Source of the DNA: an uncultured Eubacteriales bacterium | Lineage (GTDB): Bacteria; Bacillota; Clostridia; Christensenellales; Aristaeellaceae | Direction: 5' to 3' | Length of the DNA stretch: 64,000 nucleotides | Assembly: GCA_902764875.1 (NCBI GenBank) | Contig: CACWXP010000001.1 | Location: 124,001-188,000 of the forward strand | In this document: in pieces, positions 1 through 64,000 of the stretch | Layout: every line of letters starts with the position of its first letter | How positions within the stretch are numbered: position 1 is the first letter of the stretch | Program-made: the position numbers and the translations under genes | Notes under the pieces: generated by a model | What the model was told of the DNA's origin: nothing | The model's input: only the letters and a program-made list of their open reading frames with translations | Database searches by the model: none

Positions 1-828
1 ATCGGGAAGAACGCGGATCCGGAACCGGTGATCCAAAAGCGAAAGAAAACCGGCCGGATTGTCTGGGGCGTGGCGATTGCGGTTCTGATGTTTGCGGTGT
101 GCTGGTTCAATATCATTGAACCGGCGATTGAAAACGCGAATGAACCGGCGGCTGCGATCGAACAGGTGACTGCTACGAGCAAACCGGAAGCAGCAGGGCA
201 GACAGCTGCTCAAACCGTGCCGGAAACGGAAAAGCAGACTGCCAACACGACAGAGCCGGCCGAAACGAAAGCCGGGGAACCGGCAGAGCAGACAGCCGAC
301 ACGACCGAACCGGCCGAAGCAAAAGCCGGGGAACCGGTGGAGGAAAGCCCCAAAGCCCAGGCAGCAGCCGTGAATCTGCCCGTCGGAACGGAAATCGGCA
401 ATCTCGCCCCGGACTTTTCCACGGACCTGATTGGCGGCGGCAATTTCAAACTGTCCGATTATCGGGGAAAGGTGGTCATTCTCAATTTCTGGGGCACCAC
501 CTGTGCACCCTGCGTCGAGGAACTTCCGTATTACGAAGAACTGAAGGTGAAGTATCCCGACTGCGAGATCCTGGCGATCCACGCAAAAGCCGGCGCCAAG
601 AAAGCGGAGGCTTTCCTTGCCGACAAGGGATGGGATCATCTGGACTTCGCGCTGGACAGCAAGGAAAAAGGCGTCCAGAAGCTGCTGGACGTTTCCGAAG
701 CGCTGCCTTCCACGATTGTGCTGAATCCGCAGGGTGTCGTGACCTATAAGGCTCAGGCGCCGCTGACCTATGAGAAGCTGGAAGCGCTGTATAAAGAAGC
801 GCTGGCGGATCCCACGGGCAAACCCTGA
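1..828 (+). CDS. TlpA-like thioredoxin-fold protein, membrane-anchored (5' partial)
   Basis: The frame is open from base 1 and the GTG at 28 has no ribosome binding site before it, so the true start probably lies outside the window. A hydrophobic segment (about nt 58-110) is followed by a Pro/Glu/Ala-rich linker containing an 18-codon tandem repeat (nt 241-294 and 295-348). A TlpA/ResA-type thioredoxin domain follows from about nt 390. The redox motif WGTTCAPC is at nt 490-513, followed by the fold's typical LPSTIVLNPQG strand near the end. Family role: extracytoplasmic thiol-disulfide exchange, for example in cytochrome maturation or oxidative stress. The piece upstream of the membrane segment could belong to a larger fused membrane protein, which cannot be judged here. 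Confidence 0.8.
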   Translation: MGKNADPEPVIQKRKKTGRIVWGVAIAVLMFAVCWFNIIEPAIENANEPAAAIEQVTATSKPEAAGQTAAQTVPETEKQTANTTEPAETKAGEPAEQTADTTEPAEAKAGEPVEESPKAQAAAVNLPVGTEIGNLAPDFSTDLIGGGNFKLSDYRGKVVILNFWGTTCAPCVEELPYYEELKVKYPDCEILAIHAKAGAKKAEAFLADKGWDHLDFALDSKEKGVQKLLDVSEALPSTIVLNPQGVVTYKAQAPLTYEKLEALYKEALADPTGKP

Positions 829-907
829 AGACACAGGGGCAGATCAATCTACAGAATAAATCCGCAACATGATACCTGCAGATTTCCGTGCAAATTATTT
901 CTTCTAT

Positions 908-936
908 TTGTTTTTTCAGAGGGAAATGGCTATAAT
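908..936 (+). promoter_or_regulatory. SigA-type promoter for the PAP2 gene
   Basis: TTGTTT at 908-913, a 17-nt spacer and a perfect TATAAT at 931-936. It lies about 70 nt before the start codon at 1008. Confidence 0.55.
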
Positions 937-1007
937 GAAGTTTGTATATACGGGGATTCCGGATGGACGGGCATGCGAATCCGTGATCCGTCTTGGAGGT
1001 AAAAGGT

Positions 1008-1952
1008 ATGGATATTAATATTCTGCTGGCGCTGCAGGCGTTTAGGGAAGGCGCGGGAGACATCTTTACGAAGTTTTTCCTGAAGATGAGCTATATCGGG
1101 GAAATGACGATCGTGCTGGGTATCATCGCGGAGATCTATTGGTGTGTCAGCAAGGAATACGGGCATTACTTTCTGATGGGCTGGAGCGGAAACAGAATCG
1201 TAAACGGGCTGTTGAAGGTGACGGCCTGCGCTTACCGTCCGTGGATCCGGGACGCACGGATCCATCCCAACACCGAAGCCCTGGCGGAAGCCACGGGGTA
1301 CTCCTTTCCCAGCGGGCACAGCATGAATGCCGCCTCGCTGTACGGCGGAGGGGCGATCCGGAAGGAATTGCCCAGGCTGCTGCGCATCGTGCTCGCCCTG
1401 ATTGCCGTGCTGATCGGGCTCAGCCGCAACTTTCTGGGTGTTCATACACCGCAGGATGTCCTGGTGGGTCTGACCGCCGGGGTGCTTGTGATGTGGTTGA
1501 CCGGCAAACTGATGAAATGGATTGAGGCTCATCCTGAGAAGGATATTCTGGTGATGTGCATCGGCATCGCTGTTTCTGTGGCCGTGGCCGTGTTTGCCGC
1601 GCTGAAATCCTATCCGGAAGACTATGACTCGGCGGGGAAGCTGCTGGTGGACGGGAAGAAAATGGCCAACGATACTTTCAAGGGCGTCGGCTGGGCCATC
1701 GGCTATCTGGCCGGCTGGGTGCTGGAAAGAAGGTTTGTCGGTTTCTCTACTGACGTTTCAATGATGACGAGAGTCACACGGTTTGTGACAGGACTGCTTG
1801 GTTTTTATGCAGTCAGCCTGATTCTGGTGCCCCTGATCAAAAACTGGATTCCCGGGGTTACAGGCATCATTTCATCCTGTTTCCTTCAGATGTTTTTTGT
1901 TTCTTTCCTTTTCCCGTGGTGTATCAAACGTTTTGAAAGAAATGAAAAATGA
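1008..1952 (+). CDS. PAP2-family membrane phosphatase
   Basis: A 314-residue polytopic membrane protein. ATG 1008 is chosen because GGAGG (995-999) sits 8 nt before it; the TTG at 993 overlaps that site. All three PAP2 signature motifs are readable: KVTACAYRP (K-x6-RP), PSGH, and SRNFLGVHTPQD (SR-x5-H-x3-D, with the catalytic histidine). The family dephosphorylates lipid phosphates such as undecaprenyl pyrophosphate, phosphatidic acid or PGP at the membrane face. The C-terminal half adds several more membrane helices than the minimal domain, a layout common in Clostridia. The substrate cannot be assigned from sequence. It has its own promoter and no co-directional partner. Confidence 0.9.
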   Translation: MDINILLALQAFREGAGDIFTKFFLKMSYIGEMTIVLGIIAEIYWCVSKEYGHYFLMGWSGNRIVNGLLKVTACAYRPWIRDARIHPNTEALAEATGYSFPSGHSMNAASLYGGGAIRKELPRLLRIVLALIAVLIGLSRNFLGVHTPQDVLVGLTAGVLVMWLTGKLMKWIEAHPEKDILVMCIGIAVSVAVAVFAALKSYPEDYDSAGKLLVDGKKMANDTFKGVGWAIGYLAGWVLERRFVGFSTDVSMMTRVTRFVTGLLGFYAVSLILVPLIKNWIPGVTGIISSCFLQMFFVSFLFPWCIKRFERNEK

Positions 1953-1975
1953 ACGGAGCGGTTTATCTTGGAGCT

Positions 1976-2053
1976 ATGAAAAATGGGATTGTCATCAGAA
2001 GAGCTGAAAAGGAAGACGTTCGGCAAATCGCGGAGATCCTTGTTGAAAACTGA
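1976..2053 (+). pseudogene. N-terminal remnant of a GNAT acetyltransferase
   Basis: ATG at 1976 opens a 25-codon frame ending in TGA at 2051. The peptide contains IVIRRAEKEDVRQIAEILVEN, the classic first strand and helix of GNAT N-acetyltransferases. In that family the next residue is often Trp; here TGA replaces a possible TGG, and no continuation is readable before the convergent rmuC gene. I read it as a decayed or truncated gene. A genuine short peptide is less likely because the upstream GGAG lies only 2 nt from the ATG. Confidence 0.5.
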
Positions 2054-2081
2054 AGGGGTAAAAACTGCAAAAGTCATAGGA

Positions 2082-3347
2082 CTATTGAAACGACCCCCGG
2101 CCAACGGATATACGGGTCGGGGGTTTGTATCGGACTTTCTCAGGCAGGGAGGATTCCGGTTCGGGAAGTTCCTCAATATCCGACAACTTTTTGCGGATGG
2201 TACGCGTTCTGGACACGGCGGAATCGATGGATTCGCCGGCCTGATCCAGACGGTGGCGGGTTGCCTCAAGCATTTCGGCAAAGCGGGCGAAATCCGTTTT
2301 GATTTCACCGAGGAGCTGCCAGACTTCGTTGCTGCGCTTCTCGATGGCCATGGTGCGGAAACCCAGCTGCAGGGCATTCAGCATGGCGGAGAAGGTGCCG
2401 GGGCCGGCAATGACGACGCGTTCGTCCCGCTGGAGAGACTCCAGCAAATCCGGGAACTGGATGGCCTCGGCATACAACCCCTCGATGGGGAGAAACATAA
2501 CGGCAAAATCCGCGGTGTAGGGCGGGGCGATATACTTGGAGGAAATCTTCTTCGCCTCGGCGCGGAACCGCTGGGCCAGGGATTTGCGGGCTGCTTCGGC
2601 GGCGGCCACATCCCCGGCCTGGGCGGCATCATTGAGGCGGATATAATCCTCCTGAGGGAACTTGCTGTCCACAGCAAGCCAGACCGTTCCGCCGGAGCGA
2701 TCCGGGAGACGGATGGCAAACTCTACCCGTTCGGAAGAGCCGGGAACGACGGCGATGTTTTCCTCATACTGGCCGGGGGCCAGCGTCTGGCGGATGAGGC
2801 TGCCCAGCTGCATTTCGCCCCAGATGCCGCGGGTCTTTACATTGGTGAGGACCTTTTTCAGATCGCCGACGCCGGCGGCGAGGGAATGCATTTCACCAAG
2901 GCCTTTATAGACCGACTCCAGCCGCTCGCTGACCTGGGCAAAACTGGCGTCCAGCTTTTTATCCAGGCTTTCGGAAAGCCGCTGATCGACGGTTTTGCGC
3001 ATCTCGGTGAGCTGGCGCTCGTTCTCCAGGCGGAGGGCGGTGATCATTTCCTCCTGGTTGCGGGTGGACAGCAAAACCTGACGCTGCATGCTTTCAAGCA
3101 GCGTGGACTGATTCTGGCCTACCTGGGACATGGTGGTCAGGAGATTCTGATTGGCCGCCTGCAGCGCGGCAACGGATTCATCCCGCTGGGCGTCCAGTTC
3201 GTCCAGCAGCTGATTGCCGAGGACGGAGAGATCATGCTCCTGCTTGAGGAGGGCGTTTTCCTGACGATGGGTGAGAAGGCCCTGGCGAACGAGGAGAATG
3301 ATCAGGAGGATCAGGCAGGCGATCAGCAGGTAAAATTCATAGCTCAT
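2082..3347 (-). CDS. rmuC: DNA recombination protein RmuC
   Basis: 421 residues. An N-terminal membrane helix (about residues 4-25) is followed by a long coiled coil (about 30-160) and then the RmuC nuclease-like domain, with the conserved GIWGEMQLGSLI and WLAVDSKFP stretches. RmuC limits inversions at short inverted repeats and is predicted to be an endonuclease tied to replication-fork processing. Its ATG overlaps the recR stop codon by 4 nt (ATGA), so the two are probably translationally coupled. It is the last gene of the topoisomerase - ybaB - recR - rmuC operon. A GC-rich hairpin lies inside its final codons (2088-2117), but no good T-tract follows. Confidence 0.93.
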   Translation of the reverse strand: MSYEFYLLIACLILLIILLVRQGLLTHRQENALLKQEHDLSVLGNQLLDELDAQRDESVAALQAANQNLLTTMSQVGQNQSTLLESMQRQVLLSTRNQEEMITALRLENERQLTEMRKTVDQRLSESLDKKLDASFAQVSERLESVYKGLGEMHSLAAGVGDLKKVLTNVKTRGIWGEMQLGSLIRQTLAPGQYEENIAVVPGSSERVEFAIRLPDRSGGTVWLAVDSKFPQEDYIRLNDAAQAGDVAAAEAARKSLAQRFRAEAKKISSKYIAPPYTADFAVMFLPIEGLYAEAIQFPDLLESLQRDERVVIAGPGTFSAMLNALQLGFRTMAIEKRSNEVWQLLGEIKTDFARFAEMLEATRHRLDQAGESIDSAVSRTRTIRKKLSDIEELPEPESSLPEKVRYKPPTRISVGRGSFQ

Positions 3348-3943
3348 ATTTCTCTTCGGCCTTCGAGGGCTTTCAGGAGGGTTACTTCGTCGGTGTATTC
3401 AAGGTCGCCTCCCACGGGCACGCCGTGGGCGATCCGCGTGCAGCGGATGTTCATGGGGTGCAGCAGGCGGGCGATGTAGGACGCGGTGGCTTCTCCCTCG
3501 ACGTCCGGATTGGTGGCGAGGATGACCTCGGTGACATTCTCCGTGGACATGCGGGCTACCAGCTCCCGGATGTTGATATCATCCGGGCCGACGCCGTCCA
3601 TGGGGGAGAGGGTGCCGTGGAGCACGTGATAACGGCCGCCGTATTCATGGGTGCGCTCGAGGGCGGCCACATCCCGGGGATCCCGCACGACGCAGATCTG
3701 GCCGTTGGAACGGCGCGGATCGGCGCAAACGGAACACAGGTCTCCGGATGCATAGTTTCCGCAGACCTTGCAGAAGCGGATCGCCTTGCGTCCCTCCCAG
3801 AGGGCCACCGAAAGATTGCGAACATCCTCCAGCGGCATGGAAGCGATGAAATACGCAAAGCGAAGTGCGGTTTTCGGCCCGACGCCGGGGAGCCGGTGAA
3901 GCTCCGCCGCCATGGACTCGATGGGTTCATACTGCGCGCTCAT
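3344..3943 (-). CDS. recR: Recombination mediator RecR
   Basis: 199 residues, normal for RecR. It shows the N-terminal helix-hairpin-helix (LPGVGPKTALRFA), the four-cysteine zinc finger (CKVCGNYASGDLCSVC), and the Toprim domain beginning ICVVRDPRD and including HGTLSPMDGVGPDDI. RecR forms a ring clamp that, with RecO and sometimes RecF, loads RecA at gaps. It lies 1 nt after ybaB, the usual ybaB-recR pairing, and overlaps rmuC by 4 nt. dnaX, the usual gene before ybaB, is absent here; topoisomerase genes occupy that place. Confidence 0.97.
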   Translation of the reverse strand: MSAQYEPIESMAAELHRLPGVGPKTALRFAYFIASMPLEDVRNLSVALWEGRKAIRFCKVCGNYASGDLCSVCADPRRSNGQICVVRDPRDVAALERTHEYGGRYHVLHGTLSPMDGVGPDDINIRELVARMSTENVTEVILATNPDVEGEATASYIARLLHPMNIRCTRIAHGVPVGGDLEYTDEVTLLKALEGRREI

Positions 3944-3944
3944 C

Positions 3945-4283
3945 TCAGAACAGACCGCCCATTCCGGGAGCCATGCGGCTCATGGTGGTTTCGCGGGTTT
4001 CCTCGCCTTTGCGCAGGGCCTCGTTGACAGCGGCCATGATCAGATCCTGGAGCATTTCGATATCGTCCGGATCCACGACCTGGGGATCAATGGTAATGGA
4101 GGTGAGCTCGCGCTTGCCGGAGACTTTGACGGAAACCATTCCGCCGCCGGAGGAAGCTTCGTATTCAGCAGCGTCGAGCTGCTCCTGGGCTTCCTGCATC
4201 TGCTGCTGCATTTTCTGGGCCTGGCGCATGAGCTGTTGCATATTGGCGCCGCCGCCGAAACCGCCGAAATTCTGTCTTGCCAT
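3945..4283 (-). CDS. YbaB/EbfC nucleoid-associated protein
   Basis: 112 residues with a Gly/Phe-rich N-terminus, a Gln/Met-rich helix (MQQLMRQAQKMQQQMQEAQE) and the conserved core VKVSGKRELTSITIDPQVV. Members are small dimeric DNA-binding proteins that coat the nucleoid. A good ribosome binding site (AAAGGAG) precedes the ATG at 4283. It is located 18 nt after the topoisomerase A gene and 1 nt before recR, consistent with one transcript. Confidence 0.95.
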   Translation of the reverse strand: MARQNFGGFGGGANMQQLMRQAQKMQQQMQEAQEQLDAAEYEASSGGGMVSVKVSGKRELTSITIDPQVVDPDDIEMLQDLIMAAVNEALRKGEETRETTMSRMAPGMGGLF

Positions 4284-4301
4284 TTTATTATCTCCTTTCG
4301 A

Positions 4302-6800
4302 TTAAACCCCTTCAGGGGGAGTATCCTGTGGAATGATGATCGATGTTACTGCGGTGACCACATCGTCGAGGATGGCCATGATGTAGGGCATTCCTTTACC
4401 GCTGCGGTTCTGGAGGAGGATTTCGTTTTTGTTCAGCTTGGTGACCGGGGAGCGCAGCTGGGACACCAGGAGGGTGCAGTTGGCTTTTTCCGGCAGGAGG
4501 CTGACGCCGGCGATTGCGCGGCCGTTGGAGCCGTTCTTGTTGAAATAGAAGCAGCGGACGCCCTTGCCGGAACGATTCTGCGTTTCGAAATCCAGCTGAG
4601 GAATGCGCTTGGCCCAGCCGCGCTCGGAGAAGAGAACGACCTCGTCTCCTTTCGCGATCTGGCGGAAGCAGCAGATTTCATCATCCGCGTCCACGGTCAT
4701 GGCACGGACGCCGGAAGCGGTGCGCCCCTGTACCGGCACGCCGGAGAGCGGGAAGCGGATGCTCATGCCGCCGCGGGTGATGAGCAGGACATCTCGGTCG
4801 CCATCATCGGGCCGTACGTCGAGGAGGGAATCGTCCTTCTTCAGGGAGAGGGCGGGATACTTGCGGGAGCGGACATCGTAATCCGCGGCTGCGGTGCGCT
4901 TGATCATGCCGCGCCGGGTGACAAAGAGGAAATCCGGAAGGGTTTTCAGCTTTGCGGAATCGGCGGTGAGCATATAGAGTGCCTGCTCGCCGTCCTCGAG
5001 TCCGGCGAGGACGCCGGCCAGCAGCTGGCCCCGGTCCCTGGGCTTGCACTCGGCCAGCTTGCCGACATTGACCGGATAGCAGTTGCCGAAGCTGGTGAAG
5101 ATATAGAGCGTTTCCGCTGTGGTGGTGTTCATGAGGAAGCGGGCAGAATCTCCCGGATTCTCCTCCGGCGTGGGGAGGGGCGTGCGCTTCAGCTGAGCCG
5201 GGGAAACGCGCTTGAGATAGCCGTTCTCGGTGAAGACGACGACGGCGTCCTCGGGTTCGGGCGTATTGTCCGGCAGCTCCACGGGCACGTCTTCCGGCGA
5301 TTCGAGGGTGGTGCGGCGCTCGTCCCCGTACTGGTCGATGAGGGCCTCCATCTCTTTACGGATCACGTCCCGAAGTTTCTTTTCGCTCTTCAGGATGCCT
5401 TCCAGACGGCTGATGAGCTTCAGAATGTCGGCATACTCCTTGCGGAGGGCTTCCATCTCGAGATTGGTGAGCTTCTGGAGGCGCAGATCCAGGATGGCCT
5501 GGGCCTGGACATCCGTGAGATCGAAGCGCTCCATGAGGCCGATTTTGGCTTCCTTCGGGCTCTTGCTGGCGCGGATGAGGGCGATGACTTCGTCAAGATT
5601 ATCCAGGGCGATCATGAGGCCTTCGAGGATATGAGCGCGGGCCTTGGCAAGCTTTAGCTCATACTCCGTACGGCGGGTGACGACCTGCTTCTGATAATCA
5701 ATATAGGCGGCGATCAGCTGCTTGAGCGTGAGCTGGACAGGCTTGCCGCCGGCGATGGCGACCATGTTGACGCCGAAGGTGACCTGAAGGTCGGAATACT
5801 TGTAGAGATAGGCGAGGATTTTGGCGGGATCGGAATCGCGCTTCAGCTCGATGACGGCGCGCATACCGGTTCGGTCGCTTTCGTCGCGGATATCGGAAAT
5901 GGCACCGAGGGCAGCCTTCTTTTCCTCGCTGAGCTTGTGGATCTTTTCGAGCATGGCGGCCTTGTTCACCTGATAGGGAATCTCGGTGATGACCAGGAGC
6001 TTTTTGCCGTTGGTCCCGTCCTCCACGTGGACGCGGGCACGGAGCGTCAGCTTGCCGCGGCCGGTTTCATAACCCCGGCGGATTTCCTCGTTGTTCAGGA
6101 GGACGCCGCCGGTGGGGAAATCCGGTCCGGGAAGAATCTGCATCAGTTCATCCAGGGAGATGTCCGGATTGTCCATCTGGGCCAGGACGGCGCGGATGGA
6201 CTCACCCAGGTTATGGGTCGGAATATTGGTGGCCAGGCCGACGGCGATGCCGTTGGCGCCGTTGACCAGCAGATTCGGAAAACGGGCCGGGAGCATATCC
6301 GGCTCCTTGAGGGTATCATCGAAATTGAGACGGAAGGGAACCGTGTCCTTTTCGATATCCCGGAGCATCTCCATGGCCAGGGGGGTCATGCGGGCTTCGG
6401 TATAACGCATGGCGGCGGCACCGTCGCCGTCGATGGAACCGAAGTTGCCGTGGCCGTCGACCATGGGGGCGCGCATGGAGAAATCCTGCGCCATGTGGAC
6501 GAGAGCGCCGTAGACAGAAGAATCGCCGTGGGGATGATATTTACCGAGACAGTCGCCGACGATACGGGCGCACTTGCGGTGCGGCTTGTCGGGCGTGGTG
6601 CCCAGCTCCATCATGGTATAGAGGATGCGGCGCTGAACGGGCTTGAGCCCGTCTTCCACGCGGGGAAGGGCGCGCTCGAGAATGACATGCTCGGCATAGG
6701 GCATCATGCTGTTGTGCATGACATCCTCCATATTGATGTCCAGAATGCGGGAGGGATCGTCCTTCACGATGGGCTTTTCAGGCTCTTTTCTTTTTGCCAT
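4302..6800 (-). CDS. Type IIA DNA topoisomerase subunit A (GyrA/ParC family)
   Basis: 832 residues. The DNA-cleavage core is clear: [19 protein letters not shown] (quinolone-determining region, serine at the usual position) and [10 protein letters not shown] with catalytic Tyr133. The C-terminal beta-pinwheel has two degenerate GyrA-box-like strings, QNRSGKG (canonical QRRGGKG), so gyrase versus topoisomerase IV is not settled. Location outside a dnaA-recF neighbourhood and linkage to ybaB-recR favour a second, ParC-like pair. It works with the product of the gene 6 nt upstream as an A2B2 enzyme that passes one duplex through another using ATP. Confidence 0.9.
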
Positions 6801-6806
6801 ATGGAA

Positions 6807-8933
6807 TTACGACCTCCTTTCTCTGCGTCTTCTGCTGACAGGAGTGACTGCGCTGCTTCTGTCCGCCCTGGCTGCCTGCGCGGGGACGCTGCTCTGCAAT
6901 GCCGCATTCGCGGCATCGGACAGCGCATCGTCAAACGCTGCGGCGGCGCTTTCCACGCGGGCAGAGGCGCTCTGGCCGAGCTTTTCATCGAAGGTGTCTT
7001 CTTTATTAAAATCCGCGTGCTCGGTGATATAGTCCCGCCGGGGCTCGACCTTGTCGCCCATGAGGACGGTGGTGAGCCGGTCGACGAGGGCAGCGTCCTC
7101 AATGGAGACGCGCATAAGCTTGCGCTGGGATGGGTCCATGGTCGTTTCCCAGAGCTGCTCGGGGTTCATTTCACCGAGGCCTTTGTAGCGCTGGAGAGTG
7201 TAGCCCTTGCCGGCGGCGCGGGTGGCCTTGGCCAGCTCCTTGTCGTCGTAGGCGTAGATGATGTTCTGGCCCTTCTGGACCTTGTAGAGGGGCGGCATGC
7301 CGATATAGACATGGCCGTTGGTGATCAGATCCTTCATATAGCGGAAGAAGAAGGTGAGCAGGATGGCGCGGATGTGCGCGCCGTCCTGATCGGCATCGGA
7401 GAGGATGATGACCTTGCCGTATTTCAGATTGGAGAGGGAGAAACCTTCATCGATGCCGGTGCCCAGGGCCGTGATGAGGGAACGGAACTCCTCGTTGGCC
7501 AGGACCTGGTCGAGATGCTTCTTTTCGACATTCAGTGGCTTGCCCCGAAGGGGGAGGATGGCCTGGAAGCGGCGGTCGCGGCCCTGCTTGGCGCTGCCGC
7601 CTGCGGAATCGCCTTCGACGATGAACAGTTCGTTATCCTCCCACTTGCGGCCTGTGCAGGCGGAGAGCTTGCCCACGAGGGGCGCGGCCTCCAGCTGGCT
7701 GGCCTTGCGGATGTTATCACGGGTTTTGCGGGCGGCCTCGCGGGCCTGGGCGGCGCGGATGGCCTTCGTTACAATCGCGGAGGCGACTTCCTGGTTCTTC
7801 AGATTGTCGAGCCAGTCGGTGAGCTGCTGCGAGATAATTGCCTCCACCGCGGGACGGACCTCGCTGCTGCCCAGGCGGCCCTTGGTCTGGCCCTCGAACT
7901 GAGGATTCTTGACCATGGTGGTGAGGACGCAGGTGAGGCCTTCGCGGAAATCCTCGCCGGAAAGGTTGTTGTCCTTTTCCTTCAGGAGGCCGGCGCGGCG
8001 GGCATAATCGTTGAAACACTTGGTGAAGGCGGCCTTGAAACCGGTCTCATGAGTTCCGCCCTCGGGGGTGTTGATATTGTTGACATAGGAGAAAAGGCTC
8101 TCGGTGAACCCGTCGGTATACTGAATCGCGGCGCGGCAGATGACGGTATCCCGCTTTCCTTCGAGATAGATGACATCGGGCTGCAGGGCGTTCTTGCCGG
8201 CGTTCAGATAGAGTACATAGTCGGAGATGCCGCCCTCATAGCAGAAGACGCGGGTGCGGGCCTCGGGATCGGAAAGGCGCTCGTCGGTGAAGGTGATGCG
8301 GACGCCGCGGTTGAGATATGCCAGCTCCTGCAGTCGGCGGGCGACGGTCTCCGTATGGAACTTCACATCCTCAAAAATTCGATCGTCGGGCAGGAAACGG
8401 ACCAGCGTTCCCTTTTTGCGGGTGTTGCCCAGGATTTCCAGCGGGCCGGTGGGCTTGCCGGCTTTGACCTTATGGGTCGCGGGATTTTCCTCGGAGGTGA
8501 AGGACATTTTATAATGCGTCCAGTTGAGATAGACGTCGACGGTGAGCCAGCGGCTGAGGGCGTTGACCACGCTGGCGCCCACGCCGTGGAGACCGCCGGA
8601 ATAGGCGTAATTGTCGTTGCCGAACTTGCCGCCGGCGTGCAGCACGGTGAAGATAACCTCGACCCCGGGGATGCCCATGGTGGGGTGCGTGTCGACAGGC
8701 ATGCCGCGGCCATTGTCCCACACGCTGGCCGATCCGTCTTTATGCAACGTCACATTCACTTCATCGGCGAAGCCGTTGGCCGCTTCGTCGATGGCATTGT
8801 CCACGATTTCCCACAGAAGATGATGGAGACCGCGGGACGAGGTGGTTCCGATATACATGCCGGGGCGCATACGGACGGCTTCGAGGCCCTCGAGGACCTG
8901 GATGTTCCCGGCGTTATAGGTTTGCGAGGTCAT
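6807..8933 (-). CDS. Type IIA DNA topoisomerase subunit B (GyrB/ParE family)
   Basis: 708 residues from the ATG at 8933, chosen because GGGAG lies just before it and the family sequence begins at YNAGNIQVLEGLEAVR. The GHKL ATPase is shown by DNAIDEA, DNGRGMP and SGGLHGVGASVVNAL. The Toprim domain follows with EGDSAGGSAKQGRD and DADQDG, then a C-terminal block QRYKGLGEMNPEQLWETTMDP. An extra tail of about 60 residues, rich in Ala/Ser/Arg, extends past the usual end. First gene of the five-gene operon. The C-terminal tail is variable in composition and probably not catalytic. Confidence 0.9.
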   Translation of the reverse strand: MTSQTYNAGNIQVLEGLEAVRMRPGMYIGTTSSRGLHHLLWEIVDNAIDEAANGFADEVNVTLHKDGSASVWDNGRGMPVDTHPTMGIPGVEVIFTVLHAGGKFGNDNYAYSGGLHGVGASVVNALSRWLTVDVYLNWTHYKMSFTSEENPATHKVKAGKPTGPLEILGNTRKKGTLVRFLPDDRIFEDVKFHTETVARRLQELAYLNRGVRITFTDERLSDPEARTRVFCYEGGISDYVLYLNAGKNALQPDVIYLEGKRDTVICRAAIQYTDGFTESLFSYVNNINTPEGGTHETGFKAAFTKCFNDYARRAGLLKEKDNNLSGEDFREGLTCVLTTMVKNPQFEGQTKGRLGSSEVRPAVEAIISQQLTDWLDNLKNQEVASAIVTKAIRAAQAREAARKTRDNIRKASQLEAAPLVGKLSACTGRKWEDNELFIVEGDSAGGSAKQGRDRRFQAILPLRGKPLNVEKKHLDQVLANEEFRSLITALGTGIDEGFSLSNLKYGKVIILSDADQDGAHIRAILLTFFFRYMKDLITNGHVYIGMPPLYKVQKGQNIIYAYDDKELAKATRAAGKGYTLQRYKGLGEMNPEQLWETTMDPSQRKLMRVSIEDAALVDRLTTVLMGDKVEPRRDYITEHADFNKEDTFDEKLGQSASARVESAAAAFDDALSDAANAALQSSVPAQAARADRSSAVTPVSRRRRERRS

Positions 8934-9063
8934 GCGTTCACTCCCTGGTTTGTGTGATCGGCAGCCGGCGGATACCGGCCGCACACCAGGCTATTCTACC
9001 ATAAAATGTAGTTAAAATAAAGGGGAACACCATATTTTGCGCACGGAAACGCCGGCGGAAGCC

Positions 9064-9092
9064 TTGACAGGTCTCGCCAAAACGGGGATAAT
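9064..9092 (+). promoter_or_regulatory. Consensus SigA promoter for the VanW-family gene
   Basis: Perfect TTGACA at 9064-9069, exactly 17 nt, then GATAAT at 9087-9092. The gene start is 28 nt downstream. It is divergent from the topoisomerase operon. Confidence 0.75.
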
Positions 9093-9119
9093 AAAGTGAT
9101 TACGAAGGGAGTTGTGCGC

Positions 9120-10277
9120 ATGAAGCGTTTGATATGCTGGATGCTGTGCCTGAGTCTGGTCTGGGCGGGCGTCTGCTTCGCCCTGGCCGAAGAGGAACCG
9201 GGACTCGACGAGCTGCTGGACGAGGAAAACGAGGAGATTGATCAGAGCGACAACCCGGGGCGGGTGACGGGAAAGGTGTATCCGACCAGGACGGCGGAAG
9301 ATTTTGACCTGAATTCCCCGGCGATCTACACCTGCAAGCTGGGACCGGACAGGCCGATCTTCCGGATTATGGACTCCAAATACGAGGCCAAGAACGTGTT
9401 GGTGCGGGGCCAGAAAGGCGGCATGGAAGCGGAAGTGCTGTACGTCGGACTGCGGTGGCTGATCGTTCGGCGGGGCAAGGACATCGGCTACACGATGCGC
9501 GAATGGGTGGACTTCGGATCCATTCAGCCGCTTGACCCGGTGAATACGGCGCCCTTCAACGTGCAGAAGCACGCATATACCGCTGTGACGGCGACGAAAT
9601 GCCACGTGCGAAAGGACATGAGCTTCAACGAAGGCGCGGAGGACGACGGCAACAACTATGTGGTCCTGAACCCAGGAACGAAAATCACCGTATGGAAGTT
9701 CTTCGACGGCTGGGCCGTGGTGAACTACATGCGGGAATACGGATACATCGATCCGAACGAACTGACGGAATTGAAGCCGGTTTCCCCCACGGACGAGGAG
9801 CTTTACGAAGACTGCCCGATCGCGGCCTATACCAGCTATTACAAGATGATCCAGACGGAGAATAACATCAGCCGGATTCACAACATCAAAGTGGGGTGCG
9901 GGCTGGTTTCCATCGTGCTGGAGCCGGGGGAACAGTTCGACGGGAACGAAGTGATGGGCCCCTACGGTCCGAAGCGGGGATACGAGCCGGCCATTGTGAT
10001 GTATCAGGGGAAGGACGTTCTTGGATACGGCGGCGGAACGTGCCAGGTTTCCAGCACGCTGTACAACGCGGTGCGGCAGCTGCCGGGCCTGCGGATTGAC
10101 TGGCGGCGGCCCCACGGCGCCAGCGGCGCCACCTATCTGCCGATTCACTGCGACGCGGCGGTGGGGACGGACACGCAGAACTTCAAGTTCACGAACATGT
10201 ATGACTTCCCGATCCGGATCGAGGGCTGCTCCAGCGGCGACGGGGCGCTGTCCATGCGGATCTATAAGGTCCACTGA
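9120..10277 (+). CDS. Secreted VanW-family protein with SH3-like repeats
   Basis: 385 residues from ATG 9120 (GAAGGGA about 10 nt upstream; the GTG at 9096 overlaps the promoter region). A signal peptide (MKRLICWMLCLSLVWAGVCFA) leads into an acidic stretch, then two bacterial SH3-like modules (around residues 50-215; the KCHVRKDMSF...GWAVVNYMREYGYID part is typical). The C-terminal VanW domain carries GGGTCQVSSTLYNAV. VanW-family proteins are extracytoplasmic and of unknown biochemical role; the name does not imply vancomycin resistance, and no vanHAX genes are nearby. Single-gene transcript with its own promoter and terminator. Confidence 0.85.
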   Translation: MKRLICWMLCLSLVWAGVCFALAEEEPGLDELLDEENEEIDQSDNPGRVTGKVYPTRTAEDFDLNSPAIYTCKLGPDRPIFRIMDSKYEAKNVLVRGQKGGMEAEVLYVGLRWLIVRRGKDIGYTMREWVDFGSIQPLDPVNTAPFNVQKHAYTAVTATKCHVRKDMSFNEGAEDDGNNYVVLNPGTKITVWKFFDGWAVVNYMREYGYIDPNELTELKPVSPTDEELYEDCPIAAYTSYYKMIQTENNISRIHNIKVGCGLVSIVLEPGEQFDGNEVMGPYGPKRGYEPAIVMYQGKDVLGYGGGTCQVSSTLYNAVRQLPGLRIDWRRPHGASGATYLPIHCDAAVGTDTQNFKFTNMYDFPIRIEGCSSGDGALSMRIYKVH

Positions 10278-10294
10278 TCCTCACAGATAGACGG

Positions 10295-10320
10295 ACGCAC
10301 GGCGGAAAGCCGTGCGTTTT
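10295..10320 (+). terminator. Intrinsic terminator after the VanW-family gene
   Basis: Nine-base-pair stem with arms ACGCACGGC and GCCGTGCGT, a GGAAA loop and a short T-run. Confidence 0.7.
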
Positions 10321-10364
10321 CTGTAAAAAGCGAAATAGAAGCAGTTATTTTCCTGCTCCGGCAG

Positions 10365-10393
10365 TTTTCAGACGGCCGGGAATGTGGTAAAAT
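10365..10393 (+). promoter_or_regulatory. Possible extended -10 promoter for the ABC pair
   Basis: TGGTAAAAT (extended -10, hexamer 10388-10393) with a weak -35 TTTTCA 17 nt upstream, about 55 nt before the ABC ATPase start. Confidence 0.4.
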
Positions 10394-10446
10394 TCAGGGC
10401 GTTGGAAATTGATGAAAGATGCCTTTGACAGGCAGGGAGGAAACCC

Positions 10447-11187
10447 ATGATTGACTTGCAACAGGTGACCAAAACATACTCCAAAAGCGATAAGAAGGCC
10501 GTTGACAACCTGACCCTCAACGTGAAGGGCGGGGAGTTGTTCGGATTCATCGGGCCCAACGGCGCCGGCAAGACCACGACGATCAAAATGATGACGGGCG
10601 TGCTGACCCCGGACGAGGGTACCATTACCATGGCCGGGCACCGGATGGACACGGAGCGGCTGGAAGCCCAGCGGATGATCGGCTTTGTACCGGACGGCAA
10701 CGACCTGTATGACCGGCTGACGGGCATGGAATATTTGAACTTCATGGCCGATATCTATCAGGTGGACCAGGCCAAACGCAAAGCGCACATCGAGAAATAC
10801 CTGGACATCTTCTCTCTCTCCGACGCGATCAACAACCAGGTGCGGACCTACAGCAAGGGCATGAAGCAGAAGCTGGTGGTGATCGGGGCGCTGATTCACA
10901 ACCCGCCGGTATGGATCCTGGACGAGCCGCTGGGCGGCCTGGACCCCCGCGCCGCGCACCTGCTGAAGGAAGAGATGATCCGGCACTGCAATGAGGGCAA
11001 CACGGTGTTCTTCTCCACCCACGTGCTGGAGGTGGCGGAGAAGCTGTGCACCCGCATCGGCGTCATTGCCCACGGCGGCCTGAAGGCAGTGGGTACTCTG
11101 GAGGAACTGCGCAGCGGCGAAGTGGGCGCCAGCCTGGAAGAACTGTTCCTGGAGCTGACGGACGACGGAGGCGAAGAAGAAGCATGA
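10447..11187 (+). CDS. ABC transporter ATP-binding protein
   Basis: 246 residues with all nucleotide-binding motifs: Walker A GPNGAGKTT, a signature YSKGMKQKL (a common variant of LSGGQ in exporter ATPases), Walker B WILDEPLGGLDP and the switch His in FFSTHVLE. It powers the permease encoded immediately downstream, whose ATG overlaps its TGA by 4 nt. The type resembles ABC-2 exporters of the YtrB/BcrA group; the cargo is unknown. GGGAGG lies 7 nt before ATG 10447. Confidence 0.92.
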   Translation: MIDLQQVTKTYSKSDKKAVDNLTLNVKGGELFGFIGPNGAGKTTTIKMMTGVLTPDEGTITMAGHRMDTERLEAQRMIGFVPDGNDLYDRLTGMEYLNFMADIYQVDQAKRKAHIEKYLDIFSLSDAINNQVRTYSKGMKQKLVVIGALIHNPPVWILDEPLGGLDPRAAHLLKEEMIRHCNEGNTVFFSTHVLEVAEKLCTRIGVIAHGGLKAVGTLEELRSGEVGASLEELFLELTDDGGEEEA

Positions 11188-12878
11188 GCACGTTTTTTGC
11201 CCTGCTCCGGCTGCAGCTGCTGACCCGCTACGCGGACCTGAAGCCGAAGAACCTGAAAGCCGCCCTGCGCGACAAACGCGGCCGGACCGTCGGGATGCTG
11301 ATCGCGATCCTCTTCCTGGTGGTCTATCTGGGCGTGATTCTCTACATCCTTGAAACCAAAGCGCTGGACATACTGACGCCCTCACCGGGCGCCCAGAACG
11401 CCGTGGACCTGCGCAACCTGGTGGTGATTCTGGCAGTGGTGCTGGCGACCGGCGGCACCCTGGTGATGTCGTTCTTCTTCATCATGAGCGCGCTGTACCT
11501 GGGCCGCGACGCGACCTTCCTGGCGGCCCTGCCCATCAAAACCCGCACACTGCTCTCGGCGAAGCTGGCCCAGGTGTGGCTGAGCGAAACGCTGATCGAC
11601 GCGGTGATCCTGCTGCCGGCCTGCGTGCTTTACGGCACCCGGGTGGGCGCGGAGCCGCTGTTCTATGTGCGGATGGTGATCGTGTGGCTGCTGATCGCGA
11701 TCCTGCCGATCTGCGTCGCCGCGGTTCTTTCTGCCTTCCTGATCCGCCTTTCCGCCCTGTGGAAACACCGCGAACTGATCATGACCGTCGGCGGCATCGC
11801 GCTGTTCCTGGTCTATATGTTCGTGATGATGAACGTGGGTTCCATCACGGGCGACAGCGCCGAAAGCGGCGTGATCATTCAGAAATTCTTCACGGATAAC
11901 GCTTCGCGGATCTCCGGCATGACGCAGTTCTTCCCGCCGGCGAAGTGGGCCGCGGAAGGCCTGCTGGAAGGCGACTGGGGAAAACTGGCGCTGTTTGCCG
12001 CGGTGAGCGCGGCCGCCGCCGCGGTGCTGATTCTGGTGCTGGGCATTTTCTACCGGAAGCTGAGCCTGCTGCAGAGTGAAGCGCCCCAGGCCTCGGGAAA
12101 GAAGGGCATCCGGAAGGGCTCCATCCGCGTGGGCAGCGCCTTCATGGCCAACGTGAAGCGCGAAGTGCTGACCATCCTGCGGGTGCCCGCCTATGCCGTG
12201 AACATTCTGCCCATCACTTTCATGCCCCTGGTGATGATCATCATGATGGGCATGATGTTCAATAAATCCGCCGGCGAAAACGGCGCCCAATCCCTGACGC
12301 AGATGATGGGGAACCTGAACCCGGCCCTGATCATGTGCATCATGGCTCTGGCGGTGGCCTACATGGCCGGCATGAACCCCGCCCTGTCCACCGCGGTGAC
12401 CCGGGAAGGCAAGGGCCATGATTTCATCAGGTCGCTGCCCGTTTCCGCGAAAACCCTGATCCACGCGAAGCTGGCAGTGGGCTGCGGCCTCGAAACCTTC
12501 GGCGTGATCGCCGCGATGATCGCGATGGCGGTGTTGATCCCCGGCTTTACGCTGGAAACCGTGCTGGCGCTGATCCTGTGCCTGCTCTTTTGCTTCGGCA
12601 CCGCGTGCCTGGCCCTGAGCCGGGACGTGAAGAAGCCGCGGCTGGACTGGGTGACGGAGCAGGAAGCCGTAAAGCAGAATTTCGGCGTGCTGATTTCCAT
12701 GCTGGTCTCCTGGGGCATCCTGGTCGCCCTGGCGGGCCTGGCGTTTGTAATGATCCACTTCCTGAACTGGGGCCTGATCCCGGTCTTCGCGGTGCTGGCG
12801 GTCCTCCTGGCCGCAGCGGCCATCGGCGCTTATAAACTGCTGATGAAGAATGTGAAGAAGTATTATTTCGCCGGGTGA
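11184..12878 (+). CDS. ABC exporter permease, large integral membrane subunit
   Basis: 564 residues from ATG 11184, overlapping the ATPase stop by 4 nt. A hydrophilic N-terminus (LTRYADLKPKN) is followed by about 12 hydrophobic helices in two halves separated by a loop around residue 310 (SEAPQASGKKGIRKGS). This two-halved architecture, longer than a single ABC-2 permease, is typical of permeases paired with YtrB/EcsA-like ATPases in Clostridia. No periplasmic binding protein is adjacent, which favours export over import. The substrate is not assignable. Confidence 0.85.
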   Translation: MSTFFALLRLQLLTRYADLKPKNLKAALRDKRGRTVGMLIAILFLVVYLGVILYILETKALDILTPSPGAQNAVDLRNLVVILAVVLATGGTLVMSFFFIMSALYLGRDATFLAALPIKTRTLLSAKLAQVWLSETLIDAVILLPACVLYGTRVGAEPLFYVRMVIVWLLIAILPICVAAVLSAFLIRLSALWKHRELIMTVGGIALFLVYMFVMMNVGSITGDSAESGVIIQKFFTDNASRISGMTQFFPPAKWAAEGLLEGDWGKLALFAAVSAAAAAVLILVLGIFYRKLSLLQSEAPQASGKKGIRKGSIRVGSAFMANVKREVLTILRVPAYAVNILPITFMPLVMIIMMGMMFNKSAGENGAQSLTQMMGNLNPALIMCIMALAVAYMAGMNPALSTAVTREGKGHDFIRSLPVSAKTLIHAKLAVGCGLETFGVIAAMIAMAVLIPGFTLETVLALILCLLFCFGTACLALSRDVKKPRLDWVTEQEAVKQNFGVLISMLVSWGILVALAGLAFVMIHFLNWGLIPVFAVLAVLLAAAAIGAYKLLMKNVKKYYFAG

Positions 12879-13003
12879 TCAGTCATTGCAGTCTCGATGC
12901 TTCTACCGAGTGCGAAGCGCGGAAGCGCAAAACGTCCGTATCAACCCCAGCCGACGAAATCGCAGAGCGATTCCGAAGGCGACCGCAAAAGGAGGCAACC
13001 AAG

Positions 13004-13480
13004 ATGAAGAAAACCCTCAGCACCCTGCTGGCCCTGATCCTGCTGCTGTGCCTGGGCACTGCCACGGCGGATCAGAAGGTAACCCTGCCGGACAGCCGCT
13101 ACAGCCTGACCTTACCGGACGGAATGGAATACGACGGCCCGGGGGAGGGAAGCGACGACGCGAGGTTCGCCTATGTCTCCGAAAGCCTGGGCCTGGACAT
13201 CCAGTTTTTCCGCGAGTCGGACAGCAAAGGTGCCACCCTGCAGACCATGACGGACGTCCTCATCGCCAAAGGCGTGGACGCCGCCGTATACCGGATCAGC
13301 GGTGTGGACATGATTGCCTACCGGGTGACGGATCCCCAGGATCCGCCGCAGAAAGGCATGAAATGCGTTGCCTATGTCCTCCTCGACGGCGAAGCGGCCC
13401 AGATGGTCTGCTTCTGGTACGCAAACCAGAATGCCGCAAACCTCTCGGAGAAAATCATCAGCAGTATTACGCTGGAATAA
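13004..13480 (+). CDS. Small secreted protein, unknown function
   Basis: 158 residues from ATG 13004, which has a strong AAAAGGAGG site upstream. It begins with a clean signal peptide (MKKTLSTLLALILLLCLGTATA) and has a mature part of about 135 residues with a beta-rich look (YSLTLPDGMEY...). I do not recognise a named family. Pattern and length resemble small exported proteins that fold as PsbP/DUF-like sandwiches, but this is only a resemblance. It sits 125 nt after the ABC permease and 33 nt before dnaE, so it could be co-transcribed with either. Confidence 0.7.
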   Translation: MKKTLSTLLALILLLCLGTATADQKVTLPDSRYSLTLPDGMEYDGPGEGSDDARFAYVSESLGLDIQFFRESDSKGATLQTMTDVLIAKGVDAAVYRISGVDMIAYRVTDPQDPPQKGMKCVAYVLLDGEAAQMVCFWYANQNAANLSEKIISSITLE

Positions 13481-13513
13481 CACTAATTCACACGCGCGCA
13501 GCGGAGACCGCCT

Positions 13514-16500
13514 ATGAGCTTTACCCATCTGCATCTTCATACGGAGTACAGCCTGCTGGACGGGGCCTGCCGGATCACCTCCCTGGTGAAACGCCTGCAG
13601 GCGCTCGGCATGGATTCGTGCGCCATCACGGACCACGGCGTACTCTACGGCGTCATTGATTTCTACACGGCCATGACGGAGGCAGGCCTCAAGCCCATCA
13701 TCGGCTGTGAGGCTTACGTCTGCCGGGACCGGACAGACCGTTCCCCTACGGGCCGGGAAATGAGCCATCTGATCCTCCTGTGTGAAAACAACACCGGCTA
13801 TCAGAACCTGATGCGGCTGATCAGCGAAGGCTTTCTGACCGGTTATTACTATAAGCCCCGTATCGATTACAACCTGATCCGCGAATATCATGAAGGCCTG
13901 ATCTGCCTGAGCGCCTGCCTCAGCGGCGACCTGCCGAAAATGCTTCTGAACGGCCAGGACGAAAGCGCCCACGCCTATATCCGGGAGATGCAGGACCTTT
14001 TCGGCCCGAACAACTTCTATGTTGAAATCATGGACCACAACATCCGGGAGGAAAAAACCGTTCTGCCCCGTCTGATCGCTATTGCCCGGGAAATGAACGT
14101 TCCCCTGGTGGCTACGAATGACTGTCACTATCTCGAGAAAAAAGACGCCCCGGCCCAGGAAGTGCTGATGTGCATCCAGACCGGCAAAACCCTTGCGGAC
14201 GAGCAGCGCATGCGCATGGAAACCGGCGAGCTCTACGTCAAAAGCGAGGAGGAAATGCGCGCGCTCTTCAAAAACGTGCCGGACGCCGTGGACCGCACCC
14301 GTGAGATCGCGGACCGCTGCAATGTGACGTTTGAATTCGGCGTCACCCGTCTGCCGCATTACCCCGTTCCCGAAGGCGAAACTGCCGATCAGATGCTTCG
14401 CCGCCTGTGCTATGAAGGCATGCGGAAGCTCTACCCCGATGCCGTGCCGACGGCCGGAACTGCTACGCAGGCCGGCCCCGAAGCGCCGGGTATCGGCGAG
14501 CCGTCCCCCGCGAGTCCGCAGGACGAGCCCTATACGCGTTTGGAATACGAGCTCAGCGTCATCGAAAAAATGGGCTATGTGGACTACTTCCTCATCGTCT
14601 GGGACTTCATCCACTGGGCCAAAACCCACGGCATCATGGTGGGCCCCGGCCGCGGCAGCGGCGCCGGTTCCATCGTGGCCTACTCCCTGGGCATCACCAT
14701 GCTGGATCCCCTGCGCTACCAGCTCCTCTTCGAGCGCTTCCTGAACCCGGAGCGCGTTTCCATGCCGGATATCGACGTGGACTTCTGCTACGAGCGCCGC
14801 CCGGAAGTCATCGACTACGTGGCCCGGAAATACGGCGCCGACCACGTGAGTCAGATCATCACCTTCGGCACCATGGCAGCCCGCGGCGTCGTGCGCGACG
14901 TGGGCCGGGTTTTGGGCATGAGCTACCAGGAAACCGACGCCGTGGCCAAAGCCGTGCCCATGGATCTGGGCATGACCCTGGAAAAAGCCCTGAACCTTTC
15001 GCCCTCCCTGCGCCAGATGGTGGACGAACAGCCCCGCGTGAAGGAGCTGATTGACACCGCCATGACCCTGGAAGGCATGCCGCGCCACGCCTCCACCCAC
15101 GCGGCGGGCGTCCTGATCACCGGCAAACCCGTCATGGAATACGTCCCCCTCCAGCGCAACGACGAGGTCATCACCACCCAGTATCCCATGGGCACCATCG
15201 AGCGTCTGGGCCTGCTGAAAATGGACTTCCTGGGCCTCCGCACCCTCACGGTGATCCGCGATACCCTGGATATGATGCGGGAAGTCGGGAAGGATATGAC
15301 CCCGGAAGACATCCCCCTGGACGACCCCACCGTTTACGAAATGATCTCCCGCGGCGACACCGAGGGCGTCTTCCAGATGGAAGGCGCGGGGATGACCGGC
15401 TTCCTCATGAATATGAAGCCCACCTGCTTCGAGGACATCATTGCCGCCATCTCCCTCTATCGCCCGGGTCCCATGGACTCCATCCCACGCTATATCGCCG
15501 GAAAAATGAACCCGGCCAGCGTGAAATACAAAACGGAAAAACTCCGCCCGATCCTGGACGTAACCTACGGCTGCATGGTCTATCAGGAACAGGTCATGCA
15601 GATCGTCCGCGACCTGGCGGGCTACAGCTACGGCCGCAGCGACCTGGTGCGCCGGGCCATGGCCAAGAAAAAACATAAAGTCATGAACGAGGAGCGGGAA
15701 ATCTTTGTCCACGGCCTGACCGATAAGGACGGCAGGGTGACGGTCCCCGGCTGTGTGCGCAACGGCGTGCCGGAGGACGTCGCCAATGAAATCTACGACG
15801 AAATGATTTCCTTCGCCTCCTACGCCTTCAATAAATCCCATGCCGCGGCCTACGGCGTCGTCGCTATGCAGACTGCCTGGCTGAAGCGCCATTACCCGGT
15901 CCAGTTCATGGCCGCCATGCTGAACAGTGTCTACGGCAACACCGGCAAAATCGCCGGCTACGTCCAGTACTGCCGCGGAAAGGGCATCGCTGTTCTTCCC
16001 CCGGACGTGAACCGCAGCCGCTGGAAATTCACAGTGGATACTGAAGCGGGAGCGAAGGGAACCCCTGCGATTCTTTTCGGCCTGGGCGCCGTAAAAAGCG
16101 TCGGCGAGAACGCCGTGAACGCGATTCGCCGGGAAAGGGAAGCCCGCGGCCCCTTCCGCGACATCTTTGATTTCTGCCGCCGGGTGGACCCGACGGAATG
16201 CAGCAAGCGGGTCGTTGAAAGCCTCATCAGGGCCGGCACCTTCGACCGCCTGCCGGCTCCCACCGGCGGCCGCCCGGCCAACCGCCCCCAGATGTTGGCG
16301 GTCTATGAGCAGGCCATGGAGGCCAACCAGTCCTCCCGAAAGAAAAACGTCTCCGGCCAGGTGAGCCTCTTCGACCTGGCGGATTCCGGCATGTTCGGCG
16401 AGGAAAGCCAGGCGCTCCTCAGCTCCCGGATCGCCCTGCCGGATCTTCCGGACTGCCCGCCCCGCATGAAACTGCAGATGGAAAAGGAAGCTGCCGGCGT

Positions 16501-17218
16501 CTATATGAGCGGCCACCCCCTGGATGAATACCGGGACGTTTTAAGCCGGATGACCCTGACCGTGGCGCAGATCGCCGGGGCCGACGATCCCGAAAACGAA
16601 GAAGCCCGGGAGGAGCTGGACGGCCGAAGCGTCGAGCTGGGCGGCATCCTGACGGAGGTCAAGGGCAAGGCCACGAAGAAAGGCGACTATATGGCCTTCG
16701 TGACCCTGGAGGACATGACCGGCCAGATCGAATGCCTCGTCTTCCCCCGGGTCTACGAAAAATACCAGACCTACCTTCAGGAGGACGCCGCCGTGGCCGT
16801 CAGCGGCAAAATCTCCGTCCGCGAGGAAGAAGCCCCGAAACTCCTGGCCGACCGGATCATCCCCCTGGAAGACTGGAAACCTGCGCAGCCCCAGCCAGCC
16901 TGCACGGCATCGCCGGCAGCCGCGTCAGCCCAATCCCGCCCCGCAGCCCCGGCGCCCGCCGGGAGCGTCCGCCCTCTGACCGACGCCCAGCTCGCCAAAG
17001 ACGCAGCGCACAAGCTCTTCCTGCGCCTGAACCGTGCCGACATGGAGCGCATCACCGCCCTCCTCGCCCTGGAGGCGGGCGACATCCCGGTGTATATGCA
17101 TATCCCGGCGGAAAAGATTACCCTGCTCTGCCCGCGAACGGCCTGGTGCAGCGGCAGCGAAACCTGCCTCCGTCGCCTGCAGGAAGCCCTGGGTGCTGAA
17201 AATGTGGTATTGAAATAA
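13514..17218 (+). CDS. dnaE: DNA polymerase III alpha subunit DnaE
   Basis: 1234 residues. The order is: PHP domain starting THLHLHTEYSLLDG, polymerase palm with GPGRGSGAGSIVAYSLGI and the catalytic aspartates in MPDIDVDF, the fingers and tandem helix-hairpin-helix region, then an OB fold (ELGGILTEVKGKATKKGDYMAFVTLED) and a C-terminal domain. It is the replicative or error-prone DnaE-type alpha subunit; Clostridia usually also carry PolC elsewhere. A Pro/Ala/Gly-rich insertion near residues 313-335 and an Ala/Pro-rich linker near residues 1117-1160 look like lineage-specific expansions. The ribosome binding site is weak (GGAGA). Confidence 0.97.
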   Translation: MSFTHLHLHTEYSLLDGACRITSLVKRLQALGMDSCAITDHGVLYGVIDFYTAMTEAGLKPIIGCEAYVCRDRTDRSPTGREMSHLILLCENNTGYQNLMRLISEGFLTGYYYKPRIDYNLIREYHEGLICLSACLSGDLPKMLLNGQDESAHAYIREMQDLFGPNNFYVEIMDHNIREEKTVLPRLIAIAREMNVPLVATNDCHYLEKKDAPAQEVLMCIQTGKTLADEQRMRMETGELYVKSEEEMRALFKNVPDAVDRTREIADRCNVTFEFGVTRLPHYPVPEGETADQMLRRLCYEGMRKLYPDAVPTAGTATQAGPEAPGIGEPSPASPQDEPYTRLEYELSVIEKMGYVDYFLIVWDFIHWAKTHGIMVGPGRGSGAGSIVAYSLGITMLDPLRYQLLFERFLNPERVSMPDIDVDFCYERRPEVIDYVARKYGADHVSQIITFGTMAARGVVRDVGRVLGMSYQETDAVAKAVPMDLGMTLEKALNLSPSLRQMVDEQPRVKELIDTAMTLEGMPRHASTHAAGVLITGKPVMEYVPLQRNDEVITTQYPMGTIERLGLLKMDFLGLRTLTVIRDTLDMMREVGKDMTPEDIPLDDPTVYEMISRGDTEGVFQMEGAGMTGFLMNMKPTCFEDIIAAISLYRPGPMDSIPRYIAGKMNPASVKYKTEKLRPILDVTYGCMVYQEQVMQIVRDLAGYSYGRSDLVRRAMAKKKHKVMNEEREIFVHGLTDKDGRVTVPGCVRNGVPEDVANEIYDEMISFASYAFNKSHAAAYGVVAMQTAWLKRHYPVQFMAAMLNSVYGNTGKIAGYVQYCRGKGIAVLPPDVNRSRWKFTVDTEAGAKGTPAILFGLGAVKSVGENAVNAIRREREARGPFRDIFDFCRRVDPTECSKRVVESLIRAGTFDRLPAPTGGRPANRPQMLAVYEQAMEANQSSRKKNVSGQVSLFDLADSGMFGEESQALLSSRIALPDLPDCPPRMKLQMEKEAAGVYMSGHPLDEYRDVLSRMTLTVAQIAGADDPENEEAREELDGRSVELGGILTEVKGKATKKGDYMAFVTLEDMTGQIECLVFPRVYEKYQTYLQEDAAVAVSGKISVREEEAPKLLADRIIPLEDWKPAQPQPACTASPAAASAQSRPAAPAPAGSVRPLTDAQLAKDAAHKLFLRLNRADMERITALLALEAGDIPVYMHIPAEKITLLCPRTAWCSGSETCLRRLQEALGAENVVLK

Positions 17219-17320
17219 TTGTGCGAGCGGTGCTACCAAAATCGCAGCGCCCACCGCGCGCGACATGCAATGCAGGCGTTCTTCGCCCAATCAAAGATTT
17301 GACGCTTGGAGGTGATCGCC

Positions 17321-18271
17321 TTGATTCAGCTGGAGGGTGTAACAAAAAAATACGGCCCCCTGACAGCGCTGCAGGGCGTCTCCTTTCATGTCGAAAAAAA
17401 CGAAACCATCGGCCTCCTGGGCCGCAACGGCGCCGGCAAAACCACCCTCCTGAACCTGATCACCGGCTATCTGCCGCCCACCGCCGGAAAAATCCGGATC
17501 GGCGGAAAGGACCTGGAGGAAGATCCTGCCGCCTGCAAGCGGATGATCGGTTATCTGCCCGAAAGGCCCCCGCTCTACGACGAAATGACGGTCACCGGCT
17601 ACCTGCGCTTTGTCTGCGAGCTGCGCGAAGTAAAAAAGCAGGCCATCCGCCCCCATGTGGAGGAAATCATCTCCCTCTGCGGCCTCACTGAGGTCGCCTC
17701 TCGCCTCCTGGGCCACCTTAGCCGCGGCTACCGCCAGCGGGCCGGTATCGCCCAGGCCCTGTGCGGCGCGCCGGAGCTGCTGATCCTGGATGAGCCCACC
17801 GTGGGCCTGGATCCGAAGCAGACCGTGAAAATCCGTGAGCTGATCCGCGCCCTCAGCCGGGAGCATACCGTTGTTTTCTCCAGCCATATCCTCTCCGAGG
17901 TTCAGCAGGCCTGCACCCGGGTCCTCATCCTGGACGAAGGCCGCCTGGTGACGGACTACGACGCCCGCAAGCCCCAAAGTGAAGTCATCACCCTGCGCCT
18001 GTCCGTCGCCGGGGAGGAAAAAGCTGTCCTGAACCGCCTGCGCCGCCTGGAACCCTTCACCGGCGCGGCGGCAGCCCCCGACCCGGAAGGCCGGTCCGCT
18101 GTGCCCGTCGCCGCGGAAGTCCGGGTCACTCTGCCCCGCGGCAGCGATACCGGCGCGGCCCTGGACCGGGCCTTCCGCGCCCTGGCAGAAAGCGGCCTGC
18201 CCGTCCGCATGATGCGGGAGGAGAGGGAAGACCTGGAGGCAGTGTTCCTCCGTGCCATCAGCCGGGAATGA
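17321..18271 (+). CDS. ABC ATPase of a Gld-like transport system
   Basis: 316 residues from TTG 17321, chosen because a perfect anti-16S match GGAGGTGATC lies at 17308-17317; an in-frame TTG at 17306 overlaps it. Motifs: Walker A GRNGAGKTT, signature LSRGYRQR, Walker B LLILDEPTVGLDP and the His switch FSSHILSEV. After residue 220 comes a C-terminal domain of about 95 residues, as seen in GldA/CcmA-type ATPases. The next two genes encode a fused permease/GldG protein and a DUF4340 protein, so the three make one exporter-like complex. Confidence 0.9.
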   Translation: MIQLEGVTKKYGPLTALQGVSFHVEKNETIGLLGRNGAGKTTLLNLITGYLPPTAGKIRIGGKDLEEDPAACKRMIGYLPERPPLYDEMTVTGYLRFVCELREVKKQAIRPHVEEIISLCGLTEVASRLLGHLSRGYRQRAGIAQALCGAPELLILDEPTVGLDPKQTVKIRELIRALSREHTVVFSSHILSEVQQACTRVLILDEGRLVTDYDARKPQSEVITLRLSVAGEEKAVLNRLRRLEPFTGAAAAPDPEGRSAVPVAAEVRVTLPRGSDTGAALDRAFRALAESGLPVRMMREEREDLEAVFLRAISRE

Positions 18272-18299
18272 GTGAATAGCGGATAGTGAATAGTGGATA
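18272..18299 (+). repeat. 14-bp tandem direct repeat
   Basis: Two adjacent copies of GTGAATAGYGGATA (18272-18285 and 18286-18299), differing at one base, in the 50-nt spacer between the ATPase and permease genes. Confidence 0.7.
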
Positions 18300-18321
18300 G
18301 GAGAGAAAGGAGGAGATCACC

Positions 18322-20436
18322 GTGCGCGCCATCTGGAAGCGGGAGATGCAGGGCTATTTCTGCACGGCCATCGGCTATGTCTATCTCGGTGTTTTCCTTA
18401 CGGTTTCCTCCGTGCTCTTCTATCTGGCCATTCTCAGCCAGCGCAGCGGAGACCTCCCGACCTTCATCGGGGAAATGAGCTATCTGTGGATGCTCCTGTG
18501 CCCGATTCTCACCATGCGCCTCCTGGCGGAAGAAAAGCAGAAAAAAACCGACCAGCTGCTCCTCACGAGCCCGGTCTCCCTGCCCAGGATCGTGCTGGGC
18601 AAATACCTGGCGGCGGTCACCGTGCTGGGCATGGCCGCATTGCTCACGCTGCTCTATGCGGTCATCGTCGCGCTCTACGGCCGGGTGTATCCCGCGGAGC
18701 TGGCTGTCAATTACCTCGGCTTCGTCCTCCAGGGCTGTGCCTTCGTGGCGCTGGACCTGTTCTGTTCCTCCCTGGCCGCCGCGCCGGTCACGGCGGCTGT
18801 CCTTGCCTTCGGGGCAAACTTCCTCCTCTGGATTCTGGACCTGCTGGAAACCGCGGTCCAGGCCCCCTGGCTGTCCGGGGCGCTCCGCTTCTGTTCCCTC
18901 TACGCCCGCAATGAACCCTTCCTCATGGGCCAGTTCTCCTTCGCCGGCCTCCTCTTCGATCTCTCCGTCATCGCCCTGTTCCTGGCGCTCACCGTCTGCC
19001 GCCTGGATCGTCACCGCCCGCGCTTTGCCGCCCTCCTGGCGGTCATTCTTTCCGCTGCCCTCGTCGCCCTGAATATCGCCACGGATCAGATGGAAAAGCG
19101 CTTCGGCTGGCGTGCGGATTTTTCTTTCAACAGCATCTCCACCCACAGCGAAATCACCCGGGATACGCTGGAACATCTGGAGCATCCCGTGCATTTCTAC
19201 GCCCTCTTCCGTAAAGGGGACGAGGACGCCCCCCTCATCGAGCTCCTGAACCGTTATGCCGCCGCGTCCCCCCTTGTCACCTGGGAGCAGGCGGATCCCT
19301 CCCTGAACCCGCAGCTCCTCAGTCGTTTTACTACCGAAACCCAAAACCCGGGTGAAAATTCCCTCATTGTCTTCTGCGAAGAAACGGGAAGATGGCGCAT
19401 CCTGGGGCCCGAGGACTATGTGAGTGTTGCTATGAACGCGGAAACCGGCGAATACACCTACAGCGGCTGGACCTATGAGCGCTCCATCACCAACGCGATC
19501 TCCTGGGTTACCCGCGAGCGCGTGCCACGGGTGGCGATCGTACAGGGGCACGGCGAACTGGACGGCGAAACCCTGGAACATTTCGACGGCCTCCTTACGG
19601 CCAACCGCTTCGAGGTGGTCTATATCGACCTCACCGACCCGGCCGCCGGGCTCACCTCCGGGGATCTGCTGGTGTTCTTCAGCCCCCGCCGCGATCTGAA
19701 CGCCCAGGAGATGGAGAAGGTGAAGGCTTTCGCCGCAGAAGGCGGCAGCTTCCTCTTCACCTGCGACTATTCCGATCCCGTCGAAAACATGCCCTTTTAT
19801 CTTTCTCTCCTGCGCAGCTACGGCTTCGTTCCCCTGGATGGCATCGTCCTGGCGGATCGGGACGACACGGCCACGTATTATAACGGCAACCGCATGGTTC
19901 TGCTCCCCGAAATGTGCTCCACGGATATCACCGTCGATCTCCTCGCCTCCGGTGCGGACAGCCTTTTGCTGCCGGGCTGCCGGGCCTTTGCCGAACCGGA
20001 GGAAACGGACCGCAATCTCATCGCTTCCACTCTCCTGCGCAGCGGCAACACCGCCTATCGCAAGCAGATCACCGGTGAAAGCACCTCCCTTGAAAAGGCC
20101 GAATCCGACCCGGAAGGCCCCTTCGCCCTGGCGCTGCAGGCTCGCCGCATCACCGAGTCCGGCTATGTCTCCCGGGCCTGCATCGCCGGCTGCTCCGGCG
20201 CCTTTGTCAACGAGCAGGTCTACACCATGACCGATATCCAGCCGTTCATCGTCCGCGTGGCGGAGTTCCTGCTGGATCTGGAGGCCTCGGATCTCGATAT
20301 CCTCGCCAGGGAAGCCCTGCGCCCGGCCCTCGGAACGGAAAGCATCGGCCCCGGCGCCGTCCTGCTGACGATCCTGCCCGCTGCCGTGCTGCTGGCCGCC
20401 CTGCTGATTCTGGTGAAACGTAAAAGAACGCACTGA
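18322..20436 (+). CDS. Fused ABC-2 permease and GldG-like extracellular domain
   Basis: 704 residues from GTG 18322, preceded by AAAGGAGGAGATCACC. Residues 1-240 form a six-helix ABC-2 permease (GldF type: ILTMRLLAEEKQKKTDQLLLTSP is the conserved cytoplasmic segment). The rest is a GldG-like domain outside the membrane (HFYALFRKGDEDAPLIELLNRY, then VAIVQGHGELDGETLEHF). It ends with a membrane helix and basic tail. In Bacteroidota gliding systems GldF and GldG are separate proteins; fusion into one chain is common elsewhere. It acts with the ATPase 50 nt upstream; the cargo is unknown. Confidence 0.85.
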   Translation: MRAIWKREMQGYFCTAIGYVYLGVFLTVSSVLFYLAILSQRSGDLPTFIGEMSYLWMLLCPILTMRLLAEEKQKKTDQLLLTSPVSLPRIVLGKYLAAVTVLGMAALLTLLYAVIVALYGRVYPAELAVNYLGFVLQGCAFVALDLFCSSLAAAPVTAAVLAFGANFLLWILDLLETAVQAPWLSGALRFCSLYARNEPFLMGQFSFAGLLFDLSVIALFLALTVCRLDRHRPRFAALLAVILSAALVALNIATDQMEKRFGWRADFSFNSISTHSEITRDTLEHLEHPVHFYALFRKGDEDAPLIELLNRYAAASPLVTWEQADPSLNPQLLSRFTTETQNPGENSLIVFCEETGRWRILGPEDYVSVAMNAETGEYTYSGWTYERSITNAISWVTRERVPRVAIVQGHGELDGETLEHFDGLLTANRFEVVYIDLTDPAAGLTSGDLLVFFSPRRDLNAQEMEKVKAFAAEGGSFLFTCDYSDPVENMPFYLSLLRSYGFVPLDGIVLADRDDTATYYNGNRMVLLPEMCSTDITVDLLASGADSLLLPGCRAFAEPEETDRNLIASTLLRSGNTAYRKQITGESTSLEKAESDPEGPFALALQARRITESGYVSRACIAGCSGAFVNEQVYTMTDIQPFIVRVAEFLLDLEASDLDILAREALRPALGTESIGPGAVLLTILPAAVLLAALLILVKRKRTH

Positions 20437-20447
20437 CCCAAAAACGA

Positions 20448-20510
20448 TTCCCCGGCGAAGCCGGGGAACCCGCCAAAGAACCTTTCCCCGGCGAAGCCGG
20501 GGAACCCGCC
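20448..20510 (+). repeat. Two tandem 27-bp repeats, each a perfect hairpin
   Basis: Identical 27-bp units at 20448-20474 and 20484-20510, 36 nt apart. Each contains arms TTCCCCGGC and GCCGGGGAA around a GAA loop, then CCCGCC. They fill the spacer between the permease/GldG gene and the DUF4340 gene. Possible roles are mRNA stabilisation between cistrons or partial termination. Confidence 0.85.
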
Positions 20511-20522
20511 GGAGGCACTCCG

Positions 20523-22013
20523 ATGCAAAAACCCGAACGCAAACAGCATAAAGACCGCCGACCCCTGCGCTGGCTGCCGCTGGCAGCGGCCCTGTTGCTG
20601 CTCGCCGGCGGCGTTACCACGGCCATCCTTCTTTTCCGCCCGCAGGAAAAGCCCGCCCAGGAGGAGAAGCACTGGGGCATGCTCACCGAGCGTCAGCCGG
20701 AGGAACTGGTTTCCGTCACCGTGCAGCGCCGGGGGGAGGATCCCTGGACACTGGTGCGCGCTGAGGACGGTTCCCTGCACCCGGAGAACGAAGAAGGCTG
20801 GACTGTCTCGGACCAGCAGGCTTCGCTCCTCCAGGAAACGGTTACCCGCCTCCGATATGAGGAAGTTCTCGTCGGCGGTGATGCCGCCTCCGATGCCGCG
20901 TACAGTTGGCAAAACACTCCGGAGGATTTCGGCCTGGCCGATCCCCGGGTTACCGTCACCGCCCGCTTCACCGACGGAACGGAGCTGACCCTGCACATCG
21001 GCAGCGATACGGGCCTGGAGGACGAATGGCACTATATGGCCGTCGAGGGGGACGACCGGCTGTTCGCCGTCGCCTCCGCGGTGGCGGCGGATCTGGATGT
21101 GGAATATGCCCTGCTCCGCCCCATACCGAAGCCGGAAATCGTCGGCGCCCTCCTGGACCGCATCACCGTCTGCGATTCCGAAAAGATCATCGCAGAATGG
21201 CAACTCGCCGGCTCCGTGGAGGATCGGGACGCGGGCTGCAACTGGGAAGTGACAGCCCCCTTCCGGGCTCCGGCGGACGAGGAATCCATCCGGAATCTGA
21301 AAAAAAGCGCCGAGGACCTTCGCCTCGGCGTATATCTGGCCCCCGCCACGGAGGAAAACTTAGGCCGCTACGGGTTCGATATTCCCCGCCGGGTGCTCCT
21401 GTTCCATATGGCGAAGGGCAGCACCGGCACCGTCTCCGAAACCGGCGTGTACGACGTCACGGACCATGAGGAAAAAACCGTGGAGCTGATCGTCGGTGAC
21501 AGCCCGGACGATCTGGCGTCCTATGTGCGCTTTGGCGATAACCTCTATACCGTCTCCACCTTCACCCTCCAGACTTTTACCAGTCCGGACCCCATGGCCT
21601 CCGTCGCACGCTATCCGGTCCTTACGCCCCTGGATTCCCTCGAGAGCCTGACAGTGGAAGAAAACGGCGAAATCATGGAATACGTCCTGCAGGAAGCTAC
21701 CGCTGAGCCTGCCGCCGAAGCAGCTCCCTCCCGCCGGTGTTTCCTGAACGGACAGGAGATCCCCTATGAAACCTTCACCGCCGCCTATGAGCGGCTTCTC
21801 ACGGTCACCTTCAGCGGTCGCCTGCCGGACGACACAGACATGGAAGCGCTGCTGGCGAAAGAACCTTATAGAAAATATACGTTCCGCACGCTGAGCGGCG
21901 GAACGCATACGGTACTGCTCCGGTCCTGGGACGACATGCACGATGCCGTCACTGTGGACGGATCCACGCTGTTTTATCTGATTAAAGGCGGTATGACAGA
22001 TCTTCCGCGCTGA
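20523..22013 (+). CDS. DUF4340 domain protein of the Gld-like cassette
   Basis: 496 residues. A basic N-terminus is followed by one membrane helix (LPLAAALLLLAGGVTTAILLF), then a long extracytoplasmic part with repeated DUF4340-type units (the WTVSDQQASLLQETVTRL and FTDGTELTLHIGSD stretches are typical). DUF4340 proteins regularly follow GldA/GldFG-type ABC genes and are thought to be accessory parts of the same exporter; the exact role is unknown. The ATG at 20523 follows GGAGG by 6 nt. Last gene of the cassette, convergent with the membrane protein at 22019. Confidence 0.85.
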   Translation: MQKPERKQHKDRRPLRWLPLAAALLLLAGGVTTAILLFRPQEKPAQEEKHWGMLTERQPEELVSVTVQRRGEDPWTLVRAEDGSLHPENEEGWTVSDQQASLLQETVTRLRYEEVLVGGDAASDAAYSWQNTPEDFGLADPRVTVTARFTDGTELTLHIGSDTGLEDEWHYMAVEGDDRLFAVASAVAADLDVEYALLRPIPKPEIVGALLDRITVCDSEKIIAEWQLAGSVEDRDAGCNWEVTAPFRAPADEESIRNLKKSAEDLRLGVYLAPATEENLGRYGFDIPRRVLLFHMAKGSTGTVSETGVYDVTDHEEKTVELIVGDSPDDLASYVRFGDNLYTVSTFTLQTFTSPDPMASVARYPVLTPLDSLESLTVEENGEIMEYVLQEATAEPAAEAAPSRRCFLNGQEIPYETFTAAYERLLTVTFSGRLPDDTDMEALLAKEPYRKYTFRTLSGGTHTVLLRSWDDMHDAVTVDGSTLFYLIKGGMTDLPR

Positions 22014-22018
22014 AACGG

Positions 22019-22498
22019 TCAGGCGGTGGCTTCAATCCCGATGATGTTTCTCCCCGTGTAGCGCACGTGGTAGGAAACACCGGGTTCCAGCTCCGGCATC
22101 GGCAGCTCCGAATCCCAGTACATCATCGTCTCCCGGTCCCCGTGCTTGTCCGCGTCCCCGAGGAAAATCAGGCTGTGGCAGGCTACGCCGTCCACCGCCG
22201 TGCGGTCCGGCTCCATCCGCACAAACTCCATCACCTTCTCGTGGCTCCGGCCGCTCAGCGCCCCGCGCACCATCCGCCGGTACCGCATCAGCGGCGTGCA
22301 GAAAAGGTTCAGATAGAAAATCCCGAAGCATCCTGCCAGGCAGGCAAAAACCATCGCCGCCCACTGGATCCGGGCCACCATGGCCCAGATAAACAGGCCG
22401 ATCAGCACCAGCAGAATCGCGAAGAACAGTGCCAGCCGGCGCTTCAGCTGACTGTCGATGGCGGTATAGGTTTCCTCGGTGTAAAGCAGTTTCATCAT
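22019..22498 (-). CDS. Small two-helix membrane protein, unknown function
   Basis: 159 residues. Two closely spaced hydrophobic helices (about residues 23-62, LFFAILLVLIGLFIWAMVARI and AAMVFACLAGCFGIFYL) are followed by a cytoplasmic domain of about 95 residues ending YHVRYTGRNIIGIEA. I do not recognise the family. It may start at either of the two adjacent ATG codons (22498 or 22495). It lies downstream of rplQ on the same strand, with a strong hairpin between them, so it is probably transcribed separately or by read-through. Confidence 0.7.
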   Translation of the reverse strand: MMKLLYTEETYTAIDSQLKRRLALFFAILLVLIGLFIWAMVARIQWAAMVFACLAGCFGIFYLNLFCTPLMRYRRMVRGALSGRSHEKVMEFVRMEPDRTAVDGVACHSLIFLGDADKHGDRETMMYWDSELPMPELEPGVSYHVRYTGRNIIGIEATA

Positions 22499-22513
22499 TC
22501 AACCCCTTGTCAA

Positions 22514-22539
22514 ATGCCCTCCCCGGGAGGGGAGGGCAT
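22514..22539 (-). terminator. Hairpin terminator of the rpsM-rplQ operon
   Basis: Eleven-base-pair perfect stem (arms ATGCCCTCCCC and GGGGAGGGCAT) with a four-base loop. On the minus strand it is followed by TTTG, a short T-tract. Confidence 0.55.
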
Positions 22540-22601
22540 CCGTTTGCTTGCTTGATGTGTGTTTTTTCTCTTTGCTTCGCCGCCGGGCGAAGCTTCCTCA
22601 A

Positions 22602-23114
22602 TCAGACCAGCTCGAGAATGACCATCTCTGCGGCGTCGCCGCGGCGCGGTCCGAGCTTGTACATGCGGGTGTAGCCGCCGCTGCAGTTCTTTTCGGCGTT
22701 GCGGGCTTTGTATTTCGGCCCGATCTCCCGGAACAGCTTCTCGACGACGGGGTGCTTGTTGTCCTTCGTCCGTTCTTTGTATTCCGCCTTGTTCTCGTCG
22801 TCCTTCTTTTCTTCCTTCAGGTCGTAAAGATAGGCCATCATGATCCGGCGGGCGTGCAGCTTGCTCGGGGCGTCGTTCACAACGTCCAGCGTCACAAGCT
22901 GACCCTTGTCATTATGGGTTTCCTTCGTGGTGGAAACCGTGTTGTCGCATTCGCGCACGGCCAGCGTGATCATCCGATCGGCAATCCGGCGTACTTCCTT
23001 CGCCTTGGAAACGGTCGTTTCAATGCGGCCGTACCAGATCAGATTGGTCACCTGGTTGCGGAGCAGCGCCTTGCGCTGATCTGCCGTGCGACCCAGCTTG
23101 CGTTGGTTAGCCAT
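22602..23114 (-). CDS. rplQ: 50S ribosomal protein L17
   Basis: 170 residues. The N-terminal core is diagnostic ([39 protein letters not shown]). The protein is longer than the roughly 115-130 usual because of a charged insertion ([20 protein letters not shown]) before the C-terminal [19 protein letters not shown] motif. L17 sits at the exit-tunnel side of the large subunit. Last gene of the rpsM-rpsK-rpsD-rpoA-rplQ operon, 15 nt after rpoA. Confidence 0.97.
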
Positions 23115-23129
23115 GGGAATTTCCTCCTC

Positions 23130-24077
23130 TTAGTCATCGTTGGGTTTCAGGTTCAGTCCGAGGCCGTTCAGCTTCTGCTCAACTTCTTCCAGACTCTTGC
23201 GCCCAAGGTTGCGAACCTTCATCATGTCCTCCTGGTTCTTCAGCACCAGTTCGGCCACGTTGTTGATCCCTGCACGCTTCAGGCAGTTGTAGGCGCGAAC
23301 GGAAAGATCCAGCTCCTCAATCGTCATATCGAGGATCTTGTCCTTCTTTTCGTCTTCCTGCACCGTCTGGGCCACGGGCATCACCTGGTCGGTCAGGCTG
23401 ATGAACAGGTTCAGATGCTCGGTCAGGATTTTCGCCGCGCTGGAAATCGCCTCTTCGGGCTTCAGCGTGCCGTTGGTCCAGATTTCAAGCGTCAGCTTGT
23501 CATAGTCCGTGATCTGGCCTACACGGGTGTCTTCCACCTGGTAGTTCACTTTCTTCACCGGTGTGAAGATACTGTCGATCGGAATCACGCCGATGGGCAT
23601 GCTGGCGGTTTTGTTCTTGTCTGCGCTCACATAGCCGCGTCCCCGCTCCAGCGTCATCTGCATCTGCAGGTGTCCGTCTTCGTTCAGGGTGGCGATATGC
23701 AGGTCTTTGTTTACGATTTCAACTTCGTCGTCCGTCCGGATGTCTCCCGCCGTCAGCTCGCAGGGGCCTTTCACGTCGATGGTCAGCTGCTTCGGGCCTT
23801 CGCAGAACATTTTGCACGCGATGGATTTCAGGTTCAGAATCAGTTCCGTCACATCTTCCTTCACGCCCGGAATCGTGGTGAACTCATGCTGCACACCTTC
23901 GATGTGAACGCTCGAGACTGCCACTCCGGGGAGGCTGGAAAGAAGTACGCGGCGCATGGAGTTGCCCAGCGTGTGGCCGAATCCGCGTTCCAGCGGCTCG
24001 ATCACAAACCGGCCGTAGCAGCCGTTCTGGCCAACTTCGACGCATTCGATACGGGCTTTTTCGATTTCGAATGTCAT
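23130..24077 (-). CDS. rpoA: RNA polymerase alpha subunit
   Basis: 315 residues from ATG 24077 (AGGAGG just upstream). The N-terminal dimerisation domain shows [30 protein letters not shown]; the C-terminal domain ([22 protein letters not shown]...[13 protein letters not shown]) binds UP elements and activators. Length and domain order are normal. It lies between rpsD and rplQ, the standard alpha-operon order. Confidence 0.98.
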
Positions 24078-24115
24078 TTCGTTTTGCCCTCCTTGGTGGG
24101 GTCGTCCGTTCATCC

Positions 24116-24712
24116 TTAACGGGAGTAATATTCGACGATCATGTTTTCCTGTACCTGCAGGTCAATGTCCTCGCGGGTGGGCAGGGCGGTCACGCTGCCG
24201 GCCAGGTTCTGCGCGTCAAAGCTCAGCCACTTGGGGGTGATGGTGCCCGTGCCTTCGCGCAGGCTCTTGAACATTTCCATCTCTTCGCTGCGCTTCCGCA
24301 GGGTGATCTTGTCACCAACCTTCACCTGATAGGAAGGAATGTCCACCTTGATGTCGTTCACGCGGATGTGTCCGTGTGTCACGATCTGGCGGGCCATCCG
24401 GCGGGTCTTGGCCAGGCCCAGACGGAAGACCACGTTGTCCAGCCGCAGCTCCAGCAGGCGCATCAGGTTGTCGCCCGTGATGCCCTTCATGTTCGCGGCT
24501 TTCAGGTAATATTTATGGAACTGCTTTTCCAGCACGCCGTATACGAACTTCACCTTCTGCTTTTCCTGCAGCTGCGCGCCGTATTCGGACACCTTCCGGC
24601 GGCGGTTTCCGCCGGGATTGCGGTTGCTCTTTTTGTTGCCATAGCCCATGACGGCCGGGGAGATATCGAAGCTCCGGCACTTCTTGGCGATCGGCTGTTT
24701 ATTTACTGCCAT
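24116..24712 (-). CDS. rpsD: 30S ribosomal protein S4
   Basis: 198 residues. The S4 RNA-binding domain reads [39 protein letters not shown], and the N-terminal part carries the [15 protein letters not shown] and [14 protein letters not shown] segments. The N-terminus lacks the zinc-binding cysteine quartet found in some S4 proteins. S4 nucleates assembly of the 30S body and in many bacteria represses its own operon. Linked here with S13, S11 and RpoA as in the classical alpha operon. Confidence 0.97.
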
Positions 24713-24736
24713 TTTTATTTATCCTCCTTCAGCCTC

Positions 24737-25138
24737 TTACACGCGGCGGCGCTTGGGCGGACGGCAGCCATTGTGGGGAATGGGCGTCACGTCCTTGATC
24801 ATGTTCACGTCCAGGCCGGCGGCCTGCAGGGAACGGATGGCGGCTTCCCGGCCGCTGCCGGGACCCTTTACATAGACCTCAACCGTCCGCAGACCGTATT
24901 CCATCGCGGCCTTGGCGGCGGTTTCAGCGGCCATCTGCGCGGCGAAGGGAGTGGATTTCTTGCTTCCGCGGAAGCCCAGACCACCCGCGCTCGCCCAGGA
25001 AAGAGCGTTCCCCTGCGTGTCCGTGATGGTCACGATTGTGTTGTTAAATGAAGAGCGGATGTGCGCGGCGCCCCGTTCAACGACCTTGCGTTCACGGCGT
25101 TTGCGCGTTGCCTTCTTCAGCTTTTGCTTAGGTGCCAT
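24737..25138 (-). CDS. rpsK: 30S ribosomal protein S11
   Basis: 133 residues with the family core [20 protein letters not shown] and the C-terminal signature [19 protein letters not shown]11 forms part of the 30S platform near the mRNA exit. It lies 20 nt after rpsM and 24 nt before rpsD, with a clear AGGAGG-type ribosome binding site. Confidence 0.98.
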
Positions 25139-25158
25139 TCTTTATTTCCTCCTCGAAA

Positions 25159-25536
25159 TTACTTGGTCGCTTTCTTCTTGCCGGCGATGGTCTTCTTGGG
25201 ACCTTTGCGCGTGCGGGCGTTCTGCTTCGTGTTCTGTCCGCGAACGGGCAGGCCGTGACGGTGACGAACGCCGCGATAGCAGCCGATTTCGATGAGGCGC
25301 TTGATGTTCAGACTCACTTCCCGGCGAAGATCGCCTTCCACCTTCAGGTGATGCTCGATGTATTCGCGCAGCTTGCTGATTTCGGTTTCGGAAAGATCTT
25401 TCACCCGGGTGTCGGGATTCACGCCGACTTCCGCGAGCATTTTCTGCGATGTGGTCAGGCCGATGCCGTAAATGTAGGTCAGGCCGATCTCAACGCGCTT
25501 TTCTCTGGGCAGGTCAACACCTGCAATGCGTGCCAT
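25159..25536 (-). CDS. rpsM: 30S ribosomal protein S13
   Basis: 125 residues from ATG 25536 (CGGAGG upstream). The frame continues upstream but the family sequence starts exactly at [26 protein letters not shown]. The C-terminal basic tail ([25 protein letters not shown]) is typical. S13 sits in the 30S head and contacts tRNA and S19. First gene of the operon. rpmJ and infA, its frequent upstream neighbours, are absent; a long untranslated leader precedes it. Confidence 0.97.
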
Positions 25537-25809
25537 GTTTCGATTTACACCTCCGTATGTCTTGAAAAAATTCCGATCACTTTCGGAAAAGGGCGGTTTC
25601 GCCGCCGTCCCGGCAACCCAACCCGGACAGGGGCTTGACCGCGGCTCCACTGCGCGCCGTGGTGACGCAGGCGCACAACAACACCACCCCGCCGTTATAT
25701 TGGAAGGAACGGCAGGCCGGTGCCTGACAGAGACGGGTTGGTTTCCCCCGGAACACGCGATTTTCAACCGCGTGCAGCCGCCCAGGGGCAAACCAGGGCT
25801 AACTGCTAC
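25537..25809 (-). promoter_or_regulatory. Long untranslated leader of the rpsM operon
   Basis: About 270 nt between the predicted promoter and rpsM with no supported gene. It is GC-rich and full of inverted segments. One short stem on the minus strand (GGCGG-CGAAA-CCGCC then CTTTT, about 25590-25604) resembles an attenuator hairpin. Leaders of S4-containing operons are often bound by S4 or another ribosomal protein for feedback; that role is inferred here from position only. Confidence 0.4.
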
Positions 25810-25838
25810 AGTGTATCACAGCGGTTTTTAAAAGGCAA
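25810..25838 (-). promoter_or_regulatory. Promoter of the rpsM operon
   Basis: On the minus strand TTGCCT (25833-25838), a 17-nt spacer and extended TGATACACT with hexamer TACACT (25810-25815). It lies between the cca stop and the rpsM leader. Confidence 0.55.
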
Positions 25839-25858
25839 TCTTTTTTTTCTGCAAATTC

Positions 25859-27208
25859 TTAAATTTTTATAAACTTTGTTACAAAATCAAGAAGCACTTC
25901 CTTCTCGTTGGGGACTTTGCCGTCCATGACGGCCTGCAGCAGCTGCTGCAGCGCATTGCCCAGGGCGGGACCCCGGAAGCCGAGCGGCTTGAGATCGTTG
26001 CCGTTAACGGCCAGATCCTTCAGGGTGAAGCAGGGCTGCTCCGCCAGGAGCGCGTCCAGCGCCGCCATCCGTTCCGCCATGCGGGCCTGCTCCCGCTCGG
26101 GGGAGGAATAGCCGGTGGCGGTCCGGTCGGCACAGTGGATCTCAATGAGGGCACGGAGATCGCGCTCGCCGAAGCGGTTGAGCATGCGCAGCAGGAAGGG
26201 TCGGCTGAGATTGACGTCGCCGCTTTGCGTACGCAGGGTAATGTCGTGATACCGGACAAGGCGGATAACCCGGTCCTTCATTTCGCGGTCGCAGCGGAGA
26301 TCGTCGGTCACGCGGTCGGCGATTTCGGCGGAAGCGGACTGATGGTTGTAATAATGGGCTTCGCCCTTTTCATCCATCGACCGGACGGAGGGCTTTCCCA
26401 TATCATGCAGGAGCATGGTCAGGCGCAGATCGCTTTCCGGCGGGATGTTCTCCACGGCCTGAACGGTATGCTCCCAGAGATCGAAATGGTGATGGTGATT
26501 CTGCTGATCGTAGCCGACCATCGGCGCAATTTCCGGAATGACGACGGCCAGGACATCCGGATAGGTCCGGAGAATCCGGCCCGCACCGGCGCCGCACAGG
26601 AGCTTCAGCAGCTCGACGCGGATCCGCTCGGCGGCGACCTTTTTCAGCGTCGGGGCGAGGAGACGGAGGGCTTTATCCGTTTCCGGATCCACGGTGAAAT
26701 CGTAAACGGAGGCGAAGCGCAGGGCCCGCAGAATCCGCAGAGCATCCTCTTCGAACCGCTCCGCCGGGACGCCGACACAGCGGATGATTTTCTTTTGCAG
26801 ATCCTCCCGGCCGCCGAAGAGATCCACCAGCCCTTCCCGGGGAGCATAGGCCATGGCGTTGACGGTGAAATCCCGCCGGGCGAGATCGCCCGCGACGTCG
26901 CTGACAAAGGTGACGGAATCGGGATGGCGGTGGTCGGTGTAGACGCCGTCGGTGCGGAAGGTGGTGATTTCGTAGGGAACGTGATCCAGAACCACGGTCA
27001 GCGTTCCGTGCTTCAGGCCGGTTTCCACCACATGCTCGCCCCGGAAGACTTCCAGCATTTGCTCCGGACGGGCGGAGGTGCACAGATCCCAGTCATGGGG
27101 GGCTTTTGCCAAAAGAGCATCCCGGACGCAGCCGCCGACGGCATAGGCGGAAAAGCCGGCCCCGTTCAGCCGGGCGATCAGAGATGAAACAGCGGGGGGC
27201 AGATTCAT
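25859..27208 (-). CDS. cca: CCA-adding tRNA nucleotidyltransferase
   Basis: 449 residues. The class II nucleotidyltransferase head shows AVGGCVRDALLAKAPHDWDL with catalytic acidic residues in DWDL, the RRDFTVNAMAY motif, and EDALRILRALRFAS. An HD-type domain follows (HHFDLWEHTVQAV, LLHDMGKP, HNHQSASAEIA-like YYNHQSASAEIA). The enzyme builds or repairs the CCA end of tRNAs. This matters here because neither tRNA gene in the window encodes CCA. AAGGAGGG precedes the ATG. Same direction as, and upstream of, the rpsM operon. Confidence 0.95.
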   Translation of the reverse strand: MNLPPAVSSLIARLNGAGFSAYAVGGCVRDALLAKAPHDWDLCTSARPEQMLEVFRGEHVVETGLKHGTLTVVLDHVPYEITTFRTDGVYTDHRHPDSVTFVSDVAGDLARRDFTVNAMAYAPREGLVDLFGGREDLQKKIIRCVGVPAERFEEDALRILRALRFASVYDFTVDPETDKALRLLAPTLKKVAAERIRVELLKLLCGAGAGRILRTYPDVLAVVIPEIAPMVGYDQQNHHHHFDLWEHTVQAVENIPPESDLRLTMLLHDMGKPSVRSMDEKGEAHYYNHQSASAEIADRVTDDLRCDREMKDRVIRLVRYHDITLRTQSGDVNLSRPFLLRMLNRFGERDLRALIEIHCADRTATGYSSPEREQARMAERMAALDALLAEQPCFTLKDLAVNGNDLKPLGFRGPALGNALQQLLQAVMDGKVPNEKEVLLDFVTKFIKI

Positions 27209-27445
27209 GAGAAACCCTCCTTCCGATAAGATCCTTCGCTGCGATCAGGATCACACGTTTGGGCTTGTTTTTCTTCATAAGTATATAAGGAAAGAACAGG
27301 TTTCGTCAAATGCAGGGAATGGTTTTATCATATGTGCGTTTTCTCAAACGCGACGAAAAGTTTCCAGGCCCTTAAGCCGAAAGTCTTCGCAAAATGGCAA
27401 TTCTTCGCAATGCCTATTCCGGTTTATCCGGATTGCGGGAAACAG

Positions 27446-27474
27446 TTGATCCGGAGACGAAAAAATGGTATTTT
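27446..27474 (+). promoter_or_regulatory. Extended -10 promoter for fumC
   Basis: TTGATC (27446-27451), a 17-nt spacer and TGGTATTTT with hexamer 27469-27474. Start codon 29 nt downstream. Confidence 0.45.
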
Positions 27475-27502
27475 TATTGCATCAGCGAGGAGGCGAGAAC
27501 AG

Positions 27503-28888
27503 ATGGCATCTGCGGAATACAGGATTGAACACGACTCACTGGGCGAGGTGCGGGTTCCGGCGGACCGTTACTGGGGTGCCCAGACGGAACGGAGCCGCAA
27601 CAACTTTCCCATCGGAAGAGGCCGGGAAACCATGCCGGAGGAGATCATCCGGGCCTTTGGGATGCTGAAGGCGGCGGCCGCAAAGGCGAACCGGCAGTTG
27701 CGGCCGGAGCGGATGACGGAAGAAAAATGCGGGGCCATCTGCGCCGCGGCGGAAGAAGTGCGCTCGGGCAAGCTGGACGATCATTTTCCGCTGGTGGTGT
27801 GGCAGACGGGGAGCGGCACCCAGAGCAACATGAACGTGAACGAAGTGATCGCGAACCGCGGGAACGAGATCGCCGGCAGCGCGCTGCTGCATCCCAACGA
27901 CGACGTGAACATGAGCCAGTCGTCGAATGACACCTTCCCGACAGCGATGCATATCGCGGCGGCTTCCATTCTGGAGGAGCGGGTGCTTCCGGCGCTGCGG
28001 GAGCTGACGGAAACGCTGCGTGAATTGGAAAAGGAAAACGAGGGGATCCTCAAATGCGGCAGGACGCATCTGCAGGACGCTGTGCCGATCCGCTTTTCCC
28101 AGGAGATTTCCGGTTGGCGCGCCAGCCTGGAGCGGGACGCTGAACTGATCCTCGCGGCTGGGGAACCTCTGCGGGAACTGGCGCTGGGCGGGACCGCGGT
28201 GGGCACCGGACTGAACGCGCCGGCGGGCTTTGACCGCCTGAGCGCGGAGATCCTGGCGGAAAGCAGCGGGATTCCTTTCCGGACGGCGGAAAACAAATTC
28301 CACGCGCTGACTTCGCTGGACGAAATGGTGGCGGCCCACGGGGCGCTGAAGGCGCTGGCCTGCGACCTGATGAAGATTGCCAACGACATCCGCTGGCTGG
28401 CGGGGGGACCGCGTCTGGGCCTGGGAGAGATTACGATTCCGGCCAACGAACCGGGATCCTCCATTATGCCGGGGAAAGTGAATCCGACCCAGTGTGAACA
28501 GGTGACGATGGTCGCCGTGCAGGTGATCGGGAACGACACGGCGGTGGGCATGGCGTCCAGTCAGGGTAATTTCGAACTGAACGTCTTCCTGCCGGTATGC
28601 GCGTATAATTTCCTTCAGAGCGCGCGGCTGCTGGCGGAAAGCATGGCCTCCTTCAACGAACGGTGCGTGCGGGGGATCCGGGCCAACCGGGAGAAAATGG
28701 CATGGAACGTACACAACTCCCTGATGCTGGTGACGGCGCTGAATCCGGTGATCGGATATGAAAAGGCGGCGAAGACCGCCCAGAAAGCTTTCCGGGACGG
28801 AATCTCCCTGAAGGAAGCCTGCGTGGCGCTGGGTTTTTTGACTGAAGAAGCATTCGACGAGGCCTTCCATCCGGAAGAGATGGCATGA
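27503..28888 (+). CDS. fumC: Class II fumarate hydratase
   Basis: 461 residues from ATG 27503 with GAGGAGG upstream. The family start YRIEHDSLGEVRVPADRYWGAQTERS and the signature GSSIMPGKVNPTQCEQ are present, as is the active-site segment QSSNDTFPTAMHIAA. It interconverts fumarate and malate in the TCA cycle without an iron-sulfur cluster. Class II enzymes are less usual than the Fe-S type in strict anaerobes. It is followed 13 nt later by the AlaX-like gene, so both probably share a transcript. Confidence 0.95.
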   Translation: MASAEYRIEHDSLGEVRVPADRYWGAQTERSRNNFPIGRGRETMPEEIIRAFGMLKAAAAKANRQLRPERMTEEKCGAICAAAEEVRSGKLDDHFPLVVWQTGSGTQSNMNVNEVIANRGNEIAGSALLHPNDDVNMSQSSNDTFPTAMHIAAASILEERVLPALRELTETLRELEKENEGILKCGRTHLQDAVPIRFSQEISGWRASLERDAELILAAGEPLRELALGGTAVGTGLNAPAGFDRLSAEILAESSGIPFRTAENKFHALTSLDEMVAAHGALKALACDLMKIANDIRWLAGGPRLGLGEITIPANEPGSSIMPGKVNPTQCEQVTMVAVQVIGNDTAVGMASSQGNFELNVFLPVCAYNFLQSARLLAESMASFNERCVRGIRANREKMAWNVHNSLMLVTALNPVIGYEKAAKTAQKAFRDGISLKEACVALGFLTEEAFDEAFHPEEMA

Positions 28889-28901
28889 ACGGAGCGGAAA
28901 G

Positions 28902-30092
28902 ATGACAGAAAGACTATATTACGACGACGCTTACCTGTGGGAATTCGACGGGACGGTGACGGCGGTGCGGCCGGGAAAGAAGCAGGGCACCTGGGAGGTG
29001 GCCTTGGATCGCAGCGCCTTCTACCCCACCTCCGGCGGACAGCCGTTTGACACGGGAAAACTGGTGTTTCCCGGCGGTGAAGCCGGGGTTTCGGACGTGG
29101 AGGCGGACCGCGGGGGCGAAGTATGGCATACGGCGGATCGGGAGATAGCGATCGGCACGAAAGTACACGGCGTGATCGACGGGAAGCGGCGGACGGATCA
29201 CATGGAGCAGCACGGCGGGGAGCATATGCTGGCCGGGGCCGTCTGGGAAAAACTGCAGGGTATCACCATCGGGCTGCACCTGGGACTGGAGGATTCAACG
29301 ATCGACGTTTCACTGCCCGGGGAGCGGACGCACCTGACGGAAGAGGAAATCCGGATGCTGGAGGACACGGTAAACGAGCGGATCCGCCTGGACGCGCCGA
29401 TCCGGTGCTGGTTTCCGGATCCGGAGGAACTGGCGTCCCTGCCCCTGCGAAAGGCGCCGACGGTGCAGGAGCATGTGCGGATCGTTGCCATGGGGGACTT
29501 TGAAATGGTCGCCTGCGGCGGAACCCATCCGTCCTCCACGGGGCGGATCGGGATGCTGAAGGTTCTCTCCGTGATCCCGGCAAAGGGCAAGGCACGGATT
29601 TCCTTCGTCTGCGGCGGCAGGGCGGCGGCGGTATTTCAAAAATACATGCGCTGCGCCGACAAGGCCGGGGCGGCGCTGAGCTGCCCGGTGGAGAAACTGA
29701 GCCGCGCAGCGAGCGACCTGAAGAGCCGCCTGGCGGAAGCGGAGCGGAAGGCCTGCCGGTTTGAGACGAAGGACCTGCTGGAACTGTTCCGCAGGGAAGA
29801 ATCCGCCGAGGACCTGAAAGGCATTGCGCTTGCCGCCGTGGTGACGGAGGAGAAGGACGCCCGGTCGGTTGCGGCGGCGGTTTCCGATTATATCGCGGAG
29901 AAGGGGAAACTGCTGCTGCTCGCCTGTGGGGAGCGGCTGACATTTGCCAGAAGCGAAGACGTAAAGATTGACATGGCGGAACTGATCCGCCGGGTCGGAC
30001 GCGGGGGCGGCCGGCCGGAGCTGGCCAGCGGTGCGGGCATTCCGGAATGTGTGGGCGTGGCCAGGAAAATACTGATGACAGAAATGAAATAA
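28902..30092 (+). CDS. Alanyl-tRNA editing protein (AlaX-L type, with DHHA1 domain)
   Basis: 396 residues. The N-terminal beta-barrel (FYPTSGGQPFDTGKL) and editing site are clear: HMEQHGGEHML supplies H-x3-H and CGGTHPSSTGRIG supplies the metal-binding Cys and His, as in the AlaRS editing domain. The C-terminal part (about residues 230-396) includes VGRGGGRPELASGAG, typical of the DHHA1 domain that ends alanyl-tRNA synthetases. Such free-standing proteins hydrolyse mischarged Ser- or Gly-tRNA(Ala). Located 13 nt after fumC and followed 22 nt later by a small gene. Confidence 0.9.
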   Translation: MTERLYYDDAYLWEFDGTVTAVRPGKKQGTWEVALDRSAFYPTSGGQPFDTGKLVFPGGEAGVSDVEADRGGEVWHTADREIAIGTKVHGVIDGKRRTDHMEQHGGEHMLAGAVWEKLQGITIGLHLGLEDSTIDVSLPGERTHLTEEEIRMLEDTVNERIRLDAPIRCWFPDPEELASLPLRKAPTVQEHVRIVAMGDFEMVACGGTHPSSTGRIGMLKVLSVIPAKGKARISFVCGGRAAAVFQKYMRCADKAGAALSCPVEKLSRAASDLKSRLAEAERKACRFETKDLLELFRREESAEDLKGIALAAVVTEEKDARSVAAAVSDYIAEKGKLLLLACGERLTFARSEDVKIDMAELIRRVGRGGGRPELASGAGIPECVGVARKILMTEMK

Positions 30093-30114
30093 CAGGAAGG
30101 GGGAGCTGGCCTGA

Positions 30115-30351
30115 ATGGAAGAAGAACTGATCCGAATCCGCTGGCATGTGGACCGTACGCAGCAGCCCGCCGTGTATATGCTGATTTGCGAGGATCCGGC
30201 ACACGCGGACCTGCAGGTGAGCGTGACGGAGGAAGAGATGACGGAGCGGGTTGCGAAAGCCCGGCTGATGCAGGCCATGTATGAGCTGGGGGAATCGAAG
30301 GGCATCGGCCCATGGCAGCTGCGGTTCAAAATCAACGGAATTGAGGAATAG
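30115..30351 (+). CDS. Small acidic protein, unknown function
   Basis: 78 residues, start ATG 30115 preceded by GGAAGGGGGAGC. No signal peptide or membrane helix. The sequence (RIRWHVDRTQQPAVYMLICEDPAHADLQVSV) suggests a small alpha/beta fold. I do not recognise the family. It follows the AlaX-like gene by 22 nt and ends just before a bidirectional terminator, so it is the last gene of the fumC transcript. Confidence 0.6.
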   Translation: MEEELIRIRWHVDRTQQPAVYMLICEDPAHADLQVSVTEEEMTERVAKARLMQAMYELGESKGIGPWQLRFKINGIEE

Positions 30352-30393
30352 ACACAGAGAACGAGACACGGATCACGAGGATCAGAAGCATAA

Positions 30394-30427
30394 CGAAAAA
30401 CCGTCTCCCGCAGGAGACGGTTTTTCG
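30394..30427. terminator. Bidirectional intrinsic terminator
   Basis: Perfect 15-bp stem with A5 on one side and T5 on the other (arms CGAAAAACCGTCTCC and complement, loop CGCA). It serves the fumC transcript (+) and secG (-). Confidence 0.9.
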
Positions 30428-30441
30428 TTTCGGCGTTTTGA

Positions 30442-30669
30442 TTATTTCACAACCAGAAGCAGGATCGACAGCACAACAAAGAGGGCAGCAGCAATCTTGG
30501 TGCCCAGGGCCAGCTTGGCCTCGAAGGTTTTGCCCTTCGTCTTGCTGAAATAGCTGTCGCTGCGACCGGAGAGCGCGCCGATTCCGTCATCGTCCGAAGA
30601 CTGGAGCAGAACGGTGACAATCATAAACAGTGCCGTGATGATCAGCACAATGGAAATCGCAGTAGCCAT
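30442..30669 (-). CDS. secG: Preprotein translocase subunit SecG
   Basis: 75 residues with the SecG layout: helix 1 (ISIVLIITALFMIVTVLLQ) running straight into the conserved LLQSSDDDGIGALSG segment, a short basic loop and helix 2 (ALFVVLSILLLVV). SecG stimulates SecYEG-mediated export. It has a good ribosome binding site (AAGGAGG) and its own promoter. It is often paired with rnr/smpB, which are not here. Confidence 0.9.
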   Translation of the reverse strand: MATAISIVLIITALFMIVTVLLQSSDDDGIGALSGRSDSYFSKTKGKTFEAKLALGTKIAAALFVVLSILLLVVK

Positions 30670-30701
30670 AGAAACAAACCTCCTTACAAATCAGCCTATC
30701 A

Positions 30702-30730
30702 ATAGTAACACAGCAGGTTTCAAAAAGCAA
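30702..30730 (-). promoter_or_regulatory. Promoter of secG
   Basis: Minus strand TTGCTT (30725-30730), 17 nt, extended TGTTACTAT with hexamer 30702-30707. It overlaps the gntR terminator hairpin. Confidence 0.5.
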
Positions 30731-30740
30731 GCGCTTTTTG
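30721..30740 (-). terminator. Terminator hairpin of the GntR-family gene
   Basis: Perfect 8-bp stem CAAAAAGC / GCTTTTTG with a four-base loop, 3 nt after the stop codon at 30744. Confidence 0.65.
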
Positions 30741-30743
30741 CGG

Positions 30744-31430
30744 TTACAGATCCCGATTCTGTTTCCGGGCCGAGAGGGCGGCCAGACAGCATTCCTTGCT
30801 GCGCTCGATATGCTGTTTCATCAGGGTTTCAAAGGCCTTCAGATCCTTCTTTTCGACCAGATCCACCAGGCGGTGATGCTCCTCATGCGCGGCGTTCCGG
30901 CGGTTTTCCTGGCGGATGGCCATGGAGGAGAAGCGGCGGATATACTCGTCCTGTCCTTCGATGACGCGGAGAATCCGGTTTTTGCCGGAAATGGCGGTCA
31001 GGGTCGTGTGGAACTCGCGGGCCAGGGGGGAGATGGATTCGATATCGTCCTTATCCATCAGCTTGTCCATGACGGCCAGTTTTTCACGAAGGGAAGCAAT
31101 ATCCTCATGGGTGGCATTCTCAATAATATAAGGAAGCGTCAGCATTTCAAGGGAATTGCGGATCGTATAGATCTGATCCACATCCTCGGTGGTAAAGGCG
31201 TGCACAATGACGCCGCGGCGCATGACATATTCAACCAGACCGTCGCGCTCCAGCTTGCGCAGGGCCTCGCGCAGAGGCGTTCTGGAGATGTGCAGACGCT
31301 CGGCATATTCAGTTTCAACAATCCGCTCTCCGGCAGGGATTTCCCCTGTGATGATGGCTTTTTTCAGGACATCGTACGCGATTTCGCGAATCGGACGGCT
31401 TTCCATCATCGGCTGGAAAGTGAAAGACAT
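30744..31430 (-). CDS. GntR-family transcriptional regulator, FadR/FCD type
   Basis: 228 residues. The N-terminal winged helix reads VLKKAIITGEIPAGERIVE...LHISRTPLREALRKLERDGLVE, the GntR signature. The C-terminal helical FCD domain (from about residue 80) carries the metal-binding histidines in EFHTTL, EHHRLVD and KQHIERS. These regulators bind organic acids or sugar acids as effectors and usually repress nearby catabolic genes; here the ligand and targets are not evident. An inverted repeat just after its own promoter suggests autoregulation. ATG 31430 has GGAGG 8 nt upstream. Confidence 0.92.
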   Translation of the reverse strand: MSFTFQPMMESRPIREIAYDVLKKAIITGEIPAGERIVETEYAERLHISRTPLREALRKLERDGLVEYVMRRGVIVHAFTTEDVDQIYTIRNSLEMLTLPYIIENATHEDIASLREKLAVMDKLMDKDDIESISPLAREFHTTLTAISGKNRILRVIEGQDEYIRRFSSMAIRQENRRNAAHEEHHRLVDLVEKKDLKAFETLMKQHIERSKECCLAALSARKQNRDL

Positions 31431-31448
31431 AGAATGACCTCCTCCATC

Positions 31449-31468
31449 GTGCAGTTTTTTTTCTGCAC
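31449..31468. promoter_or_regulatory. Inverted-repeat operator candidate for the GntR regulator
   Basis: Perfect arms GTGCAG and CTGCAC around eight T. It lies about 10 nt downstream of the gntR -10 element, a position where a bound repressor would block initiation. Confidence 0.5.
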
Positions 31469-31477
31469 TTTGGATAA

Positions 31478-31506
31478 TTAATACAACAAAAAAACAAAAA
31501 TGTCAA
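31478..31506 (-). promoter_or_regulatory. Strong SigA promoter of the GntR gene
   Basis: Minus strand perfect TTGACA (31501-31506), 17-nt T-rich spacer, TATTAA (31478-31483). Confidence 0.7.
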
Positions 31507-31609
31507 TACATCCGGACAGGAGCGGGCAGGGGGAAAGGGTTTTCAAAACCACGAATTGCGAGTATGCTTTTCTTTGAAAAACAAAGACAGCGCAGCACGG
31601 AGGGAAGTT

Positions 31610-33103
31610 ATGCAGGACGTATTGTCGGTCGGAGAAATGCGGATGAGCGACGCGATTACCATCTCATCCTTTATACCCGGGATGGAGCTGATGCGCCGGG
31701 CGGGCGAGGGCATCTTCCGCGCGGCGGAATGGAAGCCCCCGGTGGCTGTGGTCTGCGGAACGGGGAACAACGCGGGAGACGGGTACGTGGCGGCCATGAT
31801 GATGCAGGAGGCGGGCATTTCATGCGAGCTCCTGCTGCAGGAGGAAAAGTTCACGCCGGACGGAAAATTCTGGTTCGGGTGTTGCGAGGCGAAGCAAATT
31901 CCCGTGCGGATGTGGGCGGATACGGTGTCGCTGGAAGGCTTCGGATCCGTGCTGGACTGCATCTTCGGCACAGGCTTTCACGGAAAGGCCGAAGGGGAAG
32001 CTGCCCGGATGATCCGGATGATCAACGGCAGCGGGGCCTATGTAGTCAGCGCGGACATCAACAGCGGTTTGAACGGCGACAGCGGCATGGCGGAGGAAGC
32101 GGTGCGGAGCGACCTGACCGTGTGCGTCGGCAGCTGGCAGCCGGGCCACTTCCTGAACATGGCCGGAGACCTGATCGGGGACAAGGTGTGCGTCGACATC
32201 GGGATCACGCCCCGCGGACGGGGCATGAAACTGTTCGAGGCGGAGGACGTTTCGGAACTGTTTCCGCCCCGGAAGCATTTCAGCCACAAAGGGGATTTTG
32301 GGACGGCGGCTCTGATCGGCGGATCGCTGCGGTATTCCGGCGCGATCCGGCTGGCGGCGCTGGCGAACGCGGGGATGCGCGCCGGGGCCGGAATTGTGCG
32401 GCTCTGTGCACCGCGGAGCCTGTGCGAGAAGATGGTGCCGGAGATCCTGGAAGCGACGATGTTCCCGCTGGAAGAGGCAGACGGTCAGATCGTTTTCAGG
32501 GAAGAAACCTTCGGAGAAGCGCTGCGGGGGACCCGGAGCGCGGCCTTCGGCATGGGCGCGGGAAACACCGAGGAGACCGCAAAGGCGGTGGCATATCTGC
32601 TTCAGGCATACGAAGGCAGTCTGATTCTGGACGCGGACGGCCTGAACGCGCTGGCCGGGATGAATTGTGAAGGCCTGGCGGAGGCCAGGGGCAACGTGAT
32701 TCTGACGCCGCACCCAGGTGAGTTCTCCAGACTGAGCGGAAAGAGCATTGAAAAGATCCGGAACAATCCGATTCCCCTTGCGGAAGAGTTTGCGCGGAAT
32801 CACCGCGTGACGGTGCTGCTGAAGGGACCGGCTACCATTGTGACCGACGGAACGCAGACTTTCCTGACCGACCGCGGGGCGCCGGGCATGGCGAGCGGCG
32901 GCAGCGGGGACGTGCTGAGCGGCGTGCTGGCCGCGGTGTGCGCCGCGCATCCGGCCGAAAATGTGAAAGCGGCCGCCGCGGCGGCCTGGATCAACGGCCG
33001 GGCCGGGGAAATCGCGCAGGCGAAAAACAGGGACGTCAGCATGACGGCCGGGGATACGGCCGGGGCCGTTCCGGAGGTTTTCCGGGAACTGCGCGGGCTT
33101 TGA
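31610..33103 (+). CDS. Bifunctional NAD(P)HX epimerase / dehydratase
   Basis: 497 residues from ATG 31610 (CGGAGGGA 5-6 nt upstream). The N-terminal YjeF/NnrE epimerase domain shows VVCGTGNNAGDGYVAA. The C-terminal ribokinase-fold NnrD domain shows KHFSHKGDFGTAALIGGSLRYSGA, LTPHPGEFSRL and GMASGGSGDVLSGVLAAVC. Together they repair hydrated NADH/NADPH, the dehydratase using ADP or ATP. Fusion of the two is the common bacterial arrangement. Divergent from the GntR regulator. Whether the regulator also affects it is unknown. Confidence 0.93.
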   Translation: MQDVLSVGEMRMSDAITISSFIPGMELMRRAGEGIFRAAEWKPPVAVVCGTGNNAGDGYVAAMMMQEAGISCELLLQEEKFTPDGKFWFGCCEAKQIPVRMWADTVSLEGFGSVLDCIFGTGFHGKAEGEAARMIRMINGSGAYVVSADINSGLNGDSGMAEEAVRSDLTVCVGSWQPGHFLNMAGDLIGDKVCVDIGITPRGRGMKLFEAEDVSELFPPRKHFSHKGDFGTAALIGGSLRYSGAIRLAALANAGMRAGAGIVRLCAPRSLCEKMVPEILEATMFPLEEADGQIVFREETFGEALRGTRSAAFGMGAGNTEETAKAVAYLLQAYEGSLILDADGLNALAGMNCEGLAEARGNVILTPHPGEFSRLSGKSIEKIRNNPIPLAEEFARNHRVTVLLKGPATIVTDGTQTFLTDRGAPGMASGGSGDVLSGVLAAVCAAHPAENVKAAAAAAWINGRAGEIAQAKNRDVSMTAGDTAGAVPEVFRELRGL

Positions 33104-33110
33104 TGTGCGG

Positions 33111-33320
33111 TCAGCCTTCCAGCTGTTCCGTGACTTCCTCCATCAGATCCTCAATTTCTTCGAGGTCGTCTAGCCAGGCGTCATATTCTTCGCTTTCCTC
33201 GTCATCCGGTTCCTGGGATTCCACTTCGGCGTAGAGTTCTTCCAGATCGGCATGGAGGGCGCGAAGCTTGTCGGGCGACAGGGAGGACAGGGGCGGAAGA
33301 TTTGTCAGATCAAAGGTCAT
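33111..33320 (-). CDS. Small very acidic protein, unknown function
   Basis: 69 residues, about one third Asp/Glu (QEPDDEESEEYDAWLDDLEEIEDLMEEV), probably a helical or coiled-coil structure. No family recognised. A reasonable ribosome binding site (AGAGGTG) precedes the ATG. It lies 36 nt downstream of the mnmM gene on the same strand, so the two may be co-transcribed, and is convergent with nnrE/D. Confidence 0.6.
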   Translation of the reverse strand: MTFDLTNLPPLSSLSPDKLRALHADLEELYAEVESQEPDDEESEEYDAWLDDLEEIEDLMEEVTEQLEG

Positions 33321-33356
33321 GCGAAATCACCTCTATATTTTTATGCGAAAATGTTG

Positions 33357-33950
33357 TCAGGTTGATGGCTTCTGCGAATACGAGCGCAGTTTCTGGATAA
33401 CAAAGCATTCCGGCGCGCCGGGGCCAGCGTTCAGGAACGTCTGGCGGAGCACGTTGTATGCCCGGTTGGAAAGGGAGGAGAGAAGTTGGATGAGCATTTC
33501 CAGCTCCTTTTCGCCTTCGGGATGGCCCGGGTAGGCGCAGATCGTGACGATACCGCCGGGCTTCAGAAGCTCCAGAGCGGCGAGCACGGCCTGACGGGTG
33601 GAAGCAGTGCGCGTTGTGACGGTGTGATCGCCGCCGGGAAGCCAGCCCAAATTGAAAACCGCTGCCGCGATACCGGCGGGAACGGATCCGGCCAGTTCGG
33701 CATGGCTTTGGCAAAACAGGGTTACCCGATCCGCCGCGTGGTGCGCTTCCAGCAGGGCACGGGTGGATTCCAGGGCGCTTTCCTGGATATCGAAGGCGCA
33801 GACATGGCCTTCGGGGCCGACCTGTTCCGCCAGGAACAGGGTGTCATGGCCGTTTCCCATGGTGGCATCCACCACCGTGTCACCGGCGTTCACGGCCTGC
33901 AGCAGGGCGTCCCGGGCCAGATACCGGGCTGATTTCAATTCGTAGGGCAT
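33357..33950 (-). CDS. mnmM: tRNA methyltransferase of the MnmM (YtqB) family
   Basis: 197 residues from ATG 33950 (AAGGAGCG upstream; the frame continues further 5' but without family similarity). The SAM-binding loop VVDATMGNGHDTLFLAEQVG, the following AFDIQES, and the NLGWLPGGDHTVTT motif match YtqB/MnmM, which methylates the 5-aminomethyl group of wobble uridine in tRNA in Gram-positive bacteria. The motif AYPGHPEGEKE is also family-typical. Rossmann-fold class I methyltransferase. Monocistronic or with the acidic protein downstream. Confidence 0.85.
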   Translation of the reverse strand: MPYELKSARYLARDALLQAVNAGDTVVDATMGNGHDTLFLAEQVGPEGHVCAFDIQESALESTRALLEAHHAADRVTLFCQSHAELAGSVPAGIAAAVFNLGWLPGGDHTVTTRTASTRQAVLAALELLKPGGIVTICAYPGHPEGEKELEMLIQLLSSLSNRAYNVLRQTFLNAGPGAPECFVIQKLRSYSQKPST

Positions 33951-34065
33951 TGGGGTTCGCTCCTTCAGAAGCTTTGTATGGATCGGCTTTCGGCCAGTAT
34001 ACACCTTTGTTCTGAAATTTGGCAACATGGATGGGCGGCAGCGGGAACGGAAAAAAACGGAGTGT

Positions 34066-34093
34066 TTGCATAAATAGGAATTCCTGTTAAAAT
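34066..34093 (+). promoter_or_regulatory. Extended -10 promoter of glgA, with palindrome
   Basis: TTGCAT (34066-34071), 16 nt, TGTTAAAAT (hexamer 34088-34093). The spacer contains the palindrome AGGAATTCCT (34076-34085), and ATAGGAAT recurs at 34092-34099, a possible operator. Confidence 0.5.
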
Positions 34094-34169
34094 AGGAATG
34101 TCTTCAGAATCTGTAACAGAAAAAAGGCGGCGGCTATCAGCGCGCCGCGGAGCCGGAGGGTGAATCAAA

Positions 34170-35972
34170 ATGAAAATATGGTATGTGACCAGCGAATGCG
34201 CGCCTTTCAGCAAGAGTGGCGGACTGGCGGACGTGGCTTTCAGCCTGCCGCCGGTGCTGAAACAGCTCGGGGACGATGTGGAGATCGTCACTCCTTTGTA
34301 TTCCTGCGTTCAGGAACGGTTCGGGCATGATCTGACCCTGCGGGGAAGCTGGCCCATCCGTCTGCGGGATCAGGTGATGAACGTGGACGTTTACCGCGGG
34401 GAGCGCGCCGGCGTACCGGTGTGGTTCATCAGCCAGCCGGAACTTTTCCTGAGGGGCGGAAAGCAGCTTTACGGCCACGGGGATGACAACTGGCGGTTTG
34501 CGGTTTTCTCCAGAGCGGTGGTGGATCTGCTGGGGGAGATCAGCCCTATGCCGGATATTCTGCACTGCAACGACTGGGAAACGGCGCCGGTGATTCTGTA
34601 TCTGAAGGATCGTCAGTGGGCGGATGAACGCTTCTCGGGCATCCGTACGGTTTTCACGATCCACAACATCGCCTATCAGGGACAGTATGCCCGCGAAAAG
34701 ATGTACACGGTGTTCGATCTGGACGACGGCTGGTACGGCCGGGCGCTGGAATACGGCTTTGAGGGCCGGCAGGATATCAATCTGATGAAGGGCGCCATGA
34801 TGATGGCGGACGCGGTGACCACCGTGTCGCCCACCTATGCCCGGGAACTGCATCACCACGAGTTCGGCCAGGGGCTGGAAGCCGTGATCGACTATGTGGA
34901 CAACCGCCTGTACGGGATTCTGAACGGGATTGACGAAGCAGCTTACGATCCGGCTACGGACACCCGGATTCCCGCGCACTTCAGCCCGGAGGACCTTTCC
35001 GGGAAAAAGGCGTGCAAGACGAAACTGCAGGCGGATTTCGGCCTGGTGGCCGAACCGGAATGGCCGCTGGTGGCTGTGGTGGCGAGACTGGTGGAACAGA
35101 AAGGGCTGGATCTGATCCGGGACGTGCTGCCGGGGCTGATGGATCTGGGCGTGCAGGTGGTGGTTTTCGGGCAGGGCGATGCCCGGTATGAGGAATACTT
35201 TGCCTGGGCTTCCCAGCGGTGGAAGGGGCAGATGGGATTTTCGTCCGATTACACCGAAGAGATGGCCAGCGAGGTTTTTGCGGGAGCGGATTTCTATCTG
35301 ATGCCCTCCCGGTTTGAGCCCTGCGGTCTGAGCCAGATGATGGCCATGCGCTACGGCACGGTGCCCATCGTGCGGGAAACCGGCGGCCTGAGGGACTCCG
35401 TGCGCCCTTACAGCAGTTTTGACGGCGTGGGAGAGGGATTCGGTTTTACGGTGTATGCGGCGAAGGATCTGTATCTGGCTGTGCTGGAGGCGGTGAAACT
35501 CTATTTCAGCGATCCGGAAACCTTTGATACGCTGCGGCGCCGCTGCATGATGAAGGATTTCAGCTGGGAGCGCAGCGCGAAGCAGTATCAGCGGATGTAT
35601 CAGGAAGTGAGCATGTCCGCGCATATCGGCGGGATGAGCTATCAGGAAGCGTTTGAACAGATCCGGGCGCTTTTCGGGGAGATCGACCGGAAAAGCCGGG
35701 AGAACCATCCGGAACGCTATGTGCCCGGGTTCCGGCGGGTGATCGAGGTGGAACTGGTGGGCGAGGGCGCCGGCTGGCTGTATGTGGAGACCACGGACCA
35801 GGGATACCGGGTGGAACCCTGGAGCTATCACGACGCGGATGTGCATTTGAAGTGCAGTTTCCGCAATCTGATGAAACTGATGAACGGCGAAACCACCGCG
35901 AAGGAACTGTACATGAAGGGAAGACTGAAAATCACCGGCAACCTGGCCAAAGGTTTTGTGGATTTGCTTTGA
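34170..35972 (+). CDS. glgA: Glycogen synthase GlgA with C-terminal SCP2-like domain
   Basis: 600 residues, about 120 longer than typical GlgA. The GT5 catalytic part (residues 1-480) includes the ADP-glucose-binding KSGGL loop (FSKSGGLADV), HCNDWETAPV, NIAYQGQ and FEPCGLSQMMAMRYGT with GGL near residue 410. After a linker, residues about 490-600 (RRVIEVELVGEGAGWLYVET...LMNGETTAKELYMKGRLKITGN) look like an SCP2 sterol-carrier fold: the 'GRLKITGNLAKG' ending is typical. No other glg genes are adjacent. It elongates alpha-1,4-glucan from ADP-glucose. The role of the added domain is unknown. Confidence 0.92.
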   Translation: MKIWYVTSECAPFSKSGGLADVAFSLPPVLKQLGDDVEIVTPLYSCVQERFGHDLTLRGSWPIRLRDQVMNVDVYRGERAGVPVWFISQPELFLRGGKQLYGHGDDNWRFAVFSRAVVDLLGEISPMPDILHCNDWETAPVILYLKDRQWADERFSGIRTVFTIHNIAYQGQYAREKMYTVFDLDDGWYGRALEYGFEGRQDINLMKGAMMMADAVTTVSPTYARELHHHEFGQGLEAVIDYVDNRLYGILNGIDEAAYDPATDTRIPAHFSPEDLSGKKACKTKLQADFGLVAEPEWPLVAVVARLVEQKGLDLIRDVLPGLMDLGVQVVVFGQGDARYEEYFAWASQRWKGQMGFSSDYTEEMASEVFAGADFYLMPSRFEPCGLSQMMAMRYGTVPIVRETGGLRDSVRPYSSFDGVGEGFGFTVYAAKDLYLAVLEAVKLYFSDPETFDTLRRRCMMKDFSWERSAKQYQRMYQEVSMSAHIGGMSYQEAFEQIRALFGEIDRKSRENHPERYVPGFRRVIEVELVGEGAGWLYVETTDQGYRVEPWSYHDADVHLKCSFRNLMKLMNGETTAKELYMKGRLKITGNLAKGFVDLL

Positions 35973-35990
35973 TATCCGGAATGATGCCAT

Positions 35991-36011
35991 TGCTCCTTCG
36001 GGAGCATTTTT
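35991..36011 (+). terminator. Terminator of glgA
   Basis: Stem TGCTCC / GGAGCA capped by a UUCG tetraloop and followed by five T; 19 nt after the stop codon. Confidence 0.85.
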
Positions 36012-36100
36012 GGGATGCAAAACGGAAGCAGGCTTCGGAAGAAGATCGAATGATATGAAAATAAACGCAGGGAGTGGAAACAATGGTTCCTGTCGTTTCG

Positions 36101-36138
36101 AGTGTTAGAGTGCCAGAGTGCCAGAGTGACAGAGTGGG
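36101..36138 (+). repeat. Octamer tandem repeat
   Basis: About 4.5 copies of AGTGNNAG (agtgttag, agtgccag twice, agtgacag, then agtggg) in the spacer downstream of glgA. Confidence 0.8.
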
Positions 36139-36207
36139 ATTGACTTCGCGTCCCTCTCTGCTTCCGAAATGCTGAATCCCGCCGCGTTCACGGCTGAAAA
36201 ACATCAC

Positions 36208-36232
36208 AAAAAAGCCCCCCGAAGGAGCTTTT
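36208..36232 (-). terminator. Terminator of the SH3 gene
   Basis: On the minus strand a stem AAAAGCTCC / GGGGGCTTTT with a UUCG loop and six T; about 125 nt after the stop at 36360. Confidence 0.6.
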
Positions 36233-36359
36233 ATCTTGCACATGATAAATATATCACAGTCTTTCGCAGTATACAATAGCTAACTTACTGCCAGTAAGGT
36301 GCCGGATTTTCGCAGCCGGCTTTTCACCGCACTTTTAATTCGCCCGGAAAAAGACGGAT

Positions 36360-37244
36360 TCAGCTCTCGGCTTCTTTTTCAGAGACAGCCTCGTCGTCAG
36401 ATACAGTTTGGTCATCAGAGACATCTTCGTCATCTGATACAGTTTCGTCGTCAGATACAGCTTTGTCATCTGATGCATCTTCGTCGGCAGGTACAGCTTC
36501 GTCACCAAATCCTTTTTCCAGAAGCGTAATAAACTCTTTGCGGATATATCCGTGGAGGCCGTTGTACTCCACCTCATACCAGTTGCCTGTATCCGAAACG
36601 ACAATGATTTCCGTTCCGGATTTGATCGTTTCAACTTTCGCGGATTTAATGTCCATTTTTGCCCGCATATTCACCGACTGCTTGCCGTTTTTCACAAGCC
36701 CCGTACCGATTCCCTCCGCGGGCTCGCAAAGCTGTACGCTGGCTTTTTTCAGAAAACCGCGGAATGCGTTTTTCTCCTCCGGGTACTTAACCTCGATATA
36801 GTCATCACCTACGGCCACGACTGCCAGAATCGTTCCCGGCTTGCACCGGCTGAAGGCTGCCTTAAACTCCGGGCCCCAATAAACTTTTGCGGGGGTTGTG
36901 CTCACGACACAGGCCAGCGTTTCTTCCGGAGCCACGTCTGTCGCGAACGAAAGATCCGACGTGTTCACGATCATGGGGCTGCTTCCTATAAAGATATAGG
37001 AGCGGCACACGCCAAGAATCTGAACCTTCACATCCGTGCCCTGATAGCTTCCGCGAATAGCGGAATCATTGGGCTTTTTGAGCAGCCTGACGCCCGTGCC
37101 CAGGCCGGCATTGATATTCTCCGTCTTGATTTCTGCAACCGCAGAGCAGGCCAGCGAAACCGCCAGCAGAATCAGAACGGCGGAAAAGATCTCCCGGATT
37201 ACGGAACGTTTCCCTGTGTGGGCCTGATGAATCCTGTTTACCAT
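36360..37244 (-). CDS. Secreted or membrane-anchored SH3-domain protein with acidic repeat tail
   Basis: 294 residues from ATG 37244 (GGGAGGTG 9 nt upstream). One N-terminal hydrophobic segment (IFSAVLILLAVSLACSAVA) acts as signal or anchor. The middle is unassigned. A bacterial SH3 domain follows near residues 185-245 (SVNMRAKMDIKSAKVETIKSGTEIIVVSDTGNWYEVEYNGLHGYIRKEFI split across strands). The last roughly 40 residues are six-residue acidic repeats SDD(E/K/Q)xV. SH3b domains usually bind peptidoglycan. It lies 23 nt after a metallo-hydrolase gene and is probably co-transcribed with it. Confidence 0.75.
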   Translation of the reverse strand: MVNRIHQAHTGKRSVIREIFSAVLILLAVSLACSAVAEIKTENINAGLGTGVRLLKKPNDSAIRGSYQGTDVKVQILGVCRSYIFIGSSPMIVNTSDLSFATDVAPEETLACVVSTTPAKVYWGPEFKAAFSRCKPGTILAVVAVGDDYIEVKYPEEKNAFRGFLKKASVQLCEPAEGIGTGLVKNGKQSVNMRAKMDIKSAKVETIKSGTEIIVVSDTGNWYEVEYNGLHGYIRKEFITLLEKGFGDEAVPADEDASDDKAVSDDETVSDDEDVSDDQTVSDDEAVSEKEAES

Positions 37245-37267
37245 GTTCGATACACCTCCCGCTTGTT

Positions 37268-37954
37268 TCATTCCAGGGCAATTTCTTCTCCGGCCGGAAC
37301 AATCAATCTTCCCGGGACATCGAAAAGTTCTGCCCGGCTTTGATCAAACAGTTTCCCGGGTGTCATGTGGTACGGAATGCTGTGCTGTGCGTTTACGAGC
37401 TTAGCACAGGCGATTGCTTCGTCCATGTCCATGTTGTAAATTCCGTCGCAGCAGAAGAATGCATAGTTGATATTGCGTCCGGTCAGCTCTGCCATCTGAT
37501 CTGTGGTGGAGGTGTCCCCGGTGGCATAGACCGTGATGCCGTCGGAAAGGGTGATCACCCAGCCGACACACTCTTTGATGTTATGGTTTTTGTTGTTTCC
37601 GGCCTGAACCGCTTCGACTGTGGCATATCCAAGGTCATAGGTCCTGTATTCTCCGTTTACAAGCGCTTCCTTGTAAGTAATGATCCGGCAACCATCGTTA
37701 CGGTTTTTGATCAGATTTACGGCAGTGTGATCCCGATGTCCGTGTGTGACAAGAATCAGATCAGCAGGCAGGTCATAACCCTCTCCCGCATATGGATCAA
37801 TATAGATGACTTTTCCTTCGCCTGTGACAATCCGGAGACTGCCATGTCCCTGATACAGAAGCCTGTGCCCGGAAGAAGCACCTTCAGCCATAGCGGAGCC
37901 ACAGCCCAACAGAACCATGGAGAGAGACAGAATCCCACACAGAGCTTTTTTCAT
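37268..37954 (-). CDS. Exported MBL-fold metallo-hydrolase (UlaG-like)
   Basis: 228 residues from ATG 37954 (GAGGTGG upstream). The signal sequence ends LLGCGSAMAE, which fits either a lipoprotein (LLGC) or signal peptidase I (AMA). The mature part is a metallo-beta-lactamase fold: VTHGHRDHTAV (HxHxDH), YATGDTS (metal-bridging Asp), and a late His in HSIPYHMTPG. The short UlaG/YtnP-like form has no substrate domain, so the reaction is unknown. Extracytoplasmic location is unusual for this subfamily. Confidence 0.85.
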   Translation of the reverse strand: MKKALCGILSLSMVLLGCGSAMAEGASSGHRLLYQGHGSLRIVTGEGKVIYIDPYAGEGYDLPADLILVTHGHRDHTAVNLIKNRNDGCRIITYKEALVNGEYRTYDLGYATVEAVQAGNNKNHNIKECVGWVITLSDGITVYATGDTSTTDQMAELTGRNINYAFFCCDGIYNMDMDEAIACAKLVNAQHSIPYHMTPGKLFDQSRAELFDVPGRLIVPAGEEIALE

Positions 37955-38029
37955 AGCGCGTCCACCTCTTCTTTTTACTGGCTCCATTGTACAGCGGGAA
38001 GGACAGAACGGCAATAACGAAATTTCGGG

Positions 38030-38051
38030 TGACTACCGTTTGACTACCGTT
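38030..38051 (+). repeat. Perfect 11-bp tandem direct repeat downstream of tRNA-Arg
   Basis: TGACTACCGTT twice without a gap. Read in the direction of the tRNA it is AACGGTAGTCA. The same GGTAGT core with an 11-bp period is found after tRNA-Ser at 63489-63510. Confidence 0.85.
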
Positions 38052-38115
38052 CCATTCGTTTTTAAAGGTTTTGAAACGCTTTTCGGGCTCTGCACCATTT
38101 CCGGTTTCAGGCAAA

Positions 38116-38154
38116 GAAAAACCCCGGAACGCCTTATTTTTCAACGTTCCGGGG
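38116..38154 (-). terminator. Terminator of tRNA-Arg
   Basis: Ten-base-pair stem CCCCGGAACG / CGTTCCGGGG, 13-nt loop, five T on the minus strand. It begins 3 nt after the tRNA. Confidence 0.85.
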
Positions 38155-38157
38155 CAG

Positions 38158-38231
38158 TGAGCCCGGCGGGATTCGAACCCACGACCTTTTGATTCGTAGT
38201 CAAACACTCTATCCAGCTGAGCTACGAGCCC
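38158..38231 (-). tRNA. tRNA-Arg (anticodon ACG)
   Basis: 74 nt. Acceptor GGGCTCG pairs with CGGGCTC (two G-U pairs), the D arm is GCTC...GAGT-like, and the anticodon stem TTTGA/TCAAA encloses the loop CTACGAA, giving anticodon ACG (wobble A expected to become inosine). The T arm is GTGGG-TTCGAAT-CCCGC and the discriminator is A. CCA is not encoded. Confidence 0.95.
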
Positions 38232-38255
38232 ACACGCTGCCGTGACAGCTCAACT

Positions 38256-38284
38256 ATAATAGCACAACCGTTGGGCGGTGTCAA
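38256..38284 (-). promoter_or_regulatory. Promoter of tRNA-Arg
   Basis: Minus strand perfect TTGACA (38279-38284), 17 nt, TATTAT (38256-38261). Confidence 0.8.
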
Positions 38285-38357
38285 ATCTTTTTTTTCATTT
38301 TCGCAGGTATTTTTTCCCCGGCTTTTCCCCGTGCCGCTTTTTTGAGGTGCGGACAGC

Positions 38358-38386
38358 TTGTGCGCCGACGCGTGCGCTGATATAAT
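38358..38386 (+). promoter_or_regulatory. Promoter of the HsdR-like gene
   Basis: TTGTGC (38358-38363), 17 nt, extended TGATATAAT with perfect TATAAT at 38381-38386. Start codon 62 nt downstream. Confidence 0.65.
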
Positions 38387-38448
38387 TGTTTCAGATATTA
38401 AATCATCAGATGATGATCGGTTTCTGCGGCGAAGGGAGGAACTCCGCG

Positions 38449-39897
38449 ATGCCAAACGTGCGGCGGGAAGATCTGGAAATGAAGATTCCCGCTTTGATGC
38501 ACCTTTCGCGGCTGGGATACGGCTATCTTTGCCGGGAGCAGGTTCGCCGGCGGGACCGGGAAACCAATATTTTTCCGGAGGCGCTGAGGGCGGCGATGGA
38601 GAGAATCAACGGCAGGCGGATTTCCGACGGAGAATTTGGACAGCTGACAGAAACGCTGCGGATGCAGCTGGATGCGGAGGACCTTGGGAAGGCGTTTTAC
38701 GGGACGATCCGCAACGGATGGAACGGGATCCGGCTGATTGATTTTGACCGGCCGGAAAACAACTTGTTTCAGAGCGCGGCGGAGCTTCCCTGCGGCAACG
38801 GAGAAGGCAGCTTTCGGCCGGACATCACGCTGTTTGTGAACGGGCTGCCGCTGGCGATGATCGAGGTGAAAACCGGGGACCGGAACGGGGGCCTGCAGGC
38901 GGAATACGACCGGATGCTGAAGCGGAGCCAGGGAAAGGAAGCGCGAAGATATCTCCAGGCCGCGCAGGTCTGGGCCTTTTCGGATGATCGGGCGGAGGAG
39001 CAGGACGCGTTGCTACCGATGGAGGGCGCTTTCTATGCAACGGTGGCGGCGGGAGGCTTTCCGGTTTACGGCGTGCCCGGACTGCTGACCCCGGACGGCA
39101 TCCGGCTGCGGGCGAGAAACGCGGAGGAAGAGCGGCGGATCCTGGAAGACAACGGCATTACGGAAAGGCCGAAAAGCGAAGCCTTGCGAAAGAGCATGGC
39201 CCCGAACAAATACACCCACAGGATGCTGACGGTTCTGTTTTTCCCGGAACGGTTTCTGTTCCTGCTTCGATACGGGATTCAATACGTTCGTGAGACGGAG
39301 ACGGCGGGAAAGGAATACCTGACGCGGAGAATTCTGACGCTGCGGCAAATGAGTGTTTTGCGGTCGCTGAGAGGGAAAGCCGCGAGGGGTTTCCTGAACT
39401 GGTCGGCGGCGCCCTGCGGCGCGGCGGGGGAACAGGCGATGAACGCTTCGCTGGTCGCGCTGCTGCGAGACCTGGCGCCGATGGCTTTGCTGCACTGGGT
39501 TTCGACGGACGAAACGGAACAGCGGCGGGACAGAAAGATGCTGGAAGCCTGCGGGGTTGCATGCGTTTCGCGGGACGAGGCACCGGATGGGCGGCTGATC
39601 CTGACGCCTGCGGACGAGGCGTCGGACGGGCGGCTGATCCTGCTGCGGGCGGACGAGGAGTCGGACAAACGGCAGCCGGAATGCGGAGCACGCGGCGGGG
39701 CGGGCCGGAAGGTTTTTATTCTGCCGTCACCGGTTTTCCGATACGGGGCGCGGCGTTCCTTCCATGCGAAGCTGCGCAGGGCGGAACCCGACGCGATCCT
39801 GGTTACGCGGATTACGGAGCGGGAAACGGAAAGAGGATTTTCCGCGGTTGTGATGCGAATGGAAGTTAAACCGGAAAAAGAAAAACAGTACGAGTAA
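38449..39897 (+). CDS. HsdR-derived protein: type I restriction nuclease domain with degenerate helicase
   Basis: 482 residues from ATG 38449 (GGGAGGA 8 nt upstream), half the length of HsdR. Residues 1-145 match the HsdR N-terminal nuclease: NNLFQSAAEL, then SFRPDITLFVNGLPLAMIEVK, giving a PD-(D/E)xK centre of Asp125, Glu139 and Lys141. The usual HsdR linker FFPERFLFLLRY is at 264-274. Where the Walker A motif should be (about 318-330) the sequence is WSAAPCGAAGEQA, with no GKS/T. The later DEAH and TGTP positions are also unrecognisable, and residues 376-415 are a 13-residue tandem repeat. No hsdM or hsdS is present. tldD starts 22 nt downstream, probably on the same transcript. It may be a decaying gene or a repurposed nuclease. 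Confidence 0.75.
   Translation: MPNVRREDLEMKIPALMHLSRLGYGYLCREQVRRRDRETNIFPEALRAAMERINGRRISDGEFGQLTETLRMQLDAEDLGKAFYGTIRNGWNGIRLIDFDRPENNLFQSAAELPCGNGEGSFRPDITLFVNGLPLAMIEVKTGDRNGGLQAEYDRMLKRSQGKEARRYLQAAQVWAFSDDRAEEQDALLPMEGAFYATVAAGGFPVYGVPGLLTPDGIRLRARNAEEERRILEDNGITERPKSEALRKSMAPNKYTHRMLTVLFFPERFLFLLRYGIQYVRETETAGKEYLTRRILTLRQMSVLRSLRGKAARGFLNWSAAPCGAAGEQAMNASLVALLRDLAPMALLHWVSTDETEQRRDRKMLEACGVACVSRDEAPDGRLILTPADEASDGRLILLRADEESDKRQPECGARGGAGRKVFILPSPVFRYGARRSFHAKLRRAEPDAILVTRITERETERGFSAVVMRMEVKPEKEKQYE
39574..39669 (+). repeat. 39-bp in-frame tandem repeat in the HsdR-like gene
   Basis: Copies at 39574-39612 and 39613-39651 and a partial third copy, encoding DEAPDGRLILTPA, DEASDGRLILLRA and DEESDKR. 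They lie in the degenerate helicase portion. Confidence 0.8.
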
Positions 39898-39919
39898 ACA
39901 AACCACAAAGGAGGAGACT

Positions 39920-41305
39920 ATGCTGCACGATGTGATTGGAAACAAGATCAGTCTGTTCAGCGACGGGGTACAGACCGTTTTGCGCGGACAGGAGAACAGG
40001 AACCGGCGGGTTGTGCTGCTGAAAGGGAACCTGGTTCAGAATTTCCGGAGCGAAGCACGGGGGATCAACGCCCGGGTGAACGACCACGGCACGTTCGGAT
40101 TTGCTTCCATCGCCGAATATACTCCGGAAGCCGCCGAAAAGGTGATCCGGGCGGCCACGGAGAACGCCGGGGCGCTGCGGAGACACTCGGGGAGGAACGT
40201 TCCGCTGCCGCCCTCGAAGGGGACGGGGACCATTCCCCTGAACGCGGCGATTACGGACGCGCCGCAGAAGGAGCTGATCGCGCTTTGCCGGACGATCGAC
40301 GGCTATATTGAGACAACCTATCCGGACCTGACCAGCAGAACGGTCGTTTACTCCGAGGATTCACAGGACCGGATCGTCTGTGCCTCGGACGCTTTCTGCG
40401 GGCACCTGGTGACGCCGAGATGCTACGTTTACGTGATGATGAGCGCGGAGACGAAGGACGGGGTTCCGGTGGAACTGTTCAAAGCCTTCGGCGGATTCGG
40501 CAGCTTTTACGACCATTTTCAGGAGCCGGAGAAGCTGTATCCCGGGATCGACCTGCTGCACAAACAGCTGATGGACAAGAAGGAAGGCGTTTACGCCGAG
40601 GCCGGATACAGGACGGTGGTGCTGGGCGGGCTGATGGGCGGCATGCTGGCCCACGAAGCCGTCGGGCACACGGTGGAGGCGGATCTGGTCCGGGGCGGGA
40701 GCGTCGCCGGGCCGAACCTGCACAGGCGGGTCGGATCGGAACTGGTGAACATGGTGGACTTTGCGCACAGCTATGCGGGCGGAGCGGCACCGCTGCCGGT
40801 GTTCCTGGACGACGAGGGGACAAAGGCAGAGGACGCGGTGCTGATCTCGGGCGGGATCCTGACGGGATACATGAACGACCGGGAAAGCGCGGAGGAATAC
40901 GGCATGACGCCGGCGGGCAACGCACGGGGATGGACCTTTTCGGACGAACCCATCATCCGGATGCGCAACACGTGTATCCTGCCGGGGAAAAACACGGTTG
41001 AGGAACTGATTGCCTCCGTTGACGACGGGTACTACCTGATCAACAGCGGAAACGGAGAGGCGGACCTGACGGGGGAATTCATGTTCGGCGTGACATGCGG
41101 ATATGAAATCAAAAACGGCAAGCTGGGCCGGGCGCTGCTGGACACGACGGTGACGGGCGTTGCCTTCGAAATGCTGAAGACGGTGGACATGGTGAGCGAC
41201 ACGGTTGAATGGAGCTCGAGCGGATTCTGCGGAAAGAAGCAGCCGATGGCTGTGGGCATGGGCGGGCCGCACATGAGATGCAAGATTATGATTGGAGGCA
41301 GATAA
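39920..41305 (+). CDS. tldD: TldD-family metalloprotease
   Basis: 461 residues, ATG 39920 after AAAGGAGGAG. The active-site segment is HEAVGHTVEADLV (HExxxH), followed by the DEGTKAEDAVLISGGILTGYMNDRESA region typical of TldD. TldD pairs with TldE to form a heterodimeric peptidase that degrades unfolded peptides and trims some ribosomal peptide antibiotics. The partner gene follows 3 nt later. The HsdR-like gene lies 22 nt upstream. Confidence 0.95.
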   Translation: MLHDVIGNKISLFSDGVQTVLRGQENRNRRVVLLKGNLVQNFRSEARGINARVNDHGTFGFASIAEYTPEAAEKVIRAATENAGALRRHSGRNVPLPPSKGTGTIPLNAAITDAPQKELIALCRTIDGYIETTYPDLTSRTVVYSEDSQDRIVCASDAFCGHLVTPRCYVYVMMSAETKDGVPVELFKAFGGFGSFYDHFQEPEKLYPGIDLLHKQLMDKKEGVYAEAGYRTVVLGGLMGGMLAHEAVGHTVEADLVRGGSVAGPNLHRRVGSELVNMVDFAHSYAGGAAPLPVFLDDEGTKAEDAVLISGGILTGYMNDRESAEEYGMTPAGNARGWTFSDEPIIRMRNTCILPGKNTVEELIASVDDGYYLINSGNGEADLTGEFMFGVTCGYEIKNGKLGRALLDTTVTGVAFEMLKTVDMVSDTVEWSSSGFCGKKQPMAVGMGGPHMRCKIMIGGR

Positions 41306-41308
41306 GAG

Positions 41309-42604
41309 ATGATGCTGAAAGCAACGGCGGAGATGATGGACCGTATTCTGCGGGAAGAGACGCCCGGAAAATACAGCTACACGGTTTCGGAAAGCGAAAA
41401 GCAGGAACTGAACATTGAAAACGGGGAATTCAAGCTGCTGCGCACGGTGTTCGGCAGCGGAGCTTCGGCGCGGGTTTTCCTGGGGACAAAGACGGGCTCG
41501 GCCAGCGGAAACGACATCACGGAGGAAGGCCTGCGCAAACTGGTGGGAGAAGCCACGGCGGCGGCCGAATCCGCCGGCGAGGATCCCTGCCACGACATTG
41601 CGCCGAACCAGGGGAAGGACGTTTTCATCCAGGGGGTTACGGAACCGGATATGGACCGGTTTATCGAAAGAATACGGGAATTCCTGGATACGGCGGCGAA
41701 GGAATATCCGAAGGTTCGGATCATGTACGCGATGGGGTCCTTCGACCGGTGGAACCGGATCACCCGTAACACCAACGGAACGGAATTTGAATTCCACGGC
41801 GGGCGGTACAGCTTTTCCGTGGAGATCTGCGCGAGCGACGGGGAGAAAACCACCGGTCTGGACTACACGGGGGTTATAACCGCGAAGCTGGACACCCCCT
41901 TCATGGAGACGGGGGATCTGCGCCGGCACCTGGAGGACATTACGAACAGCATTGATGCGAAACCGATTGAAGGCAAATTTGAGGGAACGGTGATCCTGAC
42001 GCCCGGAAGCGCGGCAAACTTCATCGAAATGCTGGTGGACAACTATATCAGCGACGGGGTGATCATCAACGGGATGAGCCAGTGGCTGGACAAGGTTGGG
42101 GAGCAGGTGGCCAGCGAGGCACTGACGGTTTCGCTGAACCCTTACGACGAGCGCATCGTGATCGGCGAGCGGGCGACGGGCAGCGGATTCCGGACGGAGG
42201 ATGTAACGCTGATCGACAAAGGCGTACTGAAAACCCACCGGCTGAGCCTTTACGGCAGCAACAAGACGGGGCGCCCGGTGGTGAAAAACACGGGATTTGA
42301 CCTGGTTGTGGCAAACGGGGAGAAAACGCTGGCAGAGCTGATTGCCTCGGTTGACCGGGGACTGATCCTGGGCGGATTCTCCGGCGGGCAGCCCGGCGCG
42401 AACGGCGAGTTCAGCGGCGTGGCGAAGAACAGTTTCCTGATCGAAAAGGGAAAGATTACGGGAGCTGTGACCGAGACGATGGTGAACGGCAACCTGGGAG
42501 AGGCTTTCCGACGGATCAAGGGCGTTTCGAAGGAAGTGCTCTGCGACGGGGGAAGCGTTGTGCCCTGGATCGCGGTGGACGGCATCGTGATCAGCGGAAA
42601 ATAA
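41309..42604 (+). CDS. TldE/PmbA-family partner subunit
   Basis: 431 residues beginning at the first of two adjacent ATGs (41309 or 41312). It has the TldD/PmbA fold but no HExxxH motif, as expected for the non-catalytic subunit. The C-terminal block GRPVVKNTGFDLVVANGEKTLAELI and GGFSGGQPGANGEFSGVAKNSFLIE is diagnostic. It forms the active complex with TldD. Last gene of the transcript, ended by the hairpin at 42620. Confidence 0.93.
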   Translation: MMLKATAEMMDRILREETPGKYSYTVSESEKQELNIENGEFKLLRTVFGSGASARVFLGTKTGSASGNDITEEGLRKLVGEATAAAESAGEDPCHDIAPNQGKDVFIQGVTEPDMDRFIERIREFLDTAAKEYPKVRIMYAMGSFDRWNRITRNTNGTEFEFHGGRYSFSVEICASDGEKTTGLDYTGVITAKLDTPFMETGDLRRHLEDITNSIDAKPIEGKFEGTVILTPGSAANFIEMLVDNYISDGVIINGMSQWLDKVGEQVASEALTVSLNPYDERIVIGERATGSGFRTEDVTLIDKGVLKTHRLSLYGSNKTGRPVVKNTGFDLVVANGEKTLAELIASVDRGLILGGFSGGQPGANGEFSGVAKNSFLIEKGKITGAVTETMVNGNLGEAFRRIKGVSKEVLCDGGSVVPWIAVDGIVISGK

Positions 42605-42619
42605 CAGATCTGGACAGAA

Positions 42620-42655
42620 AAAACCCGGAAGCGGCTGCATTCGCTTCCGGGTTTT
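42620..42655. terminator. Bidirectional terminator
   Basis: Fourteen-base-pair perfect stem (AAAACCCGGAAGCG and complement), 8-nt loop, A/T tracts on both sides. It serves tldE (+) and the symporter gene (-). Confidence 0.9.
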
Positions 42656-42668
42656 GATTGCGGCTGCC

Positions 42669-44138
42669 TTAATCCAGCATTTCGGGAGAAGTGGCCTTGT
42701 CGAAGAGGGCTTCCACCTCGGCAGAGGGCTTTTTGTCGACCATGGTGACGGCGACGGCGGCGAGGAGGCTGGCGATGAAACCGGGGATGATTTCATAGAC
42801 ACCGGTGGAGCCCAGGAAGGCGAGCCACAGGATATCCGCGATGGCACCGACGACGATGCCGGCGACGGCACCCTTGAAGGTGAAGCGCTTCCAGAAGAGG
42901 CTGAGGAGGATGGCCGGGCCGAAGGCGGCACCGAAGACGCCCCAGGCGTTGGACACCAGATCCATGATGGAGCCGGCATTCGGATTGGAGGCGATGATGA
43001 GGGCCAGGAGGGCGATGACCAGAACGACCACGCGGCCGGTCCAGAGCATTTCCTTATCCGTGGTTTTACCCTTGCGGATGAGAGGCTTATACACATCGCT
43101 GGAGAAGGCGGAAGCCGCGGAGAGCAGCTGGCTGTCGGCCGTCGACATGGCGGCAGCCAGAATAGCGGACAGCAGGATGCCGGAGATGATCGACGGGAAG
43201 AGCTGGCGGACCATGCTGATGAAAACGAGGGAGTTATTGGCAATGTTTTCATCATAGGACAGGTACATCCGGCCGATGACGCCGACGAGGACGGAGAAGA
43301 TGAGGATCAGGGTTGTCCAGGTAATACCGATCTTCGCAGAGCGCCGGAGGGATTTCTGGCTTTCGACGGACATGAAGCGGATGATGATATGCGGCATGCC
43401 GAAATAGCCGAGGCCCCAGCCGAGACCGGAGACGATATCCTGCCAGGAGGCGAAGGGAGAGAAGAAGTTCGGCACCTGCTCGGTGATCTGGGCCGTGGAG
43501 CCGCCGGAAAGGCGGGTGGCGGCGAAGATCGGGGCCAGGAGCAGGGCACCCAGCATCAGCAGGCCCTGGAAGAAGTCAGTCCAGCAGACGGCGGAGAAAC
43601 CGCCGAGGAAGGTGTAGCCGATGATGATCGCGGCGGCGATATACATGGCGACATTGGCATCCAGGCCGAGGACGGTGTGGAACAGGGTGCCGGCGGCCTT
43701 GATGCTGGAGGCCGCATAAATCGTGTAAGCCACGAGGAAGATGACGGCGCAGACCACCTGGAGGGAATGGGACTTGGACTTGAAGCGGTTGGTCAGATAC
43801 TGGGGAATGGTGATGGAGTCATCCGCCGCGATGGAGAAGGCCCGCAGGCGCGGCGCCTCGAAGATCCAGCTGAGGGCATAGCCGACGGCCAGGCCGATTG
43901 CGATCCAGACCTGACCCAGACCCAGGGCATAGACGGAAGCCGGAAGGCCCATAAGCACCCAGGCGCTCATATCGGAAGCGCCGGCGGACAGCGCGGAGAC
44001 CCAAGGCCCCATTTTGCGCCCGCCGAGGAAGTATTCCTTTTCACCGCCGTTCTTCGAACGGAGGAAGAAGAAGACACCGATGCCGATCATGAAGAGGAAA
44101 TAGATAATAAAGACGACCAGTTCTGCTGTGTTGTTCAT
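42669..44138 (-). CDS. putP: Sodium/solute symporter, PutP (proline) type
   Basis: 489 residues with about 13 helices. The N-terminal YFLGGRKMGPWVSALSAGASDMSAWVLMGLPASVYALG is highly typical of PutP, including the sodium-site serines of the SSS family. The VCWTDFFQGLLML and LSAAILAAAMSTADSQLL segments are also conserved. It takes up proline with Na+. It has its own promoter with a palindromic site and a shared terminator. Confidence 0.9.
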   Translation of the reverse strand: MNNTAELVVFIIYFLFMIGIGVFFFLRSKNGGEKEYFLGGRKMGPWVSALSAGASDMSAWVLMGLPASVYALGLGQVWIAIGLAVGYALSWIFEAPRLRAFSIAADDSITIPQYLTNRFKSKSHSLQVVCAVIFLVAYTIYAASSIKAAGTLFHTVLGLDANVAMYIAAAIIIGYTFLGGFSAVCWTDFFQGLLMLGALLLAPIFAATRLSGGSTAQITEQVPNFFSPFASWQDIVSGLGWGLGYFGMPHIIIRFMSVESQKSLRRSAKIGITWTTLILIFSVLVGVIGRMYLSYDENIANNSLVFISMVRQLFPSIISGILLSAILAAAMSTADSQLLSAASAFSSDVYKPLIRKGKTTDKEMLWTGRVVVLVIALLALIIASNPNAGSIMDLVSNAWGVFGAAFGPAILLSLFWKRFTFKGAVAGIVVGAIADILWLAFLGSTGVYEIIPGFIASLLAAVAVTMVDKKPSAEVEALFDKATSPEMLD

Positions 44139-44176
44139 TGCGTAACCACCACTTTCCCATGCATTTCCTACATGAA

Positions 44177-44191
44177 TACTGTATACAGGTA
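44177..44191. promoter_or_regulatory. Palindromic operator candidate before putP
   Basis: TACTGTATACAGGTA around the perfect palindrome CTGTATACAG (44179-44188), 4 nt downstream of the putP -10. It resembles TGTATACA-centred sites of FadR-type GntR regulators. Confidence 0.4.
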
Positions 44192-44194
44192 GAT

Positions 44195-44223
44195 ATTATA
44201 TGCGGGAAAGGGCGGCTTCGCAA
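44195..44223 (-). promoter_or_regulatory. Promoter of putP
   Basis: Minus strand TTGCGA (44218-44223), 17 nt, perfect TATAAT (44195-44200). Confidence 0.65.
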
Positions 44224-44306
44224 GAATTCTTTCGTACATTTTTTGTTTATCGTTTTAAAGCGAGGGGAATGTGACCGGCAGGCCAGCCAATGAACCGGAC
44301 AGAAAA

Positions 44307-44334
44307 GCGGAACCGGGTGAAAAACCGGTTCCGC
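44307..44334 (-). terminator. Terminator of the GPH transporter gene
   Basis: Ten-base-pair stem GCGGAACCGG / CCGGTTCCGC, 8-nt loop, then TTTTC on the minus strand. Confidence 0.75.
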
Positions 44335-44363
44335 TTCGGAGATGCTGTCGAATTGTGGTAGGT

Positions 44364-45770
44364 TTATTTGCCCGAGGTGTTCTTTTCGCCCAGGGTTTTC
44401 ATGACCTTCTTCTCATCGTAGGCGGAGAGGATGACCGCGCCGAGGACGCAGAAGCAGACGGCTACGACGGCCACGATGCGCAGGCCGGTCGGCGAGGCAG
44501 TGAGGTCATTGGAGCCCTCAACCTGGGGCTGGCCGAGGACGGCCAGAGAGGTGAAGACCAGCATGGCCAGGGACTGGCCGAACTTCATGGCGAAGGTGCG
44601 GGCGGCGAAGAACATGCCCTCGCGGTTTTCGCCGGTGACGATGGCGTCCTGCTCCGCCACGTCGGCCACGATGGCCTGGGGGATGATGCCGAGGAGGGCC
44701 ATGGGGAAGGCGGCGATAAGGACGATGAGGATGCCGGGAAGCATACCGGTCAGGAAGGGCAGAACGCCGATGAGGGCGGTGATGGCATAGGCCAGGGCCA
44801 GGCCGATGAAGCCGCAGATGACCAGCTTTTTCTTTCCGTGCTTCGCGACGAGCTTCGAAACAACGGGATAGAAGCAGGCGGACAGGACCGTCATGCCGCC
44901 CATGAAGAGCATGGTGTTGGATTCATCGAGGGCCATGGACACCTTCACGAAGAAGGGAAGGCCGGTCTGGAAGAGGGTGAGGCCGATCCAGTACGCGATA
45001 TCGGAGAGGGAGAACTTGAGGAATTCCTTATTCTTGAAGGTGTTGATGAGGCTCTTCATGGCGTTGGACTCGCTGGGCTTTGCATCCACGAAATCCTTCT
45101 CGTTGAGCTTGAAAACGGGGATGAGCATACAGACCAGAGCGATGATGGCCAGGGCGATGAACCAGATGCGATAGGACCAGGCGTAGGGCACGAGGCTCTG
45201 CAGCGGGCCGGCCAGGGCGAAAGGCAGATAGGCCAGGAGGGTGCCGAAGAAGAAGGTGAGCGAAATGGCGGTGGAGATGAACATCCGGTCTTCCTGGGTT
45301 TTGCCGAACTCGGATATGAGGGCGTTATAGGGCGTGCAGTACATAGTCATGAAAAGATAGAAGAGAATGAGGGTCACGAGGATCCAGATGATATTGACGG
45401 TACTCTTTTCCTCCACGGGGGCGAAGAAAACCAGGACAGTCACGATCGCAAAGGGAACGGCGGCCCGCTTCATAAAGGGAATACGGCGGCCCTTCGGGTT
45501 TTTGCTGCGATCGGAAAGGGAGGCGATCCACGGGTCGGTAACCGCGTCGAAGATGCGGCAGATGAAGGTGATGAGCCCCAGAATCGTGAGCACACCGAAG
45601 ATGATCAGGCCGGTGGGCACATAAAACTTTGCGCCGGCGGCGAGAGAACTTTCGGTCGGGAGATAAAAGGTGACCAGCCATGTGGTCACAATACCGGAGA
45701 GGATGGACCAGCCGAGCTGGCCGATGGCAAAGATCCACATTTCTTTTTTGGTCAGACGTCTTGTTTTCAT
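44364..45770 (-). CDS. MFS transporter of the GPH (glycoside-pentoside-hexuronide) family
   Basis: 468 residues from ATG 45770 (GGAAGGCGG upstream; an in-frame ATG at 45803 lacks a ribosome binding site). Twelve helices are predicted. The family motif in the first cytoplasmic loop is present: RIFDAVTDPWIASLSDRSKNPKGRR. These carriers import disaccharides or glycosides with Na+ or H+. An alpha-galactosidase is encoded about 14 kb away, but no sugar gene is adjacent, so the substrate is open. Divergent from the Na/Pi gene. Confidence 0.88.
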   Translation of the reverse strand: MKTRRLTKKEMWIFAIGQLGWSILSGIVTTWLVTFYLPTESSLAAGAKFYVPTGLIIFGVLTILGLITFICRIFDAVTDPWIASLSDRSKNPKGRRIPFMKRAAVPFAIVTVLVFFAPVEEKSTVNIIWILVTLILFYLFMTMYCTPYNALISEFGKTQEDRMFISTAISLTFFFGTLLAYLPFALAGPLQSLVPYAWSYRIWFIALAIIALVCMLIPVFKLNEKDFVDAKPSESNAMKSLINTFKNKEFLKFSLSDIAYWIGLTLFQTGLPFFVKVSMALDESNTMLFMGGMTVLSACFYPVVSKLVAKHGKKKLVICGFIGLALAYAITALIGVLPFLTGMLPGILIVLIAAFPMALLGIIPQAIVADVAEQDAIVTGENREGMFFAARTFAMKFGQSLAMLVFTSLAVLGQPQVEGSNDLTASPTGLRIVAVVAVCFCVLGAVILSAYDEKKVMKTLGEKNTSGK

Positions 45771-45846
45771 GAATGGTTTCCGCCTTCCTGAATTTTCCGT
45801 CATTTTATTAATGAAACAACCGCGTTCAATTGTTTCCTGCAAGGGT

Positions 45847-45875
45847 ATTATCCATGGTGCGGACGGATTTGTCAA
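45847..45875 (-). promoter_or_regulatory. Promoter of the GPH transporter gene
   Basis: Minus strand perfect TTGACA (45870-45875), 17 nt, GATAAT (45847-45852). Confidence 0.65.
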
Positions 45876-45893
45876 CAACTGGAAAAGAGTGAA

Positions 45894-45922
45894 TTGCAAT
45901 CCGGAAGGGTACATGATATAAT
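45894..45922 (+). promoter_or_regulatory. Promoter of the Na/Pi cotransporter gene
   Basis: TTGCAA (45894-45899), 17 nt, extended TGATATAAT with perfect TATAAT (45917-45922). Confidence 0.7.
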
Positions 45923-46000
45923 TTTTGCGTTATTGATGGGATTTGGACGGGCATGGGCGTTCGGGGAACGCCGGAGAGGAAACATGCCGACGGAGGAAGT

Positions 46001-47797
46001 ATGAACTTTACGGATGTAATCAAGCTGCTGGGCGGGGTGGCGATGTTCCTTTACGGAATGTCGCTGATGGGCGACAGCCTGAAACGCGTCGCGGGCAACA
46101 AACTCGAATTGATTCTTTACCGGCTTTCCGGAACGCCGCTGCGGGGCATCCTGCTGGGCGCCGGGGTGACGGCGGTGATCCAGAGTTCATCCGCCACGAG
46201 CGTGATGGTGGTCGGCTTTGTGAACTCCATGATGATGAAGCTGCGGCAGGCGGTGGCGGTGATCATGGGCGCGGTGATCGGCACGAGCATTACCGGCTGG
46301 CTGATCGCGCTGGGCGCCGTGGGCAGCAGCGGATCCTTGCCTGTTTTCCAGCTGCTGAGCACGGAGGGCATCAGTGCGATGGCGGCGATCGCCGGCATCC
46401 TGATGCGGATGATCTGCAAAAAGAAAACACTGATTCACGTCGGGGACATCCTGATGGGCTTTGCCGTGCTGATGTTCGGGATGAAGACCATGAGCAGCGC
46501 GGTGAGCGGGCTGCACGATGATCCCGGATTCATTTCCTTCCTGACCAATTTCAACAACCCGCTGCTGGGGATCCTGATCGGGATGGTGTTCACCGCGATT
46601 CTGCAAAGCGCCAGCGCTTCCGTCGGTATCCTGCAGGCTCTGAGCAGCACTGGGCTCCTGACCATGGAACAGACGATTCCGATGATTCTGGGTATCGCCA
46701 TCGGCGCATCGGTGCCGGTGATCCTGAGCGGGATCGGTTCCTCGGTGGAAGGGCGGCGGACAGCCTTTGCCTATCCGGTGATCGAGATTCTGCGGGTGAT
46801 CCTTTTCGCGGCGGTTTTCTACGGGCTGAACGCGTTTCTCCATTTCTCCTTCATGGGGGAGACGGTGAACATGATCAGCATCGCGCTGATCAACACGCTG
46901 TTCCGGGTGAGCACGGTGGTTGTGCTGGCTTGGTTTATCCCGCTGATTGAAAAGCTGATAATCCGCCTCGTGCCGTCGAACCCCGAGGAGGAAGCGGAGA
47001 CCGAGGACATGAAGCGCCTGGAGGAGCGGTTCCTGAAATATCCCACGCTGGCGGTTGAACAAACGCGCCTGACGATGAACAAAATGGCCGAGCTGGCGGA
47101 GCGGAGCATGATTGCCGCCATTGCGCTGCTGGACACATTTGATCCGAAGGGCTACGCGGAGGTGGCGTCCCTGGAGGGGATTGTGGACCGATACGAGGAC
47201 AAGATCGGCAGCTATCTGATGCGCCTGACGGGGCAGGAAATGACGGAAACCCAGAACAAGGCGGTAAGCCAGTATCTGCGCGCGATTACGGACCTGGAGC
47301 GCATCAGCGACCACGCGCTGAACATTGCCCAGCGGGCGGAGGAGATCCGGGACAAGAAGATCAAGTTCAGCGACAAGGGCGAGAAGGAGATGCAGAACCT
47401 GAAGACCGCCATTCGGGAGATTCTGCACCTGGCGATCGAAAGCTTCGTGACGGGGGACGCGGAGACGGCCTATCGGGTCGAGCCGCTGGAACAGGTGATC
47501 GACGGGATCTGCCGGAGGATGCGGGAGAAACATACGGCGCGCCTTCAGAAGGGGAAGTGCACCATTGGCAACGGATATGTTTTCAACGACCTGATTTCGG
47601 ACTTTGAGCGGGTTTCCGATCACTGCTCGAACATCGCGATTGTTCAGGTTGAACTGGAGGACAACGCGCTGGACGTGCACGAGCTGAGCGAGGTCCTCAA
47701 GGAACAGAACACCCACCAGTTCGACATGTATTACGAAGAATACGCGGAGCGTTATCTGAAAAAGAAGGACAGGGACAAAGACGACAAAGACGAATGA
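46001..47797 (+). CDS. Na+/phosphate cotransporter with C-terminal PhoU-like domain
   Basis: 598 residues from ATG 46001 (CGGAGGAAG upstream). Two inverted membrane repeats are shown by the paired motifs VIQSSSATSVM and ILQSASASVGI, which line the substrate path in NptA/SLC34-type carriers. From about residue 330 a helical PhoU-like domain follows (LERISDHALNIAQRAEEI and FERVSDHCSNIAIVQVEL, each carrying the E/D-x3-D metal motif). Such fusions import phosphate and probably sense it. The highly charged tail ends KKKDRDKDDKDE. Monocistronic. Confidence 0.92.
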   Translation: MNFTDVIKLLGGVAMFLYGMSLMGDSLKRVAGNKLELILYRLSGTPLRGILLGAGVTAVIQSSSATSVMVVGFVNSMMMKLRQAVAVIMGAVIGTSITGWLIALGAVGSSGSLPVFQLLSTEGISAMAAIAGILMRMICKKKTLIHVGDILMGFAVLMFGMKTMSSAVSGLHDDPGFISFLTNFNNPLLGILIGMVFTAILQSASASVGILQALSSTGLLTMEQTIPMILGIAIGASVPVILSGIGSSVEGRRTAFAYPVIEILRVILFAAVFYGLNAFLHFSFMGETVNMISIALINTLFRVSTVVVLAWFIPLIEKLIIRLVPSNPEEEAETEDMKRLEERFLKYPTLAVEQTRLTMNKMAELAERSMIAAIALLDTFDPKGYAEVASLEGIVDRYEDKIGSYLMRLTGQEMTETQNKAVSQYLRAITDLERISDHALNIAQRAEEIRDKKIKFSDKGEKEMQNLKTAIREILHLAIESFVTGDAETAYRVEPLEQVIDGICRRMREKHTARLQKGKCTIGNGYVFNDLISDFERVSDHCSNIAIVQVELEDNALDVHELSEVLKEQNTHQFDMYYEEYAERYLKKKDRDKDDKDE

Positions 47798-47936
47798 CGA
47801 AGCGGGGCCGCGGAAAACAGAGAACGGAACCGGGAGAAAAACGGGAACAGGGACCGGGGAAAGCTGATCACGGGAACCTGGGAGAGACGGAAAGCAGAGA
47901 GCCGGGGGAAAATTGAAAACAAAATTAAAACAAGTG

Positions 47937-47965
47937 TTGACAAAAATGAAAAAATAAATTAATAT
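47937..47965 (+). promoter_or_regulatory. Strong promoter of the zinc-ribbon membrane protein
   Basis: Perfect TTGACA (47937-47942), 17-nt A-rich spacer, TAATAT (47960-47965). Transcription would start about 15 nt before the ATG. Confidence 0.65.
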
Positions 47966-47987
47966 ATTTGTAACAATTAAACGTTGG

Positions 47988-48431
47988 ATGACAGAATTCA
48001 GAAAAAGGGGATTGATCGGATTGTTCAGGCACATCGGACAGAAGGTAAAAGGGCTGGCCGCGGCCATTTGCGTGATCGGGATTCTGGGCGCCATCAGCAC
48101 GGGGGTTTCCCTGTATCTGACGGGTGTTCTGGAGCTGATTCCGTGCATTGCGATCGGCCTGGGCGGCGTGGTGACGAGCTGGCTGAGCGCCTGGGTGCTG
48201 TACTGCATCGGCGATACGCACGTGAAAGTTGAACGGTTGGAGAGCAAGCTGATTCCGAAGCCCGCGTATGCCGAATACCTGGCGGGGAACGCGCCGGAGC
48301 GCGGAGCGTGCGAAATCTGCGGACGGACGACGGATCTGATTCCCGCGAAGATTGAGGACCAGATGGGCGTTCGGTACCGGAAGGTTTGCCGGGAATGCTT
48401 CGCGGCCAACAACGCCACGGAAGCGAACTGA
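47988..48431 (+). CDS. Membrane protein with C-terminal zinc ribbon
   Basis: 147 residues if ATG 47988 is used. The ribosome binding site there is poor, and a start a few codons later (TTG near 48012, after AAAGGGG) is possible. Two helices (about residues 22-70, AAAICVIGILGAISTGVSLYL and LIPCIAIGLGGVVTSWLSAWVLY) precede a cytoplasmic tail with two CxxC pairs (CEICG and CREC), a zinc ribbon. Family unknown to me. Position before mgtE may be coincidental because a strong terminator separates them. Confidence 0.7.
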   Translation: MTEFRKRGLIGLFRHIGQKVKGLAAAICVIGILGAISTGVSLYLTGVLELIPCIAIGLGGVVTSWLSAWVLYCIGDTHVKVERLESKLIPKPAYAEYLAGNAPERGACEICGRTTDLIPAKIEDQMGVRYRKVCRECFAANNATEAN

Positions 48432-48474
48432 CCCAGGTGCGGGCTGCTGCCGGCCGGGGCGCCGGGACACGACC

Positions 48475-48503
48475 AAAAAAGCGTTCGGAAACGGACGCTT
48501 TTT
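48475..48503 (+). terminator. Terminator between the zinc-ribbon gene and mgtE
   Basis: Seven-pair stem (GCGTTCG with ACGGACGC side, one G-U) capped by GAAA, with A6 before and T5 after; it works in both directions. Confidence 0.85.
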
Positions 48504-48506
48504 GGC

Positions 48507-48536
48507 TTGACTTTGTTTTTGCCGAAAGGGTATAAT
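48507..48536 (+). promoter_or_regulatory. Promoter of mgtE
   Basis: TTGACT (48507-48512), 18 nt, perfect TATAAT (48531-48536). It leaves a leader of about 210 nt. Confidence 0.7.
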
Positions 48537-48539
48537 GAG

Positions 48540-48751
48540 CGGGTGGTCCGGAACCGGAATCGGCCGGGGAGGACAGCGAACGAAAAGAATAAGGAGGGAA
48601 TGTCATGGACGCTGGGAGTAGCAGCGGCATACCGGTTGGGCGAAGTATGCGGAATCTGAGCGCCATGGCGTTCTCAGAATAATCTTCGTCCGCCGGTGGC
48701 ACCGTGTGCTTACTGCTGGCTTCATCATCCTGTAAGAAGGAGGGAGCAAGC
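48540..48751 (+). promoter_or_regulatory. Structured mgtE leader, candidate cis-regulatory RNA
   Basis: P1 arms GGACG (48607-48611) and CGTCC (48687-48691) enclose two hairpins: GCATAC/GTATGC (48627-48650) and TCTGAG/CTCAGA with an inner CGC/GCG (48655-48678). The string CGGTGGCACCG (48694-48704) follows. An upstream hairpin GTCC/GGAC lies around 48546-48573. The fold overlaps the short reading frame at 48605. It does not match the M-box or a full T-box by eye. Confidence 0.4.
48605..48682 (+). CDS. Possible 25-codon leader peptide upstream of mgtE
   Basis: ATG 48605 has an excellent ribosome binding site (AAGGAGGG at 48591-48598, 6 nt spacing). The frame encodes MDAGSSSGIPVGR and continues to TAA at 48680. 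It ends 69 nt before the mgtE start. The peptide has no known family. The combination of strong translation signal, long leader and overlapping stem-loops fits an attenuation-type leader peptide. A chance frame cannot be excluded. Confidence 0.45.
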   Translation: MDAGSSSGIPVGRSMRNLSAMAFSE

Positions 48752-50128
48752 ATGGCGGATCATTCTGTCACAATGGAAAATACCCTGTCCTCTCTGCTGG
48801 CAGATAAAAAATATTCGACGATCCGGGACGTCCTGGTAACGATGAACCCGGCGGATATTGCCGCGGTTTTTTCCGGGGTGGAACCGGAAAAACTGCCGCT
48901 GCTTTTCCGTCTGCTGCCGAAGGAACTGGCGGCGGAAAGCTTCGTTGAAATGGAAAGCGACCAGCAGGAGGCGCTGATCCGGGGGATCAGCGACAGCGAG
49001 CTGCGCCAGGTGATGGACGAGCTGTACGTGGACGACGCGGTGGACATCGTGGAGGAGATGCCGGCCAACGTTGTGCAGCGGATCCTGGCCCAGTCAGACC
49101 CGCAGATGCGGAAGGAAATCAACGAAATTCTGCAATACCCGGAGAATTCCGCCGGATCGGTGATGACGACGGAATACGTGAAACTTACCCCGGGGATGAC
49201 GGTGGGCGACGCGATCCTGCGCATCCGCCGGACGGGCGTGGACAAGGAAACCATATACACCTGCTATGTGCTGGAGAACCGGATTCTGGTGGGGACGGTT
49301 TCTGTGAAAAGCCTGCTGCTGGCCCCCAGCGACCTGCAGACGATCGACAGCATCATGGAGTCGAACCTGATCACGGTGACGACGCACACGGACCAGGAAG
49401 AAGTGGCCCGGACGATGAGCAAATACAACCTGCTGGCGATTCCCGTCGTGGACGGGGACAACCGGATGGTGGGTATCGTGACCTTCGACGACGCCATGGA
49501 CGTCATGGAAGACGAGGCTACGGAGGACATGGAAATCATGGCCGGTATGACGCCGAGCGATAAGACGTATCTGCGCTCCACGCCGATTGAACTGTTCCGG
49601 CACAGAATTCCCTGGCTTTCGCTGCTGCTGATTTCGGCCACGTTCACGGGGCTGATCCTGACCCATTTTGAAGACAAACTGAAAGTGATGGTATGCCTGA
49701 CGGCGTTCATTCCGATGCTGATGGACACGGGCGGCAACTCGGGATCCCAGTCCTCGGTGACGGTGATCCGTGCGCTGAGTCTGAACGAACTGGAATTCAG
49801 CGATATTTTCAAAGTGATCTGGAAGGAAATCCGGACTGCGCTGCTGTGCGGTACGGCGCTGGCGGCGCTGTGCTTCGGGAAGATCATGCTGGTGGATAAC
49901 CTGCTGCTGAAAACTGAGGGCGTGACGGTGATGGTGGCGATCACGGTGAGCCTGACGCTGATGGTAACGGTGCTCTGCGCGAAGCTGGTGGGCTGCACGC
50001 TGCCGATGTTTGCCAAGAAGCTGGGGTTTGACCCGGCGGTAATGGCCAGCCCGTTCATTACCACGATCGTGGACGCACTTTCACTGCTGGTGTTTTTCGG
50101 CGCGGCGACGGCGCTGCTGCACCTGTAA
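48752..50128 (+). CDS. mgtE: Magnesium transporter MgtE
   Basis: 458 residues from ATG 48752 (GAAGGAGGG 7 nt upstream). The N-terminal acidic helical domain (LPLLFRLLPKELAAESFVEM) leads to a CBS pair (about residues 130-255, TTEYVKLTPGMTVGDAI and VDGDNRMVGIVTFDDAMDV) and five membrane helices with the pore signature PMLMDTGGNSGSQSS. The cytoplasmic domains sense Mg2+ and close the channel when it is high. Expression may also be set by the leader RNA. Confidence 0.96.
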   Translation: MADHSVTMENTLSSLLADKKYSTIRDVLVTMNPADIAAVFSGVEPEKLPLLFRLLPKELAAESFVEMESDQQEALIRGISDSELRQVMDELYVDDAVDIVEEMPANVVQRILAQSDPQMRKEINEILQYPENSAGSVMTTEYVKLTPGMTVGDAILRIRRTGVDKETIYTCYVLENRILVGTVSVKSLLLAPSDLQTIDSIMESNLITVTTHTDQEEVARTMSKYNLLAIPVVDGDNRMVGIVTFDDAMDVMEDEATEDMEIMAGMTPSDKTYLRSTPIELFRHRIPWLSLLLISATFTGLILTHFEDKLKVMVCLTAFIPMLMDTGGNSGSQSSVTVIRALSLNELEFSDIFKVIWKEIRTALLCGTALAALCFGKIMLVDNLLLKTEGVTVMVAITVSLTLMVTVLCAKLVGCTLPMFAKKLGFDPAVMASPFITTIVDALSLLVFFGAATALLHL

Positions 50129-50163
50129 GAGACTTTCCCCCTGAATAAAACGGAGGCAGGAAC

Positions 50164-51582
50164 ATGAGCACGAAAAAGAACGCGGCCTACAATGTGGCCT
50201 ACCGCATGTTCTCCGTGTTCCTGCCCCTGGTGACAGCCCCATACCTGTCCCGCACGGTCGGGACGGACGGTGTGGGGCTTTATTCGCTGGCGTGGAGCGT
50301 TTCGTACGTCTTCTGCCTGATCGGCATGCTGGGGCTGAACGACTACGGTGTGCGGACCATCGCACAGGTGCGGGACAACCGGGAGGAACTGGACCGGACG
50401 TTTTCCGCAATCTGGCAGATGCAGCTGCTGGTGGCCGGGGCGACGCTGGTTGCCTGGCTGGGGTATGTGTTCCTGGTGGCCGGGGAGGAGAAAGTCATCG
50501 CCCTTCATCTGACGATGATGAGCGTCAGCTGCCTGGTCAGCCTGGACTGGTGCCTGATGGGGCTGGACATCTTCAAGCCCATCGCGTTGCGGAATACCTT
50601 TGTCAAACTGGCCGCGGCGGCATGCGTTTTTCTGTTTGTAAAGAAAAAAGAGGATCTTTGGATCTATGGGTTTGTGTGGAGCCTGGCCACGCTGATCGGC
50701 AACCTGATGAGCGCCGCCTCGCTGCGGGGGAAGGTGACCTACCGGCCGGTGCCGATCCGGGAGAGCCTGAAGCATCTCAAGCCCTGCGCGGTGCTGTTCA
50801 TCTCAGTGCTGGCGGTGAACGTTTACCGGACGATGGACAAGGTGATGGTGAGCGCCATCGCCGGGGTGCACGAGAACGGCCTTTACGAAAACGCGGAGAA
50901 GATCATCTACTGCCTGAGCGGGTTTATTTCCGCCATCGGAACAGTGATGATGCCGAAGGTGGCGCACATGCAGAAAGAGGGCGCCACGGAGAAGATTTCG
51001 CGGCACATCGACCGGAGCATGGAACTGATCCTCTGCATGACGAGCGCGATGGCCTTCGGGGTGGCAGCGGTGGCGGACGTGTTTGCGCCGTTGTTCTACG
51101 GTGAGGATTTCCGGTACTCCGGGACGCTGATGGCGCCGCTGGCGTTTACGCTGATCATGATCGGATTCGCGAACGTGATCCGGACCCAGGTGGTGCTTCC
51201 CCAAAAGCGGGATCACATCTTTGTGAAGAGCGTGTGCTGCGGGGCGGCGGTGAACCTGATCGCCAACGCCTGCCTGATTCCTTCGATGAAGAGCATGGGC
51301 GCGGTGGTGGGCACGCTGATGGCGGAGATGACAGTGCCGGTGGTGCAGTACATCATTCTGCGGAAGGAGCTGCCCTACGGGCAGTTCCTGAAATACGTCG
51401 GAATCTACGCGGTGTTCGGGGGCATCATGCTGGGGTGCGTGCGGCTGGTGAAAACGCTGGTACCGGCGGAGACATGGCTCTCCCTCGGGATCATGACGGC
51501 GGCCGGCATCGCGGTTTATGCGGGGCTGTGCATCGGCTACTGGAAGATGACGAAGAAGAACTTCCGGGAGCTGAACCAGTAA
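50164..51582 (+). CDS. Wzx-type polysaccharide flippase
   Basis: 472 residues with about 12-14 helices. The N-terminal NVAYRMFSVFLPLVTAPYLSRTVGTDGVGLYSLAWSV is typical of the oligosaccharide flippase/MATE-like MOP superfamily, as is VYRTMDKVMVSAIAGVHENGLYENAEKI. It would move lipid-linked sugar repeats across the membrane. No glycosyltransferases are adjacent. A LytR-CpsA-Psr protein that attaches such polymers to the wall lies convergently next door. GGAGGCAGG precedes ATG 50164. Confidence 0.88.
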   Translation: MSTKKNAAYNVAYRMFSVFLPLVTAPYLSRTVGTDGVGLYSLAWSVSYVFCLIGMLGLNDYGVRTIAQVRDNREELDRTFSAIWQMQLLVAGATLVAWLGYVFLVAGEEKVIALHLTMMSVSCLVSLDWCLMGLDIFKPIALRNTFVKLAAAACVFLFVKKKEDLWIYGFVWSLATLIGNLMSAASLRGKVTYRPVPIRESLKHLKPCAVLFISVLAVNVYRTMDKVMVSAIAGVHENGLYENAEKIIYCLSGFISAIGTVMMPKVAHMQKEGATEKISRHIDRSMELILCMTSAMAFGVAAVADVFAPLFYGEDFRYSGTLMAPLAFTLIMIGFANVIRTQVVLPQKRDHIFVKSVCCGAAVNLIANACLIPSMKSMGAVVGTLMAEMTVPVVQYIILRKELPYGQFLKYVGIYAVFGGIMLGCVRLVKTLVPAETWLSLGIMTAAGIAVYAGLCIGYWKMTKKNFRELNQ

Positions 51583-51652
51583 CAGAAAACAGGACTTTCG
51601 CCTGGGAATCATGACGGCGGCATCGCGGAATAAAAAAGCCGGAAGGGCAACG

Positions 51653-51681
51653 AAAAAAGGACTGCGCGGGGCAGTCCCTTT
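51653..51681 (-). terminator. Terminator of the LCP gene
   Basis: Minus strand stem GGACTGC / GCAGTCC with a five-base loop and six T. Confidence 0.8.
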
Positions 51682-51695
51682 ATCATGCGCGGAGA

Positions 51696-52922
51696 TCAGT
51701 TCGCCGGGTAGTAGGCGCCGTAGATGAACTCGTGCAGCGACTCGGTGGTGGCTTGCTTATTGTTCAGCTTCACGACGGAGGAACCGGTGCTGTCCTCGCC
51801 GTAGCTGTAGGTGCCGTCCTCCGGTATCCGGAACTCCTCGATCAGGGAATCGGAAAGATCCATGGTTTTGACGATATCGCTGCGCATGACGGCGTTGACC
51901 AGCTCCATCATGGTCTGCATATTCATGTTGGTTTTGAAATACTGGCCGCATTCGGGAAGCAGCTTGTCGATTTTCAGCTCACCGTTCTTGATTTTGTCCA
52001 CGGTGGGGGTGAGGAGGCTGGAAAGGAGCTTGCGGGTGCGGCTGGTGCGGTTGAAGTCGTTGTCGATGGAACGGAGACGGCCGTACATCAGCGCCTGGAT
52101 ACCGTCGAGATGCTGGACGCCGTCCTTCTTCTCGAGTTTTTCGCGGTTGCCCTTCTTGTCGTCGTAGGTGCGGGCGATTTCTTTTCCGTGGGAGAGGAGC
52201 TTGCCGTTTTTGTCCCGGATGGTGCCCATGGACAGATAGGTGTTGATGGCGGAGGCTTCCTGCTTCGTAAGCTCGACATCGGCGCCGCCGAGGTATTCGA
52301 TGATGGACGCCACGCCGTAGAAATTGATGGCCACGTAATACTGAATGTTCATTTCGAAATTGCGGTTGACGGTGTGCATACAGTTGTCCGGGGTATCGAC
52401 CCAGGAGGAGTATTTTCCGTTTTTATAGATCGCATGGCCGTAGCTGTTGGCAATGCTGGTGTCGTTCACCCGGTCCGGAATGTCGACGCAGGTGTTGCGG
52501 GCGATGGAAGTGAGCTTGATGGAACCGTCAAAGGTGTTGACGGAAAGAATCATCTGGACATCGGCACGCTTGGCGTACTGGTCCTGATCCTTGAGAAGCT
52601 TCTTTTCGCTGGTGCCGCGGACATCCAGGCCCAGGAGGAGAATGTTGATGACGTCATCCGGCAGGTTCTGATTCAGCTCCAGCTCGGACGGATCGACGCT
52701 TTCGTCGATTTCAAAGGCGTCGGCCATGGCGGCCAGGCCTTCCTCGGTGAGTTCGTATTCCACCTGGTTGTTTCCGTTGTCGACAATATTGCCGTCCTCA
52801 TCCAGCTCCACATCTTCCTCGATGAGTTCGTTGAAGTCGATGTCCTCCTCGTCATCTTCGGCCAGGGCGAAGACGGGAAGCAGCAGGGAGAGGCACAGCA
52901 GCAGCGCCAGTAAACGTTTCAT
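51696..52922 (-). CDS. LytR-CpsA-Psr (LCP) family cell-wall ligase
   Basis: 408 residues from ATG 52922 (AGGAGG 8 nt upstream). A signal peptide (MKRLLALLLCLSLLLPVFALA) and an acidic stretch precede the LCP domain: VINILLLGLDVRGTSEK, RADVQMILSVN, KLTSIARNTCVDIP and the arginine-rich MYGRLRSIDNDFNRTSRTRKLL, which together bind the polyprenyl pyrophosphate substrate. LCP enzymes transfer lipid-linked glycopolymers to peptidoglycan. It has a secretion signal rather than the usual membrane anchor. It lies 19 nt after yfbR. Confidence 0.9.
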   Translation of the reverse strand: MKRLLALLLCLSLLLPVFALAEDDEEDIDFNELIEEDVELDEDGNIVDNGNNQVEYELTEEGLAAMADAFEIDESVDPSELELNQNLPDDVINILLLGLDVRGTSEKKLLKDQDQYAKRADVQMILSVNTFDGSIKLTSIARNTCVDIPDRVNDTSIANSYGHAIYKNGKYSSWVDTPDNCMHTVNRNFEMNIQYYVAINFYGVASIIEYLGGADVELTKQEASAINTYLSMGTIRDKNGKLLSHGKEIARTYDDKKGNREKLEKKDGVQHLDGIQALMYGRLRSIDNDFNRTSRTRKLLSSLLTPTVDKIKNGELKIDKLLPECGQYFKTNMNMQTMMELVNAVMRSDIVKTMDLSDSLIEEFRIPEDGTYSYGEDSTGSSVVKLNNKQATTESLHEFIYGAYYPAN

Positions 52923-52941
52923 TCGGCAAATCCTCCTGAGA

Positions 52942-53532
52942 TTATTCATTCGTGGGGTGGTTCAGCTCGTCCAGGGTCATTTCGAAGGCAGGCAGGAAAT
53001 CGCGCAGGAAATCGTGCACTTCCGGTATGCCGATTTCATCGAGGCTGCGCCGCACGTTTTCCGCGGCATAATCGAACTCCCGGTTGCCGGCGCGCTTTTC
53101 CTCGAGACACTTGATATAGGCGGAAATCCGGTCCGCTGCCTTGACGACGCTGCGGTCGTAGCCCGGGTCCTGCTTCAGGCAGGGGGTGAAGGCGGGACGC
53201 AGATCCGGTGGCAGCAGGGTGAGAAGCCGGTCGGCCGAAACATCCTCCAGCCGGTGGTAGGCGCTTCGGAGTTCATCGTTGTGATACTTGACCGGGGTGG
53301 GCAGGTCGCCGGTCATGACCTCGGTGGCATCGTGATAAACGGCCAGGGCCAGGACATGCTCCGGATCGGTATCCCGGCCATAGCGGTCGCGCCCGATGAC
53401 GGCGATCGCGTGGGCGATCATAGCAACCTGGAGAGAATGCTCGGCGTCGTTCTCCGGCTGGGTGTTGCGCATAAGACTCCAGCGGCGGATCAGCTTCAGC
53501 CGGGAAAGATAAGCAAAAAAAGCGTAGGACAT
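52942..53532 (-). CDS. yfbR: HD-domain 5'-deoxynucleotidase (YfbR-like)
   Basis: 196 residues, about the size of YfbR. HD metal ligands are readable: the first His in NDAEHSLQVAMIAH, then the YHDATEVMTGDLPTPVKY motif (HD and the family-specific E72-like Glu), and a late Asp in VKAADRISAYIKCLEE. It hydrolyses dNMPs to deoxynucleosides. ATG 53532 follows GAAAGGAG. Downstream is the LCP gene. Confidence 0.9.
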   Translation of the reverse strand: MSYAFFAYLSRLKLIRRWSLMRNTQPENDAEHSLQVAMIAHAIAVIGRDRYGRDTDPEHVLALAVYHDATEVMTGDLPTPVKYHNDELRSAYHRLEDVSADRLLTLLPPDLRPAFTPCLKQDPGYDRSVVKAADRISAYIKCLEEKRAGNREFDYAAENVRRSLDEIGIPEVHDFLRDFLPAFEMTLDELNHPTNE

Positions 53533-53594
53533 AGCGTCTCCTTTCGAGAGCCATTATACCCGGGCGGGCGGGAAGTTTCAAGACAATTTCAACA

Positions 53595-53627
53595 CAAAAA
53601 AGCATCCGGACGGTACCGTCCGGACGC
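53595..53627 (-). terminator. Terminator of the AbrB-like gene
   Basis: A 20-bp perfect palindrome (53605-53624) forms the stem, followed by six T on the minus strand. Confidence 0.8.
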
Positions 53628-53646
53628 GGAAAAACGGAAAAGGGCA

Positions 53647-53889
53647 TTACAGCTGGCGCAGCTCCGTCAGGCAGCGCGTGCAAATCATTTTGTCCTTATA
53701 GGGCGTGAGATCACGGCTTCCGCCGCAGAAGAGACAGTCCGGCTCGTATTTGCGGAGAATGACGGAACTGCCCTCCACGAAGATTTCGATCATGTCCTTG
53801 GGACTGATTCCGATCGTTCGCCGAAGCTCTATCGGCAGAACAATCCGGCCAAGTGTATCAAGCTGACGGATGATACCCGTTGTTTTCAT
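53647..53889 (-). CDS. AbrB/SpoVT-family regulator with zinc ribbon
   Basis: 80 residues from ATG 53889 (CGGAGGAGG upstream). The SpoVT/AbrB swapped-hairpin domain reads GIIRQLDTLGRIVLPIELRRTIGISPKDMIEIFVEG. The tail has two CxxC pairs (CLFCGG and CTRC), an added zinc ribbon seen in clostridial AbrB relatives. These act as transition-state regulators that bind AT-rich DNA. Its promoter has an inverted repeat in the spacer, suggesting autoregulation. Confidence 0.9.
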   Translation of the reverse strand: MKTTGIIRQLDTLGRIVLPIELRRTIGISPKDMIEIFVEGSSVILRKYEPDCLFCGGSRDLTPYKDKMICTRCLTELRQL

Positions 53890-53933
53890 GGAAAAAACCT
53901 CCTCCGGAGTCGCGGGAAATGTTGGTTCAATTG

Positions 53934-53962
53934 AGTATAAGACATGCAAAAAAACATGTCAA
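53934..53962 (-). promoter_or_regulatory. Promoter of the AbrB-like gene with inverted repeat
   Basis: Minus strand perfect TTGACA (53957-53962), 17 nt, TATACT (53934-53939). Arms GACATG and CATGTC (53941-53960) around a T-rich 8-mer lie across the spacer and -35 element. Confidence 0.65.
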
Positions 53963-54041
53963 GGGAAAAGAGACGATAATTGCAAATATCTATTGAAAAG
54001 TGGGAATGTCCGCGCCCGGGCGGACAAAAAGCCCGCAACAA

Positions 54042-54070
54042 TTGAATCGGAGGGGCGGATTGTGTATAAT
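54042..54070 (+). promoter_or_regulatory. Promoter of cmk-plsC
   Basis: TTGAAT (54042-54047), 17 nt, perfect TATAAT (54065-54070), 37 nt before the start codon. Confidence 0.65.
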
Positions 54071-54106
54071 AACGGGGCAATATGCAGGAATTCGGAGGAA
54101 ATGATC

Positions 54107-54778
54107 ATGAGAATGAATATTGCCATAGACGGGCCGGTGGGCGCGGGAAAATCATCCGTTTCAGATGCGGTGGCAAAGAAAATGGGCATTCTGCACCTGG
54201 ATACCGGCGCGATGTACCGGGCGCTTGGGCTGACCGCCCTGCGGAAGGGAATCGACACCGGGGACGAGGAAAAAATCGTCGGCCTGTGCCGGGCACTGAA
54301 GATCGGCGTGCGCCATGAAGCGGACGGACAGCATACCTTTGTGGAAGGTGAGGACGTGACCGGCATGATCCGGACGCCGGAGGTGAGCATGGCTGCCTCC
54401 ACGGTGAGCCGGTATGCGGAGGTTCGGAAGGAAATGGTCCGGATTCAGCAGCAGCTGGCTGCGGAGACGGACATGCTGGTGGACGGGCGGGACATCTGCA
54501 CCACGGTGCTGCCCAATGCCACGGCCAAGATTTTCCTGACGGCGGCGCCGGAAGAACGGGCCCGGAGACGCTGGCTGGAGATGAAGGAAAAGGGCATGGA
54601 AGAACCCTTTGAAAAGGTGCTGGAAGAGCTGAAGGCGCGGGACGAACAGGACATGAACCGGCCTGTTGAGCCGCTGCGCCAGGCACCGGACGCTGTGCTG
54701 GTGGATTCTACATCGCTGACCTTCGACGAAACCGTTGACGCCATCGTTCGGATTGCGGAGGCAAAGCGCCATGGGTGA
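54107..54778 (+). CDS. cmk: Cytidylate kinase
   Basis: 223 residues from ATG 54107, which is correctly spaced from GGAGGAA (54094-54100); an in-frame ATG at 54101 is too close. The P-loop is IAIDGPVGAGKSSVS; LDTGAMYRALGL, VDGRDICTTVLPNA and the C-terminal DEQDMNRPVEPL...VDSTSLTFDETV region are all family markers. It phosphorylates CMP and dCMP. The cmk - plsC - ispH/rpsA order is typical of Clostridia. Confidence 0.96.
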   Translation: MRMNIAIDGPVGAGKSSVSDAVAKKMGILHLDTGAMYRALGLTALRKGIDTGDEEKIVGLCRALKIGVRHEADGQHTFVEGEDVTGMIRTPEVSMAASTVSRYAEVRKEMVRIQQQLAAETDMLVDGRDICTTVLPNATAKIFLTAAPEERARRRWLEMKEKGMEEPFEKVLEELKARDEQDMNRPVEPLRQAPDAVLVDSTSLTFDETVDAIVRIAEAKRHG

Positions 54779-55424
54779 AAAAAAAGCGCCGGAAGCCGTG
54801 ACTGAGAAGAACAGCGCTCTGTACGAGGTGGCCCGGTATCTGGCCATTGCGCTGTTTCACACGCTGATGCCGGTGAAATGCTACAACCGGGAAAGACTGG
54901 ACGCGGAGGCGCCCTATGTGCTGATTGCCAACCATCAGCATGCGCTGGACCCGGTGGCCATGGCCATGTATATTCCCGGACGGCAGATCGTTTTCCTGGG
55001 CAAAAAGGAACTGGGCAAAGGAAAACTGGCGGAGCGGCTGCTGGCACGGGTGCACTGTATCCTGGTGGACCGGCACAACACGGACATGACGGCGATGCGG
55101 GAATGCATGAAGGCCATTAAAATGAAGAAAATTCTGCTGATCTTCCCGGAGGGAACACGACACCACGAGGGGCAGATGGAGCAGATTGAAAACGGGGCCT
55201 CGCTGATCGCCATGCGCACCCGGGCGCCGATCATCCCCATCTATATCGACCGGAAACTGAGCTTTTTCAGACTGACCCGGATGTACGTCGGTGAATCGAT
55301 TCCCTACGACGACCTGTTGGCGCGGGGCATCAACAAGGAAACCTGCGAAGAGATGAACGAACGCTTCCGGGAGACCTTCCGCGGAATGATCGCGGAGGCG
55401 GAAAAACAGCACCCGAAAAAATAA
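54771..55424 (+). CDS. plsC: 1-acyl-sn-glycerol-3-phosphate acyltransferase
   Basis: 217 residues from ATG 54771, overlapping the cmk stop by 8 nt. Acyltransferase motifs are NHQHALD (H-x4-D catalytic pair), FPEGTRHHEG and a later IIPIYI block. A hydrophobic N-terminal region anchors it to the membrane. It makes phosphatidic acid from lysophosphatidic acid in phospholipid synthesis. Translationally coupled to cmk. Confidence 0.93.
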   Translation: MGEKKAPEAVTEKNSALYEVARYLAIALFHTLMPVKCYNRERLDAEAPYVLIANHQHALDPVAMAMYIPGRQIVFLGKKELGKGKLAERLLARVHCILVDRHNTDMTAMRECMKAIKMKKILLIFPEGTRHHEGQMEQIENGASLIAMRTRAPIIPIYIDRKLSFFRLTRMYVGESIPYDDLLARGINKETCEEMNERFRETFRGMIAEAEKQHPKK

Positions 55425-55513
55425 TTAAAAAAATTTTTTAGGCGAGCAGGATTTTTTGCAATGGAAGCGAAAATAGTTATAGATGTAGCGATTTAATCGA
55501 AAGGATACCGGTT

Positions 55514-57616
55514 ATGCCTCTTGAGGTTGCGGATCATGCCGGCTTTTGCATGGGCGTACAGCGCGCCGTGGAAATGGCCGAAAAGGCGGCGCAGGACGGG
55601 GTTCCCTCCTGCACGCTGGGCGAGCTGATTCACAATCCCGCGGTGGTCGCAAGGCTGGAGGCAGAGGGGCTGAATCCCGTCCGCAGCGCGGAGGAGGCGA
55701 AAGGCCGCCGGGTGCTGATCCGAAGCCACGGCGTTTCCAGGCAGACCATGGAGGAGCTTGAAAAAGCCGGATGTGAAATATTGGATCTGACGTGTCCTTT
55801 CGTGAGCCGGATGCACCGGATCGTGGAGGAAAGCTCCCGAGACGGGACGCCGGTGATCCTGGTGGGGGAGAGCGAACATCCGGAGGTTCAGGGAACGGCC
55901 GGATGGGTCCACGGCGAAGTGCTGACGGCGGCCACGCCGGAAGACGCTCTGTGCCTGCCGGAGATGGAAAAGGCCGTTGCCGTTTCCCAGACAACGTATC
56001 CGCCCGAAAAATGGGAAGCAGTGCTGACAGCGCTGCGCAGAAAGGTACGGCATCTGGACGCGCACTGCACCATCTGCAACGCCACGGAGATCCGCCAGAA
56101 GGAAGCGGCGGAAATGGCCGGGCGGATGGACGCGATGATCGTGGTGGGCGGACGGAACAGCGCGAACACGAAAAAACTTTTCGACATCTGCCGGAAAAGA
56201 TGCGAAAAGGTGATCCTGGTGGAGAGTGCGGCGGAGATTCCGCCCGCCTTTGCAAATATTGATTCCGAAAAGATTGGAATCACCGCCGGTGCATCCACGC
56301 CGACGGATTCACTTAAGGAGGTTGTCACACGCATGAGCGACATGGAGAACAAGGACCTGACCCAAGCCCCGGAGGAGGAAAACCACAATGACTTCATGGC
56401 GGAAGTCGAATCTACTCTGGTGAGGATCCGGCCCGGACAGACGTTGACCGGAAAAGTAGTGCAGATCACCGATGATGAAGTCTGCGTGAGCATCGGCTAC
56501 AAGGCAGACGGACTGATCAAGCGCGCGGATCTGGTTGACCAGGATGTCAAACTGGACGATGAGATTGAAGTCGAAGTCGTCAAAGTAAACGACGGAGAGG
56601 GCAATGTGCTGCTGAGCCAGCGCAACATCGTCAACCGCAAGGCGTGGGACGCCCTGATGGAGAAGTATGAAGCGGGCGAGTATGTGGATGCCGTCGGCAA
56701 GGAAGCCGTCAAGGGCGGGCTGATCGCCGATATCGGCGGCGTGCGCGCTTTCGTGCCGGCCAGCCAGCTGAGCCAGCGGTACGTCGAAAAGATCGACAAT
56801 TTTGTCGGCCAGGAAATGAAGCTGAAGATCATCGAAGTCGACAAGCAGAAAAAGCGCGTCGTTGCGAGCCGCAAGGCTGTTGTGGCGGAGGAAACCGCCG
56901 CGCGGAAGAAGGAAGCCTGGGAGAAGCTGGAAGAGGGCATCGTGATTCACGGTATCGTCCGCCGGCTGACCGACTTCGGCGCTTTTGTTGACCTGGGCGG
57001 CGTGGACGGCCTGGTTCACATCACCGACCTGTCCTGGGGCCGGATCAAGCATCCGAGCGAAGTCGTCAAGCCCAACATGGAAATTGACGTGAAGGTGCTG
57101 AGCCTGGACCGCGAAAAGGAACGCATCCAGCTGGGTTATAAACAGCTGCAGCCCCATCCGTGGGACACTGCGGTGGAGAAGTATCCCGAAGGCGCGATCG
57201 TGGACGGCAAGGTTGTCCGGATCACCGATTTCGGCGCGTTTGTTGAGCTGGAGCCCGGCCTGGACGGTCTGGTTCACATCAGCCAGTGCGCAACGACCCG
57301 CGTGGCCAAGGTGGAAGACGCCGTGAAGGTCGGCGACGAAGTTAAGGTCAAGGTACTGAGCGTGGATCCCGAGAAGAAGCGCATCAGCCTGAGCATCCGC
57401 CAGGCCATCGAGCCCGAAGTCCCCGCTTTTGAAGAAGTGGCTGCGCCTGCTGCCGACGAATATGAAGTCGTGGCGACGGATGACCACGTGGCCGAGCAGT
57501 TCATCGAAGCCGTTGAAGGCGTTGAAAAAGTAGCCGAGAAGCAGGCTGAAGCCGCCGCGGAAGCTGTTGTGGCCGCCGAAGTTGTTGAAGCCGTTGAGGA
57601 ACTGACGGAAGAATAA
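55514..57616 (+). CDS. ispH: IspH - ribosomal protein S1 fusion
   Basis: 700 residues. Residues 1-273 are HMB-PP reductase (IspH): cluster cysteines in [20 protein letters not shown] and HCTICNATE; it performs the last step of the MEP isoprenoid pathway. Residues 274-700 are an S1-like protein with four S1 RNA-binding repeats ([23 protein letters not shown]; the last two read [22 protein letters not shown] and [21 protein letters not shown]) and an Ala/Glu/Val-rich tail. The fusion is known in Clostridia. An internal ribosome binding site at the domain border may also yield separate S1. Start ATG 55514 has GAAAGGA upstream. Confidence 0.95.
56315..56335 (+). promoter_or_regulatory. Internal ribosome binding site and start for stand-alone S1
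   Basis: AAGGAGG (56315-56321), then an in-frame ATG (56333) at codon 274, exactly at the IspH/S1 boundary. Confidence 0.5.
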
Positions 57617-57645
57617 TCGGCAAAGACTGAATCACAGACAAAAAA

Positions 57646-57679
57646 CACCCGCCGGATTGTGACCGGCGGGTGCTCTTTT
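57646..57679. terminator. Bidirectional terminator
   Basis: Ten-base-pair stem CACCCGCCGG / CCGGCGGGTG, seven-base loop, T5 downstream and A6 upstream. It serves the ispH fusion (+) and the XRE gene (-). Confidence 0.9.
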
Positions 57680-57688
57680 TCAAGTCAT

Positions 57689-58177
57689 TTATTCCGGCTT
57701 TTTCAGGTTGCCGGCGGCAATCTGTTCATCCACCCAGAGCTGCAGGTTGGATACGCTGAGGGCAATTTTATCCAAGGTGGCCTTGATTTCCGCAAAGTCG
57801 GCATACTCGTCGGCCTGGACCTCGCCGTCCTCCACGATTTCCAGCAGGCGGTCGCGGCTCTTTGAAAGCTTATTCAGGGCATTCAGCGTTTCCACGGCAA
57901 TCTGGCCCAGCGCCTTGGATTCGGTGCGCAGGGCGTGCATCTGGCCGATGGGACACTCGTTCATGCAGTAATGATACCGCAGGGAAGGAGCCTTGTAATA
58001 CTCGGCCAGGAGCATGACGTCCTCCGGCTGAATCTGGGTTCGGCCGTTTTCGATTTTTTCAATTCGCTCCGGGGAGAAACCGGGGATCAGATCTCCCGCT
58101 TTTTCCCGGGTCAGCCCGAGGTTTTCCCGGGTGATCTGCCACACAGATTTATTCTCCTTCGTTGATTTCCTGCCCAT
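57689..58177 (-). CDS. XRE-type helix-turn-helix protein
   Basis: 162 residues from ATG 58177 (AGAAGGAGAAG upstream). The N-terminal HTH reads WQITRENLGLTREKAGDLIPGFSPERIEKIENGRTQIQPEDVMLLAEYY. The remainder is helical, with LNKLSKSRDRLLEIVEDGEV, and resembles the regulatory half of similar clostridial proteins. A Cys pair in YHYCMNECPIG is conserved-looking. Its first 29 nt overlap the end of the upstream secreted-protein gene, indicating coupling. Targets unknown. Confidence 0.85.
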   Translation of the reverse strand: MGRKSTKENKSVWQITRENLGLTREKAGDLIPGFSPERIEKIENGRTQIQPEDVMLLAEYYKAPSLRYHYCMNECPIGQMHALRTESKALGQIAVETLNALNKLSKSRDRLLEIVEDGEVQADEYADFAEIKATLDKIALSVSNLQLWVDEQIAAGNLKKPE

Positions 58178-59717
58178 TTTCTTCTTCTCCTTCTGAAGTG
58201 TTCTCCTGATCCGGAATGATGTATTTTTCACGCACCCAGCCGCGCTGGCCGTTGCCCTCGAGGAGCCAATAGCCGTTTTGCTTTTCCACGACGGCGACGG
58301 GGGTGCCGGTTTCCCACTGAACCACGCCGGTTTTCCCGTCCGGATTCAGATAAGCGGTGATTTTCTGCGCGCCGGAGGTGTTCCCGTTCTTCGCGATGAC
58401 GCCGGTTTCAAAGTCTCCCTCGGCTGCGGGAAGAATTTCGACGTCGGCTTTGGTCACATAGCCGAAGCCGTTGTCCCACCAGGCGTAGAGGAGATCTTCC
58501 GTTCCGCCGCCCAGCAGCAGTACCATCATATTGCGCTTGATCTTTGCCTTCTTCGGAATCTGCTTTCCGCTGATATCCTTCAGCATGGTGCCTTTTTTAT
58601 TTGTGACGATGGCAACCTGGATTTCTTCCGGAGCGATGCCGGTGATTTGCAGATCGCGGGTGGGGATGCGCCAGGATTCCTTTTCCTTCGTGACCTTGGT
58701 AAGGAGGGCGCCGACGGTTTCCGGAACGACGCTGCGGGCGCCGCCGCCGTCGCCGGGATCTGCCTTCAGCCAGGGGAAGCGAACCAGCCGCATGCCGCGG
58801 TTTGCGCAGTATTCAAGATCCATCCAGTATTCCAGACCGCCGTATTCCGCGGTTTCAAAGAACCAGCGGATGCCGGGATGATCCTCCGGCGAGGCGGCTT
58901 CGGTGAAGGAGCCGTCGGCATTCTGAATGAAGATTTTCCCGGGGAAGCGGATCCGCTCGTAGGTGGCGCCGGGGGCGCTGTCCACAATGTGGACCTTGGT
59001 TCCGTCCTCGCTGATGGCGTCGGCCAGGGCGATATGCCGGTCCACGATGCTGAAGGAGAAGCGGTCGCCGCGGCGGAAGCAGGCGGCGATTTCCTCTGGT
59101 GAATAGAAGAGTTCCTTCTGCGTGGTGAAATCGTAATCCACTGCGGAATAGCGGATCAGACCCTCGTTCCAGGTTCCGGAATCTTCCTTATAATACACAT
59201 AGGTCTTTGCCAGGACCGAGGGGGTAACGTCTTCTCCCGTGAAGCCGGCCCGCTGGAGCAGGTGGCTGAGGGTGAAGATGGCGCAGCCGGAGGTTTGCAG
59301 CTCGGAAGAGGAATACTTTACTTTTTTCCACCAGCCGTCCTTCTGGCTGTAAATTACGTCCGTACCCTCCTGATCCGGGGCGAAACCGGAAACGGGCAGG
59401 ACCACCTCCGCGGTTTCCTTGTCTTTGTTATCATAGACAACGGTGATCCGCAGGGTATAGTCGCCCTCCTTGCGGGGACGGCACCAGACATCGTAATGCT
59501 GAACCGGCTTGCCGGCGAACACCTTTTCCAGATTGTCCCCGTAGAAGAGTGCGTAGGAAACGCTTTCGGGGTTTTCACGGTCCGGCGTGACAATGACATT
59601 CACATAGTCACCGACCCGGGGATTTTCCGGATTGACGGAGACGGAAACCTCGCCGAGGGCGGAGGAAACCGCCAGAAGAAGCAGCAGAAAACCCAGTACT
59701 GCGATCCATCGTTTCAT
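58149..59717 (-). CDS. Secreted C39-like peptidase with SH3 domains
   Basis: 522 residues. Signal peptide MKRWIAVLGFLLLLLAVSSALG, then an immunoglobulin-like region (VNPENPRVGDYVNVIVTPD), then a papain-like C39 family domain: SGCAIFTLSHLLQRAGFTG (catalytic Cys), DRHIALADAI (His) and HIVDSAPG (Asp). Two SH3b-type modules follow at the C-terminus (about 330-500), and the end is acidic. It probably acts on peptidoglycan or wall peptides, and the triad is complete by eye. It lies between GH27 (15 nt upstream) and the XRE gene. Confidence 0.75.
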   Translation of the reverse strand: MKRWIAVLGFLLLLLAVSSALGEVSVSVNPENPRVGDYVNVIVTPDRENPESVSYALFYGDNLEKVFAGKPVQHYDVWCRPRKEGDYTLRITVVYDNKDKETAEVVLPVSGFAPDQEGTDVIYSQKDGWWKKVKYSSSELQTSGCAIFTLSHLLQRAGFTGEDVTPSVLAKTYVYYKEDSGTWNEGLIRYSAVDYDFTTQKELFYSPEEIAACFRRGDRFSFSIVDRHIALADAISEDGTKVHIVDSAPGATYERIRFPGKIFIQNADGSFTEAASPEDHPGIRWFFETAEYGGLEYWMDLEYCANRGMRLVRFPWLKADPGDGGGARSVVPETVGALLTKVTKEKESWRIPTRDLQITGIAPEEIQVAIVTNKKGTMLKDISGKQIPKKAKIKRNMMVLLLGGGTEDLLYAWWDNGFGYVTKADVEILPAAEGDFETGVIAKNGNTSGAQKITAYLNPDGKTGVVQWETGTPVAVVEKQNGYWLLEGNGQRGWVREKYIIPDQENTSEGEEENGQEINEGE

Positions 59718-59732
59718 TCGGTCAAAACTCCT

Positions 59733-60980
59733 TTATCTGAGCAGGAAAACGGCGGCGTCATGCGGCGGCAGAACGGCGCGCAGCGTTCCGGATTTCCGGA
59801 CCTGCCGCCTGGTCCAAAGCTCCGTGCCCCGGAAGAAGGTCAGGTCCGCCTCTTCGGCGGAAAGGGAAACGGAACGCCGGCGGTCGGAAAGATTGAACAG
59901 GGCGATCCAGACCCCGTCGCCGCTTTGGCGGGGAGAGATCCAGATGCTTTCATCATCGGTGGTCCGCAGGGGATGGGCGCACCAGCCTTCCTTCAGGATC
60001 TCCAGCACGCTGCTGTTCGTCAGCAGCGAGAGGGTAAACGCGTCGTTCTTCGTCAGCTCTCCGCCGATCATCAGGGGAGAACGCATCATGCACCAGAGCG
60101 TCATCATGGTGCGTTGCTCGGCGGGGGTAAACCGCGTCCGGTCATTGGGATTTTCGCACTGGCGCAGGGCGCCGACGGGCAGCATGTCCGCATCCGGCCA
60201 GTGGCCGGGGGCGGCATGGACGCACCACTTCTCGGCGCGCTCGAACATGCCTTTCAGCAGTGCCCAGTCGTCCCAGAAATCATCGGTGATGCGCCACATG
60301 TTGGCGTTGGCTTTCAGATGCTCCGCCTGCTCCAGGGGCGCGGGACCGGGGGAGAGACTGAGCACCATATCCCTGCCGCAGTTTTTCACGGCATCGGAAA
60401 TCAGCTCGATTTCCCGCCGGCAATGGGGATATTCCCGGGCAATATCGTCGCACTTGACAAAATCCACACCCCAGGAGGCGTAGAGACGGAAAATGCTGTC
60501 GTAATAGGCTTTGGCGTCCGCCGTGTCGCACTTCAGGCCGTACATGTCCGGATTCCAGGCGCAGATCGAATGCGGATCGGCCGCGAGATGGCAGAAGCCA
60601 TCGCTGTCCGCGATGGGGAGATGATGGTGCGCCGCCAGGCGGGGAAGCCCGCGCATGATATGGATGCCGAACTTCAGGCCAAGGGAATGCACGTAATCCG
60701 CCAGGGGGCGGAAACCTGCGCCGTCCTTCGCGGAGGGGAAACGGTTCAGGGCGGGCGTCAGCCGGCCGAATTCATCCATCGTGAGATCGGCAAACGGCTC
60801 ATACGCGTGGTCCTTCGCGTTGGCACGGGACCACTGGATATCCACCACCACATATTCCCAGCCGTACGGCTTCAGGAAGGACGCCATATATTCCGCGTTG
60901 GCGCGGACGGTCTCCTCCGTGACGGCGGCGCCGTAGCAATCCCAGCTGTTCCACCCCATGGGCGGCGTCTGTGCGATCAT
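59733..60980 (-). CDS. Alpha-galactosidase, glycoside hydrolase family 27
   Basis: 415 residues without a signal peptide, so cytoplasmic. The GH27 start TPPMGWNSWDCYGAAVTEETV, VDFVKCDDI (catalytic nucleophile Asp) and WRITDDFWDDW (acid/base Asp) are clear. The small C-terminal beta-domain (LFNLSDRRRSVSLSAEEADL) completes the fold. It releases alpha-galactose (or GalNAc or arabinose in relatives) from oligosaccharides imported by another system. AAGGAGGGG precedes ATG 60980. Confidence 0.93.
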   Translation of the reverse strand: MIAQTPPMGWNSWDCYGAAVTEETVRANAEYMASFLKPYGWEYVVVDIQWSRANAKDHAYEPFADLTMDEFGRLTPALNRFPSAKDGAGFRPLADYVHSLGLKFGIHIMRGLPRLAAHHHLPIADSDGFCHLAADPHSICAWNPDMYGLKCDTADAKAYYDSIFRLYASWGVDFVKCDDIAREYPHCRREIELISDAVKNCGRDMVLSLSPGPAPLEQAEHLKANANMWRITDDFWDDWALLKGMFERAEKWCVHAAPGHWPDADMLPVGALRQCENPNDRTRFTPAEQRTMMTLWCMMRSPLMIGGELTKNDAFTLSLLTNSSVLEILKEGWCAHPLRTTDDESIWISPRQSGDGVWIALFNLSDRRRSVSLSAEEADLTFFRGTELWTRRQVRKSGTLRAVLPPHDAAVFLLR

Positions 60981-61012
60981 GAAACCCCTCCTTCAAATTC
61001 ATTAACTTCGTA

Positions 61013-61041
61013 ATTATATCAAACGAACGGATTCAAAACAA
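61013..61041 (-). promoter_or_regulatory. Promoter of the GH27 operon
   Basis: Minus strand TTGTTT (61036-61041), 17 nt, extended TGATATAAT with perfect TATAAT (61013-61018). Confidence 0.6.
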
Positions 61042-61057
61042 GACGGCAAAGAATGGC

Positions 61058-61086
61058 TTGTCACGGCGGGAGCTGTTTGATATACT
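61058..61086 (+). promoter_or_regulatory. Promoter of the MscS gene
   Basis: TTGTCA (61058-61063), 17 nt, extended TGATATACT with hexamer 61081-61086. Confidence 0.6.
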
Positions 61087-61136
61087 TTTCATGCAGAGTG
61101 GTACAACATGATCTCCAAAAAGAAAGGATGCGGCAT

Positions 61137-61934
61137 ATGAACACGGAAGATATCATCGGTATTCTGAAAACCGGTGGGCTGGATCTCCTGAAGGGCATTG
61201 TGGCGCTGGTGATCGGCTTTTTCCTGGTGCACTGGATCGGGAAACTGCTGAAACGCAACAAAAAGATACAGGCTATCGAGCCGACCCTGAGAGGGTTCCT
61301 GCTGAACCTGGTGAAGATCGTTCTTTCCGTGATTGTCGTGCTGACCGCGGCGAATATCATGGGCATTCCCATGACTTCCATCCTGACCCTGATGGCTTCC
61401 GGAAGCGTGGCCATCGGCCTTGCGCTGCAGGGCGCCGTCGGCAACCTGATCGGCGGACTGATCCTGCTGATTCTGCGGCCGATCAAGGCGGGGGAATATG
61501 TGAAAATCGGGGACAACGAGGGCGTTGTGAAGACAGTAGGGGCTTACTATACCGAGCTGATCACGCCGGATAACAAACAGCTGAGCCTTCCCAACGGAAC
61601 ACTGACCAACGCACCCATTAATAACTTTTCACGGCAGGGCACCCGGCGGCTGGACCTTACCTTCTCCGTGGATTACGGCAGCGATCTGGATACGGTTTAC
61701 CGGGTGCTGAACGAACTGGCGGCCGGGCAGGAGGGCATCCTGCCGGAGCCCGCGTCGCAGGTCGTGCTGCTCAAGTGCGCGGACAGCAGCCTGGACTTCG
61801 CCGTACGGGTGTGGGTGAAGACGGAAGATTACTGGAACGTGAACTTCAGCCTGCTGGACAAAGGAAAGCGGGCGCTGGACGCTGCGGGCATCTCTATCCC
61901 GTTCCCGCAGATGGATGTGCATGTTAAATCCTGA
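61137..61934 (+). CDS. Small-conductance mechanosensitive channel (MscS family)
   Basis: 265 residues from ATG 61137 (AAAGGA about 8 nt upstream; ATG 61128 is possible). Three membrane helices are present. The pore helix reads LMASGSVAIGLALQGAVGNLIGGLILLILRPI, with the Gly/Ala knobs of MscS, followed by the beta-domain (EYVKIGDNEGVVKTVGAYYTELITPDN) and the alpha/beta C-terminus. It opens on membrane tension during osmotic downshock. Followed 31 nt later by the TIGR04076 gene. Confidence 0.95.
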   Translation: MNTEDIIGILKTGGLDLLKGIVALVIGFFLVHWIGKLLKRNKKIQAIEPTLRGFLLNLVKIVLSVIVVLTAANIMGIPMTSILTLMASGSVAIGLALQGAVGNLIGGLILLILRPIKAGEYVKIGDNEGVVKTVGAYYTELITPDNKQLSLPNGTLTNAPINNFSRQGTRRLDLTFSVDYGSDLDTVYRVLNELAAGQEGILPEPASQVVLLKCADSSLDFAVRVWVKTEDYWNVNFSLLDKGKRALDAAGISIPFPQMDVHVKS

Positions 61935-61965
61935 GAATCCAGCTATCTGACGCACAGGAGGAACG

Positions 61966-62280
61966 ATGAAGAAAGTACGCATCACCGTGAAGAAGATCGC
62001 ACGGTATGACGATCTGATAGAGCAATACGAAAACCCGATTGCACATGCCTGCCCGATGGAACTGGGGCAGCGCTTCATCTGCAACGGCTGGGAACGGCCG
62101 GAAGGCTTCTGCTCTAGCGCATGGGACACGGTGTCGCCGTTTGTGATGACGCTGGCGCACGGCGGCGAAAACTTCTATGACGGCTGGATGAAGAATCCGA
62201 GATCGGCGATGATCTCCTGCAACGACGGGTTCAGACCGGTCAGCTTTCTGCTGGAAACCATGGATGAAGAGGCGGAGTAA
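61966..62280 (+). CDS. TIGR04076-family small protein
   Basis: 104 residues. The pattern KKVRITVKKIARYDDLIEQY, HACPMELGQRFICNGWERPEGFC, WDTVSPFVMTLAHGG and the NDGFRPVSFLLE ending matches the family of small cysteine-containing proteins common in anaerobes. Function is unknown. Ribosome binding site AGGAGGAACG. It may be co-transcribed with the MscS gene 31 nt upstream and is convergent with the sugar isomerase. Confidence 0.85.
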   Translation: MKKVRITVKKIARYDDLIEQYENPIAHACPMELGQRFICNGWERPEGFCSSAWDTVSPFVMTLAHGGENFYDGWMKNPRSAMISCNDGFRPVSFLLETMDEEAE

Positions 62281-62287
62281 CGCAATA

Positions 62288-63046
62288 TTATAACCAACGG
62301 CTTAATGATTCATAACTTTCTTTCAGACAATCGAAGGGGGAGGCGCCGTAGCAGTCGTCCTGTTCCACCAGGGCGTATTCCGTGAGGCCGTTTTTGCCCA
62401 GGATATCCAGGATCTTCGGAAAATCAAGGCTTCCGGCGCCGACGGGCGCCATCCGGATGTCGAAGCCGGACACGGTGTAATCCTTCAGATGGACGCAGTG
62501 AAGCCTTTCCGCGTGCTGCTGCAGCCAGGCGCAGATGTCCATGCCGCCGTACTGAAGCCAGTAGGTGTCCGCCGTGACGCCAAGGAGATCTGCCGGCATG
62601 GCGGACAGCAGATGATCCATCATGAACCGGCCGTCCGGCATACGGGCGAACTCAAAAGCATGGTTGTGATACATCATCTTCATGCCGGCCGCGCGGAGCT
62701 TTTCCGCCGACGGCATGAAGTCTTCCGCAAACTTTTCCGGCCCGCCCGGCACGTGATAGCGGTCCGGCAGATAGCCCAGGCCGACATAGGTGCAGCCGTA
62801 GAGCTGATGCCGGCGGATCAGATCTTCCGTTTTTTCCAGGAAATCGGTTTCCGGATTGTGCGTGAGCACGATGCGCAGGCCGTTTGCGTCGCACAGATGT
62901 TTCACCCGCTCCGGCGGGATTGGGCCGATGGCGGAGAGCTGGATATTCCGGTAACCGATCGCGGCGATCTTCTCCAGCGATTCGCCCAGATCCTTTTCAG
63001 TTTGACAGTATTGCCGTACGGTATAGCTTTGTGCACCAATCTGCAT
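62288..63046 (-). CDS. Sugar phosphate isomerase/epimerase (xylose isomerase-like TIM barrel)
   Basis: 252 residues starting MQIGAQSYTVRQYCQ, with the AP_endonuc_2/TIM-barrel metal ligands Glu/Asp/His spread in GMKMMYHNHAFEF, VTADTYWLQYGGMD, CVHLKDY and ALVEQDDC. Members interconvert keto and aldo sugars or inositol derivatives; the substrate cannot be assigned. No transport genes are adjacent. Its ATG is preceded by AAAGGAGC. A decayed gene lies 31 nt upstream on the same strand. Confidence 0.88.
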   Translation of the reverse strand: MQIGAQSYTVRQYCQTEKDLGESLEKIAAIGYRNIQLSAIGPIPPERVKHLCDANGLRIVLTHNPETDFLEKTEDLIRRHQLYGCTYVGLGYLPDRYHVPGGPEKFAEDFMPSAEKLRAAGMKMMYHNHAFEFARMPDGRFMMDHLLSAMPADLLGVTADTYWLQYGGMDICAWLQQHAERLHCVHLKDYTVSGFDIRMAPVGAGSLDFPKILDILGKNGLTEYALVEQDDCYGASPFDCLKESYESLSRWL

Positions 63047-63077
63047 GTTCAGGCAGCTCCTTTTCGATGAATGTTGT

Positions 63078-63257
63078 TTACTGTTCTGTTATTTCTCCCC
63101 GGGCATCTGAAAACAGATCATCCACGATAGCCTTTGCCGCCTCGAGATGCTCGAAGGGCACATAGAACCGGCTGTATTCCAGCATGGGCCCGACCCTGAT
63201 GGCCATTCCCGCACCCATGACGTCTTTCTTCAGGGCGGGAATGCGTTGCCTCCGTTT
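63078..63257 (-). pseudogene. C-terminal part of a DUF2007-like small protein
   Basis: Open frame of 59 codons after an in-frame TGA. It includes VMGAGMAIRVGPMLEY and RFYVPFEHLEAAKAIVDD, resembling the C-terminal half of DUF2007 'signal transducing' proteins. No good start codon or ribosome binding site heads it: the first ATG (63218) would give only 46 residues, and a GGAGG precedes an ATT. The N-terminal strand and helix are missing. The tRNA-Ser promoter lies just upstream on the other strand. Confidence 0.4.
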
Positions 63258-63303
63258 TCAGTGCTGTAGCCGATTTCCGCCGCGGAAGATTTGACGGAAG
63301 CGG

Positions 63304-63332
63304 TTGCCAAATATTTGCTCGTATGGTATAAT
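63304..63332 (+). promoter_or_regulatory. Promoter of tRNA-Ser
   Basis: TTGCCA (63304-63309), 17 nt, extended TGGTATAAT with perfect TATAAT (63327-63332). Confidence 0.8.
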
Positions 63333-63346
63333 TCGCCCGTTGCAAT

Positions 63347-63432
63347 GGAGCGGTATCGAAGTGGTCATAACGGCCCTGACTCGAAATCAGGTGTACGGCA
63401 ACGTACCGTGGGTTCGAATCCCACCCGCTCCG
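63347..63432 (+). tRNA. tRNA-Ser (anticodon CGA)
   Basis: 86 nt. Acceptor GGAGCGG pairs perfectly with CCGCTCC; the anticodon stem CCTGA/TCAGG encloses CTCGAAA, giving CGA. A long variable arm (GTAC...GTAC) is present as required for serine tRNA, the T arm carries TTCGAAT, and the discriminator is G. CCA is not encoded. Confidence 0.96.
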
Positions 63433-63437
63433 CATTG

Positions 63438-63475
63438 AAAACTCTCACTTTTTGAAAGTTGGGAGTTTTCTTTTT
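63438..63475 (+). terminator. Terminator of tRNA-Ser
   Basis: Stem AAAACTC / GAGTTTT with an inner CTTT/AAAG pairing, followed by TTTTT, 6 nt after the tRNA. Confidence 0.75.
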
Positions 63476-63488
63476 ACCCTTCTTGGTA

Positions 63489-63510
63489 GGTAGTAGGTCG
63501 GTAGTAGAAA
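63489..63510 (+). repeat. 11-bp-spaced direct repeats after tRNA-Ser
   Basis: GGTAGTAG at 63489-63496 and 63500-63507, an 11-bp period, same orientation relative to the tRNA as the repeats downstream of tRNA-Arg. They end 1 nt before the stop codon of the recombinase remnant. Confidence 0.75.
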
Positions 63511-63511
63511 T

Positions 63512-63652
63512 TCACTCGATGGTATCGGTAACTGCTTTTAAGTCTTCAAGCTGACTGCTCTGATACTGACTTCTGGTGAAATTATAGTCAGTATGTCCAA
63601 TTAAAGCAACCTTAACCCTATCATCTCCTTTTGCATGTTTTATCAGCTCCTT
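63512..63652 (-). pseudogene. C-terminal remnant of a probable tyrosine recombinase (integrase)
   Basis: 46 codons plus TGA, bounded upstream by an in-frame stop. It reads DDRVKVALIGHTDYNFTRSQ and then YQSSQLEDLKAV; the pattern GH-[ST]-D-x3-T-x3-Y followed by L-x-DL is that of the last integrase box with the nucleophilic tyrosine. It points toward the tRNA gene and is much richer in A/T than the surrounding chromosome. The catalytic R/H-x-x-R part is absent, so it is non-functional. Family assignment is by eye. Confidence 0.5.
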
Positions 63653-63816
63653 TCATTCTGATTATATCGCTGTGGCGATATAGCGTCAAGCAGAAATGAA
63701 GAATTCTCCGGTATCTTTTATGATACCAGGTATCCTGAAAAATCGTACTTGTGCATTTCCATAAACGGTCATATAATAAAACCGGTTCAAGAAAATGACC
63801 AAGGAGGAAGATCATC
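63653..63816. other. AT-rich region with two inverted repeats
   Basis: No gene supported. Contains arms TATATCGC/GCGATATA with a TGTG loop (63663-63682), the palindrome GATACC-A-GGTATC (63722-63734), and the promoter of the next gene. Base composition is clearly lower in G+C than the flanking genes. Confidence 0.7.
63749..63777 (+). promoter_or_regulatory. Promoter of the oxidase-type gene
   Basis: TTGTGC (63749-63754), 17 nt, perfect TATAAT (63772-63777). Confidence 0.65.
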
Positions 63817-64000
63817 ATGAGTAACGCTGCAAAGGTGCATGAATTCCTGAACAAAGCGCAGGTGTTCTATTTCCTGACGACGGATGGCGACCAGCCCAAG
63901 GGGCGGCCCTTCGGCTTCCAGATGCTGGTGAACGATACCCTGTATTTTGGCTGCGGCACCTTCAAGAACGTGTTCAAGCAGCTGACAAAGAACCCCAAGG
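63817..64000 (+). CDS. Pyridoxamine 5'-phosphate oxidase-family protein (3' partial)
   Basis: ATG 63817 with AAGGAGGAAG 7 nt upstream; the frame runs off the window after about 61 codons. The visible part (HEFLNKAQVFYFLTTDGDQ and PKGRPFGFQMLVNDTLYFGC) is the first half of the FMN-binding split-barrel fold of PPOX-like proteins. Many such small proteins in anaerobes are flavin or heme binding of unknown function. Not enough is present to say more. Confidence 0.8.
   Translation, partial: MSNAAKVHEFLNKAQVFYFLTTDGDQPKGRPFGFQMLVNDTLYFGCGTFKNVFKQLTKNPK

Follow-up and report, generated by a model that had tools for sequence, protein, structure and literature searches.

The reading frame described here raises the question of whether a Type I HsdR that has lost its motor is the remnant of a dying gene or a nuclease that may work on its own. 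The nuclease of HsdR is usually regarded as useless or dangerous when no ATP-driven motor goes with it. Whether it can act alone, and what use a RecA domain has once its motor is dead, would find a natural test in a family that keeps the nuclease site under selection with every motor motif erased.

The open reading frame and its neighbourhood

The frame lies in a stretch of 64,000 nucleotides of DNA from an uncultured Eubacteriales bacterium (the window). The features of the locus are as follows.

38157..38231, minus strand: tRNA-Arg(ACG), left neighbour
38381..38386, plus strand: TATAAT, possible -10 box; the -35 (TTGTGC), 17 nt upstream, is poor (by eye)
38432..38439, plus strand: good ribosome-binding site, AAGGGAGG, 9 nt before the ATG (sequence)
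38449..39897, plus strand: coding sequence with ATG start, 482 amino acids and stop codon; HSDR_N, linker, RecA1-like domain devoid of ATPase motifs and a short tail
38467..38988, plus strand: HSDR_N PD-(D/E)xK nuclease domain, residues 7-180 (Pfam PF04313, E=4.4e-23)
38821..38823, plus strand: codon of D125, invariant (family alignment)
38863..38871, plus strand: codons of E139-V140-K141, of which E and K are invariant (family alignment)
39304..39816, plus strand: RecA1-like remnant, residues 286-456, with the Walker A, DEAH and TGTP places altered (alignment)
39826..39894, plus strand: C-terminal tail, residues 460-482, at the position where the fusions start their GIY-YIG domain (alignment)
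39920..41305, plus strand: right neighbour, a TldD/PmbA family protein 22 nt beyond the stop codon; not a conserved partner

The open frame of 482 codons is present as claimed in the earlier note and is the sole copy of its kind in its genome. Of the good promoter and ribosome-binding site described there, the latter stands and the former is only half right, since the perfect TATAAT is paired with a poor -35 and a promoter scan lists no plus-strand promoter for the ORF. The residues beyond HSDR_N give nothing above chance in Pfam or NCBIfam, and the hsdR model of NCBIfam matches residues 18-181 only, with 54.9 bits against a cut-off of 284.55. A chance frame in a GC-rich genome was rejected as an explanation on the grounds of the Pfam match and of 12 orthologues. 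The GC3 of the gene (0.73) lies between the values of its neighbours, and its base composition does not look foreign, so that it gives no sign of transfer.

The gap between tRNA-Arg and tldD is a variable site (38294-39919 in the window versus L167:611-1450). In G012, the nearest genome by UvrC, it holds a HAD phosphatase (Pfam Hydrolase_3, 2.9e-42), of which no close match was found in the window's genome. The tldD gene itself occurs with other upstream neighbours in G020, G027, G029, G011 and G041; as a functional partner it was rejected, not being conserved at the loci of other members. No mobile element was found beside the window gene, and a scan of viral contigs gave no relative of the protein. 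Among 35 plasmid records none covered 80% of the query, and the better of two phage records is an ordinary HsdR of 1031 residues with QGSGKT and an HsdM-like frame after it; none of these viral, plasmid and phage sets thus yielded a member of the family. PADLOC returned no full-length defence-system match, only partial REase_I matches within residues 15-144 (the best at 3e-10).

Nuclease centre and motor region compared with Type I HsdR

Alignment to HsdR from the N-terminus through motif III, made by eye in the earlier note, is confirmed by comparison with full-length HsdRs; the protein ends 26 residues later. The nuclease centre is intact, as that note had it: in six full-length HsdRs the residues aligned at D125, E139 and K141 are likewise D, E and K. 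In EcoR124I the equivalent active-site residues are D151, E165 and K167, and the substitutions D151A, E165H and K167A abolish cleavage (PMC2602864). The motor is erased, again as described: the window protein reads CGAAGEQ for TQGSGKT (Walker A), PSPV for DEAH and TRIT for TGTP, and it has neither RecA2, the second RecA domain of HsdR, nor the C-terminal part (482 versus about 1000 amino acids). All six full HsdRs compared have the Walker A lysine, DEAH and TGTP, which all 13 members of the family introduced below lack; G043 reads GKTGR, but in a shifted position, so no member has the lysine at its place. Judged by these alignments, the protein is of HsdR ancestry, with the whole PD-(D/E)xK and RecA1-like domains kept and every ATPase motif, RecA2 and the C-terminal part lost.

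D125, E139 and K141 are invariant in all 13 members, and so are E112 and the FRPD stretch at 122-125. A family-specific change is found beside the nuclease core, where Q170 is invariant in the 13 members and is replaced by N in all six full HsdRs. Just before the place of the lost Walker A motif, a K-x-x-R-G-x-x-N-W stretch (residues 310-318) is conserved, with G314 invariant, R313 nearly so and N317 and W318 found in 12 of the 13. It suggests that the dead RecA1 domain retains a kept surface.

The structure comparison with EcoR124I HsdR proposed in the earlier note is in line with this ancestry. The only PDB match of the AlphaFold2 model under E 0.001 is EcoR124I HsdR (7bto_F, 1.6e-7, TM 0.48/0.52), for a model of low mean pLDDT (57) with block means of 60-93 for residues 11-140 and mostly below 70 from residue 141 on; its RecA part is partly steered, as full HsdRs make up eight of the ten alignment rows. 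A sequence search of solved structures with the window protein gave no match up to E=1.

With Type I HsdR (EcoR124I and the closest full-length HsdRs, in G329, G214 and G244) the window protein shares the PD-(D/E)xK domain with the same D, E and K, the position and order of RecA1 and the 7bto_F match. In contrast to it, the protein is devoid of the Walker A lysine, DEAH, TGTP, RecA2 and the C-terminal part. The gene setting differs as well. The HsdR genes of G329, G214 and G244 each precede an HsdM-like frame, followed in G329 and G244 also by an HsdS-like frame (the G214 contig ends there), whereas no hsdM or hsdS adjoins the window gene, its neighbours being tRNA-Arg, MBL and TldD/PmbA. By the features tested, the protein belongs to a narrow new motor-dead branch of HsdR outside the Type I restriction class.

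The statement of the earlier note that no HsdM or HsdS is encoded is right for the neighbourhood but not for the genome, in which HSDR_N and HsdS matches lie together on two other contigs (C5 and C17); the HSDR_N frames there are ordinary. Among the 13 member genomes, some of which are incomplete, HsdS is present in six, the window's included, and seven show neither HsdS nor a second HSDR_N match, G018 (97% complete) and G031 (91%) among them. This distribution bears on two explanations that tie the protein to Type I enzymes. It might be an alternative restriction subunit docking on HsdM and HsdS made elsewhere in the genome, as its HsdR ancestry and the six genomes with HsdS would allow. We consider this highly improbable in view of the seven genomes (some incomplete) without HsdS and of the missing C-terminal part, which is presumed in the literature to contact the methylase (PMC4454674). 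Alternatively, it might be a regulator that binds DNA or protein without cutting, such as an inhibitor of Type I enzymes or a decoy for them; the dead motor and the two Type I loci elsewhere in the window's genome fit such a role. Selection for mere binding agrees poorly with the residues kept being exactly the active-site D, E and K (13/13), and in the same seven genomes no Type I HsdS is seen on which it could act, which makes a regulator quite unlikely.

Distribution of the family and constraint on the frame

The motor-dead shortened form occurs in 13 of the genus's 45 genomes, so that truncated orthologues, the search for which had been suggested in the earlier note, exist in 12 other species. 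The members are 41-62% identical over the shared part, and the homology spans HSDR_N, the linker and the dead RecA1 in the window protein and in the others; in the gene tree the family is one clade (100/100). Among 100 relatives 23 gave some match, most of the weak ones being ordinary HsdRs with a length of 1024-1075 aa. In 300 genomes of the wider family, a profile search recovered 12 of the 13 members along with six full-length HsdRs (1006-1074 aa) and no family member outside the genus, and a scan of genome contigs with a few peptide patterns found one member (on a G041 contig) and eight ordinary HsdR frames. No full hsdR with hsdM and hsdS occupies any of the member loci.

The frames are unbroken in all 13 members (455-569 aa). 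Their starts were chosen from ATG or GTG near the conserved start; in one family alignment the rows L039 and L041 are shifted by one codon from the start adopted afterwards, which leaves the aligned core unaffected. Of the 482 residues 52 are invariant: 39 within residues 1-180, 10 within 181-285, 3 within 286-375 and none thereafter. The gene evolves fast, and the last 100 residues are poorly conserved.

The Nei-Gojobori dN/dS is 0.17-0.37 for HSDR_N, 0.18-0.41 for the linker, 0.26-0.68 for the RecA1 remnant and 0.19-0.29 for GIY-YIG. Within HSDR_N it amounts to 0.23-0.32 among the three GIY-YIG-less copies, 0.17-0.27 in three fusion pairs and 0.37 between the window copy and G018. Under a codon model all values lie at 0.11-0.19, apart from that of the last part in the fusions, which is 0.04. 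For the RecA1 part the methods disagree (0.26-0.68 by Nei-Gojobori versus 0.04-0.19 by the codon model) and dS is near saturation, so the level of dN/dS is a rough one and the relaxation of RecA1 is indicated by one method only. Neither method shows neutral decay: the frame is under purifying selection. None of the observations named in the earlier note as refuting its reading (full hsdR with hsdM/hsdS at the locus in relatives together with neutral evolution, or unconserved nuclease residues) was thus made.

These data bear directly on whether the gene is a decaying hsdR remnant that stays open by chance. RecA2, the C-terminal part and all motor motifs are gone, no hsdM or hsdS adjoins, no residue after 375 is invariant and this DNA contains many spurious long open frames, all of which a pseudogene in a GC-rich genome would explain. 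It would not explain 13 open frames out of 13, the concentration of invariant residues in the nuclease domain with D, E and K among them, a dN/dS well below 1 or the single conserved locus of the fusions described below. The pseudogene was rejected on the invariant active site, the open frames and dN/dS, and we regard decay as very unlikely, in agreement with the opinion of the earlier note that random decay does not predict such a frame. Its sequences give the family the appearance of a small, new group of nucleases rather than of a dying gene.

GIY-YIG fusion, history of the window copy and proposed function

The earlier note supposed a possible new partner, and one was found in an unforeseen form: in ten of the 13 members the chain continues in frame into a GIY-YIG (Slx1-like) nuclease domain at its C-terminus, above the family cut-off in all ten (Pfam E=6.1e-20 in the G032 form). 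It is missing from the window copy and from those of G041 and G003. The domain is of the UPF0213/YazA/YhbQ kind, which is free-standing in 30 of the 45 genomes of the genus and, apart from a doubtful tail remnant, does not occur in the window protein. YhbQ and YazA group with Slx1, a branched-DNA nuclease weakly active alone (PMC7017083). A 2006 survey of GIY-YIG proteins describes one HsdR with a GIY-YIG domain inserted, an event judged recent and perhaps irrelevant (PMC1564403). Like the ten fusions, it has HsdR and an Slx1-like GIY-YIG in one chain; its GIY-YIG is inserted at about position 800 and a typical AAA+ tandem is described for it, whereas that of the fusions follows a motor-dead RecA1 in ten species at one locus, and the window copy has none. 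A motor-dead HSDR_N / GIY-YIG family was not found described in the portions of the literature searched; a description may exist elsewhere.

With UvrC and a divergent second type set aside, the main UPF0213-like GIY-YIG is present in 40 of the 45 genomes: free-standing in 27, free-standing in addition to a GIY-YIG-less HSDR_N gene in three (the window's genome, G003 and G041) and only inside the fusion in ten. G021, G028, G034, G038 and G042 have none. A free-standing copy of the main type is thus found in 0 of 10 fusion genomes versus 30 of the 35 others (Fisher 9e-7, for fusion genomes that form one clade and count as one event). G018, G031 and G041 show one more short partial GIY-YIG match each, which the main-type probe does not recognise. 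The fusions appear to hold the only UPF0213-type GIY-YIG of their genomes.

All ten fusions lie directly before SDR and/or NAGPA genes, and HAD and/or HflX genes are near in eight (the exceptions are G025, at a contig edge, and G031, rearranged). In G036, G009 and G024 a free-standing GIY-YIG precedes the same SDR, with no HSDR_N. Judging by this order of genes, the HsdR part was most likely placed before a resident GIY-YIG gene.

The history of the window copy was approached through a gene tree and a quick UvrC tree covering 37 of the 45 genomes. The fusion genomes form one UvrC clade (SH-aLRT 99; eight of the ten had UvrC), and the three GIY-YIG-less genomes are scattered in its sister group. 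In the gene tree, by contrast with their hosts, the three GIY-YIG-less copies are one clade (100/99), sister to the fusion of G018 (97/96) and inside the fusions. The amino acid difference of HSDR_N plus linker is 0.480 in 28 fusion pairs at a UvrC difference of 0.105, 0.381 in the three GIY-YIG-less pairs at 0.192, and 0.496 between the two groups at 0.216. The GIY-YIG-less genes are hence closer than their hosts would suggest, which gene transfer fits. They lie at three unrelated loci with no common neighbours, and no conserved partner is seen among the mutually unlike neighbours of G041, G003 and the window. In G041 the tail is similar to the beginning of GIY-YIG (mean 4.4 of 14 identities, with none of 20000 random stretches as good); for the window copy this match is weak (P 0.14), and in G003 there is none (P 0.79). 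A split of a fusion within the genome of the window copy is not supported, as the separate GIY-YIG (G000:C9) groups with the free-standing ones and not with the fusion domains (over only 75 columns).

Transfer out of the fusion lineage, accompanied by loss of GIY-YIG, fits these data best without being proved; the window copy probably does not represent the founding form but a version that was shortened and transferred. One could also suppose that the genus started out with the GIY-YIG-less form, which was lost in most species, with a single fusion in one clade and no transfer. A stage without GIY-YIG must have existed, since the full HsdRs have none, and G036, G009 and G024 show the pre-fusion order of GIY-YIG and then SDR. 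The AU test is divided: fusions as one clade are not rejected with residues 1-286 (p=0.113) and weakly rejected with residues 1-449 (p=0.039). Ancestry of this kind needs many separate losses on the UvrC tree and sits badly with the three unrelated loci and with GIY-YIG-less copies that differ less than the fusions though their hosts differ more; we find it unlikely.

As to function, a DNA nuclease independent of ATP is the simplest reading, because selection has kept D, E and K while the motor is gone. The view of the earlier note, an HsdR-derived nuclease with a dead motor, is supported and gains a partner domain; that it cuts DNA, and does this independently of ATP, is a prediction from sequence. 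We consider it rather probable that the protein is a stand-alone ATP-independent DNA nuclease derived from Type I HsdR, that it became fixed as a double-nuclease fusion and that the HsdR half was transferred to the window's genome. Cleavage of DNA at the PD-(D/E)xK site would use a divalent metal and proceed without translocation, and the dead RecA1 domain would serve as a rigid platform or a DNA-contact surface. In the fusions the Slx1-like half may direct PD-(D/E)xK to branched or damaged DNA, and the two active sites could cut two strands. The window copy, transferred from a fusion-bearing lineage without its GIY-YIG, would act alone or beside the separate GIY-YIG protein of its genome.

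Processing of branched or damaged DNA is a natural guess for the role of the fusions by analogy, with defence as the alternative; repair or recombination is placed slightly ahead, with low confidence, in view of the conserved housekeeping position of the fusions. More tentatively, a motorless HsdR may have captured a housekeeping Slx1-like GIY-YIG and replaced the free-standing protein in one clade, its HsdR half then spreading alone as an ATP-independent nuclease for repair or defence; this is a possible course of events in which we have limited confidence.

GIY-YIG of the same kind also stands at the N-terminus of a frame of 708-746 residues in three genomes of a sister genus (L103 in G345:C504, L104 in G318:C7 and L105 in G347:C382). 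The remainder of this frame resembles a metallopeptidase with the motif HEGGHALF, which we take to be of family M32. GIY-YIG of this kind is hence readily fused to other proteins, and with its being joined there to a peptidase-like protein, fusion need not mean joint function and is weak evidence alone.

A second, divergent short type of GIY-YIG, about 33-39% identical to the main one, occurs in some genomes, namely G002, G005, G008 (two copies), G012, G016, G027, G030, G035 and G038 (L156-L163, L086 and L115). In G035 it adjoins hflX.
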